Assembly: GCF_000003815.2 (NCBI RefSeq)
Contig: NC_049981.1
Coordinates: 15,976,089-16,040,088 of the forward strand
DNA from: Branchiostoma floridae
Lineage: Eukaryota; Chordata; Leptocardii; Amphioxiformes; Branchiostomatidae
Direction of reading: 5' to 3'
DNA: 64,000 nucleotides
Shown here: positions 1 through 64,000 of the stretch, piece by piece
Position numbering within the stretch: position 1 is the stretch's first letter
How the letters are laid out: each line of letters starts with the position of its first letter
Made by a program: the position numbers and the translations under genes
The notes under the pieces: model-generated
What the model saw: the letters and a program-made list of their open reading frames with translations, nothing else
The model's database searches: none
Told to the model about the DNA's origin: nothing

Positions 1-730
1 NNNNNNNNNCAGTGTAATCCATAGTAAACTGTACTTTTTGTGAAAAATGCTCTTTTTGGCTCAGCAGAGCAAATTACCATTTTTCGACAAAAAATGTGTA
101 TGTCTGGTGTCGAGGAACCGTTCCGCATGCAATAAAGTTGGTTTCGAGGAAATCGGACATTGTTTCGCGAAACCTGATTTTTTTGAGAAAAATGCTCTTT
201 TTGGCTCAGTAGAGCAAATTACCATTTTTCGACAAAAAATGTGTATGTCTGATGTTGAGGAATCGTTCCGCATGCAATGAAGTGGGTTCCGACAAAATCG
301 GACATCGTTTCACGAAACCTGCATTTTTTGTGAAAAATGCTCTTTTTGGCTCAGGAGAGCAAATTACCATTTTTCGACAAACAAGGTATATGCCTGATGT
401 AGAGGAACCATTCCGCATCCAATAAAGTTGGTTCCGAGGAAATCGGACATTGTTTCGCGAAACCTGAATTTTTTGTGAAAAATGCTCTTTTTGGCTCGGG
501 GGAGCAAATTACCAGTTTTCGACAAACAAGGTGTATGTCTGATGTCGAGGAATTTTTCTGCATGCAATAATGTTGGTTCCGAGGAAATCGGACATTGTTT
601 CGCGAAACCTGTATTTTTTGTGAAAAATGCTCTTTTTGGCTCAAGAGAGCAAATTACTATTTTTCGACAAACAATGTGTATGTCTGATCGGAAATCGGAC
701 TTCTTTTCGCGAAACCTGTACTTTTTGTGA
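1..730. repeat. Tandem satellite, about 145 bp unit, ~5 copies
   Basis: The unit start (gaaaaatgctctttttggct) recurs near 42, 187, 332, 477 and 622, so the period is about 145 bp. Copies differ by scattered substitutions; the last is truncated near 690 and merges into a different repeat at about 731. Open frames on both strands here are by-products of the periodicity, since the same peptide recurs with changes. The array continues off the left edge (positions 1-9 are N), so total copy number is unknown. Confidence 0.93.
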
Positions 731-1135
731 AAAATGAGAGGTGGGGGTAACAAATCCATAGAAAATACGAAATGGTATTTCCTAGGATCCGTCTGCCGTG
801 AGGTGGGGCAACGAATCCATAGAAAATACGGAAAGGGTATTTCCTATGATCCGTCTGCTGTGAGGTGGGCAAGGAATCCATAGAAAATACGGAAAAGGAT
901 TTGCTAGGATCCATCTGCCGTGAGGTGGGGCAACGTATTCGTAGAAAATACGGGAAAAGGATTTGCTAGGATCCATAGATTGACCCTGGACATTTCTGTC
1001 GCGAAGTGGGCCATCTGAACCATAGAAAATACAGAAAAGAGATTCGTTAGGATCTGCAGATTATCCTTGATGCCTTTTTGCCGTGAAATGGGCCAGCGGA
1101 TCCATAGAAATACGGAATAGGGATCTTCTAGTATT
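731..1135. repeat. Second tandem repeat, ~60 bp unit, ~6-7 degenerating copies
   Basis: Units share 'aatccatagaaaatacgg' followed by a 'ctaggatccatctgccgtg'-like segment and a 'aggtggggcaac'-like segment. The first four units (about 731-960) are close to 60 bp; later ones are longer and more diverged. It directly abuts the 145 bp satellite. No gene is seen from here to about 2940 apart from a SINE-like insert. Confidence 0.9.
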
Positions 1136-2340
1136 TGTGTATTTTCAGAACGTACTTTTATCGAAGAGTGGGCCCGCCGATGGGTAAAATGTTTTTATGA
1201 CGCAAAAGGAAACTCAAGACCAGATTGAACATTGCAGATTTCCAAATTGAAGGATTCGAGCAAATGACATTTTTGTATTTGTTAACAGCAAGGGATCCAA
1301 CTGTATACGACATAGTATCTCTTCGTATTTTTCAACCTAGCGGATACAGTATCGTATCTGTTCAGTGTTTTGTCGTATCCTATTAGAATCTGTGATTCGT
1401 TCGTATTTGTTTGGATTCTTCCGCATCCGCACCTAACGAATACCGCGGTATATGCCCGCATCCGTATCCATTTTGTCCAGTGATCGATAGGATTATGCGT
1501 GTGCGCATGAACAGAGTCCATACCACGATTGAGGCCACACAACAACAAGTACAAAGAAGCAATCAAAATTTGAACCTTCTCACCTTGTTGTTGTATCTTC
1601 ACCGACATTCATACACTATTGGTGAAAGATAGTCAGACTTGAACTTAACTGTGTGGTGGTATGATAATCTTCAAACAGATTTACCGGTGGCACAAGACAG
1701 CAGTATGCAACCGGCCAATTGGACACTGCTTTGACCCTTTTGACACTGTCTCAGTCAGACTCAATCAGACTCTGAAACAGTACGGTCTACCACCCCAATA
1801 TCTGCTTGGATTGTTATAGAGCTAAACTCTGTTTCTGGAAGATGTAATATGAAAGAAGGGAAGTCGCTAGAAGTATTTATTAACCTTACGCCTTGGTAGA
1901 ACTTCAAGGTTTCTCTACTCGCACCCAAAACGTTTTTAATTAGGTTTTTTCACTATCAAAAGGAAAACACCACACTTTTCTATGTAATTTATTTTTAAGT
2001 AAACAATAGATTCATGTAGACAACAGATGTGTTACATTATCATGGGAATACTACCTTAATTACCTGCCACGTTTAATTTGATTCCACTACAGACCTTTTC
2101 ACTAACATGCATTATAGTATTGCCATCCTGAACGCTGTTAATTTGATTGTTTTGTGCTGTACTACATTTTATAATGTGAAAATATGATAAGGATACGAAA
2201 TTGAAAGTGTGTTTTCGCTGTCGTGTTTGTTGTTGTTTTCGTTCAATCAAGTTCAGCAAACTGTGACATTTGAATATGTCTACGTGATCCGATAGCTTTA
2301 TCGTCCTTAATTCTTTGAACACCAGGCAAGGACATTGTGG
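1136..2340. other. Intergenic, no supported gene
   Basis: Only short open frames (largest 108 codons on the minus strand), none with a recognisable domain, coding signature or matching splice sites. I see no RNA gene or repeat I can define. Confidence 0.6.
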
Positions 2341-2344
2341 TGTA

Positions 2345-2560
2345 GAATGTCCCAAGTCGCTACTGGTGGGCGCAAGATTGAGAGATTACTGGTTCGATTC
2401 CTGGCATCCCTGGATAAATGTTGTGTCCTTGAGAATGGAACGACACTTCGTCCAGGTGCAAAAGTGGGTTCCTGACTTCGGTTGGGGAGGTACAGGAAGT
2501 CGAATGAATGCTGTGTCCTTGACACAATGTACAATACATGTGCCTTAAGGCATTAAAAAG
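2345..2560 (+). mobile_element. tRNA-derived SINE-like element
   Basis: A tRNA-like head carries a good internal B-box (ggttcgattcc, about 2391-2401). The body that follows includes 'cctgacttcggttggggagg' around 2473-2492. The same body segment reappears on the minus strand at about 48590-48630, and a related 'ttgggaaaggcacttgacac' body occurs near 61694, so this is a dispersed family. The A-box and element ends are not clear. Confidence 0.55.
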
Positions 2561-2940
2561 GCTATAGGGATATACCTTTACCCTACTTTTACCATTACCA
2601 AAAGTTTCTTTTTCCGTCAGTTCACTCTTCATACGATCCTTTGGACCATTATATATCTCATTAAAGTAGACCCAATTCTTCAATTACAGCCGTAAAATAA
2701 GCAATAACATGCTTAATTGGCATTGTGTAACGACGTAAATATTCTCTGAGCCTTTCTATTGAATCAAGCCTAGTACAATACGACATATCGACCAGGAACT
2801 CTCGTCAAAGTGGAGGTCCTAAATCGATTATAAAAACCTATCCTCAATGGATTATTCTGAACTGATGACGGTTCCATCTGGTGGTCTACGTCGACCAATC
2901 AGGTGCCAGAACGATGAATGACGGAAATTCCCGAGTCCTC

Positions 2941-2950
2941 TTTATATAGG
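2941..2950 (+). promoter_or_regulatory. TATA box of the secreted-peptide gene
   Basis: tttatatagg lies about 110 bp upstream of the ATG at 3053. This places a probable transcription start near 2970-2980 and gives a short 5' UTR in the same exon as the signal peptide. No other TATA-like element is closer to the start codon. Confidence 0.6.
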
Positions 2951-3052
2951 TTAAAACCCTGTGCATTCGAACTACGAGCAGACTCAATCCTCCCGAAGCT
3001 TGTGAGCAACTGACTCTCGCCTGACGGAAGTGACATCAGCATCGCTACAAAA

Positions 3053-6000
3053 ATGGTTTCGAGAAACATCACCTTTACAGCATTGGTGTTGGTAGCCTGC
3101 TTGCTTGGTGAGTAAAATGAATATTTTATATGTATTCAATCTTTCTTTACTTTTGTACAATTGGCTTTATTTGTTTTCTCCATACGCTGATAGGAAGAGA
3201 AGAAGTACTGTCAGAGTCACAGAGAGTGGGATGCTGTCACATGTCATTCTCTAGTGTAAAATCTGTCACAACGATATTTTTTAGTGTGAATACTGTCACG
3301 AAGATATCTTTTGCACTTAGAAGATATTGTGATGAATAGTACCCCTTGGACTGTATTTCTAGCTTTACTAGAGGATGAATTCTAATGAATCAATGACAGG
3401 GAAAACATTTCGTAACATCTGCAGTTGCTTTTAAAAGCCTTTCCTTGAACAAGCATAATAGGCCTAGGTAGCATGATGAAAAGGTTTTGTTTTCAACAAG
3501 ATACTCATGGTGGAAAATAACATAGTATTAAAGTTGTATTAATAGAGATCTATTATGGTCTGATCGCTTTCACTTTTCTTGGCGGTAGTTAATTGTGATG
3601 TATTACATGTGTATCTGCAATGCCCGCGTAATGCATTTCTGACAACATGCTTAAAGCGGTCTAGTTATAAAACAATGTCTTAATTAACATCGATTTCACT
3701 GTAGTCATGAAATATGTATTCACTTGGAAAGTAATAATTCCAACATCAATGCTTAAGTATATAGTTGCAGTATTTCATATGAATGTAGTCGTTAAACGTA
3801 CAAAAAAGTGCGCGTTTTTATGAGCACATCTGTCGCATGCATAGTTTGAACCAGCTACGTGGGAAATTAGAGTTTAGCTGCACAACCAAGAGATTTTATC
3901 CGCCGACGTTTTGAAAATAAAAATCAGATAAGCCTGCTGTTCACTGTTTAGAAATAGCCAACACTAATATTACAGTAGAATATTGTTCATAACTGTCCAT
4001 TGTCACTTGTATATCTACTATATTTACATCCTGAGTATCATCCTGCGAAAGTCGTGATCCAGCGGTCACTACGGCGGATGATACTCAGGCTACTATGTTT
4101 ATATTCATGTACTTGCAATTAGCCCTCTGGCACGAACTTGCAAATAAACTTCTTCTACTATATGTAGTGCCTGGTGCAGCTGGTGGCACATATGTCAGCA
4201 AGTCAGGTATATTGCATACGTTTTCAGAGAGGGAGTGCTAACTCTTCCGCTTTAGGCTTAGGTCAAATTTCCAAACCGGGGCCCGACGGGCAGCTTTCGG
4301 GAGCTATAATAATGATATAAAATGATCAAAATACACAAAATGTCAAAATAAGATTTATGGGCACGATTTGTGTATATTTCTGGGTACATATTGTAATTTT
4401 TCGTTTCTTAAAACATTCCGGCCGGGCCCCGGTTTTGACATGTGACCTGAGCCTTAGCGTGCGCGTGCTTGAGAAACCTCTTCTGAACACGGGATCCACA
4501 TTTTACTTCCCTTCCGGAAGACTGATGCAGCTCCAACCTACATGTCTTCAGGATTTGAACCAGGGTCGTAGCCTGAGTATCATCCGTATTCTACCGGGGC
4601 TCCTTGCACTCGCTACCCCTAAATTTTTTTTGTAGGGAAGTGAGTGTAAGGAGCCCCGGTAGAAATAGGATGGTACCCAGGCTACCAGGGTCGCCCACAT
4701 ATAAACCAATTGGAACCGCCAGCTCAACTATGACAGTGTGAGGCTGCTACCAGTTGAGTTATACTTATAGGGACATTTCTGTTTTCAACTGCCATGCTTC
4801 TTTGTTAATAAACTCCAAGTAACAATAAGGTTCAATATTTCAAACTTTGATTTGATTGAAGGTACCCGAATTGAAGGGCACCCAAGCGTCGGTAGATAAA
4901 ATCTTCCAATGATGTTACTGAATTCGATGCTTGATGGCTTCCCCAACTAAAGAAATTTCCGATACTTGCAATTGTTGGGGAATCTCACCATAGCATTGCT
5001 GAATTTTCCTTTGGCTGTACATGTACCTGTACACAACTTTGTAGTTAGAAGCAACCCCTTTCTAAGAAAGAATAGTGTTGGATCTCGGCATATGTAGGTT
5101 AATGAGGTAGTAATTCGTTATCAAGTGATGTAGGGGTTGTCAGTCAAAATGGATGATTCAAATTTTCTACTCGGTCGGCGTCTTTCTTCATATCGATTCA
5201 AATCCCTGAAACACAAATTAACGACAATGTATTCCAGACCCATGGTTGGGAGGTAGTCGTGAACAGGGGTTGGAAATAGATCGGTGAGATTGCTCAGAAG
5301 TCTATAAAAGTTATCTCCATGCAGATTTACCAGTGGCATAAAATAGCATTCGTGATGGCTGGTGAGTATAGCCGACAAAGGAGTGTGGACTAAAGTCAAT
5401 AAAAATCATGAAGTTTATATGCCGTGAACGTAGAATAAATTAATACAGCATATTGTTAATAAGAGTGTCCATTAGAGTGGGCGTGGCTATCGTAATCCCT
5501 GTAGAATCACCCATTAACAACAACAGGTCGATTAAGTGATGGACTTAATCACAGCCGGGGGACTGAAATCACCTGTGAATAGATCAACTATAGGGTTTTC
5601 TGTTGGGAATTGAACCAGTAACCTCTGGTAATACCCAGATATTGAACGGTCTAAAAGAATTCGTCCTTTCAGATGGGGATGTAATGCCGGTAAGTTAGGA
5701 GTATTAACTTTTAACTGGAGGTGTCAATATTCCACACCTAAAAGGAACCATGCAACGCAATTTGAGTACGGGTGAAATACTCTCCAAGCAGAGGTTAGGC
5801 TCCGGCTGTTAACGTTTTTTTAACGTTTTTTTAGTTGTTTTTATCGGGCTTTCTATTTTGTCATTTTTCTTGAAGTACGCCAGTTAGGTTTTGATACAGC
5901 AAGATAAAATACAAAATAGAAAGCCCGCTAAAAAAAACCCTTAAAAAACAGCCGGAGCCTAACCTCTGCTTGGAGAGTACGGGTGAACCGGTGTGCTAAA

Positions 6001-9000
6001 CGAGGTCACAATGCACTACTTTTACATTTCGTAGTCAAACGAAAATAATTCTGTTTCACAACGTAGCCGAGGTTGACTGATTTACCTTACATTTCAAGGA
6101 GATAACCCTTACTGTGTACAAAAAGGGAAATATATCAAAGACTCTTTTGACCTATTAGAACCAGCAGTGTAAATGACGCGTTAAACTCAGCATGTTGGTA
6201 CATTCATATACTTGCATGTACTTGTCGGTACATGGTATGTATGTTATAGGTGTAGCGGGCCTTACAAAAGTTGCTGTACTTTTGTGGTGTCAATGCAAAT
6301 TGTATGTTTGAAGCGACGTGCAACAAAACTTTTATGTGAAACGTCTTGAAGCTCTATAACTTTGATGCAGCCGGAAAAGATTTTTTATAGATGTACGTCA
6401 CCGATTCTGTTCGTGCATGACTTGACGTATTTGAACTGTTACAATCAATATTTGTGTTTTGATTGAAACACTAATATGACTTTGTAATTAGACTGTTTGT
6501 TGAAGCGTTAATTCCACAGATGATATGAACCAACAGAGCGTACCGTTAAGAGTATCATTTTTACCAAATCTCCAAGCAGATGTAAGAATCCTACACATGT
6601 AATCTCAGCTAGTGTTTTACACATATTCTTTTTTTTTTCGTAAAATGTAGTACATCTTTCTGATAGTGCTCCTCACAGCGGCATGTTGGCGCAGAAGGCA
6701 ATAGTATGCCTAAAAAAGACAGCATAACTCAAACAAAGCGTAATACGATTCATTTTTTATCGATGGAATTTATGGAGCGTCAAATCGCACAGCCGCAGCG
6801 ACGCCACCAACATACCGCAGCGCTTACGTCACATTTTTAAACCGGGGCCCGTTCGTGCAGCTTTCGGGAGGGAAAAGAATTATACAAAAGACATCAAAAT
6901 ACACAAATATCAACATAAGATTAATGGGCATAATTTGCGTATATTTCTAAGTATACATTTTAATTTTTCCACCGGGCCCTTGTTTGGAAATGTGACCTAA
7001 GCCTATCCAGGGCAACTACAAGTACTATTTTGGTCAGGCTATTGTATTGTAGCGGTAGCTTGCACAAAGAAACAAAGTCAGGTGTATATGCCAGAGTTTG
7101 CCAGGAACTCCTCGCACTTTTATTCAAGCCGCCGTCAACATTCCTTCTTTCATGCCAGGACCACGGCCTGTGTATAGCAAGCAAAGACCCTGCTTCTCTA
7201 CAAGCACAGGTTCGGCTTCGGCTGTGTTTTGGACGTGTTTTAGGTGTTTTTGTCAGGCTTTCTATTTTTCCACCTGTGGATATGAAGAAAATGGTACAAA
7301 ATAGAGAGCCTGACAAAAACGTCTAAAACACGTCAAAAACAGCCGGAGTCAAACCTCTGCGCGTTTGGAGAGCACAGACCTGCAATATGTCCTTCTCGCT
7401 GCGTTGTGCATGTGCTAGCCAACCGTCAGCCAATAAACTTTTATTGTTGGAGCAAAGGTACCAGCCAATTACGTTTCCTCTTAACCGTAGGAGGCGACGT
7501 GATTGGCTGGTGACAGCTGGCTTGGACGTATCACAGACGGGTACGGCTGGGTGGTTGCTTGATATACATAAGCGGAGGCCCAGGCATAAGAGGATGTCAT
7601 GATTATACTCTACACACACTCTCCGTGACATCCAGTTTACTTAGGACATATATCCTGTTTGCAAAGACATAATTCCACTGAAACATATTGAAGAAAGTCA
7701 CGGCATGGACGTGCTCGGGCGCTAGTCATCGTCGCCGTCCGGCTCCTGTGGAATTAGCAAATAATGACACATTTAACGTCATGATCACGTTTGCAAGAAA
7801 TATTATGTATAACACTAAAGCAACCATGAAACTAAGAAAGCAAAACAAGCTACTTAACCACTTGACTTGAATGATCAATTAACTAAGAAACTAACAAGTT
7901 ATTTAGCCATCCAACTAGTTAACCTAGTACACAAATCCAGACAACAGTGTTACAAATATACTCATAACGTTAGCGAATGACAAAGAAAATTGAAGGTGAG
8001 AAATGAAGATCAGAGAAAGGTGACGGGTACAGTACACTGCCTATTCCCAAACATTGAACCGCTATTTCTGCCGAAAATATGTATACGTCACTCGACTGAC
8101 TACTCCGCGAAGTCATATAGGATTAGCCTCCTTCGCAGACTTCTGGAGAGGCGGCGATTCGCGATTTTCATGAGCCAAGGTTCCCTTTGCTAGGAAGGGG
8201 AGTTTTGCCGCTCTGTCCGCCACTCGAGAAGTCTGCGCAGCAGGTTGATCGAGGCTCCTGCCAAATCCGCATATTCAGCAGCGACCCTGGCGTACATCGG
8301 CCAGCGATCCATCGCTGCGTTGGCGCTAGCCTGCCTTCAGTCAATCAGATATACTTCTTCCTGTTGTTGGAGGAAAAACGTCGCCCTTGACCGTATGCGG
8401 CCACGTGATTGGCTGGTGACGGCTGACTTGCGTTAACGCATCAAGGAGGACAGATTGCAGGCCTGTACGGCCAGGGTCGCTGCAAGCGGCCAGTCTGGCA
8501 CGAGAGATGAACAGCAGGGTAGGTAGTAGGGTGCCAAAGAGATCCGCAGTTACTCGACTAGTGTTAGTTAGTAATGAACCAGGCTTACCTCGTGCATCTT
8601 CTTGAAGAGGTTTCTGGCTCGCTTAGTGAACTCTTCCTTGGATATCTTCCCGTCACCTACATAGAGAGAACAGAAAATGTACCATCGACTACTGTTAGTA
8701 ACATGTAAAGCAGTTTTCCTGAATTGGCGTGAAGCATGATGCTTTTCTCATGAAGCTGATAGCAGTATCTGCTACGGCTCGAATTTTCAGTTAACCACAC
8801 AGGGTGTACCGTTTGGTTTTGAGGCTTAGATTTGCACAAGAACTAAACTCATGAAGGAGCGAGTAAGGCAAAAGTTCGCTACTGAAACAAGAATAAACGG
8901 CGATCTGTAAAGTATAAAGAAAGAATATTGCAAACAAAAGGCTATATCTACGTACCGTCCTTGTCCAAATTCTCGAAAAACTTGTCGAACGCCTTCTGTC

Positions 9001-10282
9001 CGATCCCCTTTTCGTCTTCCGCCGCTCCCAGCTTCAAATTAGAAATAAACTGATAATTAGTAAGGGATAAGAGAAAAATTCTGTTGGGTACGGAAGACAC
9101 TTGAAAACATCATGTTGTCTCCTTACAAAACCACATATTATCAAGCAAAGCCCCTGCTGAGCTTGGCCTCCCAACCTTCACCACACCTTACTAGTATGTA
9201 CGGTGTAAGGTTATCTGTGGTTGGAGTTGGTCAGTGAGGGTGCCCACTGGTCTCCAAAAGTCGTCAGTTAGGAAGCATTGTTTGAGTGTATTATTTGAAC
9301 ATACTTATCTATGGCCAGCCCTACGTCTGCCCTTCTAAAGACCAGATTCCACGCAGTGGCAAAGTTAAACGTAACGTACGGCGTCATTCAGCGCTTCGAA
9401 TAGTTCCTCCTTCTCCAGGAAACCACTACCATCCGTGTCCAGCTTTGTAAAGGCTTGGTTGATAGCCTTCTTCATTTTATCCTGGTGACAAATAGATACA
9501 TGAACAAATAAAGTTTAAAAAATTTTTATTATTTCAGGAATTGTATGTTTTGAAGCTACAAGTGCGCACCGAAGGCTTAAGGACAAATATTTCTTTTTTG
9601 TCTGAATAATTTGTTTCTTTCGTTGCAAACATATCAAATGCGAGTCGTCACCGTTCTTTTTTGTCTGAATAATTTGTTTCTTTCGTTGCATACATATCAA
9701 ATGCGAGTCGTCACCGTTTCGGCGGACAGTCTGTCACCTTTCACGGAGTTCTACTTGGCACTGCAGCTATGTGTCGCTACTGCAGCGCGAAGAACGCGGG
9801 CCGAAACGAGACTCATATCTTGTACCCCCCCCCCCCCCCTCATCCCGGTTAAAGGCGAAAGACCCATTTGAAAAAGCCTAGAGCCCACCTCTCCCTCCAG
9901 AAGACTCATCAGGGCGATTTGTATCTTCCCTTTCCCCATCTTCTTAGTTCTTTTCGCTGCGGCTTCTTGAGCTTTCTTTTTCTTTGCATTTTTTGGCGGC
10001 ATCTTCGAATCCTTTTTTTCTCGCTGTTAACAACTGCGTCAGTATCTGGTTGAACATGGAAAATAATGTGTCAGCACCACAATGAGATAAATTTACTTTA
10101 GCCTGGTACCATTCTCCGCAATAACCACTGATTTAATCTTGTGACCAAAGATTACATTTGAATAAGACTAAGTCAGCGGAGAATGGCACCCAGGTTGAAG
10201 AAGAGAGGAAGACAGACAGACACACACACATACATACATACACATACACACGCACACGCACACACACGCACACACACACACA

Positions 10283-10325
<43 letters not shown>

Positions 10326-13300
10326 AGAGACTTAATGTGTCTTAATGAGACTAACTGTGTGACGTTAGGCAGGGTGTTAAAGGGCACGCTCGTAACAAAT
10401 AACAACCACAATTACTCCGATGTGGACTGATGTGGAATCGACCCTTTGAAACAGTCGTATGTAGTCGAACTGGTTTTTAAATATATGACATAGTCGCACG
10501 GCACGTCATATGAGGGAGTATTAACATTGAATAACTGTAGGAAAACGTATTTTTACTGGCCTATCATGTAATAGTACGTGTAGCCTTAATCACACTTAGA
10601 ACTCGAACCGAAGTAAAGTTTGTCTCACCACATTGCGAATATATATGCTACTCTCGGGTCGGCCATTGTCGACCAGCAATATGGACAAAAATACTGACAT
10701 TGTCTTGCAAAAATATGTCAACAGACGATATACTGAAGAGAAAAGAAAACTCGAGATTCACATAGAATGCTGAAAAGAACTTAAAAGAATTACAAATGGA
10801 CAGCAGACCTACCTCAACCACGGTCCTTCTCTGCCGACGACAAGAGTAAGACTGGCTAGGTGTCACCGGGACCGCCCAAGATATCTCTTAGCCTCCATAG
10901 CAGACGTCTTGAAAGGGCTCCTACTGGCTTATCATGTGCTATTTTTCGTTTGTACATCAGCCCTGATTGTGCGTATTTTTTGACTGTTACCCATACTGAA
11001 CGACCGTCAGAAACCAGTGCACAGTCAAAACTCATGAACAGTTGAAAAGCAGAACACGGCGAGCCAAAGATAGCCCTGACGACAGGCCTGTGTTCAGGAC
11101 TAAATCCGATGACCTAAAATCTGGGTGGAACCGAAATCGCTTCAGTGATCCGAACACTAATTCCATTAGATCGAAGGTCAGCAAATGGGTAATAACTATG
11201 AATCTCCATTTAGATACAAATGACTAAACTATTGTGTAGTTAATATTCATACACATTTCTGTAACGTTGAAACTAATCTTGTGACTTTTTTGTGTGTACA
11301 GATTCGGCAACTTCGTTGACAAATTAGGCCTGTCAGCGCAAAGAATTGTTAACAGCTGGAAGTTAAAGACGGTGATTATCTGGGCAATCTTCCGAGCGCA
11401 ACACCACTTAAAACACTCAAAGGTCATGCAAATGTGTTAACAATGACAAGCTTTATAGACACGACAAAAAGTGCAGTCCCTCTGTGATAAGTTGTTACCA
11501 AAAGATACAGAGACGCTGGTTTGCAGTCTGAGTCTCGCGACATGCAAAACTAGGCCATCATCATTTAATCAATGACCTTGGCAAACCTGGATTTTTTTGG
11601 GTGTCAATGACCTGACAACTGTAAAGTTGATGGCTAAAGATATGTCTGATCTTAACCATATATGGTTTGTTTCTCACTCCGCTCTTTGTGAGAAAATTGC
11701 ATGACGAACTACATCATGTGACAAGTAACGTCAGCCATGATATCTTAATAGTTGAGACTAGGGCTGGGTACCGGTACAGAAAATTCAGGTCCAGGTCCGG
11801 TTCAGGTCCAAAGGATTAGGTCCAGGTCCGGACCTGAACCTGGACCTGATGCAGTATGACTCATACCAATGGTCCATTTTGCTACAAAGAAATTTGTTTG
11901 GTGGAGTATTAGACTTACACTGGCGTTTTAAAACCATACAACGCTAACTGCACCTGTACGATTGGCTGTAATTAAAACTTGGTAGAAATTACTATAAAAT
12001 CTACTCTACTTCACTCTTGTTATTTTCTTCCATCTGCAAGCGCTAAAATGTGTGAATGCCTGATAAAATAATCTGTTAATTTTCGAATCGGTCCAACATC
12101 CGGTCCACCTAATTTTTTCAGGTCCGTTTTTTCTGGACCGGTCCAATAAGAAAAACCGGTTTTGTACCGGTACGCAGTACCGATACCCAGCCCTAGTTGA
12201 GACCTAGATAGACGTACAATATGCAAATGAGGACCCAGGCTGTCAGTTTATGACAATTCAAATTCAAACGATACTGTCTGTACATGGAGGGTGTACTCTC
12301 CAAGCAGAGGTTCGGCTCCGGCTCTTTGTGGCGTTCTATCGGGCTTTCTAAATCTTATTTTGTCAGGTTTTCTTCTTTTCCGTCGGCCAGGAAAACAACA
12401 ACAGGCAATATAGATAAAGACGTAACAAACAAGCCAGTATAAAAACGAGCCAGTATACATATTGTGTGATATGTATACTACCGTACATACATTACGTCAA
12501 GTATTGTGTCATGCTTTTTGTTTCCAATCAAATATTGCAAAAGAATAACATGCTACTTTTTGTTTATTCCAGCTGCCCAGGCCCGTCCACCCAATGCCCT
12601 GTATGCTCAGTTTGTAGCAAATCTGAGAAAACTCAACGTAAGTTAAATAGACATCACTTAATGTGAATTTTATCTAAAATTTGTATACAGTATTTACATC
12701 CACATAGGTACTCACGGTTCAAATGACACGTAATCATTGACTGATTAACCATAGCTTGGATGGACATTCCACTCAACACAATCAATAGACAAATGGTTGA
12801 GAAGGGATTTTTGCTCAATGATTCAACGTTATATACTTCACTAAAAGTGGGGCAAGCATGAATATTGATTATCGTGCGACATAAGTGATCAAACATGCAA
12901 TACCTTACAATACCGCAGGGTGGAAGACTTAGAGGTCCACAGCGACAGTCCATGGCCACACGGAACGAAATGGAAGGTAAACAACCTAGCGGTCAAGTAC
13001 TATTCTGCAGATGCCACTTGATAGATATAATAATCCACCCTCGAGAGGTTAGGGTGAAAATCACGATTCTTATATGGCTGTGGTAGGAAAAAATACGGTA
13101 ATACCGTATCATAAATGTTCTTTTTATGAAGTGGTTACGGCGAAGGAATTTTTCGTGGCTTCAAACATCTAGTACTTAGAACTTTCTGATGTAAGATGTC
13201 CAAGATGACAAGTTTAGCCTCACCTGATTGTATCAAGACATTCTTAAAAGATGCACGTTTGTTAGCCTATGTTGTTCAGTATTCAGAATCTTAGAATTCA

Positions 13301-13530
13301 TTTTGTACTTCTATTTTGTAGTTGATTTTTCGAAAGTCACCGCCCTTTTTGTTTTGCCAATTATAAGAGGCTTCTTCTTTTTATTTATGTATGTTGATTT
13401 TTCCATTGTAGCTTTCCGGCGGGGGTGGAGCGAGTTGACAGACCAGCAGCCGGAGACGGGCGAGGAGGCGGCCCCAGCGGAGGGGTGGTCTGACTTGATG
13501 GAACTGCTAGAGCCCGAAAAAGTGGAGTAA
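3053..13530 (+). CDS. Small secreted peptide precursor, 4 exons, family unknown
   Basis: Coding exons are 3053-3107, 12573-12637, 12919-12976 and 13412-13530. All have GT/AG borders and phases that fit (1, 0, 1), giving 98 residues and a stop at 13528-13530. Residues 1-22 form a signal peptide with a hydrophobic core (TALVLVACLLAAQA) and a good cleavage site after AQA. The mature chain starts RPPNALYAQF, has no cysteine, contains basic stretches (LRKLNGGRLRG, FRRGW) and ends very acidic (LLEPEKVE). A short motif GWS(E/D)L occurs twice in the last exon. An aataaa polyadenylation signal lies at 13763. The form is that of a peptide hormone or neuropeptide precursor: signal exon, small phase-compatible exons, about 76-residue product. 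I do not recognise the family, and no classic dibasic-plus-Gly amidation site is present. Intron 1 (9.5 kb) holds an antisense EF-hand gene and several transposons. Confidence 0.8.
4029..4093. mobile_element. Short foldback element, TAGCCTGAGTATCATCC termini
   Basis: The left end (cctgagtatcatcc) and right end (ggatgatactcaggctac) are inverted copies around a core of about 35 bp. The termini match the 116 bp element at 4569-4684, so this is a smaller relative. Confidence 0.6.
4254..4457. mobile_element. MITE family C, copy 1
   Basis: Inverted termini: left 'aggcttaggtcaaatttcc', right 'gacatgtgacctgagcctta'. GC-rich subterminal blocks (accggggcccg / cgggccccggtt) enclose an AT-rich core with 'atgatataaaatgatcaaaa' and 'ttgtgtatatttctgggtac'. 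The same layout recurs at 6821-7004 and 41131-41325, and in part at about 32565-32680. No coding capacity. Confidence 0.8.
4569..4684. mobile_element. 116 bp foldback MITE with 9-bp target-site duplication
   Basis: The element runs TAGCCTGAGTATCATCC ... GGATGGTACCCAGGCTA, almost one long hairpin with arms of about 50 bp. It is flanked on both sides by the identical 9-mer ccagggtcg (4560-4568 and 4685-4693). It interrupts a sequence with a minus-strand tRNA-type B-box (ggttcaaatcc, 4552-4562), probably a SINE. Confidence 0.88.
5777..5978. mobile_element. MITE family B, copy 1, 9-bp target-site duplication
   Basis: The termini are inverted repeats of about 30 bp: left 'actctccaagcagaggttag' then gctccggctg, right the reverse complement ending cttggagagt. 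It is flanked by perfect 9-mers acgggtgaa at 5768-5776 and 5979-5987. The core is AT-rich with inverted blocks (gggctttctattttg / caaaatagaaagccc). No coding capacity. Confidence 0.88.
6821..7004. mobile_element. MITE family C, copy 2
   Basis: It has the same termini (cttacgtcacattt... and ...aaatgtgacctaagcc), GC-rich subterminal blocks and AT-rich core as copy 1, including 'taagattaatgggcataatt'. Confidence 0.75.
7185..7375. mobile_element. MITE family B, copy 2
   Basis: Left end 'acaagcacaggttcggcttc', right end 'cctctgcgcgtttggagagc'. Internal inverted blocks 'tgtcaggctttctatttt' and 'aaaatagagagcctgaca' match family B at 5777-5978 in design. Open frames here on both strands are products of the palindrome. 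Confidence 0.72.
8124..8252. mobile_element. Foldback element, termini AGCCTCCTTCGCAGACTTCT
   Basis: The left arm (tagcctccttcgcagacttc, then tggagaggcgg) is inverted at the right as ccgccactcgagaagtctgcgc...gatcgaggct. A related left arm occurs at 38763-38792 (agcctcctttgcagccttct). Confidence 0.6.
8589..10002 (-). CDS. Small EF-hand calcium-binding protein (3' end uncertain)
   Basis: Minus-strand coding exons, in order: 9889-10002, 9380-9481, 8956-9031 and 8589-8656. Splice sites are good and phases are 0, 0, 1. The ATG is at 10002. The product begins with a very Lys/Ala-rich segment of about 25 residues (MPPKNAKKKKAQEAAAKRTK). Two canonical EF-hand loops follow: DTDGSGFLEKEE (residues 53-64) and DKDGDGKISKEE (95-106), each with Asp at position 1 and Glu at 12, so calcium binding is expected. 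The second loop is split by an intron after its fourth residue. After residue 120 (..KKMHE) a donor leads to a last exon I cannot fix. An acceptor at 8495 would add 17 residues and stop at 8441. The gene lies wholly inside intron 1 of the secreted-peptide gene, antisense to it. Which EF-hand subfamily it belongs to is unclear. Confidence 0.8.
10099..10197. mobile_element. Foldback MITE, TAGCCTGGTACC termini
   Basis: Left arm 'tagcctggtaccattctccg', right arm 'gcggagaatggcacccagg' in inverse orientation. The outer end is the same as the elements at 4569 and 21137. The right terminus is slightly degraded. Confidence 0.72.
10211..10322. repeat. Compound microsatellite (CA)n-(GA)n
   Basis: An imperfect run of ca/cacg/cata units is followed by an uninterrupted ga run of about 17 units. 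It generates false frames on both strands. Confidence 0.97.
11759..12195. mobile_element. hAT-type MITE with 8-bp target-site duplication
   Basis: The ends are TAGGGCTGGGTACCGGTAC... and ...CGATACCCAGCCCTA. It is flanked by perfect 8-mers gttgagac at 11751-11758 and 12196-12203, the duplication length typical of hAT transposons. The interior has multiple 'caggtccaggtccgg' motifs on one side and 'ggtccgttttttctggaccg' on the other. No transposase frame. A second copy of the same family occupies 30372-31970. Confidence 0.9.
12293..12385. mobile_element. MITE family B, truncated copy 3
   Basis: The left terminus 'actctccaagcagaggttcg' then gctccggctc, plus 'atcgggctttcta', matches the first half of family B; the second half is missing. 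Confidence 0.65.
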
Positions 13531-16500
13531 TTGTTCATGGCAAACAATCGTTAAAAATGACATTTGCTGTGTAGCTAGTTATTCGGCATTTTAAATATAA
13601 AATGCTGTGTGTACACTGTTTACAATGTCAAGACGTATGAGTATAAAGTTATATGATATCGTGTACGTAATTATAACCTGCTACCTTTTAATTGTTTGCA
13701 ATCGTTTGAAAGACTTGTGGTAAAATGTGGTAATATGTTTATCTTAACACCGTCACGAATGCAATAAAACTACCAATACCGTAACTGAAAGTCTTTGAAA
13801 TAAGTTGACATATACAAGACTAGAAAGGCCGACATTTGCTTGGGTGCAAATACAGCATATTTCAGCCATACCCATTCCCACGCAACATTGGACTGTTCCA
13901 AGTCACCCCTGCGCAAAAATGCAATATTTTAACTGTAAGTTATCCCCAAAAGAGAACTAATATTGTGAATGGATTCCAGGTCAAAACAGAGCTTGCCCAA
14001 TATGCCCCGGGCCCATATGGAAGAATATAATCTTCCACAGGAGCGCCTATGCATAACTGATTGGTTTTTAGAATTGCGGCAGCTTCTATTTTTCCGAGAG
14101 TGAAAAAAACGCATCTTCCATTAAGATTTTCATCATGAAATTACATGACGCCATTCAACAATTTCCACTTCGATAACTAGGTCTAAATACCGTAATAATC
14201 TCCTTGTGATGTGGGTACATTTATCATTGCAGTGAACTTTTTTTTAAGCAAGTAGCTATAGGGCATACATTTTGATAATTGTCAAGCAGGTGCAGGTACT
14301 GTGTAGTAGGAGTGTTGTTGTTTTTTCAAGCTAAAAACTTCAATCTTCTTCTTGTTTTGTATGAGCCATTATAAACGGAGACGTCTCGAATTTTTACAAG
14401 AATTTTACCACTCTGTCGCTTCATTTCTTTTCTGAAAAATCCCAGGACCAACAAGTTAATTTGATTTGGCTTTATCTGTATAACGTTATTTCATTTTCCT
14501 TCGAATTCTTTGTTAAGTATATGCCCCTGCATACCACTGTTAAATTGTTTTACTTTGTATGCAATCCGCTGAGCCATCGGACGTTATCTTGTCTGAGTGT
14601 TATAATTTCCTGCTTGTAGCGTGCGAGACCTGGAGGATAGGTGTTTCTACCTTGTTCGTGGGTTTCTTTTCGGAGGTCAGTGGTGATACTCTGGTACTGA
14701 GAGTGTTTTATTGGGCTCAAACTCTGGCAGTTTAAAGTTACTTACAATTTTAATGTACAAAGTTTACGTCAAAAAAGAACAACAACAATACTAGAAGTAC
14801 CTACATTTGTTCGGGAAAAATACATCCATTCTCGCCACTGTCAAACTTACGTATCAAAACTAAACGCAAACTGTCCAATTTTCCCTGTCCAAATCTGCCG
14901 AAAATGATTGATAGTGCCATGCGGAATGTTGGTAAAGTCATCGCCACTAACGTTCAATGCACGCGTACCGTCCGCTACCGCTCAAATGACCCTGTCTGAA
15001 CTCCAAATCCTCGCAAACTACAATTTCAAACCGGGCACAGGGCACCATATGGCAACTGTAAGGTTGTAATGTGCATCTGTTTGTGTATATACGGGATTGC
15101 AAGGCCCCGCTTATGAATATTAACTAGCATTCGCCTTTCTCGTCGCTGATTGGCTGGCGTCCATAAAGTAATTAACTCTCGCTCTCCCCAGACCGCTGGC
15201 ACCTGGCACGTGTGGGCTCTGGGGTCACTGGAGTTCACGGGAGAAGACCGAAAGAAAACCAATTTCCCCTCAGAAAAGTGCAGAAATTAATCATTTGAAA
15301 TTGGTTTATACCAAAAATTTTACTTGGATCATTTTACCAACTATCTAATGCCTATCTACACCAAATCTAAGGTCATTCCATTGTAATTCAAGGGAACAGG
15401 GGGCCACAATATACAGTTTTGGTCAAAACATGACCTTTAAACATCAATAAAATCATTTTAGAGGCAGATATGAATAAAATCAGAAAAACACACCTTGGTA
15501 TTGACCCACTCTACCTTTGTGCTAAATTTCAGGTCATTCGGAAACGGAACGACGGAGATGAATCGCTTTGAAGATTTGACAGGAGAAAGAAAGAAAGAAA
15601 GAAACATTACGAATACAATATATTTCACCATACCATATATGGTATGGCTGAAATATAAATACAGCCTTTAATTATAGTCATTTATCGTTTTGCTGTTAAA
15701 CATGTAACCTCCATGGTTGTTATGAAAATAAGTGCATAACCACCAATCATATAAGTGACCAAAGCCATGGTTTTGGTCTAAATCCATGTGTCCGGAAATG
15801 TCCTCTTCAGAAACATTCAAATAAGAAAGATTAAAAGAAAATGATGTTATGCATGATACAGTCAAATTAAAAAAATCCCTGAAGTCTATAAGATTAAAGT
15901 CTTTAATTGCACAAAGTCCTAAACTTACTGTAAGTCTGCAAATTATATACACAACTGTATAACAGTAATCTCGATTATACTGTATTTGCACAAACTGTTT
16001 CCCTACACACTGTGTACATCAATGTGGTCACATATCATTACCCACAATTTGATATAAGTTTTCAAGGCAAAAAAAAAATTGAAGATGCAACCAAAGTTCA
16101 TGTCAGTAATATGTCATTTCGTTTGACAGTAATATTTCATTCATATTTCACTACTTACTGCCTGTAAAAACAAAATGGGAAAGCATTGTTAACCTTGCAA
16201 AATGTTTTTTCCAACTCATAAAATCATATCATTTACCTTACCTTGAATCTAAAATGCTTTCACTGAGAAAATCCCCTGAAAGTAATATGTACAACTCTTC
16301 AATTTTTGATTACTGGTAAGCACCATGATTATAAAAATTGCTTAAAATATTTTTTTCTGACTACCTTTTGAAGAAATTGCTTGATTGGCCCCATATATTA
16401 TCAATTGCAGTAATGAACATGAGAAGTGTACGAGAGTTAACATTTTCTTGTAGTCATTGATATGACTTCATATTCAAAACATCATACTCATTTCTACCAG

Positions 16501-16783
16501 CCCTTGTACCTGTTTACATGTAGTAAAATCTATTCATGTATGTCCTTTGTCATCCACACATTGATAAAATGCTAAATCTCTCAATCTTTGAATTTCAATT
16601 ATTGCCATTTATGTTTTTTTCATCAAGTTTTTTTTCATCACTTCTGTATCATTTCAACCTAACTGTGACAATCGTTTCAACCTTAAACCTTTAGTGACAA
16701 ATGAAGTTAATGTGTCATGAACTTAAATAGATTTACATTACTAAATCAAAACATCTGGCACATTTGGCAGCATTACAAACATT
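13531..16783. other. Intergenic between peptide gene and PEX11G
   Basis: It contains the 3' UTR of the peptide gene (aataaa at 13763) and a probable retroposon tail ending in a gaaa microsatellite (about 15583-15605) after a 'ctaaatttcaggtcattcgg' body. Short open frames are present but none looks coding. From about 15660 onward the sequence is AT-rich with nothing I recognise. Confidence 0.5.
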
Positions 16784-19700
16784 TTACGCTTGCTTGATTT
16801 TTGTAGCGTAAACACGGTACAGACCGATGGAGGAAGAGATCATTCCCATGACACCTGTAAATGCCAGCGAGTTTTTTCCTGCCCACAGAAATCCAGGCGG
16901 CATCCAGTTTATGGCGTTGACCAAGTCAGTGGCACTCCCCACTAAAGTCAGCACGATGTTGAACTCTTGTAACCTCAGGGTCTTCATGGACTCTTTAACA
17001 TCACCTATGTCACTGCAATAAATGACAACAAGGATTATTTTGATAAAACCTCATTTATATTTATGAAAATGATGAGTACCTTAACATTCAGTTAGTTAGC
17101 ATCCTCATTTAAATAACACTCACAGCTGGAATAAGATGTCAGGAGTGACAGGTTGTTCAGTGTAATATGACTGGCTATACAGGTACAGATGCAGAAGCTG
17201 GCATGTTATGCTGAAGGGTGGTTATGAATATGATGGTTATACAGATGCAGATGCATATGAAATACAATGAAGTGTATGCAAAATCACCCGAGGTACCAGC
17301 CCAACCGCTGGTCGGATAGCCCAAAGGCTGGATGATGGGGTTTATGATATACCCACCCTAAATGTGAAATCAATTACAATGTCTGAATTCAAGAGGTGAT
17401 TTCTCGATGGTGGCGCACATTCAGTGTGTTCAAATTACTATATAGAAACCCATGTTATCATCCGGCCTGGAGCACCCATATCGAATGTGACATCAAGATA
17501 AATATCAAGCTGGCAGCTTACTCTTCTCCTCTCTGTTGTTTTCTTGCCAGGTTCTGTTTCTTCAGTCTGAGGATTATCAAAGCTCGCAGAGATCTGGGGA
17601 GAATAAAGGGAAAAAGAAACAAGCACACATAAATAAAAACAACAAGCAATACAATGATCAAATTGCTTTTTTTCTACGTTTGCACACAAATTCACATCCC
17701 AAATTCCAGCATGTACCGGTAGTCAATGGGGACAACCAGGTTTGACAAAAGTATTTTTCAGGAGGCCATTAGAGGAGCAAACTGGAGTTAGAATAAGATG
17801 GATACCTGACTAGAACCTGATTTATGTAAGTCCCGGGCCAGCAGTGAAGCAATTAGAGGAATGCACCAGAGCTAGAACACAGTGGTTACAAGGCTAGCAA
17901 ATTAGAAAAACTACCTAATGATGTTGAGGGTGAGAGAGCATGCCCAGATTTTGAGGCACCACAGCGAGAGGCCTTGTAAAGAAGGGGGGAGGATTTGTCG
18001 ATCTGCTGCCCATGCTATGTGCTCTACCGGATAGTACAGTTGGTCTAGGATGTTGTTAGCTACTCCTAGCCAACGGAGATACTCGTCTCCTTCCTGGAGA
18101 ATAATTAGACAAGATAAGGTTTGAACTGGGTGAAAGGCTGAAGACCAAGGTGTCAGCGAGTACAGTCCGCTTTGTTGTGTCCAGGAGTTGGGATTTTCTG
18201 TGGAAAAATCAGTGTAGATGTCAAGAGGCTGGGGACTGCATAGTGAGATTTGTGCCTTTCTTTGCCTGAAATTGAATGAAACTCAATTCTGTTGAGGAAA
18301 ATAACTGCCTTTTTTTGTCACTTTAAAAAAATGTACAGTTTCAATAGTTCCCTTAACAAGACTGAAATCTTAAATACATTGTATTCAAGGTAAAGCTAAA
18401 GTAAAGTATGTTGTTCCTGAACATCTATATCGGCATCTGTTCATCATTTTGATTATACTTGCTCTTGGGCTCTCTGATTGGGTAGACACAATTCCCACAA
18501 TGCAGTACGATGTTTGAAAGTTGCTGATTGGTTACCTGAGAATGTTTAAGGTTAAAGAGATAGCCCAGATCTTGGTACACCACTCTTTCAGCCGTGCGGT
18601 GTATACCCCGGGAAGGAGCTGTCTTTCCGTAGCCCACATCACGTGCTCCACGGGACCGTATATTTGGTCCACCATGTTTTTTACAACGTCCACACAACGA
18701 ATAAAGTGGTCCTTTTCCTGCAATGCAAAGGTCACCAAAGACATGTGAAACAAAGAAAGGATGTTTTGTTGGGGAAATAGACATGTGTTGCAGTACAAGC
18801 TGTTACAAAGTATAATAATCAATTACTTGTAGGATTTAACTAACAATGGTCGAAGAAGTAGGGCCATATTTCAGGGTCCATCCGATGACAAAATCAAACA
18901 AGGCAAATTTGAGATATCATTAGTACCATATTTGAATATATTTCTTTCATTGACCAAGTTTGAGGCTCAAATTGTTCTTTCAATATATAAATGTCTTTAT
19001 TAATATAGCTCATGTAAGGTATTCCTTTGTTTGTCTGACAGAAATGTTTTAGAATACTGAAATATTGATAAACCTTCATATAATCTATATAATTTGATGT
19101 TGATCAGTAATTTTTATGAAATACATTCTTCCTGTATGATTGGCAATTTTTATAAATGGTCAAGATACACTGGGCAGTCTACACAAACACTCAAAAACAC
19201 CTAAAAGCAATGATTAGCATGTATAAAATATTTAACGTTGGATTAAACGTTTCTAAATTTCGGAGAACAGTCAGTTAAACGTTAGAAACATTTTCCTGTA
19301 TGATTGTGAATTCTAATAAATGGCCAGGATATATATATTTCGTTTGACACCAAATAGTTGTGTTGTCGTGTATTACGGCCTTGCCACGTTAGCACCTTTA
19401 CAAAGAACGCCTTGTGCGATCGAAGTCCGCCAGACTACACTGTAAACATCCGGCAAGTGTTGACGTGTTCGCAGGTGGGAGGGGGGCGTGGCATCGCCAT
19501 TTCACAAAAAACAATAAGTAAAATAGGATCCAGCAATATTATGATGGTGCGCTACTCACATGTCCACCTAGGCCGTACGCCAAGTTGTACGCCAGCATAG
19601 GGATGTCATCGCAAAGCCTCAAGACGACTCTAGAGCCGCTCAGTGTCGAGGCTGTACCGACCAACACGTCGGAAAAGGCTTGGTGCTCCTTGGGCAAGAG

Positions 19701-19799
19701 ACCCGCGATGAGTTGGATGGTGTACCCACACGTCCTGATGACCTTGTCGCGCCCCCTGTATGTGTCTAGCAGCTGCACAGCGGTATCCATCCTTGACAT
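16784..19799 (-). CDS. PEX11G: Peroxisomal membrane protein 11 gamma (PEX11G)
   Basis: Minus-strand exons: 19560-19799 (ATG at 19799), then either 18536-18717 or 17915-18093, then 17522-17593 and 16784-17012 (TAA at 16784). Phases fit (0, 2, 2) and give 240 or 239 residues, against roughly 241 for human PEX11G. PEX11 proteins sit in the peroxisomal membrane and promote its elongation and division. The N-terminal segment LLDTYRGRDKVIRTCGYTIQ is the conserved PEX11 amphipathic region, also seen in the human gamma form as YRGRDRLIR. The C-terminal part has DLVNAINWMPPGFLWAGKNS, the gamma-type tail found in vertebrates as NAVHWLP-GxLWAG, followed by a hydrophobic helix (FTGVMGMISSSIGLYRVY). The two alternative second exons are described separately. 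A 1.8 kb stretch between the last exons and the start of the SV2 gene shows no other coding. Confidence 0.94.
17915..18093 (-). CDS. PEX11G: PEX11G alternative exon 2b
   Basis: 179 bp, phase 0 in and phase 2 out, with GT/AG borders. It encodes EGDEYLRWLGVANNILDQLY followed by YPVEHIAWAADRQILP and ending KIWACSLTLNII. By hand alignment it matches exon 2a at about 31 of 59 positions, including DQ-Y-PVEH--WA--RQ-LP and SLTLNI. From memory, this copy is nearer to vertebrate PEX11G (DQLYYPCEHVAWAAD). It is downstream of 2a in transcription order, separated by 442 bp. Confidence 0.88.
18536..18717 (-). CDS. PEX11G: PEX11G alternative exon 2a
   Basis: 182 bp, phase 0 in and phase 2 out, with GT/AG borders. 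It encodes EKDHFIRCVDVVKNMVDQIY followed by GPVEHVMWATERQLLP and ending KIWAISLTLNIL. It has the same borders and phases as exon 2b, so either exon joins exon 1 (ending YGLGGH) to exon 3 (RSLRALIILRLKK) in frame. Both together would shift the frame. Confidence 0.88.
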
Positions 19800-22165
19800 G
19801 GACTGTTAAGGTTTAAAACAAAGGAAGAGCAGCACTACTGGACTAAGATGATCTAAGATATGATGCAATGTGTGTATGAAGAGGTAACTGACCGAAAGGT
19901 CGAGCTACAGCTAAAGTTGCCGCAAACGGGGCGACGCAATGACGTAGCTGTTGGTAGTATTACGACAGTTAGGAAGCCGAAACAATGACCCAAGGAAATA
20001 TCATGTTGGAAATATCCAGCTCAATTACTGACAATTTACGATGCTTCAATGAGGGATCAAAGCTGGGGTCAAATTTTCCGCAAGTGGCAGGTTTATGACT
20101 TTTGAGTAGTGGTCTAGTGGATATATAGGTCTTTGAGCAGGGAGTAAGTGGTGTAAGTTTGGCCCCTGGCGGCGTGTTTTGAAACTGCAGGGCTATTTTG
20201 TTATCTTAAAATGGGATCACTTGAGCAAGGGTTGTTGAGTTTCTATTGTTACATATGCCTTGAGTAGTGATTACCATAATGAGATAGTAACATAAAGAGA
20301 TTGCAATTTGTAAAAACTGTGTGTTATAAATAGAAATAAAGAGGGTGATTTACATTTTTTTCTTTTTCTGGAAAAACTCAGGCTCATGTGCCATTATCAT
20401 ACACATCAGAAACAAACAAACTTGGTGACATGAAATTATCACACACTGTTTAATGATCAATGAATGACAGTAAAAATACATTTTTGCACTACATTCATAC
20501 AATATATATTAGATACATTCCAATCACCTCAACAGTCATTGAAATACCAGAAAGCTAAATTAACACAAAATTTTCTTTTGCTCTCTTGCCAATATGAATA
20601 TCATTCCCTGTTGAGGTATCAAATGAGAAAATGTTTGTAAACATTATGTAAATAGCAATTGTTTTGGACCCATTACCATATTCAAGCTGTTATATTGTAT
20701 AACTTGGAATTTTTTCATAATCATGTAAAAAGATAATTTACTTCTTGTATTTAGATGACCTACAATAAAATCTAATTATTCACATTTTTGTTGCACTTGT
20801 ACTTGCAAAGTTTCATGGAACAGCTTTTTAAATGTAGAAAAAAAATATGCTCCCAAAATTTTCAAGCTAAATCATAGTCCTAGATCGCAAACAATTGCAA
20901 GTTGGTTGCAGGTACAATTACCTTGATTGTGCACCAAATATAAGTAGCTTGGTTCCTTTCTTTCACTTGTGATGTTCTTTGCATGCCATACATGCTGCCT
21001 CTTTTGAAAGCTATGACCTGAGTTGTAATGTTCTGGTTTAACAAAGTGAAACATGTTCAATACCCAGTGGACAGTGGAAAAGACAAAGACAATCTTGTTT
21101 GTTGAACACTGAAGTACCAACATTGCCAAGACTGATTAGCCTGGTATATCCAGCTGTATTATAGCTCCTGAGTCTCTTCTGTATTTGCATAGAGAACAGA
21201 ATAGACTAGGGAGATACATGTATAATACGGCTGGATACCAGACTAAAGACTGGATTGTGACAAAGTGAACTGGAGCAAGTCAAAATCTGTGTCTACAAGA
21301 ACTCCCTGTTGAATTGATAACAAAAAAATTAGAAAATGGCTACATGTACAAATTAAAAGGAGGGATAATTGGTAGGTGAACTGAGTCTAACCATCAGGCA
21401 AAAGTGAAAACTCTAGTCATGTATGGCAGGCTAATCTTCTGGTCTACTACTTTTTCCAGCAACCTATGGGGTCTGGTAGAGAATGAGTGAGGGGAGAGCT
21501 TCCTCCTTTATGAGTGAACTTATACACGAGACTCATCCTGTTCACAGAACTCCAGGTCAACATTATGATACAAATGTCCTTGATTGAACAATTGGACAAG
21601 ATTATCAAAAATAATCTCACTTTCAAAACCTTCACTTCATGATTTCATTATCAATAGTACATGTATATACTTCTTTTCTTTGGGATACACTTTACATTTA
21701 TATATATGTACACCAACTATAACATTTAAAGTGATACTGTATATCTTTTTTTTGTACAGTCCAGTATATAAATCTAAAACAAGGACCACATTTAACCCTT
21801 CTATTGTAATTACATTATTTTCATAGATGATTAAAACTACCGATAATTCTTTTGAAATATCATACCTTCATTTTGCATACATGCAGAAAATATTCAAAAC
21901 ACTGGTAATTTCCTTTTCTGTGGCAACTATAAATCTGCAATGAGAAAATTGCCTACCCCAACAGATCTCTTGAAGTGGCACAGTCTGGAGTGATGGATGA
22001 TATAGCATAATAATATACCTTCATTCTCCATACCACCCAATCACAAATCTCTTTGTAATGGCAAATAGGAACTGCAATTACAGATAAAAGGTGCATCCCT
22101 GCACCCCTGAAAGATCTCTCATAATGGTACAGTCTTGGAATGGTGGGTGATGTCATCAGTGACCT
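19800..22165. other. Intergenic between PEX11G and SV2-like gene
   Basis: It carries one foldback element (21137-21245) and otherwise AT-rich sequence with no coding signature. The 5' UTR/promoter of PEX11G should be near 19800-19950, and the SV2-like 3' UTR extends down from 22165. Confidence 0.5.
21137..21245. mobile_element. 109 bp foldback MITE, TAGCCTGGTATATCC termini
   Basis: Left arm 'tagcctggtatatccagctg' then tattata, right arm 'tataatacggctggatacca' then gacta. Flanks aagactgat (21128-21136) and aagactgga (21246-21254) look like a slightly decayed 9-bp target-site duplication, as in the 4569 element. Confidence 0.78.
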
Positions 22166-25100
22166 TCAGTGCAGTTCCGTGCCCTTGGTGTTGGGGAGCT
22201 TGATTGCCGTGAGCCCGCCGATGACCAGCAGCCCGGCTACCATGAGTAGCGGGATGGCGCAATGCGTATCCACGAGCAAACCAAACACCAGGTTCCCCAG
22301 AATGGCCGCTATCCTACCCATTCCTGTCTGGATACCCATAGCAGTAGACCTGGAAGTAAATGTTGCAGCACATTCATGTACAGCATAAAAAAACACCTTT
22401 ATAACTCCAATAGATTCATCTCATAGTCAACATGTGGAAATGTAAAGTAAAAACTTGAAACCACAAATATCTAACGGGCATGCAGCCACTTTCTCATTGG
22501 TTGAACAGTTAATTGGCCCTGGAGCTATAATTAGTTAAAGTGCTTATTGCAATGGTCAGGATCGGTCTATTCTACCTGAACTAATGTAAATAACTTGTGC
22601 AGGCAGCCTATGGTCCTAAAATATGAATAGCTCACATACCTGAGATGTGTAGGGTACAGTTCGGCTCCCAGGACATCCAAACTGTTAAAGGCGATGACAG
22701 AAATTCCACCGAAGGCACAGGACGCGATGAGACTCTGCGTCTTACTACTCACAAACCAGAAGAAAAACACACTGACACCTGAGAAAAATAAACTTCCACC
22801 TGAAAAACAAAACAGGGAGACGGAGACTTTGTTATTTACTGTACACTGTACTGTTTACACTTCCTTGATGCTAAACATCATATTCCAAGTGCTTTTCATG
22901 ACCTTTCTATGTATCATATATATATAGTGACTCCTGTCAGGGTAGATGTCAGAGTGTACACTGTGATCTGGTGTGTTACACTGAAGGGTAGTGACAGCTT
23001 GTATGTGTGAAAAGTTGAGGACCAGAATTACTGTATGGAATTTAAAAATTCAATCAGCCACAAATTCCTTCAGCCACAAACTACCAACAGCAAAGACATT
23101 AACCATAAACACAAAACCTTCAAGCCAAGGTAACAAACATTGCAAATGAAGAAGACACTCACTAAGTAGAAACTTTGCTCCAAGTTTATGCATGAGAACT
23201 GTGGCGAATATGTTTCCCGGTAGATTCGACACTGCGGTGAGAAATCCCTCAAAGTATACGTCTTCCGACGGTAAGCACGACTCGTTGACAGGGACTATTG
23301 GAATGGAGCCGTTTATGCCGGTGTGTGGCTTCAAACATGGCGACCCCCCGTACAGGTCTATTCGCTTGAAAAGTTCTGGCAGCCACAACCACAAGCCGTA
23401 GTACCTGGTAAGAAATGGAAACAGTAAAATTACTCAAACATTCCTGCTGTAGAGGGAAAACGGGGCTCCAGAGGAGGGTGTCTTGATTCTACAGCGAGTA
23501 TTTTTTGAATCCCCAAAAAATTATTGTACTGACAACTTTACATTATTTTTTCATTGAAAATGTGAGCTTTTAGAAAATAACACCTACTTCTGGGGTTGAG
23601 CCCCATTTTAAGCCCTTGTTAAACATCATAACACACCATGGCCAGTATTATTATGGTTCTCACCCAAAACAGATACTGAACATGATGACCAGCATCACTA
23701 CAGTCCGTGACGTCAGCGGAGGTTTAAACAGTTCCACAGTCTGGCTTAGGATCACGCGCACCGTGGTCCAGATCTCCGCACACCTCACTCGCCAGGCATT
23801 TTTTCCTCGGAGGTGGCGGGCCTTGTCGTCATCTTTCTTTGTGGTCACCTCCAGTTGCCGTATCTGTGGATTGAAATGAAAAACGTTTCTTCTTAGTGAT
23901 GTCTGTCAAATTTAACCTTCTGGCTGCTAAGGCTGTCTTTTGTCACCCAAGTTGTATTGTCTACGGGGTTAGACAGAAGGGTGAGGGTTCATATGCTAGC
24001 ATTAGAAAGAAAATTCTAGGATTACAATGCAGCTTGGGTGAACCCTGAAATAAAAAAACAAAAATGATGAAGTCTCACCTAAGGTACTTAAAGATAACTT
24101 GATTTCTGTATCAATGTTAAGTGTAACTACCATTTAAACAATGTCATGATCGTCAAAAAGAATAATAAATGTGCTGTAGTAGCTTCTTTCACTTTGGCTA
24201 ATGTCAAATGGGAAGATAATAAAAATATATTGATAACATATGTCGATGTAGGTTATTTATAAAGAAATACCTTTGTTTTCTTTTGAATCCAAATTGTCTT
24301 CAGTCTGAATTGTCTTACAACGTTTCCTATTGGACATCTGAAATTGTCTTCATTCATAGTTAGAGTATAAAAGACCTGTTTCTTCCAGATCACTTCAGTG
24401 TCACTGACGAAGGATAGTGGATTCTATCCGAAACGTCTGACCGTTTCAAAACCATATCCAGTTGCTTGAGTAATTACTTTTTGGCGTATATTGATAAATG
24501 GTTTTTACATACAACAGAGACAGGTGACAGCAGTTGAAGAAAGATATTTGACTGCCAATGTAGCAAAGTAAGACAGACATCAGAAGAAATAGATATTACA
24601 TTACAGCAATGCAAAAGAAAGACAAATAAGAAATATGGATTTTATACAATAGCAAAGTAAAGTAGAAATGAAGAAAAAAACTATGGATTAGAAGAATGGG
24701 AAAGAAAGGAAACAATGAAAGATAGAAACAAAGATGGAAACAAACATAAGTAAAATAGAAAACAAATAAATGGAAAGACAAGTTGAACATTCTCTACATA
24801 CCGAGTACTGCCTAGGAGTTTTCCCATTAGCAGTGTTCATCTTGTGCACTCGTGACAACACACCCAGGGCCTCTTTCTCCCTCCCCATCTGAAAACAGAT
24901 AAAACCAGGTTCCATTAAAAGTCATTTTGTAATGAATAATACAAAAATGTTGCCTTGATTTCACAGTCATGGAGTCAAAATATGTGATTCTAAACACCGT
25001 TAAATGTAGATCTTAAAAGCTCAAAAATAAACATAAACAAACTTCGTAGAAACAAATTTGCTAAAACACAGTACAATATGTACAAATGTACAGACTATAA

Positions 25101-27255
25101 CAAAAACTCATAAGCATGTTCAATGTCCATTCCATAGCAATTTCAATGATAATGTCAATAGATTATAGACGCATGCATGTCACTCTGGAGATGTCAATGA
25201 TAGATGCATGCATGTCCTTTTGATGGTAGAAACGTGTTTCCATGGTTACCTCCATAAGGAACTTGGGGCTCTCCGGCATGCAGGTAAGCAGGAGCGCGGC
25301 AGTGAGGCTGGGGATGGTACACAGCGCCACAAACACTCGCCAACTGTCGTACGTAATAGTCCCCATGCTGACCTGTAAGTACGTCCTACAAGAAAACAAA
25401 AACCAACAGGAGTTAGAAGATCTCAGACTCTATTAAATATTTTTGTATGTCGTGTTTGATTTTAGCTCAAGTCAATAAAAATAAGATTTTGATTAACATT
25501 GTATGTTCCATTGATAACTTCCTGGCACCTTCTATGGTAAACCTGACTAGTATATAGAAAAGATACAACTAAAACACACAAAGATAAGACAGAACAAAAG
25601 AATGCCTCCCTGTGAATTAGTAGTGATACTCAGGCATAACTTTCACAAGCTAGTAGAAAAATCAACAGTTGTCATGGTTACCTGGGAATAACCAACCACG
25701 CCAGCCCGGCAGCGATGATGTTACCAAACATCCAAGAGGCTGCGAGGACGCTAAGCATGGTTCCACGCTTGGACTTGGGCTGGAACTCACAGTAGTATGC
25801 AAACACCACCGGAATGGAGCCTCCAACACTGGGGAGGGGGGCACGACAGTTACTGCTATATGGTACTACAAATGCCAGTCAGACTAGTACAGATGAAATA
25901 GTTAAAAGTTAAAAAAAGGTAAAAATGTTCACAGTTCAAAGTTGAATATTCACAGTTACATATACACATGTACATGTATCTGTAAGTGTTCATGGTGGTT
26001 TTATGTCTCTGTGTTTTTTGTGGTAACCCGTCCACAACATCAACAACGTTCTGTGTGTCCAACACTGCAAACTTTGAACTCTGCACATAATACCTTCACA
26101 TGGCCCTGCATACATGGACCACATGGACTATAAACTACAACATGCCAGAGTAGAAATCCATTTTTAGATTTCCATTACATGCAAATACTAGAATTCAAGT
26201 CAATCCCAAGTATGCAAATTTTTCCCTTACCCCACCCCACTGAGGAACCTGAAGAAGAGGAACAGCAGGAAGGAGTTGGCCATGCTGGAGGCCAGCCCGA
26301 ATAGCCCATTCACAAGGAGGGACAGCATCAGCACCTTTCTCCTGCCCTGCACATCAGCGAGAGACCCCCATACATAGCCTCCTATCATCATGCCTGGAAA
26401 AAATACCCCATAACAAGTGGGTTAAGTTGTATCTTAGAGTGGCAACCTTTCTGCTGCCGAGCGATTTGACAGAGGGCTAAACGAAGTTCGTTGATAAAAA
26501 GCAAATCTTTTTATGCTTTGTTTCCTTTTATTCATACTAATTGTAAATTTATGATATACCCATTAGAAAGTCAAAGGTAACACAGATCCAATTTAGAATG
26601 CTGTGACGCTAACATGGTGCAGGCCAGTTTACTACTAGATACCTCAAAAGGTAATGTTGGCTGCCAGTCACATCCTGAGAACTCAATTCTGATTAAAAGC
26701 AACATAATTTTCATATTTTCTAAGGCATCTATATTTAATAGACTATGTACATGTACAGGTGGCCACTACAGAAAAGATTCTTAATCCACCGGTCAATGGG
26801 AAAATAATCTAAGGGACCACCAACAAGTGGACACAGTGTAAGTATGTGTGTGCACGTGATCAAGTGGTCAACTAGTACAAGATTGACGGTACAGGTAAGC
26901 ATGCCAATGCTGCTGGAAAAGTGTTCCAGCATATCTTTGTGTCACTACTACAATCTAGTAGTATACCATTTTATCATAGAGCAGCTACAACATTGTAGCA
27001 ATGCTGTAAAAAGGAGCACTCGTGACAGGAAAAAGGTGAGAAAACAAATAACTTTTGTTTACAATGTTCTGTTTGTGTTGGTAATTCAGTCACCTGCAAA
27101 TATAACTCCGCTGAGCCAGCCCTTGTCTGTCGTGGTGAGTTTGAGGTCACAGGTCGCCGAGGGGAGGAGAAACGAAACACAGAGGATCTCGATGGCGTCG
27201 CTGGCGTTGGCCCAACCACAGACAAACAGGAGGAGGTACTGGAACCTCCCATAGC
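22166..27255 (-). CDS. SV2-like major facilitator transporter (5' end incomplete)
   Basis: Minus-strand exons: 27094-27255, 26231-26393, 25682-25828, 25250-25385, 24802-24888, 23664-23863, 23163-23404, 22640-22799 and 22166-22349 (TGA at 22166). All phases agree, giving 492 residues from the first exon found. It is an MFS membrane protein of the SV2/SVOP group. YGRFQYLLLF matches the SV2 opening (GHGRFQW). GSLADVQGRRKV is the MFS loop 2-3 signature, and GVGVGGSIPVVFAYYCEF and PESPKFLME are group-typical. VYFEGFLTAVSNLPGNIFAT and FNSLDVLGAELYPTHLR match the SV2 C-terminal half. The loop between helices 7 and 8 is only about 40 residues, so the long glycosylated SV2 lumenal domain is absent. 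The first exon starts in phase 1, so at least one upstream exon is missing. An ATG at 27857 (MKTQQRGPKGYQPAAGGN), running into the gap at 27687-27786, is a candidate. Confidence 0.92.
24400..24441 (+). ncRNA. Hammerhead-ribozyme-like motif in a retroelement fragment
   Basis: Reading in order: gtca (stem I 5'), ctgacga (conserved CUGANGA core), aggatag/ctatcc (6-bp stem II with a short loop), gaaac (conserved GAAA), gtc, tgac (stem I 3', perfect complement of gtca). One extra A precedes stem II, and stem III would be very short, as in the minimal hammerheads known from Penelope-like retroelements. It lies in an SV2-like intron, within about 24240-24490 that looks like a retroelement remnant. 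Activity is unproven. Confidence 0.4.
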
Positions 27256-29681
27256 CTGTAGGGTCATATATATGGTGTAACTAAGTTTAAAAGGTAAGGT
27301 GAAAATGAGCACCTAGCTTTGGTTAGCCAGGGATGTCCTCTTGGATGGGACATGTGAAGGGATCAAATGTTCAGTCCAGTCTTACATAGCTTGCAGTTAC
27401 TGTGTTATGTTTTTAGGCAGTTTACCTTTTATGATTAGTGCATTCAGTTGCCGAGAAAACAAGACACAGCAAAAACAGGAGTTGAGTCTCAAACCTTTGG
27501 TTTCTAAAGTACTACATAGTGGTATTGCTCCCAATCCCATGAAAAGTACAGAAGGTTACAAATACTGTAAATTCATCTCCCTGACGGAGGTTTTATAGTA
27601 TATCATTTCGAATCTATGGTCAAAACAAATTATAATATAACACAAAAACATATTCCTGGCATCATGTTACGCCAATGTTCCAGACTNNNNNNNNNNNNNN
27701 NNNNNNNNNNNNNNNNNNNNNNNNNNNNNNNNNNNNNNNNNNNNNNNNNNNNNNNNNNNNNNNNNNNNNNNNNNNNNNNNNNNNNNGAGAAAACAACAAC
27801 AACGTTTCCACCTGCTGCAGGCTGGTACCCCTTAGGTCCTCTCTGCTGGGTTTTCATTTTCCACGGAAAGCATGACGTTTTCTTCCAGCAAGTCTCAAGT
27901 CTTAAAGTTTTGCTTATATTTTCTCTTGATGAGAGCCGATATCAGTAACGTTGTATGATTCTGGCACATTACTGATGTGAAACTGCATACACAATATCAA
28001 TATTATATCAGAATTAGAAGTGCGTGTGAAAAGTAGACATTAGAATTGATTACTAGTAAATGAAGTAAATTTAGTACTGTAAAACGACATTGGGAATAGT
28101 TTCAGTGTTGTGGTGTGAACGATAAACAGCACCACACACACACACATATACACAACATAATCTTTGTGGAGTTAGTCACTGTGACATGTGACTCCGGGGC
28201 ACCGACAGAAAATGTTCGATTTCTTTTTTTCTTTCCGAGCTGAAGTATTGACATTCCGGGCAGCTGTCACTTAAAGGGGTGACCACAGAATCTACCGATC
28301 TGCGAGCACGTTGCTAGACAACCAAGGGACGCCGGAAGAGTTGTAAAAACCTGTATATCAACCTTAAATTTAAGGTAAAGCGTGATTTATCAAAATAGCC
28401 CCCCCCCCCCTTATTTACTTACGAGAACACAAAAAAAAAACGTCTCAATTACAAGTTTCATAGTACTGTAAGGAAGAAAAACGGAAGATATCATGATTTG
28501 CTAATACAAAGAATAGAGATTTCAAGCAAGGGTTCTCTTAAGCGTAAGGAAAAACCGCNNNNNNNNNNNNNNNNNNNNNNNNNNNNNNNNNNNNNNNNNN
28601 NNNNNNNNNNNNNNNNNNNNNNNNNNNNNNNNNNNNNNNNNNNNNNNNNNNNNNNNNNNNNNNNNNNNNNNNNNNNNNNNNNACAATTTTTCAGACAAAT
28701 AATATAGGCGCTACGGGGGGCACTTTCAAAGAAATCGGGAACAATCATAACTGATATAATATAACGTTAACGTTACAATCAGAGAAAAAAGCCCAAACGG
28801 AAGAGTATGAAAAAAAGCTGAGGCAAACTGGAGATCCACGACCTCATACCTCCGCTGGCACAGATATTACCTTCACCCACTGATCTTATAAATGACCATA
28901 AATGCTCCTTGATTCTGCAAATAAGGTCCCCATTCATATATCATTAGTAATCACGGTGACAGTTGAGCACTGTCAAAGTCAAAAGTGGACTGTTCTGTCC
29001 GTTTCTAGTGCCGAGTAACCACAAACTGTTATCCATTACAGTATGTGACTACAGAGCAGTACTGTATTGCTGCATTGAAGTCCGCGGGACGGCGCACCCG
29101 CCAACTCAAAACCAACACGAACACTCCATTTTCCCTCTACGGCGAAATTAAATCCCTGCGTTTATCATGATCAATGAATAACAGTAAAAATACATCTTTG
29201 CGCTTATACACATTGCCAGAAAGCTAAACATAACATAACATGACATGACATGACATACATGTAACATAACATAACACAACATAACACAACATAACACAAC
29301 ACAACATAACATAACATAACATAACATAACATAACATAACATAACATAACATAACATAACATAACATAACATAACATAAGATAACAAGAGGGTGTTTCTT
29401 TCCTTTTGTTCTAACATTTTAGAAATCTGTAACTGTGATAAGTGCGTGACGTTATAAATATTTTCTACTGTATCTATTATTGATGGAAACATTTCTAACA
29501 TCAAATTCATTATTTCTGTTAGTCTCTAAACTGTTCCAATACAGATTCATCATGTTGTAACATGTTCGAGCATTTCGAAGTAGAACCGGCAGTATTGCCC
29601 TTGCCCCTATATATATGGATAGTTGAATGGGCAACGTACGTGAGACTTAGACCTTCAGTTCGTCGTGATTATTACGGTATT
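27256..29681. other. Upstream of SV2-like gene, two gaps
   Basis: N runs at 27687-27786 and 28559-28682 prevent a complete model. The remaining sequence has no recognisable exon other than the possible first SV2-like exon ending at 27857. A pentanucleotide microsatellite fills 29227-29386. Confidence 0.5.
29227..29386. repeat. (ATAAC)n pentanucleotide microsatellite
   Basis: About 30 units of ataac, with some atgac and acaac variants at the left end. It causes a false minus-strand frame reading CYVML repeatedly. Confidence 0.97.
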
Positions 29682-32600
29682 TTAGCAGTGATCGCTGTGT
29701 TCCGATGCTATCTGATCTATGCGGAGGAAACCCCGAATGGTGCGGTCAGTGTGTGAATCCTGTCCAGACCGTCCGCGGACACACCACACCGCTGCTTGTC
29801 TCCCCTTAACTAGACCATAAACTATCAGGTGACCCACGCTCAAAGATAGGATAAACCCGACAGCTATGGCGGCCGCTATAGCAGGAGAACTGCTGTAGTC
29901 CAGGAATGTGTAGATATAGGAGTTCCCCTGGTATTTCCCCCCGGCTACCCAGTACACTACAGTAAAGACAATGTATACAATCACAAATCCTATTGGGTAC
30001 ACAACGTGAAGCAAACGGCAAGGAAACCCAGACACTAGGATATCAATGATCACAAGAACAGAGTTTACGATATGGATGAGAATATTGCGAACATCCCAGT
30101 CATATGTGGCGCCCAGCAAGGCACCGAACAAGATGGTTGTGATGAGAGCACCGGTGAAGGCACAGTTTAAGATAACCCATTCCGCCTTTAAGGACCAGTG
30201 GAGGGTCTCAGGGCTGTCTGCTAGGTCCCTGTGGTCAACCTGAAATAGCGGAGAGACACTGAGTAAAAGCCCAACGATAAAGATAAATATTATTATAGGC
30301 CTTATGGAAGACGCTTGCACTGGCTTCTTTCAAAACCATTGTGCTTGTTGGATAGTTGTAAAATTGCTACCTAGGGCTGGGTATCGGTACAGCGTACCGG
30401 TGTGACAGCGATCTCGCCCCCCCGTGATCCCGCCCCCCCGGGGGCGAAATCACTAGCGATCTCGCCCCCCCCCCCCNNNNNNNNNNNNNNNNNNNNNNNN
30501 NNNNNNNNNNNNNNNNNNNNNNNNNNNNNNNNNNNNNNNNNNNNNNNNNNNNNNNNNNNNNNNNNNNNNNNNNNNNCAACTTAACCATGAATGACCATGG
30601 ACGGAATAAACACGGTTTACATGACATTTTAGAAGTTGATTGGTATAAATCACAAAATGTAGTTTCAGAATGATATAAGTACACGAGTTTGATACATAAC
30701 TCCATTCATAGTATCAATATTAACGTAATTACATGGTAATAAGATAGTTGAACTTGTTTCAGACAAGGAGGGTTTGGTCCCTTGTATTCCCATTATTGCA
30801 TATACCTGAGTCTTGACATAAGATGTATTTCATTGTATTCACCTGTCCTCAAGCAACCTATATATCTCCAATATGAAGTCTCTACCATGAAGTGACCACA
30901 AAAGAACTATGCAATGTCTTTATTAATTATGCAAATATTAGGTATTAATTAGAATAACGCACATTTTGGTATATGCACCTGGCCAAGGGATATCTTCACC
31001 TCCAACATGACTGTTTTTTCTAGTATTTAGGAACTGATGCATTTACCCGTGTTTCTTAAGACAGGTACTTTACCAGTGTTTGTGTAGCATTTAGCAACAG
31101 CTATATCAACTTGCGCGTAGATAGTGTTTATAATGAGAAACTATTATTCACGTGTGTTTTTGTTAGTGCTTTGGAAATGTTTCCAGCACAAGAAAGAAAA
31201 CACTGTGACAAATTGAAAACATATAGCTGACGTATTCCGTACCATAGACGGTGTTGATTTATACGTTCGCAATAGCACTGTTTTTATGCCACCTCAGCTG
31301 CAAAAATTGTCTTTTTTATTTCAATGTCATGTTTGCACCGAACAATATAGTATCGACTTTCGAGGTATGACATCTTACGGTACGGTAATAAGGTGCCATA
31401 TAGGTACCAGGTAACACACCATATACGTTACTCCCCAGGTGCAGTATAGTACCAGGTAGCGCACCTGTAATATGTAGTAGCCAGCTGCTCTGGGGGGGGG
31501 GGGCGAAAACGCTAAAGGGGGGCGAAAACGCTAGTGATCTCGCGAGATCGCTGTCACACCGGTACAAAACCGGTTTTTTTTATTGGACCGGTCCAGAAAA
31601 ACCGGACCTGAAAAAATTAGGTGGACCGGATGTTGGACCGATTAGAAAATTAAGAGATTATTTTATCAGGCATTCACGCGTTTTGGCGCTTGCAGGTGGA
31701 AGAAAATAACAAGAGTGAAGTAGAGTAGAGTTTATAGTAATTTCTACTAAGTTTTACAGCCAATCGCACAGGTGCAAATAGCGTTGGTGGATTGATTTTA
31801 AAACGCCAGTGTAAGTCTAATACTCCATCAAACAGATTTCTTTGTAGTGAAATGGACCATTGGTATGAGTCACACTGAATCAGGTCCAGGTTCAGGTCCG
31901 GACCTGGACCTGATCCTCTGGACCTGAACCGGACCTGGACCTGAATTTTCTGTACCGGTACCCAGCCCTATTGCTACCAATATGGAAGCCATGACTGTAG
32001 TCTGCCCGCTAGGCAAGTGATACCACCAGTATACCACACTAGTATCACTTTTACTACACTAGTTCACTTCTTCAATACAGGAATGAATGCCTTGTTAGTT
32101 GTGATACCACATTTTGTCATTTCAAATCTTGTTGCGACGTTTATGGTGTCTATTTTGAAAATTTAGCCATCTTGTTTTTTCTAACCATATTGTTTTTTTT
32201 CGTGCTATCTCATTATTTTTGCAATCTGCATAGGATGTCATCCATAAAATTTACTTGCTGTGGCCTAAAGCATGTAAACCATACATTGTACCTGCCTAAA
32301 CCTTTACCTGAACTTAGCAAAATGAATCTACATCACATCTAAAGAAGTCTGTACTTAAAAAAAAAAAAAAAGGAAACGAAGACTTGATATATCCATGAAA
32401 TATCTTGAACTTTTGTTGTGAATTTCTGTTTTATCTATCATTACTGCCAAGTTGTCGCAAATTTGGCTACGCACTTCCTGCGCATGAACCTTTGGACAGC
32501 ATTCCCATTTCCTTCCCATTTTGCCAATCTCCAGTTAGACCAATTTTACACCATTCGCCAAATACTGCCCTCGAGTATTCTCTTAATGTCTTGTGTAGTT

Positions 32601-33936
32601 TGATGTCATTTATATCATACTTTCGGTTCCCAAAAGCTGCCCAGCTGGCCCCCGGTTTGGAAATGTGACAGTAGCCTTACCCGTCTTGCCCGGTACAACT
32701 GACGCAAACAGACGGCGGCGCTCCACAAGCCGTGTGCGGCCAGAACGCAGAACGCCCAGTGTGAAACGGTGGCGGCCCAGGGGCGGTCGGGAAACTCGCC
32801 GTACCAGGTCAGAATATCCCAGAGTAGGATGGACAACACTGCTGCAGCGAAAACCACACGGTACATCAGGAACAGGGCTTGTTTCTGCAGCCACTGTTTG
32901 GAGAAGAGTGTGTCAAATTTAGTATCTACCACATTATATTGACCAAACAGACAGATTACAGACAGAACACGATATAGCATAGGGGAGCTAGCCGGTCGGC
33001 CTGGGAGTACAGTATGCGACCTATGTCAATTTCTACTTTCCAGCGCCCTATGGCGTCTGGAAGAGACTATGAGAAATGGTTGTATTACTTTGATTGGTCA
33101 ACATTCTAAACGGCTCAGTTGCTTTCCGGGTGTTTTACTGGTGGGTACTACTAAGTATAAGCTTTTTACTGACAACCTGTCTTTGCGGGCAGTCGGCCTT
33201 TCTGATATATATATAAATTACAACAGTCGAAACACTAAGCGAGCACTAAAGAGCTTGGCGGGCGGACAGCACCTTCAGCACCGTAGACATACCGAGAAGC
33301 TTCTGTATGAACGGCTATGTTATACCAAGGAGGTTATATAGCCAAAAGGGGAAATGTTCACGGTGGTTTCATGTTCACGTTTGTCGCGATTACCTGCTCA
33401 CAACGAACTGAAAACCACCGCGAACATAGAGTTTATTGCCTTTTATAGTAAAAAGCCACACGACAGTACCGCCAACAATTTTCTCCCTACAGAGAAATGG
33501 AACCTCTGCAGGCGAACTTTTCCAATTCTACAGTACGAGTACCATGGTCTGGGAATGGGCATTGTTTACGTAGAACCCTAGTGCATTTTGTTGAAGAGGT
33601 TTAAAACTTGGGATCTATGTAGATACATGTACGTCAATCATGCCTTTATTGAAATCCGTCACATGTACTAGTACTTGCTTATTGAATTGTCAATTGTTAG
33701 ATCCACAGCCATTCATTTGGCAGTAATGTTATACAGTACACGTAATACAGAAAAGGCAAAATAGACTACCCGTCAGCACTGTAATTGTTACAGTTCTACA
33801 TAACGTTACCAGATTTGTTTCACGGTGACTCGTAAACAGGAGCATTTTAACTCACCGGGCTGGTGTAGAAGGCCGATGTGTCTGCATGATCCAAGCAGAC
33901 GTTAGACAGTCGACATTGGTCACTATCTCCGCACAT
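29682..33936 (-). CDS. Rolling-stone-like six-helix membrane protein
   Basis: Minus-strand exons: 33856-33936 (ATG at 33936), 32681-32893 and 29682-30239 (TGA at 29682). All junctions are phase 0 with good splice sites, giving 283 residues. The layout matches the rolling stone (rost) family, multi-pass proteins first known from Drosophila myoblast fusion. A short Cys-containing N-terminus (MCGDSDQCRLSNVC) leads into WLQKQALFLMYRVV. Six hydrophobic segments follow at about residues 34-55, 68-90, 118-140, 153-170, 178-198 and 219-242. Family-typical stretches are HIVNSVLVIIDILVSGFPCR followed by LLHVVYPIGF, and YWVAGGKYQGNSYIYTFLDY. The roughly 2.4 kb second intron contains nested transposons and begins inside a MITE end. 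The family assignment rests on remembered motifs; the biochemical role of the family is not established. Confidence 0.85.
30372..31970. mobile_element. hAT-type MITE interrupted by another transposon
   Basis: Outer ends TAGGGCTGGGTATCGGTAC and GTACCCAGCCCTA, flanked by perfect 8-mers ttgctacc at 30364-30371 and 31971-31978. About 410 bp of the right part (31559-31970) aligns, in inverse orientation, with the element at 11759-12195. The extra 1.16 kb is a second element inserted near one end. Confidence 0.9.
30401..31558. mobile_element. Transposon nested in the hAT MITE, TGTGACAGCGATCTCGC termini
   Basis: Perfect 17-bp inverted termini tgtgacagcgatctcgc / gcgagatcgctgtcaca lie between ccgg at 30397-30400 and ccgg at 31559-31562. 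The uninterrupted copy at 11759-12195 has a single ccgg at this point, so ccgg is a 4-bp duplication. Subterminal poly-C/poly-G runs (cgccccccc, ggggggcgaaaacgct) occur at both ends. A 100-bp gap (30477-30576) lies inside. No transposase frame is visible. Confidence 0.82.
32565..32680 (-). mobile_element. MITE family C, truncated copy 4, at a splice donor
   Basis: On the minus strand, taaggcta..tgtcacatttcc, aaaccgggggcc and gcagcttttggga are followed by a core 'tatgatataaatgacatcaa', matching family C copies at 4254, 6821 and 41131. Its outer end begins exactly at the GT of the rolling-stone-like exon 2 donor (32680/32681). Confidence 0.72.
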
Positions 33937-35064
33937 TTTGTACAGACAGGCTCGACAGCAGTGTACGGTCACTAGCTGCAGTATGTCGCGATCTATAACT
34001 TACCATCGGCTTCGGTTTCACTGTTTCCTAAGCCTTTGATAACACCTTTGATAACTGGGGAAAATAACAACAAGAGTTGCAAGATCTCATACCTCTTGGG
34101 AGGCCTTTCTTTTAAGGGGGTTTACACGTGCGTATATCTTACAAGTCCGTATGAGTTCTGTATTTTGCTATAATGTCTTTCATACGCAGTCGCACGCAAA
34201 ATGCATACCGCATACACATCTGAATCGTTTTTAGTAAGTTTTATGAACGCATGCAGGGATACACACAGTACGCCTGATAGCTTCAGACATGCACAAAACT
34301 ACTCTATCGCACGTACGATGTTACGCAGCTCATCTGTTGTAATTCGCACTGCATCGGTCCCACGCCGGTCGAGTGCTGCGCGAGTACGCTATGCGCCTCA
34401 TACGTGATACGCTGATCTCGGCGCGATACCAGCTCTTAGAGGCGTAAACATAGCGTATGTGCAGCGAAGATAAAGCGTACCATGCCAACATTTTGCACGA
34501 ATTGATATCGTTCGTTCTTCCATCGGACAGCGCAATGTACTTATTAGTAACGTATACCAAACACAAAGATAGAGTACAGACAGCGTACTTGACAAATGTC
34601 GAGGGTGAACTCGAGATTTTGTATCTATATGATGGTTGATTCACATTTCGGAGGTTTTTAAATTTCTCGTTTCATACGATATTGTCAATTTCTTGCTGAT
34701 TCTGTTTATGGACATTGAGTCAACTGGCTCCAATGGGACACTAGACATACATATAGCAGGAAATTGAAGACAGAAAATGAGAGAACGTTTGACAATCTAT
34801 TCTAGTAGTGTTCTAGAGCCTTACTTCCTTAGAATACACCTCCACCGTGCCTAATGTGTGGAAATATGCGTGGAAACACACATAGACAAAAAACAGACAC
34901 ATCCAAACCATATTTCTCATTTCACTTAGGTAGAAAGCGCCTACAAACCGTATATTTGAATGAAACAACATTCAACAGAGACAAGACGCTCGAGCTCGTT
35001 GGGTTTGATCATGAATTTATAGATTGACACATCGGGTTGTTCACTGCTATTTATACTGTGGATG
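33937..35064. other. Intergenic, rolling-stone-like promoter side
   Basis: A possible non-coding first exon of the rolling-stone-like gene may end at a donor near 34003 (minus-strand gatg/gtaagtt). The region 34100-34640 has many tacg/cgta-type short inverted motifs but no element I can define. No protein-coding signature. Confidence 0.4.
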
Positions 35065-38000
35065 TCATACTAAAGAGCAAGTCCCAACGACGTGTCGCAC
35101 CAGCCGTTTTTTGTGAAGACTCTGGAGAGTTTCAAACTCTTCGGTAAATTCATGTCTCTTGCTGGGTTTCCTTCTGTCGTAGTAGTGATATGGGACGGTC
35201 CTGTTGTTGTACGTTTTTAGGGGATAGTAGCCGTACAGAGACATCCTGTCGCAGAAGGTGGACGCCAAGGCGAAGTTATTCATACCTGTGGACGGAGTCT
35301 TCCACCATTTCCCACCGCTGAGCCAGGCGAACAGGCTGTGGAAACGAACACTGGGTTAGCGTCAGCAGCGGACAGATACAACAAAAAGTCAAACGATATT
35401 ATCTCGTGTCACTTCAACAGCGACACTTTATTAAGGCAGAGCATCACCATATCCACCAGTCCACTTTGGTTGCTTAGAGTTTGCAAAATTGGAATAATGA
35501 GTTTAAGGGGAAAACGCCGGCCATCGGGTTGGCAGCTAAGCTCTGAGCCAAATCACTCACCTTATTTGGAACATGTGGACAATATGTCCGATAGAGGGTA
35601 GTGATATCTGTACTGATAAATGTCTCGCTGTTGAGATTACACGAAAATATATCATATGCGAGGTTTACCATAATGAAAGCACGTCATGAAATTAGTTACC
35701 ATAATTCATATTGATAAATGTATTAAGTTCAGATTATGAAAAGTTTGTCCTTCCTAAATGCACTATTTGATAATAGACATTTTCTGGTGTATACGGAAAT
35801 ACAGTGTATACGGAAATAAAGTCCACTAACTTCCTTACCCCGCCCTAAAGCGCCTCAGCAATGACTCGTGTGGAAAAGCTAATATGACTGAAATGTTGTA
35901 TTGTTTCAGGACTTCGTCGATGAACTGCAATCTGTCGAATGCCTGAGACCCAAACATGTAGAGTACGTAGCTGAAGACCATGCCGGGGGATTCTCCTAAA
36001 AGCTCCCGCATATTTTCTCTGACGGCCGGGTCCGGCGATTCTAGCTGCTCATGAACCTGAATCAGTCGGATTCCGTTTATCAGCGTCAAGTTCGTCTTGC
36101 TTCCAACGTCCTTCAATGAAGGAACGAATGAATGGTTAAGTTACGTCATTGCTACTGAACTATGTTTTACGTACAAGTTTAGAATTACACATACATGAAA
36201 ACACAGTTTAAATTCACACGAAACGTTAAAAATTACGTTATCATCAAAGCAACTAACACAATCATTGGACTTTGCGGTTGATTTGAGTAGTCCATTACGT
36301 TATGGTTGAAATATGTCAGTTTTCGTTGCTCAACAGTCTTACTGAACAGTAATGGTACTGTGCTATTTTTGAAACGAGTGATGCATGCAACTGGCTGATA
36401 GAGTCACTTTGTAGAGGTTTTTACGCGTACCTTCCTGAAGTTGAGGACCGGCGGGAGGTTGGACCGGATGACGAAGTCGTGTGCGTCAATCTCCGAGCCG
36501 CAGCTGCTGTTGAGCAGAATCCCGCTGTTGCCGACCACTGCGCATGTGCGGTAGTGTTTGATGGGGGAGCGCACGACGTCACACGGGCGGGAAGTGTTAC
36601 GGAGTGTGAAGTCGCTCTTCTCGCACTGCTCCATGAAGATGTCATAGTCTGAGAATCTGATCACGTGACGTCTTGGGTCGTAATACGTCTTAGTGACACG
36701 TCTGTGGGGAAGGATGAGGCAATGAGGAGAATCAGGGTTCCGACTCTGCATGCGCAGCGAAATGCATTGTATGTAATTTGTCAAGGGTGGAGGGCCCTTA
36801 GGCTCTGAGACATAAAAGATGCGTCTGGACATGTTGTTTTACAAGTCTACGGTCAGTGTCTGGACATGTATTAACAGAGAACTATTTACAACTGAAACTT
36901 CATCTTGGACATGCTACCCACAATACAGTTTGCAGCGAATGGCTAGTTGGAATTATGAACCTCGCTGTTATAAGCAAATAACCTGTTTTTCAGTCTATTG
37001 AATCAACAAATCGACAAAATGTAATGTTGTAGACATAGTATTATAAGGATTGAATGACCGTTTAACGTTGGTATGAACGATGGTATGCATCTTTTACAAC
37101 ATTACTCGTACATATGTAGGTGTCTGGCATAATTCTAAGAATTACACCAAGCACATAGTTTATACATTGCGATAAAACATAGAAGCTTCAACTTACTGCA
37201 TTCTCTGAATACGTGAAACATTGAAGAATCTATCGAAGAAGTCTTCAAAACTTGTCACCGTATTGTTGGGGGATTGGGCTCGCTTGTCTGAAATATGCCG
37301 TAAATAGTTTCTGAGTTGCAGAAGGTCTGCTTTCGCGTCATCTACATTGAGTCCGTGTGAATTAACATGATGACTATCACTCGATATAACTTCAGTCGGA
37401 TTCCTCAGTGAAACAGGATGGAGTTGATAGTGTTCAGTTTCTTTTCTGTTAGACGTCGTCACCGGAAGCCTTGGGGATGAGCGTCTATCCCGTTCCATCT
37501 TCTTCATATGACTATTAGTTCTCGCTGTTTTCATATCATGTATTAAAAAGTTCATAATGGCATCACTATCTTTTTCCGTGTTCCTTGAATTGTGTGGTAG
37601 ACTTTTAGGTACAAAATGACTGTACACATCTCTAATCCTTGAATTTTCGACATCTACTTTGGAAATGTGTTGACTGTCTGTTTTGAAGTTTGCGTTCTGT
37701 ACAAGAACCTTTGCTATACGCATACTCTCTATCCATTCTTTGCTTACACTCCCCTGTTGCTTAGTTATCGGAGTGTTTTGTTTTTGAACAATATTCGACT
37801 GCTCTTGGAGTCTATCGTCTGTGTCGTTCATGTCCTGGCGCTTGACTGCAACTTTAGCAAGTCTCTGGTTGTATACGGTACTGCTGCGTGAGCCTCGTAG
37901 TGCAAAATTAAAAGGGATTTGGTCTTGTGTTCGTTTGCCCTTTGCAGTTGTACGATGAAGACGACTGTCCATTGCCATGTCGAGCAAAAGTTCTTCTGTG

Positions 38001-38650
38001 ACACCAGGAAGATTACGCCTCTCTTTTTCAAAGCTCAAATGATCCACTGCGACAGTACGTACAGCATCATCTGAGAAGAAGTAGCTTTTCTTTTTAGTAA
38101 GTATGCCTACAGTCTGTAGAACGTCATCTTCAAGCACATTGCTATAATTGTTGATTATGTTGTTCTTGCTTTGTGTTGTGAACATAGGGGAGTTGCTCAA
38201 GCCTTCAGAATGTTGGACAAAGAGTTTAGAAAGTCGACGATTGTCTTTTTTCGTTTTATTAACATGGTGAATACGACCCCTTGGACGCCTGGGTCTACGA
38301 CGTCCATTGTTCTTGTTCGGTTGATGAGTCGAAAGTGATGGAGTTTGCGGGCTGTATTCCTTTGCTGCGTAAACTTTATGAGATAACGGTCTTGAAAGTC
38401 CACTGCCTCTTGGTTTATTAGAAGGAACTTGAAACGGAGACAATCGATGGTTTATTTCACTGATGTTTTTACGGGGCACCAGTCGGCGATGGAATCGTCT
38501 GCCACGTTCAATGAAACCTTTACTGGTTTCTGGTTTGAGCAGGTTGGACATAGAGAGCTCCGCTACTGCTTGCTGTTCTTGCAAGTAAATCCAAACGCCG
38601 AAGAACATGACTGCACAAAACATGAGTTTTATTCTTCTCGTGGTGATCAT
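35065..38650 (-). CDS. Alpha-2,8-sialyltransferase-like protein with very long stem
   Basis: Minus-strand exons: 37197-38650 (ATG at 38650), 36431-36701, 35839-36110 and 35065-35335 (TGA at 35065). Phases 2, 0, 2 all fit, giving 755 residues. It is a type II Golgi glycosyltransferase of family GT29. There is a short cytoplasmic tail, a membrane anchor at about residues 9-24 ([14 protein letters not shown]), then a stem of about 460 residues rich in Asn, Ser, Lys and Arg. The catalytic part shows sialyl motif L ([20 protein letters not shown], from Cys538), DVGSKTN, motif S ([20 protein letters not shown], Cys694) and the HYYD motif (His716). These patterns fit the ST8Sia group, which adds sialic acid to sialic acid. 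Known ST8Sia enzymes are about 350-410 residues, so the stem, all in one 1.45 kb exon, is exceptional. Acceptor specificity cannot be told. It is head-to-head with B3GALT6. Confidence 0.92.
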
Positions 38651-39520
38651 GGCGGGTTGTCAGTTTACTGGATGTGTAAATAGGTAAAAAAAAAAGAACA
38701 TGACATGACATGTCTTGAATCCAGATTGGTAAAGCTGAAAATACATGTACATCTACTGACTTAGCCTCCTTTGCAGCCTTCTGGAGCGGCGTTGTTATTG
38801 ATAAGTTAACAATTGGTTAACTTGGTACAACCAGGGTTTGTCCATACATGCCCCAAACCGATACACTGTGACATTGTGTATCCACGAAGGCACACAAAAT
38901 GTTCAGAACTCACCTCAATATAGTTGGAAATCGGACGCATCTGTAGAACGTCAAGATGTGTCTACTATAAGGCTATTCTGTACAATTGTAGTAGATATTT
39001 TGTGGCTAGCATGTCCCTCAGCAGCTGCGATTGTTGACACTCCAGCTCTCCCCAGCCTTTCCACCGAGAAAAAACTGGTTTTACGGATTGTCAAGTGACC
39101 TTGAAAATTTGACCTTCAAAGCACGGAAGCATTGTGACTAGCAAGAAGTAAATAAACCTAGCCATTGTTTACAAAAGCTATATAAGATGCATTTTTAACC
39201 TTTCAAAGAAAAAATGTGATTTTTTGGTAGCAGTTGATGAATGTCTGAATTCTGTGACAGCAGATAAATAGGGCAGTGGCCTCAGGCAGCTATGCACACC
39301 TATCTAATCACTGTTATGATCACTCTCCCTGGCAGCACCTTTTCAAAATCAAAGAATTTAAAGAAAATTGACATGTATGCTCAACTTCTAAACCTATAGA
39401 ATTACGCTATGGGTCTTGGCTATGAAGTGTTATTTTTCTTGTGGCTGTGTTTTTATAATATGAAGGGGTGAAGGTTCATCTTGTACTAAGCTGACGTCAT
39501 GCACGTCATGTACTGGATAA
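38651..39520. other. Intergenic region between two divergent glycosyltransferase genes
   Basis: About 1 kb separates the sialyltransferase ATG from the 5' UTR exon of B3GALT6, so promoter elements for both should lie here. I see no TATA box I trust. A foldback arm related to the element at 8124 occurs at 38763-38792. Confidence 0.45.
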
Positions 39521-39688
39521 ACCGGTTTTGACGCACATGCGCACTGTCAGTGTTTTGTTCTGTCAGTTGTCTGACAGAAATAAGTTCGTAAATCGAGTCA
39601 GTGTCCTACAACAGAGAACTTCTTCTTTTCCGATCCAGTTCCGATCCAGTCGCAGCGGTGACTTACCAAGACGTTAATCAAGTGTCAG
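39521..39688 (+). other. B3GALT6: Probable 5' UTR exon of B3GALT6
   Basis: A donor at 39689 (gtgtcag/gtatgt) pairs with an acceptor ending at 40211 (ttgttttttctag), 12 bp before the ATG. The 5' boundary is a guess; the intervening 0.5 kb has stops in all frames near the ATG. It implies a 5' UTR intron. Confidence 0.5.
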
Positions 39689-40223
39689 GTATGTAGGCAG
39701 CCAGTATCTGTTTTATGAAGACATTCATCTGAATGGATTTTGCTTTACATCGTTAGAAAACGTGGCCATCTTACAAGTATATTGTAACATGGGTAACTTG
39801 AAATAGATTTGTAAATTGCCAATTTTGATGAAAAATCATAAGATATGAGAAATGCTCAACGCCCGTGTGTGTTTTTGCCTGTGTAGTGTATGAAGGTCAT
39901 ATGATCGAAGTATTTGGAAGTCGTCAAGGTCAGTATGGCTTTCTATAGTCTGTGTAACGCAAACTCCACTGTGCAGGGCTAATTGGTCCCTCCCCGCACG
40001 GCCGCAGCAATGTAGGACAAGAGCGCGAATAAACCAGGCTAGGCTTTCTAGTTCTGACATTAGCATTGTCTCAAACTTAAGATTTACATGACAAAACGTC
40101 AAAACGTCATAGATTCTACTATAGATCATAATGCGATATAAATAATAAAAGCATTGGTGAATTGGCTCCGTTATGTCGTTTTGATTGTTGTGCCCTTCTT
40201 GTTTTTTCTAGGTTATATTTTCC

Positions 40224-41790
40224 ATGTCAACCGAGGCAGATGCGACCGCCGTCTCAATGTGCAGAAGGCTGTCTCGCAGTTTGATGCCGTTGCTTCTGGG
40301 TATGCTTCTGTTCGTCCTATACATAGCTACACAGGCCGTCTTAAAATGCCAGGCCACCACCGAGTCGCGCGGATCACTGGGAATAAGGAAACTCAGCGGT
40401 ATACCGGGGAATGGAGTGATAAGGAATCTCGGGGGAATATCGGAGAATGAGGTGATTCAAGAACACGCTGAAAACGCTGCTTCAAAACCACTCAAAGCAT
40501 TTCTTGTCATTCTCATCCCAACCGGACCGAAGTATGTATGGAGAAGAAACACATTGAGAGAAACGTGGTTCAAACTGGCAGACGACAATGTTCTACAGCG
40601 TTTCGTAATAGGCATGAAATCGTTAGATAAGGACGCTCAAGAACAATTAATCCAAGAAAATAAAGAACACGGCGACTTGGTGTTCCTGTGGGATTTTAAT
40701 GACTCCTACGGTGGGTTAGCCGCGAAGGTGTTATTAACGTTTAAGTGGCTTGACGAAAATGTGGATTTCAAATACGTCCTGAAGACAGACGACGACACAT
40801 TCGTGAGAACTGATCGCCTTCAGAAGGAGCTGAAAGAAAGAAACGTCCAGTCGAAACTGTTCTGGGGATTTTTCAGCGGAAAGTCGCCTGTCTATCGCGA
40901 AGGGATCTACGAAGAAAAAGACTGGTTCCTGTGCGACACTTATCTGCCGTACGCGTTTGGAGGCGGTTATATATTGTCCACAGACTTGGCACATTTCATC
41001 GCCAGCAACGCGCATTGGTTAAAGCCTTACAAGAGTGAGGACGTGTCCATGGGGGCGTGGCTGTCACCGCTGGATGTGCTGAGGGTTCATGATCCAAGGT
41101 GAGGAGTAACGGAGGCATCTCTCTGGTAGTAAGGCTTAGGTCACATGTCCAAACCCGGGCCCGACCGTGCAGCTTTCGGGAGGAAAAAGAATGATATAAA
41201 AGATATCAAAATACACAAAATGTCAACATAAGATTAATGGGCATAATTTGTGTATATTTCTAGGTATACATTTTAATTTTTCGTTTCTTTAAACATCCCG
41301 GCTTAGAAATGTGACCTAACCCTAACGTAACTTCCTGTATTATCGGGACTGAATTCACTACATTATGTGGTTTTGATAGTGCAATCCATGGCCAGTCTTA
41401 ATTCAGGAAACTTTTACTAGTGTTCTACCAACATGTGTCATTAATGATCACATAACCGAACCAAGATGACTTCATCACATAAAATCGTAAAATTTCGCGT
41501 AATTTATTTACCTTCGCCTTTTTTTTGCATGGACCTCTCGCCATTTCTCATTGGTTCTCATTCCTCTCGTTTTTTCTCCCAGGTTTAACTCGGAGCACGA
41601 GTCCCGCGGCTGTATGGACGAGTACCTGATCAACCACAAGGTGTACGACGAAGGCATGAAGGCGCAGTACAAGCAGGTGATCGAGACGGGAAGGCTCTGT
41701 CCGAAGGAAGTGCTGAAGAGAAGGTCTTACATCTACAACTGGGACGTTCCTCCCTCTCAATGTTGTAACAGAACATGGGGGATAATCTAA
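40224..41790 (+). CDS. B3GALT6: Beta-1,3-galactosyltransferase 6 (proteoglycan linker GalT-II)
   Basis: Coding exons are 40224-41098 and 41583-41790 (TAA), phase 2 junction, 360 residues; human B3GALT6 is about 329. The enzyme adds the second galactose of the glycosaminoglycan-protein linker in the Golgi. It is a type II protein with an anchor at about residues 20-40 (LMPLLLGMLLFVLYIATQAV). GT31 motifs seen are RRNTLRETW (107-115), VLKTDDDTF with the metal-binding DDD at 189-191, LFWGFFSGK, YLPYAFGGGYILS and SEDVSMGAWLSPLDV. HDPRFNSEHESRGC and the C-terminal YNWDVPPSQCCNRTWGI match B3GALT6 specifically (human ends DWSAPPSQCCQ). The ATG was chosen because it follows the acceptor by 12 bp and precedes the anchor. 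The human gene has no coding intron; this one has a single 484-bp intron carrying a MITE. Confidence 0.96.
41131..41325. mobile_element. MITE family C, copy 3, in the B3GALT6 intron
   Basis: Left end 'aaggcttaggtcacatgtcc', right end 'agaaatgtgacctaacccta'. The core (aatgatataaaagatatcaa, taagattaatgggcataatt) is nearly the same as copy 2 at 6821-7004. It starts about 32 bp after the exon 1 donor. Confidence 0.82.
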
Positions 41791-42639
41791 CAACCGTGGC
41801 CTTGAAACTCATGTCTGTAGTAGTGCTTCACGGAAACAAAAGTTTAGACTTAGACTTAGATCCCCCGTGTCTACTGACACATGGGACAGCCCCCCCCCCC
41901 CCTACTCAAGGCTAATTTGGGCTAGAGCTAGAACTCCTAGTTGGTCGAGGTCGGTTTGTAGCATGTGTCTCCAAATTAGTTTGGGTGTACCCTTCTCTGT
42001 TTTTCCTTTGTTGGGTTACCGATGGAGCACTGTTTTATCCCAGAGCCTATGAGAACCTAATTTTAAACCTCTGAAAATCATTTCTCAGAGTCTGCGAAAA
42101 TGTTGTTTCACGGGCTGCGAATGTCATTTTGGGCTTTCGTACATCTGGTACCGATCTACATAGAAGTAAGATTTACTTATCTAATTGTGTTTGGTGTTCG
42201 TATGGATTGGTGTCGAGTTGAGATGTTAAGTAATATTTAATTCTCCTCCAGGATACCAATTCGTTTCATAACCTAGTTGAATTGTGAACAGAACATAGCT
42301 GTATCAACAAAGAGAACAGGTCTTTTGTCACATGGTGAAAATATCACGTATGGACTAGCTGAGGTTCTCTACATTAAGTAAAAGAGACAAACATACCGTG
42401 TTTTTTTCATGTTTACTTATGTGACGTACGTATTCCAGAAAAGTAAGACATTATTCCATATAGGAGAGTAACGATGCGATGCTTGTCTCTGTCGCCAGGG
42501 GTCTCCTCAGGCAGACGTGTTTTGTCATCTTCGGGTAGGCTTGGGTCTAGGTCGGGAATTGAAAAGCAACTAGAGTTCCACGAACACATACCTTTGCCAA
42601 ATAACAAGGTTTGTTATGTAGAATGATGTCTGTAGACAA

Positions 42640-43340
42640 ATGCGTTATTCATTTCATTTTCTTTATAATTATATGCTTGGAGTTGGTTTATAAAATTTCG
42701 ACATTGATTATGCAAATTAGATCCCAAGTTACCATTAATCGATATCAAATTGTATCAAGCATTACTTAAGCTATCAGCATACCAAAAATCATGATGATCC
42801 TTTGATCCATTCTTGACTTATTCTCTTTCAGTCTTTAATAAAATACACCCCTTACTCTCTTCCCTCTTTCTCAGTTACATATGTGACAACTTTGATGAAA
42901 GTACTATAATGAAATGCAGTGGGTTTTTGTACTTTTCCTAATTGACTATGCAAATTAGCTGTTGATTTGCATAATTGGTATCTCATTATGTAGGTCTTCA
43001 CTTACGCTACCTAAATACCAAAAAACATGATGATCCGTCAACATGTTCATATTTTCTCATTAATACTAGTAATGCAAATGAGGTCATCATTTACATAATT
43101 GATATTTATAGCCATTTCTCTCCTTCCCAGCTACATATGTGACAAGTTTGAAAGTCCTATCATGGAATGCTGTGGATTTATAAATTTTCCTAATTAATTA
43201 TGCAAATGAGCTGTTGATGTGCATAATTAGTATCTCATTATGTAAGACATCACTCATTCTATCTACATACCAAAAATCATGACGATCCGTCAACATGTTG
43301 TAGAGTTATTTCGTCCAAAGTTGAGTTTCTGCTGCAGTAC
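42640..43340. repeat. Imperfect tandem repeat, ~240-250 bp unit, ~3 copies
   Basis: The phrase 'accaaaaatcatgatgatcc' and variants recur near 42781, 43017 and 43269. Each is preceded by 'tgcaaattag..ttgatttgcataatt' and 'cagctacatatgtgacaa'-like blocks. No coding capacity. It runs directly into the next repeat family at about 43340. Confidence 0.75.
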
Positions 43341-46300
43341 CTTAGCAAGCCGCTAGGGGGTCCATGATCAAACTTGACCTTCGTTTCCCGATCCCTACCC
43401 ACCTACCAAATATCATCAGGATCCATCCCAGGCTTCTCGAGTTATGCTGTTAAAACACACACAGACACACAAACACATCCAAAACCTAACCTTAGCCATT
43501 CTGGCAAAGGTAAAATTGTCGCAGTGGTTTTAGTCTATTGTCCAGGTTTGTGCGGCAACCCCTCAGCTCCAAAACCATAACTCCACAAATGTGCATTTTA
43601 GTTGTATGAAACTGTTCAGAAGTCACCCTCAAGCTTAAAGCATCGAGAAACAAGTACCATTTCCACCACCCTGTCACAATTGCAAGGGGGTAGGCACGAT
43701 TTGCACAAAGCCCACCATACCACATATTTATCTAGAAAATTTTATATAATATTCCCTGGAGAATCCCTTCTTTCCTTTTTTGTAGACAGTCAATGAAAAC
43801 ATGTCTGGATATATATATCTTTCAACCACATTTTTAACAATGTACATTATGTACTTATTGTCTAACTGTGAATTCAGACATCCATAGAAAAAAGTAACCG
43901 ATATCATTTCAAATTTCCCTTACGCCTTGTAACCTGAGTTCCTTACAGCTGTTCATCAGTTCATATTCAATTTGATGACAGAGTGATAACACGCCTACTC
44001 ACAATAGGGGATGTGTTAAAAAGTCCGAATGTTTGAAGTGTAGCCACAACTTGACTGTACATTAAATATATGTAAGTCAATTGGGAACAATGTCCCAAGC
44101 TCTGCTCTACTACCTCATGTTCCTTGTATCTCTATGTACACCCAAAAGATTTTCCACAAAATCACCTCCGTGTAATTTCTGCTGGGCAATTGTCTTCTGA
44201 ATTAGCTCTGCCCCAAATCTCACAACCATATGATATAAGAGGTAGACAGACTTGAATGCATGAAGGCTTTGAGACTGAAAATGGCTTTTAAAAGACTACT
44301 GCAAGGACAGCTCAAATTGAGACCATGTAGTGAAAAGAGAGATGACAGTGTACCTACCTCTCAAACTCAAAGGAAGGAGAAGAATACAGACTAAGACCGT
44401 TGTTATGTACATAAGCCCATCATTTTGGCTTGCCAAGTTGATCATATGGCCTAAGGGTCAACTAACACATTTGCAAGGTCTGGCCTTTACACCTCTGAAA
44501 TATCAGGTTGCTCACAGGACTGACTGATCATAGGCCAGTCCAATTCATGGACCAGGAACCCCTCAACTGTGCTGACAGCTGCTAAGGTGGAGTGGGGTTG
44601 TAAAGCTTCAGAGGTTTTTGACAAAAATGCCCCTGCTATCCCTACACTAGCCGCTAGGGGGCCCAAACTTGTGTCACTAACTTCTGAGCACAAGAGCTAT
44701 CTAACACCCGAAATTCGTGCCCATAGCTTGTTCAGAAGATGGAAAAACACACCCGGAAGTTGCGCTGCAGTACCAAGGGAAGCCGCTAGGGGGCCCATTA
44801 TCGAACTCCCCCTTCATTTCCCAGACCCCTACCCACCCACCAAATACCAGCTGCATCCGTCGAAGTCTTCTCGAGTTATGCTGTCCGCGGACAAAAGTTT
44901 GCAATTAAACCGGCGCCTGCACTTCCATGAAAGCAGCTAGGGGGCCCAAACTCGCAGCAATCACTCCCTGCTTTAAGAGCTCCCTAACGCTAAAAAATCA
45001 CGACCACAGTATGTCCGGAACGCGAGATATCAAGCATGCAGGTCCTGCTGCTGTACCTTAGCAAGCCGCTAGGGGGCCCAAACTCGCAGCAATCACTCCC
45101 TGCTTTAAGGGCTCCCTAACGCTCAAAAATCACGACCGCAGCATGTCCGGAACGCGAGATATCAAGCATGCAGGTCCTGCTGCAGTACCTTAGCAAGCCG
45201 CTAGGAGGCCCATTATCGAACTCGACCTTCGTCTTCCACACCCCTACCCACCCACCAAATATCAGCTGCATCCGTCGTACTCAATAACAAATGTTCTCTA
45301 TCTGTCCATTGTCTAATTACGTAATTAGGGTCGCGGGGAAATACTTATGCAGTGGTTTTATGTTCTTGGCAGCCAGTCGGAAACAACACAGCGACTCGGG
45401 GCCTACAGACGGACATAACACTCGCCTCGGCGGTGCGCATGCAGTGCTTTAGTTTCGTGATAAGGAAGCTAGATAACGTATACAGTAACTTACTTTTAGT
45501 TTTGATTTCAAGTGCATTGCAGAATGATGTTTCGTGAAGACATGTATATGACGTCCGGAGCACAACAGGTACAGCACTTCTGTGGCACGTAAATAAACTG
45601 TGCTTTGTACCACCTCCCATACCACCTCTCGGCCCCCCGCCCGTGGTGATGCGGTCCAAATGACCAACTCCGCATTATCGCAGACGCCGGATAATTGCAC
45701 GAAATTCGCTGGCAAAATGGGTGTGCAATTAAGCGGCTTCCACTGTATAACAATTCACACATCCTTGCAAAGAATGGTTGGCTGTCATGCAACAATAGCC
45801 CACCAGAAAGGATTCACCAGTGCCCAGCAGTGGAATCAAAAAAATATACAGAGGCAACAATAGGGCTTACTTTTATGGGGGCAATATGCTATTTCTACCA
45901 CTTGGCAACATTGGAGTGCTTGACAAAAATGCCCTGCATTTCCACAGAACTTTTGGACAAAAATGCCTGCTATCCCCAGAAACAAGCCGCTAGGGGACTC
46001 AAACATATGTCACGTCTTCCAAAAACAACACCTTTCTAACACTTAAAATCGTTATCATACATGTTCTGTACCATTCCTTTCCCCAATCCCTACCCAACTA
46101 AGCTCAAAAGATATGGCACGAACTCTGTCTATAGAGGTTACACATCTAAGTAGAAGAAATTACAGGACACAGAGTAAATCAAAAACCTGGAGAACGTCTC
46201 TTTCTTTAAGAGTCATATGTTTCAAATAGCATATACTATCTTTTATCACTGATATTCTGTCGTAAACAAGTCAAACTAATGTCCATACATAAAAGAGTCT

Positions 46301-47590
46301 GAATTCATGTATATCTTAACTGTCTGCAACTTCTAGGAGCAAAAGACCACTAGGGATCTACCTGACTTAAGCAGGGCTTAAGAAAAGGCATTATGTAACT
46401 TTACGGACAACACAGACGTGCAGAAAGTAGATTTCCCTAACATTGCTTGGCACAGTACAATAAGCATATAGACACCATCAGTAGTATCAAACTATCCTTT
46501 CCTCTCTTATCGTTTCAATACCTTACATGTCAATCTTACCTGTCAGATAGGTCATGCACAGTTGCTTGCAGACCGACAAGACCAAGGAGGTTATATTCAG
46601 AATATAACCTCCTTGGACAAGACCTTCCAGTTAATCCAGTGTTTTCAAATATCTCCTGCTCCAAAACAAACTTGCTTGACTCTAGCTCTGTGCTTAGGCT
46701 AAGAAACAGCTGCCACCTGACCTTAGGGCACCCCCCCTTCACCTCAACATCGGATCAAGTGATTGACAGCGTCAACTGTGCTGTGGTGGAATCAACCAAA
46801 CCAGGCTGGGGGGTTGCAATGCTTCAGAAGTTTTTGACAAGAATGCCCCTGCTATCCCTACACTAGCCGCTAGGGGGCCCAAACTTATGTCACTAACTTC
46901 TGAGCACAACAGCTATCTAACACCTAAAACTCGTGGCCATACCATGTTCAGAAGATGGAAAAACACACCCGGAAGTTGCGCTGCAGTACCAAGGGAAGCC
47001 GCTAGGGGGCCCATTATCGAACTCCCCCTTCGTTTCCCAGACCCCTACCCACCCACCAAATACCAGCTGCATCCGTCGAAGTCTTCTCGAGTTATGCTGT
47101 CCGCAGACAAAAGTTTGCAATTAAACCGGCGCCCGCACTTCCATGAAAGCCACTAGGGGGCCCAAACTCGCAGCAATCACTCCCTGCTTTAAGGGCTCCC
47201 TAACGCTCAAAAATCACGACCGCAGCATGTCCGGAACGCGAGATATCAAGCATGCAGGTCCTGCTGCAGTACCTTAGCAAGCCGCTAGGGGGCCCAAACT
47301 CGCAGCAATCACTCCCTGCTTTAAGGGCTCCCTAACGCTCAAAAATCACGACCGCAGCATGTCCGGAACGCGAGATATCAAGCATGCAGGTCCTGCTGCA
47401 GTACCTTAGCAAGCCGCTAGGAGGCCCATTATCGAACTCGACCTTCGTCTTCCACACCCCTACCCACCCACCAAATATCAGCTGCATCCGTCGAAGTCCT
47501 CTCGAGTTATGCTGCTCACAAACGGGGAGAACCACACCACCAAACCGAAAACATAACCTTAGCCATTCTGGCAAAGGTAATTAGTACAAA
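43340..47590. repeat. Repeat block with 'gccgctagggggcccaaact' modules
   Basis: The module gccgctaggggg(c/t)cc occurs near 43350, 44652, 44791, 45067, 45196, 46866, 46998, 47281 and 47416, with variants near 44935, 45988 and 47150. It is joined to 'accttagcaagccgctag', 'cccctacccacccaccaaat', 'gtcttctcgagttatgctgt' and 'tcccgctttaag'-like segments. Within it, about 44560-45280 and 46800-47500 are near-identical copies of one multi-module array, the second followed by 'agccattctggcaaaggta', which also ends the 43340-43520 copy. Open frames here are shadows. About 45300-46800 between the arrays shows no gene. Confidence 0.85.
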
Positions 47591-48270
47591 CAACGTAGAG
47601 AAGAACCCATGATGGTATATCTTGCAACAAAAATCTATGTATAGTATAGGATTAATGATAATAAAAACGTCGAAAAAGGGCTGAAACTTTGTTTAATATC
47701 TCTTTATGCAGTGATATTCAACGACAGACATATGAGTATCTCATTTGTTTTCTTTAGCTTTACGTAATTATTAGTGCTTAACAGGGTTTAATGTTTGCTG
47801 CATCGCCAACAGAACGATAAACACATGTAGTTTCCCACGTCGTAATAGACTTTTGTGTACTTTTGAGATACCTTCTAGATACACATACTATACATGGTTT
47901 GTATAGTTAATGGAAACGTTGCTGCTGCCTACAAATATTGCAAGCAAATGTTTTTCCTACAGAAAACAAATGTTAGTACTTGTACTATTCTATAATTTGT
48001 ACCTGTTGAGCTGATTGATTATAAACTTTTTTTTTCTAGATGGCCTTATACAAGTAAACCAAGCAGCTCCAACATTGATATTTTAATGGCGATTAACAAC
48101 TCAAATTGAGGTTAGCATAGAGTCTGGATGAAGAGTTAATAGTTAGGTTAGTTGAGTTAAGTTTGTAAACTGTTTTTCTATTACCAGACTAAACGGGGGT
48201 ATGACATCGATGGCCACTAGTTAATAGATAGTCAATAGGTTGAGTTTGTAAGCTGTTAGTATCTGTACAT
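47591..48270. other. Intergenic, no supported feature
   Basis: AT-rich sequence with no recognisable exon or repeat. It includes the expected 3' UTR of the WAP gene next to 48270. Confidence 0.5.
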
Positions 48271-49101
48271 TTAGACGGGGGTCAAACATCGATGACCACA
48301 CGGCCCGGGACAGCAGATCGTTCCCTCCGGACAGCCGAACCCCAGGAAATCCAAGCGACTGTTGCCGAGTTTGAAAGAGAAGCACATGTCCTGGTAGGCG
48401 CACCCCCAGGCCAGGTTCAGCGGGTAGGCGGGGCACCTGCTGGTGTCACGGGCCTCTGCATCGGCTAGGAGCGAAACAGGAATATTACTATCAAGAAAAA
48501 ATACGAACCCCAGAGTCTTAGAGGCCATAGGTGCAGTGTTTTTTTTGTCTTGGACATGGTATTAAAAAAAGACGGAGCCCATCCTGACATTCCACCGCCT
48601 TTTACCTCCCCAACCGAAGTCAGGCCCACATTTAAACACCCTTGTGTAGTGCAGAAAGTCATATGTAAAGTTCGTTTCACAAGAACACAGCATCTAGCAA
48701 GGAATGCCAGTATTTCAAGAATTATCGAATACTGGCACAGTTTGTATTGGAATGTGCATGTAGTGTTCATGCTGCATGTCTCCTAAGATTTCGTAACAAG
48801 TCGGGATAGTTATGGACAACGTCAAACAAAGCTTAAAGGTAATGTTGTAGTATAGTAACACCAGCTGGAATGGCTTTGGTGATCTCAAAATTCCTAAACG
48901 GGATTGCAGAAACTTTTGTGGAACAGTATTATGTATGTGGACACTAGTGAAGCTAGAAGTATATGAATTAAGATTTTCAGCGAGAGTTTTTCGAATCTTT
49001 TACTTTCAGAATGTCTATTGGGGTATAAAATGGGACTTACCTCCGTGTATAAGCAATAGCGCGGCTAGATGGAACAGAATAAATATCTTTATAGACGACA
49101 T
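48271..49101 (-). CDS. Small secreted WAP-domain-like protein
   Basis: Minus-strand exons are 49041-49101 (ATG at 49101) and 48271-48464 (TAA at 48271), joined in phase 1, giving 84 residues. Residues 1-23 or so form a signal peptide (MSSIKIFILFHLAALLLIHG then ADA). The mature part has exactly eight cysteines. The spacing of the last five, C-PEGTI-CC-PGP-C-GHR-C, is that of a four-disulfide-core (WAP) domain, where CCxxxCGxxC is typical. WAP proteins are commonly protease inhibitors or antimicrobial factors; neither activity can be read here. The loop between the third and fourth cysteines is long (16 residues), and the acidic residue usual in WAP cores is not obvious, so the fold assignment is likely but not certain. 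The intron holds a SINE-like fragment (about 48560-48660). Confidence 0.82.
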
Positions 49102-52100
49102 TTTCAGCGATATACACGATGGCATCTACCGTATGGCAGTTATACAGTCATGAAAAGGTAATAACGTAAAGCAATTTACGTCAGCAAACAAAGCTGAACA
49201 CAAAGCTGTTGTGGGAATCAGAAATCTCCGCTAGGTGGCGCTTTTAGCTTGCAGCTTGGCGCTGCCTGGGCTCTTCCACCTCAGGACAAAGTCAATGCGT
49301 TTTCTTTTCTGTGGAATTTTGCACAATGTGACTTGTTTAAATGCGTCTGTCCATGCTATTTTCCGGAAAATTGCCTTCTAAAAGAAATTGACATTCTTTG
49401 CTAATTCCAGAGATAAGAAAGAGGTAAGATACCTTTTTGAGTTTTTTCAAAATGTTTTTTTCTCTGTATGATGCGTCATTCATAACTAGCCTTAGCATTT
49501 GCTAGGTATCCGTATCACTTTTATCAATATGTATATATATTAGCTTAAATAACCGATGGGTTCCCAGAAACCACGAATCTTGTTCTCTTGAGCGACTTGA
49601 TCTTTAACTCTAACACAGCGGAAAGCACATGACAATCCGACTAAAAGCCTGCTCGTCTGTCTTGGGTTTCACGGAAGTCGTCTCTACCTTTATAGTGGAC
49701 TATTTTTAGAGGATTTGCATTTCAAAGCAGACGCCGCTAACGTGACAGTGTCCTTATAAGGCGATGTCAAAGGTCGGTCAAACCGGGAGTTTTAAACGGT
49801 TGGAAGTTCCAGTGGTGTCGCCAATACTAGCAGAGCTCATCACCATTTTGTTCTGTACCTGTTAATTAACGAATTAAAAAAATCCATCATGGACTATACT
49901 GCTGTTCGTAGAACGACGGAAATTGTACTATACATGCCGACCCAACAGCTCACTCTCAAATCACCGTTGCTCAGCACAAATGCCGTGTGTTATTATTGCA
50001 CCATCATTAGAAAGAGCAATGTTAGCAATGTTTTGGATTGGCTATTAAGTTTCTGTCATGACTTTCAAAACATATTGATTTCAGCGGAGGGCAATCGACA
50101 CTACAAAAGCGTTACCAATAAAACTATCTGTATGACCTGAATTGTGAACTTTCTTGGACTAATATCTGTGGTACCACCAGTTTATACATGCCTATCAGTT
50201 TACACCCTGCATTATTTTATCCATACTCCCGAGACGAAATGCTTGTCTTGTGCATATCAAAGACCCCCCATCTTCAATATAACCAAGGAAGTCCAACCTG
50301 ATAATGAATAAGATACAGTTCTTAGGATAAAAGAACTGCATCATATGATACTCATTGAAATATCAAAACAGACATTTCTATTCAAGATCGAAATCCAATC
50401 ATGTTGTAACAATAACGATCAACATTTTTCTTGTATGGCCGTCTCGCCTCGTTTACAGGACAGAACAATCGTGACCTTCATCCGGGCACTGTGAGTCGCC
50501 GCCATGCCTCTTTTCACCCTGGCGATTGGAATAAAAATGGCGGACGGATTCGCCATGGTCCGGAAAAGGTCACGGTGTGATAAATTGGTGTCCCGTCGCC
50601 TGAAGCCGTTTGTGATGCATCAGATGGGGACAAAGAAGAAAGGCAACCTCTGACTAACAACAACAGCCCAACTATAAATCGATTTATCTTTTGATGTCAC
50701 TGCGAGACAGATATACAGAAAACCTTTACTTTGAAAGGCCTGTCAGTACAACGTATTCGTGAATACGCACAAGTTAACTAGAAAAAATGTTCAAAGTGTA
50801 ACATATTCTAAGGTTATACTAATGAATCTTTATTTTGAAGTACAGAAAAACCATATTTTTATTTCACCTGTCCAAAGATAGCATGGTTGGCAAGATAAGG
50901 GCTTAAAGGAGGAAAGTGTGACATATTGTGCAAGGTCAGTTGTGTATATAAAAAACGTACTCTCCTAGTTAGTGGGGAAGATAGTGAGCTTTTTTATAAT
51001 GTATCCCGTTTTCTTTCAGCCGACCCTACCAACCACTGCTTGGACAATACAGAAATAACACATTTTACTACTTTATCAATGAAAACAACGATAAACATAT
51101 GTATACATGAATTTTTCTATAACATTACACATGTATAACGACAAGTCTGATTATTCTGGTCAGATACATGCGTATTTTTCTACATTGTTCATCAAGAGTG
51201 TTAAAAACCTGCCCATTTAACATTTAATGGAATGGCCCTTAAATAATGTCTCTCTCATTCGTGAGGCCGAGCAGGTTGACAGGTTGAATTTTGAGCTGGT
51301 ATATACAGGTGGTTATGCAGCAAGCAAAACAAAACAAAAGCCCAGCGCGAATTCGAAGTCTGCTTTTGAGAAAGGGGGAACGCGCTTAATACTAAATGTT
51401 TGCTGACCTTTAATTATGATGGATTGTGGTAATGTACCCGTTTAGGTACACATAGGGGGCAATAGAAGCAATTGTCTCAGGTGCAAAAACACGTCAAGAG
51501 CTATTTCTGCCAAATAACGCCGCAAACATGTAATGCTGCAAAATTTCATTAAGAGTCCAAAGAACATTTGTATTGTAGCACCGAAATATGTGTCGATACT
51601 GTTTGCATTTACGTTGATCTTTGTATTTTTCATTAACATAATGTAGGTAAAATAGCTCTTAATCTGACCTCTTCGAGGTGTAAGAAGTCACCTGTTTCTT
51701 TGAAACTACACTAAAGCAGCTCACAGTGATTCTTTTCTTCTTGTTTGCGATGTCAAGTAGGGACGACCTTCGGTCTGTTGCCTGGATACCTTTGGTTTAC
51801 GTGCCCATGGCAACGAAAACGTCGCCTAGGCAACCGCAAACCCTTGAATAATCGGCAATGAAGCCTGACGCAGGGGAAGGCACGACACTTCAGTGGAACG
51901 CCCACTTCCTGTGAGTTATGTTTGCATACTTCGTGTGTGTGTCTGTGTGTGACACACCGTGGTTTGGGAATGGCCCGTTGTTTTAGCCGTGTATCGTTGC
52001 CGTGAGTCAGACAACCTCAGCGTTTCCTCTACAAACGATAGGATACTGTCTCTGTTCTACCACGTGAGCGCGGGAACTAACGCCCGGTGCCCTCTGGTGT

Positions 52101-52442
52101 GTGTCACTTGCGGACAACGGTCCTTTTTCTATTCCCGTTCCCTTTGGACCAAGGCGTCTTGGGAAGACAACTCGCTCGGATTTTGTTAGAACTTGACCTC
52201 TGCCCAGAAGTAACGAACCAGACGGTCTCCTTTTCTAGCGGAGCCCCAACTAGAACTACCCAACGCATCGCTAAGCCGACACGCTATACCGGCGGACGGC
52301 ATTCTTCCAACAAAGGAGCTATTGATCGTTTGCTCGAGCTTGCACTCCACTCTTTTGACTTGCAGAGCGGCACATCCCCGGGTTTTTGCAGCACGACCTT
52401 GCACTCACATTTCCATCCTAAGGACAAAAGAAGGAAGCCAAG
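49102..52442. other. Intergenic, no supported gene
   Basis: Promoter side of both the WAP gene (minus) and the mucin-like gene (plus). Short frames at 49889-50140, 51959-52189 and 52087-52452 lack domains or splice partners. The last two overlap the likely 5' UTR of the mucin-like gene. No repeat is recognised. Confidence 0.45.
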
Positions 52443-55400
52443 ATGTCGCTGAGACGCTGGGACCGAATACTTGTGTTAGGAACTCTTCTCCTCTGCCTAC
52501 AGCACTCCGCCTCACAAACCACCACTACTACCCAAGGTATGTTTTGATTCCTGGCGCGTATTGTGATGTACAAGTCTTGTTTTACAAATGTGTATAAACA
52601 TCCCCATTCAAACGACTTAGCAAATAGATAGAGCATTCTGTCTAGAGCAAACGCCGAGACAAACCGAGGCGAAACGAATGCATTTTTGACGGGAGATATA
52701 ATCAGTCCAGTCGACTAAAATAGCACACGGTCCTACGTCTTACAGAAGCTCCTTGATATGATGATTTAATTTTCTTCTTTCTCTTTCGTATGTAAACATC
52801 AGCAGCCTTAGGCTGTCATTCTTTAAAGTGTACAGGTCTCGTACGGTGTTTACTAGTATATCCCTGTGAAAAACAACTCGAAGTAAGTTGTCGATGGTAA
52901 CACCTGTAGCGCTTAAAGCCCACCTGTTTAGCATAGGTGTATGGACGTGGTTTGAGTAGTCGTGTGTAAGTTCTGAAGCACATGATATTCGGTCATTGAG
53001 TCCGACAATCGCGGTAACGTTTCGACAGAAGTGCCAATTTCTTGTATACTTCAGCTCTTGAGCAGAAAGCTGGGGCTTGGAGAGGGCTTTGGTTAGCTGA
53101 GCCTTGGACTTAAGGTGAATACACCTGTCGCGTTAAATAGCGGTGGCGGTATTGATATCAACCGGGCGAATATTTTTGGCGCGTGCAGAGGAAACATGAT
53201 GAGAGAGGACCGTGCACGGGGACCGGGTTCTGCTTTTAATTGGACAAATTGGACACAGTACCCCTGCCATTTGGGTGTAGCGATAGACGGGGTATATCAC
53301 ATGTCAAAGGCCTTATACAAGGCTGTTGCCCTCCCAAAGTTAGATTCTATATCCGTGTTGGAAAATGCCTCAGAAAATTCTACATCAGCGCAAACAATAT
53401 AAGGCTGTGATGATGAAAAGATAGCCATAGTGCGCAAGAAATGAGTACTACAAATGTGAAGGGGGAGGGGGTATAGGGAAGTAATCTGTACCACACTGCC
53501 GTCGATTTTATAATGGTTTCTTTAAATATTACAGCACATATGCCAAGTTGTTTCATATCGTACATTAAAGGGTTTTCTGAACCTATATTTGTACACTAAA
53601 ACCTTTTTTCAAACTAACTAAGCTAAGGGCCCCACCCTGCTACATTGGCATTCTCCAACAGTGACAGGTAGCAAGGTCTGTAGTGTCGTCTGTGGCGCGT
53701 GTCAATCATAGTCACGATTTCTGAGAACGGCATAACTAAGCAGGAAGTGAGGGTTATAAGGATTTATAAAAATGTCCGCTGTCCTGAGGTATTTTGTGTG
53801 TGCGTCAGGGGAATGGGGGGTCACCAGGTAAGAGACGCGCGGAAAATATGTCGACCACTAGGTTTGTCAATCATACAGAACAACTTCCGGTCATGAAGGC
53901 TTCTGTGGTAACTTGCAAAGCAATCTAACCAGTCAGTCAGTCAAGATTCATTTGATCATTCATTCATTCATTCGTTCGTTCATTTATTCATTCACCCATT
54001 CATTTTAGGAGGCAACAAAAATTAGCCTTATCACACGTGACTTTCATAGATTTTTACTGGCCAATTGCAAATCTGTCACTCATTTCATGCCTCTCAAATT
54101 TTCACTTCTAATCTCAACTAGTCCTCTTCATCTTTGGTGCACTTCAACATTTTCTAACTCTTCAAATGATACAGTCTAATAGACATACGCAACAGATGGA
54201 GGTCACTGGGCCTCAACTCTAAATACAACTCGTCACGCCGTATTGAGCTGTAGTTGGAACCCTTGAATTAATGAAACAAAACTCGTCATAGTGTATTGAC
54301 CGTATTAATGGCGGTGTGTCATTGTGTGTTTGCTTTGCGTCAGTACGCCAGCTGTTCNNNNNNNNNNNNNNNNNNNNNNNNNNNNNNNNNNNNNNNNNNN
54401 NNNNNNNNNNNNNNNNNNNNNNNNNNNNNNNNNNNNNNNNNNNNNNNNNNNNNNNNNNNNNNNNNNNNNNNNNNNNNNNNNNNNNNNNNNNNNNNNNNNN
54501 NNNNNNNNNNNNNNNNNNNNNNNNNNNNNNNNNNNNNNNNNNNNNNNNNNNNNNNNNNNNNNNNNNNNNNNNNNNNNNNNNNNNNNNNNNNNNNNNNNNN
54601 NNNNNNNNNNNNNNNNNNNNNNNNNNNNNNNNNNNNNNNNNNNNNNNNNNNNNNNNNNNNNNNNNNNNNNNNNNNNNNNNNNNNNNNNNNNNNNNNNNNN
54701 NNNNNNNNNNNNNNNNNNNNNNNNNNNNNNNNNNNNNNNNNNNNNNNNNNNNNNNNNNNNNNNNNNNNNNNNNNNNNNNNNNNNNNNNNNNNNNNNNNNN
54801 NNNNNNNNNNNNNNNNNNNNNNNNNNNNNNNNNNNNNNNNTACCTTTAACTGTACATACAGGTGACACCTCTACATAATGATCACCTTTGGCCCTTGACC
54901 TTTTGCATTAACCCTATTTATGCAACCACCTATCTACTGTAACCAATTTTAAAGTCTCTCGAGTGGTCACAATAAACAGGTTTGGCTGTACCTAGTATAT
55001 ACTAATTGTAATAATGTGGTTACGTTTAAGGCACAGGTTGATGTCACTGCCTAAATGACTCCCATCCCTTTTCATTCACACACGGGGATACATTTACATT
55101 TAGAGCATAATTTGATTGACGTAACAAATGGACGTGTCACTGTCCCCGCTTCAAACCATGCGTAGCTATCTCACTGAGTATAAGACCACATGTAACTATT
55201 ACAAATCTCAACAGACATTTCTTCTGTTTCCAACTTAGACATACAGCAGTCTATATCTATAAAGAACTGTCAGATCCTTGCCAATTCTCCCATCACGAGG
55301 TGTATACTGTAGTAAATTGTTGTCCTTATGCGAGATTTCATGTCTAATTCTCCTTGACCCTTAAGAACACTTCCTTGTCGTCTGTGACAACAGAAGGACA

Positions 55401-58400
55401 TGATTAAAGTACCCGTGCATCTCCGTAACGTATCAGCAAATGTCTCTCGCAAAAGATACAATGAATGAAGTCTTTGCCTTCCTTGTAGCAAGAATCTCTA
55501 CTCCGAATGAAGTTTCCTTCCCCTTCTGATTTAGAAACAAATTTCTCAAAGGATCAAATAATGGAAACCGCAAATATTGGCGTTCATTATCAGTTGTTTG
55601 GGTTTCCCTTTCTCTTTCCCGCTTTCACATGGGTCTTATCTGTAAAACGTCTTATACAACAGAGATATCACCGTAGTCGGCGCTTTCCCTTTAATTCGTA
55701 TCTCCAAATATTGTTGTGGACAAATTGCTTTAAGTTTTAGCTTAATCAAGTCTTTATCGCGTCAGCTACTTTGGGAGATATAAATGCTTGCATTTAAAGA
55801 TTGTTAGAAGGTGCTAAGTAGTCGGCCGCCTTGGAAATCTTTAGCTACAGTGGAATTCTGCATTCCTTGGAAGCCTGCAGCCCTCCGTATCCGTGAAACA
55901 CTGTTTACATGTCCTCGACAACGAGCACCCTTAGTTCGGGTGTTGTCCTCATCGCGCGGTCACATTCGTCGAAAGCCGTGGCACGATTTTAATGCCGTAG
56001 AACTTTCAGAAAAGGATATGACAGAACCAATAACCGACCAGGATCTAAGACAACCTTACCCCTCACAATACAGTTGAAGTTTGTAGAACACATGAATTCC
56101 AAGAATGTCCTCGACAGTTTTTCGACCGTACAAAGATTGTACGATGTGACCAAACCCTCTGGAGAAGTGCTGTCATGACATGAAGAAGTCAAGTTTATAA
56201 GACCACGCTACACATGATAAATATGATTATAGACTTCAAGATCTATAATAGCAAATTACACGTAATAGTTAATTAAGTAAATCAGATTCTTGGTAGCTGT
56301 GCGTATCGACTACCAATAGTTATAGCTACGACTTCAGTGTTTGACTTGGATCGTTAGTGACCGGCTGACGATCAAAATGGTAAAGGCTCGTACACACCCA
56401 ACATTTATATGGGATTATATATCTTGATCAGATTTCTTAATTACATCAACCTTCACCTAAAGCGGTGCAAAGTACCGTTTTTATCATCATCACCGTTTTA
56501 CTAGACCTCCATAAAACTCCGCCCCTATAAAGGTGCTAGCACATGACCTTGAAGTGCCATGTTTAACATACATCGAGAATATTTCGCCACCTTTATCTTA
56601 AAAATCACCTGTCAAACCCTTGAAATCCTTACCACATGCGCTAAAGCAGAATTCGCTCAAAAACTCGGACCTGTACTGGACGTTTACATAACCGAACGGA
56701 AATGTATTCTCGGCATTTTAGTCGACCCAAGACTACTTCTAGAGAATATATGGCACATATCTAATATATCATACAAGCCGCCAGTTGTTGGACTTCAAAG
56801 CGAGCAGACTCTGGAGTGTTTAATTTCGGGGTGTAATATTGCCATGATTACATCACATGGGGCAGACAAGTGTTTGACTACAAGGCGTATCTATCAGATT
56901 AATCGGTCCCACGCATTGGTAATAAAGCTATAGTAATTTGCAACATGACTCATAGTAAGAGTCATATTGTAAATTACCACAGTAGTAACTGAGAGTTTTT
57001 GTAACAAGTATTCGTACTGCATTGAAGGTACCTATGCGCACGTTATGGGGAGGGAGACTAGCAACCCCTCCCTGTAAGAAAACGCTATGTGTGACTAGGT
57101 ACTGCAAGGGTCACTGAACGAACGAACGAACACTAGTACAGGAAGCCCTGTGTAATACCCAGGAGTTACGCCCTGTGCACTTGTTTATACATAAACAAGC
57201 AGGTACGTAAATTGTCTGTTTACCGCAACGTATCCAATTGTTTACATAGATACCGTGCAGTAATTCTACCTCCGCGCAATCCATCAACCCGGTCAATATT
57301 CAAACTGTTAGCTTTATTGTTTGATATTTCTCCTTTGATATTCTTGTAAATATCGTTTCGCATTTTAGGTAGTGGTAAATCCAATATTCTGAAATTGATA
57401 ATGCAATCGGTAGATGAAAACGTCATACGCAATTCTAGCACCTTGTAGCTAAGACGTGTGCATACTGTCCAAGAAGAGATACATTTATTAAAAGCTTACA
57501 CATTAGGTGACCTTCCACACTTTCACAGACTCATACCCCAAACGAAAGCAGTCCTTCTGTTTTGTAGTGAAGCGTGTGTAGTTTTATTTACCCGTAAGCA
57601 TTTTTTACACAATATACTTCAAGCTGAATCGATAAGGAACTCTTGAAAGTGACACATTTCCACTTCACCACCAGGCCCCTACTATTGTCGTCTTGTCCCC
57701 TTTGACCTATTTTTATCGAATACGGTACCACTTGTGACAAGTGTTCTGAAGAGAAAGGAGGAAGAAAAGAAATTGATGTCAATTACTAGTATCCAGAGCT
57801 CTAACTTGAATTGCAGAGCAAAGTAGTGGAGTAAGTCTGAGTATGATTGAACCTGTTCGAAAATAAGTAAATTTTCGTGCATTTTATCTATATCCATTTC
57901 GCTTTCTTTAAAGAATGAAGCAGTATGTGAAGACGATTTTGCTCCTTTAATATAATGGGCTTTAAGTTTGCTAAATGCGATGTTACGTGTTAGTAACAAC
58001 AGGCCTGTGCATATACCACTCCATGGCCTTGTAGTTTATGAGGCGACGTCTAAATATGGCGAACCGGACGCGCAAAGAATGCCGGGTCGTTTTGTGGAAA
58101 CAGGTTGTTGCAATGTGACGTATTTCACGCCTGCCAGGAATGCTGGAAACAGTCTGTCACTTTCAAATTCATGTTCCAAATCTTCTTTCAAATTGTATAT
58201 GAATTCGAATTACGGTCTAACTACTCTAAGCAATCCATGCAATTTGTAAGAATAATGGTGAACAAATCAAGTTATTTTGAAGATGCCCCCCTCCCCAAAC
58301 ACACAACTATTTTGCCCCAAACACTGTAGAATGTGCCCTCCCCAAGGCCACTACCCTCCCTAAGGTCGCTGTCAGGTCACCCTGGAGAACACACCTGTCT

Positions 58401-61400
58401 GCGAGGTGTCCCCGCGTGTCAACACCAAACACAGGGGCGCAAACAAAAGCCGTTTGTTCGATGCAAGCACAAAAGTTTATGGTATATCAATAAACCGACT
58501 GGTGGTCCAAGGAAGAAAAAAACGCTTGTTAGTGTTTGATACAAAATAAACTCAACCTGAAATATCCGTTATTACTTTCATCAGATTGGTGAACAAATAT
58601 GTACTAGGTTGAGCTAGACAACCAGGGCACTAACCCAGAATTCAGGGGTACTGGGTTCGAATCTCGAAACCCATGACATGTCGCCAATAACGAAGAAAAC
58701 TTATCAATAACCCAAGGAAAACAGCCGAAATGTTACCCATTGATAAGAATTAATTTGCCCAGCAACCAAGAGCTAATGCCGACCCTTATTTACACTGACA
58801 AAGTAGTATCCATTTCGGAGTCTTGTAATGATCTTATCTTATTGGGTTTCGTAATGAATTGGGCTTAGCTAAAACAAACACTTATCAGATACCCTCTGAC
58901 CTAATTTCGTGGATAGGCAGGTAGGTAAAACTCAAGTAAACTCAACTAAAGCAACTTTTTACAAATTAAAAATGTGGCTGTTAGTCGTGCAATGCCGTTT
59001 GGCCCCTGTGCACGTTCTTAGCCTAGCACTCTACTCTTCCCTTTGTGTGTTGGGTTCTTTTATGTACACGTGTAGAGGTTTGGCGCCTGTGGATAATACC
59101 TGGAGCTCCCCCCCCCCCCACAGAGATATTGGTATCAGCATCAGCATATTTATAGCAGCCTAACGTAACATTGATGGATTTAATTACATTTGACAATACC
59201 GCGGTATGGAAAAACAATTTGTAAAGGGGTTAGCTGTCAAGAAACGATACAAACACCTTAAAACAACCGGTGCGATAGGGCAGGGTATATCCGCCAATGT
59301 GGCTAATGTATAACAAACATATCAGTGTGTCTATAGTTTCACAGTCATTGTGCAACAACAATGGAATAAGAAACCCATTATATATGATTGTCGTCTTGTA
59401 TAGGAATAGTAAAGCTTACTAAAACAGCACCGCATGCAATATTTACCTGTTGTCAAAAGCGTCTATACAGAGATTACTTAAGGAACGCAAAGAAAATGGT
59501 CAGAGTAGACAGATGTCATCATATTATAGACTGGTTTCTTATTGCTTGGGTCAATGTGGAAAACAATTATAGGGACCACCAAGAAGTTGTCACATTGTGA
59601 AGTTCGTTTTTTATTTGTTGTATTTTGAAATCAATTCGTAGCTAGATTCAAATCTTTTTCGACTCCTTTTGGACGCTTTTGTCAATATCGCAATGTCACC
59701 GTTTAAATATAGAGTAAACTCCACTCGTTGTTTTAAACTTATCTCATCACAACCTAACTCTAAAGCCTGTCCATTGTGAACTAGTCCCACAGAGTGTGTT
59801 AATCTATCCCCCTTTCTTGTCGGGACCTCTCCCACTTAGGAATCACAAAGGGCGAGCTTTAGTCGCATTTGTTTGGATAAGGGCTAACATAGACCACAAC
59901 TCGTCATGTAGACAGAAACCCTGGGAAAATAGCAGGGGAACTGGCTCTGTGGACATACAAACTATGCTATACACACAGGTCTGGGACAACTAGCGGATGT
60001 GCGATACAACAAGTATGGTGGGAAAAGTGTGGGAACAGGGCACATGAAAAGGCTAGAGGGAAACACTTGGAGGAAAAGGCAAACTAAACCGACAAAGAGA
60101 AGGCCACTTTCCGATAGGTATTGCTTGACAAAGTCAACAGGTACTATGTTTTCAAATGCGACGTAATGCGGGATATATCGGGGTAGGGTGGAAATGTTGG
60201 GGATGTAAGTTGTAGAGATCCTGATATCACAAGAAATTAGAATGTGGCAGAAGAAAATAGTATTTTCTTAGATGCAATTTCAAAGGAAGTAAAATGCCAC
60301 CACGTTGTGGTAAAAAAAGTACAGGTCAAAGGCAAGTTTATACACTAGTCTTTGTCAACTCAGACACTAGCTGAATCTAAAAATCCATCAACTAGTCATG
60401 GAGTAAGATGTATACATGCAGCAATGGCTGTATTCTGTTCACTTTTCTATGATCAATACATTTTCGGAAGTATTCAAACAAAAAGGGAACACTTCTCCAC
60501 GCTTTAGAGTATTCCTTTTCTCGGACATAGCCGATCAAAATGCATCGTAGATCGCCATGCAAGTGGCTTTGGAGGAGAAAGAGAATTTTCCAGCAACACG
60601 ACTAAGCTAGGCGCCTTTTGTTCTCAGACGCCTGATATCGTTTCAAGACCCTGACCTTTCTGCTGCCTACGCCTTGAATCCAACAAGACGAATTTGCGGC
60701 TTTCTTGACAACGTGTTGGAAAATATCATATGATTCTTGATAAAACCAAATCGTTTCCAGACCTCTCTTTTGAATGTAAATATCCAAGATATCCTTTGAT
60801 ACGACATTCTCTCTGTTTTGACCAATTTCTCCTATTCTAAGTCCGAAAAGAGGTTTGGAATAGAGACTACGTCAAAACACCAAATGGTATTCGTATTCGT
60901 ATTAGTACGCCAATCATAAAATGATGAAGAAAAAACAACAGATGGTGGAATAATTTATGAAGTGTGTATTTACCTCTCTAATGAACGTTAATGTTTAATT
61001 CTAAGCAACGCTCGCCAAGAAAACCCCCCAACGCGATATGTCACCAAACGTACTTGAACTTGGTGATATTTCTCACAGCTGAAGAAAGAGATCCGCTTGT
61101 CAATTCGTTCACGCACCTCGCCCTTACCAAGGCGACTCCAGGCCTAGCCTCTGATCCTGAACACAAACAATACGTCTTAACCTCACCATTGAGAAAGGCC
61201 AAGTAGGAAAAACGTTTTCAGATCAACAACAGCTGGAAAAAAAGAGAAGGGGGTTGACTCAGATTTCGTTTCAAAATATCCCCGAAAGTTTTGATTGTAG
61301 TTCGTTCAACTTGAAGGAGAAATTTATGTGAGTGTCGAACTTGGGGTCACGTTCTAAAGTTCACAAAGATGAAGAAATGGCCGTTCAGAGCATGCGCAAC

Positions 61401-64000
61401 ATAGTTTCCTGTCAGACGCAGGCATTTTTATGACTTTCACCACAGTGGTGACCCTTTTTGATCTGCATGTGCGCTTATAGAATGTCATCTGCAAAATTTG
61501 TCATATTTCAGTAGGCCTTGAGTTACTTGGGACCCCTAGCTGTCCTTTTTGGAACTGCATCAGTTGATATATCTTGCTATGAATACTATGATTTTCAGGC
61601 AGGTGGCAGCCAGAAGCGCCAGAATGAGGTACATAATCTTTAAAGACAACATATCGTGTTGAAGGGTGGCTTCCATTACGAATACTTATTTTCAGACGTT
61701 GGGAAAGGCACTTGACACGACTTTCCCCACTCCACCCAGGTGTAACAGGGCGCCTGACCTGTTGGGCAGGTACAAATCAAGAACTGACAGGGATCTGTCC
61801 AATTCCAAGACAAAGTGAATAACAAGCAGTTGATAACGACAAACTGCCACCAAAACTACAATAACCTCTTCGGACTACCTTTACTTGATATTAAATGGCA
61901 AATGAATAGATTAATGTATACGTTCTTTCTACCCACCAGTACTACTATGTAAACGTCACAAGGTTAACAACCGGTCTAATCCTTCGTATACTCTTTTCGG
62001 AAGAGAACATGGACGTAATGATGTTTGGACAAATAATAAGGGTCCAACAACGAACGAACGTGACTTTCCGGTGACATCATCGTTTGAAGTCGTCCTCAAG
62101 TACAACCGGGACATTGTCTCCACGGTCTCTACCTGCAGAAATGCCTTTTTCTAAGTCACGCATGTCAAATACTTCAGGAGGAAGCCCACACAAAGGCCAC
62201 TGTCAGATAAGGGACCCTTTTGGCCTTGTAGGAAGTGATTGAATAGCAGGTCGGAAGCCTGTTATGTTGACCAGGAGCTCTACATGCCGAGTTTAACATA
62301 ACGTTGTTACGTTGGAATTTCTGTTATTCTATTAAAGCAACGACAAGTGTCTATTTTTCGGGGGTACAGATAGCCTCCATGGTGAGACTCCGTGTATCAT
62401 ACTAGCAACGAAGTCTACTATGTGTATGGAGGGGCTTGGCACAGAGACATGATAGCCTCTACGGAAGGTTCCGTGTATACTAGTCACAAGCCTACTATGG
62501 GTGCTAGGCTCACCTAGCTAGGTTTCGTGTACATGTAGTCCAGTCACAATCTAAAGCCTGCTATTAAAGAGGCTAGGCTCATCTAGCCAGGTTTCGTATA
62601 CAAAGCCTGTTATAATGGCTAGGCTCATCTAGCCATGTTTCGTATACAAAGCCTGCTATATAGGCTTGGTTTCGTGTGCAAAGCCTGCTATAGAGGCTAG
62701 GCTTATCTTGTGATAATAGTGTCAAGTCATACCTACTGTACGTGACTCTTAAAAAGTACATATGTGTGGGCCAATTTCCGAGGCCACACAGGATGTATCT
62801 GTAACATGATTAATCATCAAAAACACCAGGGACTCATGCATTAAAGACGTTGAAACAGAGACGTCTTTCGAACCTTGTAGGTACTGCATGCTGAACCGAC
62901 CTTTTTATCTATTTTCACATGAATGGTTAAAAAGGTTAAACTTGGTGGCCACACAAGATTCAGCAACTAAGAAGAGAAAAACTTCCCCCCCTATTATGTA
63001 GTTACAGAAAATTTGTAACACAAATATCACTCCTACAGGCACCAATGGCACAGCAGTGACGACAAATAGCGTCTCCATGGTAACGACCACACCCGCCACA
63101 CCACTCAACACGGCAATGCAGGCCTCCTCGTCTTCTCCAATGACAGGTAACGTGACGTCATCAGGAAGTGATGCAACAGTTGGCAGTATGACGCAAGACA
63201 TGACCAATACAACAAATGAGATGACATCACCAAAGGGCCCTGGTAAGACAAAGAATTCATTTTCTGATTATGTAGAAAATATTCAATGTAAAAGTTTTAG
63301 CCAGAAATGCATGCATATAGAAATCAACATTATATATACTAAACGACTCCGGTGATATCACTTACAAAAACATGACTTAAACTTCATCAGTATTAGATGG
63401 CCAGAAAATTGATACAAATACAGATAAAAACCTAAACAAATACTGGTTCTATGGTTGTATTTTTTTTTATTGAAGTTTCATCCACGCTGTTGTGTTCCAG
63501 ACGTCACGACAGCTGTCATGACAACATCACCGCTCGTGACCACCACCATACTACTGACAGACGCAGGGCCTACTCAAGCCACGGGTACTATATCACAGAA
63601 TTCAAACACAACAGAGAACGTTTCTATGGCAACAGTCACGGACACTCAGACCGACCACACAACAGTACTTTCAACCACGATAGCTTCGACTACCATGGCA
63701 ACAGCATTGGTGACCGCAGCAGACAGCACGACACCAACGTCCAATGTCTCTGAAAGCATGCTAACCACTGTGAACGAGACTGGTATCATGGCAACCACTG
63801 TCCCCATGGTAACGTCAACTAGTCCCGTCAACATGACACAGTCATTGGCAGTCCACGAAAATATGACCTCAACAGAAATGATGTCGTCTACCGCACAACC
63901 TACAACCACTACAGGTGCATCATCAACTACAGAGAACCGAGCCACGGATATGATGACGACCAAAGTGATGACGACGACGCAAGCCTCTAATAATACAGGC
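52443..64000 (+). CDS. Mucin-like Thr/Ser-rich protein, 5' part (continues beyond window)
   Basis: Exons are 52443-52536, 63039-63242 and 63501 to beyond 64000. Exon 1 encodes a signal peptide (MSLRRWDRILVLGTLLLCLQ) followed by SASQTTTTTQ. Exon 2 and the visible part of exon 3 are open in one frame with no stop and are dominated by Thr, Ser, Ala, Val and Met. They carry many NxT/NxS sites (TNGTAV, NTTENVS, VNETG, VNMTQ). Exon 2 begins and ends in phase 1 and exon 3 begins in phase 1, so modules of this type can be added or skipped without a shift. The composition is that of a heavily O-glycosylated extracellular stalk. No folded domain is visible inside the window, so whether the protein is secreted or membrane-bound is unknown. 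Intron 1 is 10.5 kb and contains a 483-bp gap (54358-54840) that might hide an exon. Confidence 0.85.
53957..54006. repeat. (CATT)n / (CGTT)n microsatellite
   Basis: Imperfect tetranucleotide run of cattcatt and cgttcgtt units, with no coding meaning. It lies within intron 1 of the mucin-like gene. Confidence 0.9.
54358..54840. other. Assembly gap
   Basis: 483 undetermined bases. Frames drawn across the gap have no meaning. Other gaps in the window are 1-9, 27687-27786, 28559-28682 and 30477-30576. Confidence 1.
58607..58680 (+). mobile_element. tRNA-like sequence, probably SINE head
   Basis: It contains a B-box (ggttcgaatct, 58654-58664) preceded by a weak A-box-like stretch (gagctagacaaccaggg). 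The acceptor stem does not pair convincingly, so a SINE head or tRNA relic is more likely than a working tRNA. Confidence 0.35.
61690..61785 (+). mobile_element. SINE body fragment
   Basis: 'gttgggaaaggcacttgaca' then 'ccccactccacccaggtgta' and 'cgcctgacctgttgggcagg' parallels the body of the SINE-like element at 2345-2560 (cacttcgtccaggtgcaaaa, cctgacttcggttggggagg). Confidence 0.5.
62356..62710. repeat. Degenerate tandem repeat, ~50-60 bp unit
   Basis: Repeated phrases 'gctaggctcatctagcca', 'ggtttcgtatacaaagcctg' and 'gcctactatgggtg' occur about six to seven times from 62365 to 62705, becoming more regular toward the right. Confidence 0.72.

Follow-up and report, generated by a model that had tools for sequence, protein, structure and literature searches.

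A candidate pair of mutually exclusive exons, arisen by tandem duplication, in the PEX11G gene of Branchiostoma floridae

Exchanged exons in amphioxus and in membrane proteins

Mutually exclusive exons formed by local duplication are a well-described kind of gene structure, in amphioxus as elsewhere, and the candidate pair described here would add a new gene, PEX11G, to that kind. The closest amphioxus cases are the G-alpha genes, in which such exons have been described for exon 6 of preGNAI, exon 5 of preGNAQ and the final exons of preGNAS (PMC5896119). They share with PEX11G the lineage (B. floridae and B. belcheri in that report), the origin by local duplication and the placing of the copies in the same slot of the transcript, and the likeness extends to the exchange of a protein-interface segment, as described there for the G-alpha proteins (PMC5896119). 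The G-alpha proteins act in signalling and were compared in two species with a tree of the exon copies, whereas PEX11G is a peroxisomal membrane protein and its pair was found in one genome.

A second relevant case is dynamin-1, also a membrane-remodelling protein in which a middle segment is exchanged by exclusive exons, 10a and 10b (PMC2916854). Family and position are unrelated to those of PEX11G, and the usage of 10a and 10b was measured and shifts in development, whereas the PEX11G pair is known from genome sequence. The same paper suggests that the divergent dynamin-1 exon 10a is perhaps vertebrate-specific. OGDH, with exons 4a and 4b, is like PEX11G a housekeeping metabolic gene carrying two exclusive exons (PMC7969005).

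Variety within the PEX11 family (PF05648; alpha, beta and gamma in human) has been described elsewhere as separate genes (PMC9221819), or as an alternative promoter in the case of PEX11B (PMC3699530). Both predicted isoforms of the amphioxus gene match the family profile over its full length and have the N-terminal amphipathic helix region in their common first exon. The sequence-only reading of this DNA knew of no exon switch in a PEX11 gene, and none was reported in the literature searched, a scope to which subscription journals and genome-browser annotation do not belong; an automatic gene model may already carry both isoforms.

The PEX11G gene and its alternative exons

The window, meaning the whole 64-kb stretch of DNA that was analysed, carries on its minus strand (19799–16784) a single complete PEX11G-like gene with five coding exons. 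The coding part of exon 1 (19560–19799, minus strand) encodes 80 aa, including the N-terminal amphipathic region, and ends at the donor CAT/GTGAGT. Upstream of its ATG the frame continues for two codons to an in-frame stop, and there is no upstream ATG. On its own this exon scores 41.9 bits against PF05648 (profile positions 1–72). In a provisional comparison with human segments, bearing on whether the gene is of gamma or of alpha/beta type, it gave a score of 151 with 33 identities for PEX11G, and a score of 1 with 19 identities for PEX11B.

The two alternative exons follow. Exon A (18717–18536, minus strand) has 182 nt, or 60 aa plus 2 nt, and exon B (18093–17915, minus strand) has 179 nt, or 59 aa plus 2 nt. 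Both are complete, with AG before and GT after, and both enter in phase 0 and leave in phase 2, in agreement with the coordinates, phases and lengths given in the sequence-only reading. Taken alone, they match the same PF05648 positions (80–138) at 39.1 bits (A) and 36.7 bits (B), the curated cut-off being 23.8. The intron between them (18094–18535, minus strand) is an ordinary GT-AG intron of 442 nt, in which the nearest AG upstream of the B acceptor lies at −34. An ATG at 18744 (minus strand) is in frame with exon A and nine codons 5′ of it, with no stop between; it is a possible internal start, which would give a product truncated at the N-terminus.

Common to both isoforms are exon 4 (17593–17522, minus strand; 72 nt, with splice borders and an open frame) and the coding part of exon 5 up to the stop codon (17012–16784, minus strand). 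Isoform A, of 240 aa, scores 139 bits against PF05648 and isoform B, of 239 aa, 136.8 bits (cut-off 23.8), each over profile positions 1–221 of 222. Both thus belong to PEX11 by a full-length match above the curated cut-off, and they are predicted to differ only in residues 81–140. Within the intron between exons 4 and 5, the region 17332–17170 consists of repeat stretches found at many sites in the genome, and its part at 17225–17170 recurs elsewhere as adjacent 56-bp units, for example on contig C18.

Exons A and B encode 31 identical residues out of 59, with 41 of the 59 positive, so that the earlier estimate of a match at about half of the positions holds. The alignment score of 167 compares with a maximum of 23 among 2000 shuffles. 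A WebScipio-style scan over both strands of the window gave 606 candidates, these being open stretches between AG and GT that have the required phase and differ from exon A by no more than 10 aa in length. Six of these reached a relative score of 15%, all of them A, B or border variants, and the best candidate after those six scored below zero. The published criteria for mutually exclusive exons (PMC3228551) are a length difference of up to 20 aa, the same phase, compatible splice sites and a relative score threshold of 15%; A and B differ by 1 aa, have the same phase and GT-AG introns, and reach 51.5%. In the Drosophila X-chromosome transcripts of that study, such features were seen in 90 of 16180 non-exclusive exons (PMC3228551). 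When the A and B regions were compared by blastn, the exonic match was the sole one with E below 3.

The genome assembly (513,431,437 bases in 431 contigs) was searched for further copies. At E up to 10, a protein search matched each of the five exons of the PEX11G gene once, exons 1, 4 and 5 among them, and nothing elsewhere. Neither this search nor the scan of the 64-kb window revealed a third copy of the exchanged exon. When the full 3 kb of the gene served as a DNA query, with 40 of 408 candidates scored, no second copy was found; among the 80 matches listed, the best was the gene itself and the rest lay within two of its introns.

Amphioxus is highly polymorphic, and this lends something to the idea that two haplotypes, or the products of a mis-join, were set in tandem by the assembly. 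Such an artefact is hardly credible here, however. The two copies have a protein identity of 53% and saturated synonymous sites, far beyond what is expected of alleles, their introns do not align, and both exons suit one set of neighbours that is found once in the genome.

A genome search with the Pfam profile gave, at E up to 10, four matches beyond exon 1 and exons A and B. One is exon 5 of the same gene. A second, on contig C16 (26 bits), is probably an exon of an alpha/beta-type PEX11; in a tentative comparison with human PEX11B sequence, the gene beyond this exon looks like a separate PEX11 of that type, with exons on the minus strand at 5048211–5048155, 5045870–5045757 and possibly 5045269–5045186 (loci L025 and L027). 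Its middle exon was not located by a regular-expression search with weak patterns, which returned only an unrelated stretch. The third match, on contig C12 (18 bits), contains three internal stops, and the fourth, on contig C15 (17.3 bits), has no stops and covers the middle profile positions 93–141. Pattern searches for relatives yielded 14 matches in viral contigs and 51 in genome contigs, with none confirmed in either, as expected for an animal gene. Among solved structures no relative was seen, the sole row at E up to 10 being an EFHC2 chain (E 0.99).

Several other features of the window were recorded. A direct duplication of 684 bp (44594–45277 and 46810–47493) is 96.8% identical between its copies, and each copy contains a 132-bp tandem repeat of about two units. 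A tandem repeat with a 145-bp unit occupies 35–688 in 4.5 copies. An open frame of 293 aa at 40221–41102 (plus strand) matches Galactosyl_T (PF01762, 124.7 bits) over profile positions 2–194 of 195 in a single stretch. At 36404–36838 (minus strand) lies a portion of a gene resembling sialyltransferases (PF00777, 69.8 bits), and an open stretch at 29682–30329 (minus strand) is matched by PF21534, the rolling stone family, at 60.4 bits.

Constraint, reading frame and splice signals

Between A and B, dN was 0.42 and dS 2.0 by NG86, and 0.41 and 2.66 by maximum likelihood, giving a dN/dS of about 0.2. The codon bootstrap range of dN/dS was 0.10–0.51; in 232 of the 1000 replicates dS had no defined value. 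Neutral drift was simulated with one copy unconstrained over half of the dS, in 3000 runs per setting. At 0.5, 0.75 and 1.0 changes per site, the simulated copies retained on average 20.8, 13.7 and 9.6 identities among the 59 residues, and runs with at least 31 identities numbered 13, 0 and 0 of 3000, respectively. Since dN is far below dS and drift so rarely preserves the observed identity, selection must have acted on both copies through most of their history. Coding constraint, as looked for in mutually exclusive clusters, is therefore present on both copies.

These figures bear directly on the possibility that only one exon does the work, the second being a skipped relic or near-silent copy. 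The donor of exon B is the weaker of the two by a consensus matrix, which would suit a copy going out of use. However, A and B are both open and both above the PF05648 cut-off, and with about two synonymous changes per site separating them, dN has stayed low and the simulated relics lost their likeness in nearly every run. Each copy also has 26 identities with a human PEX11G segment (scores 131 for A and 127 for B); this equality is a lead, and not a test, that neither copy is plainly degraded. A relic is consequently quite unlikely, and a loss of use would have to be very recent to agree with these values.

The tandem duplication of the exon appears to be old, with both copies under selection and both looking functional. 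Very probably, a middle exon of the ancestral PEX11G was duplicated in tandem long ago, and the two copies have persisted as mutually exclusive exons that give two full-length proteins. The proposal of an exclusive pair, made in the sequence-only reading, gains support from the shared phases, the good borders, the common PF05648 positions, the constraint, the neighbouring exons with single genome matches and the frame. By inference, both exons would be spliced in, the choice between them would be regulated and the two proteins may differ in function.

The frame had been said to break with both exons or with neither, and this is borne out. With A and B together (361 nt), translation would end within exon B, at codon 150, and the last junction lies 223 nt further on. 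When both are skipped, the first codon of exon 5 (TGA) becomes a stop at codon 105, beyond the last junction, and the product would be a fragment of 104 residues that lacks the hydrophobic segments. Joint inclusion and joint skipping are both non-productive, as in a mutually exclusive cluster, and by the frame a productive transcript does need exactly one copy. The transcript with both exons is predicted to be a textbook target of nonsense-mediated decay, while the one lacking both is expected to escape junction-dependent decay, so that some wrong products would get past a safeguard based on the frame alone. In a human survey, 377 (60%) of 629 exclusive clusters had lengths not divisible by three, and reads of joint inclusion were seen in only 83 of those 377 (PMC5740500), which indicates that the frame is often not the enforcer of exclusivity. 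In PEX11G it may act as a back-up, in which double inclusion would be rendered unproductive by its early stop and the decay that should follow.

The choice could also be made by promoters, with an internal promoter and first exon serving one of the copies. The frame of exon A is open for 35 codons upstream and includes the ATG at 18744, and an isoform from an alternative promoter exists for human PEX11B (PMC3699530). Such a product would, however, be without the entire N-terminal helix region, the frame of exon B meets a stop upstream before any ATG, and each of the two exons has an acceptor and a phase that continues from exon 1. A choice by promoter is very unlikely, and a choice by splicing is preferred.

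Among the 114 GTs between 17500 and 19600, scored with a consensus matrix, the donor of exon 1 ranks first, that of exon A second, that of exon 4 third and that of exon B fifth. The donor of exon B (TAG/GTAGTT) is weak by the same matrix, with 4.4 against a maximum of 12.6. Its acceptor is preceded by the richer pyrimidine tract, with 13 of 17 positions compared with 10 of 17 for A. Branch-point-like motifs occur at −12, −22 and −38 of exon B; these are motif matches, and they lie about 400 nt from the A donor.

Two simple means of exclusion were considered and rejected. Steric exclusion requires a distance of less than about 50 nt between donor and branch point (PMC5740500, PMC7969005), and in human OGDH exclusivity is ascribed to distant branch points 25–41 nt from the 5′ splice site (PMC7969005). 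PEX11G is unlike OGDH in this respect, since the B acceptor has an AG 34 nt upstream and motifs resembling branch points no more than 40 nt away. Given an intron of 442 nt and motifs so near the acceptor, exclusion by steric hindrance or by a distant branch point is unlikely. Incompatibility of U2 and U12 sites does not apply either, as all introns are GT-AG and the four donors, compared by eye, are unlike the minor-type consensus.

Competing RNA structures in the introns, of the docking and selector kind, could impose exclusivity as well. They are established for other exclusive clusters (PMC6071210) and are named as a possible mechanism in the human survey too (PMC5740500). In five comparisons the duplex energies between introns were ordinary, 56, 29, 11, 8 and 7 of 60 shuffles being as good; the test is coarse and insensitive to a single short conserved docking site. 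The sequence-only reading had proposed a search for docking and selector sequences, and this one lent the idea no support, intron pairing being no better than chance at that coarse resolution. Docking and selector structures are held to be an unlikely explanation of the exclusivity.

Motifs of splicing factors were counted with eight patterns in three introns (24 tests) against 200 mononucleotide shuffles. Three excesses were the largest: the intron after B has two TGTGTG where 0.1 were expected, intron 1 has an MBNL-like pair twice where 0.6 were expected, and the A–B intron has four TCTT where 2.4 were expected. Some further motifs were slightly above expectation. None of these excesses was counted as a signal among the 24 tests. 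In the human survey, the 484 clusters that remain after steric limits, splice-site incompatibility and frame are described as tightly regulated by other means, with RNA–protein interactions, interactions of snRNPs and splicing factors, or competing RNA structures being named (PMC5740500). Trans-acting factors are accordingly favoured for PEX11G, where they may choose between exon A, with its stronger donor, and exon B, with its weaker donor and richer pyrimidine tract.

The exchanged segment and its possible roles

The swapped segment is the middle region of the protein, as had been stated in the sequence-only reading, but it does more than lead to the first hydrophobic stretch, as it contains the N-terminal part of that stretch. 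The 60 residues begin with another amphipathic helix, which over the same 18 residues has a moment of 0.58 in A and 0.46 in B, values reached by 0.4% and 2.5% of 5000 shuffles, respectively. The motif Y-x-P-V-E-H-x-x-W-A is common to both isoforms. Divergence is greatest in a linker (TARLKEW in A, QGLSLW in B), after which KIWA-x-SLTLNI, again common to both, starts the first hydrophobic stretch. Isoform A has 7 Lys/Arg in the segment and a net charge of 0, and isoform B has 3 and a net charge of −3.

In the trypanosome PEX11 protein a PEX19-binding site adjoins the first predicted transmembrane segment and is essential for targeting (PMC10469627). A difference in charge close to the first hydrophobic stretch makes PEX19 binding and targeting a concrete hypothesis for A and B. 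The same paper reports that in an N-terminal peptide array PEX19 bound human PEX11 beta and not gamma, a result that gives no encouragement to a PEX19 role of PEX11G, and its single N-terminal PEX19 site in the yeast PEX11 protein also counts against the hypothesis (PMC10469627). For human PEX11 beta, residues 53–70 form a helix that matters for the shape of liposomes (PMC4467191), and the N-terminus carries oligomerisation as well (PMC9221819). A 2022 review describes what PEX11 gamma does in the division of peroxisomes as 'less clear' than the part played by beta, although gamma partly rescues beta-deficient patient cells (PMC9221819).

In the reading of an old duplication with two exclusive exons, the helix of the common exon 1 would supply the basic membrane-bending activity, and the exchanged part might tune partner binding, oligomerisation or targeting. 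A tentative extension, which we consider possible and rather doubtful, is a peroxisome switch under the control of splicing. Two proteins with the same membrane-bending N-terminus would bind different partners through their middle segments, for example PEX19 before the first hydrophobic helix or a PEX11 of the alpha/beta type, and the shape or targeting of peroxisomes would be set by the choice of exon. If this is true, exon choice in amphioxus does a job that vertebrates may give to separate PEX11 genes. A swap of 60 residues that has been under selection until synonymous sites saturated marks a part of the protein with a tunable function, and isoforms A and B provide two matched natural variants for the study of partner binding, oligomerisation and membrane tubulation.
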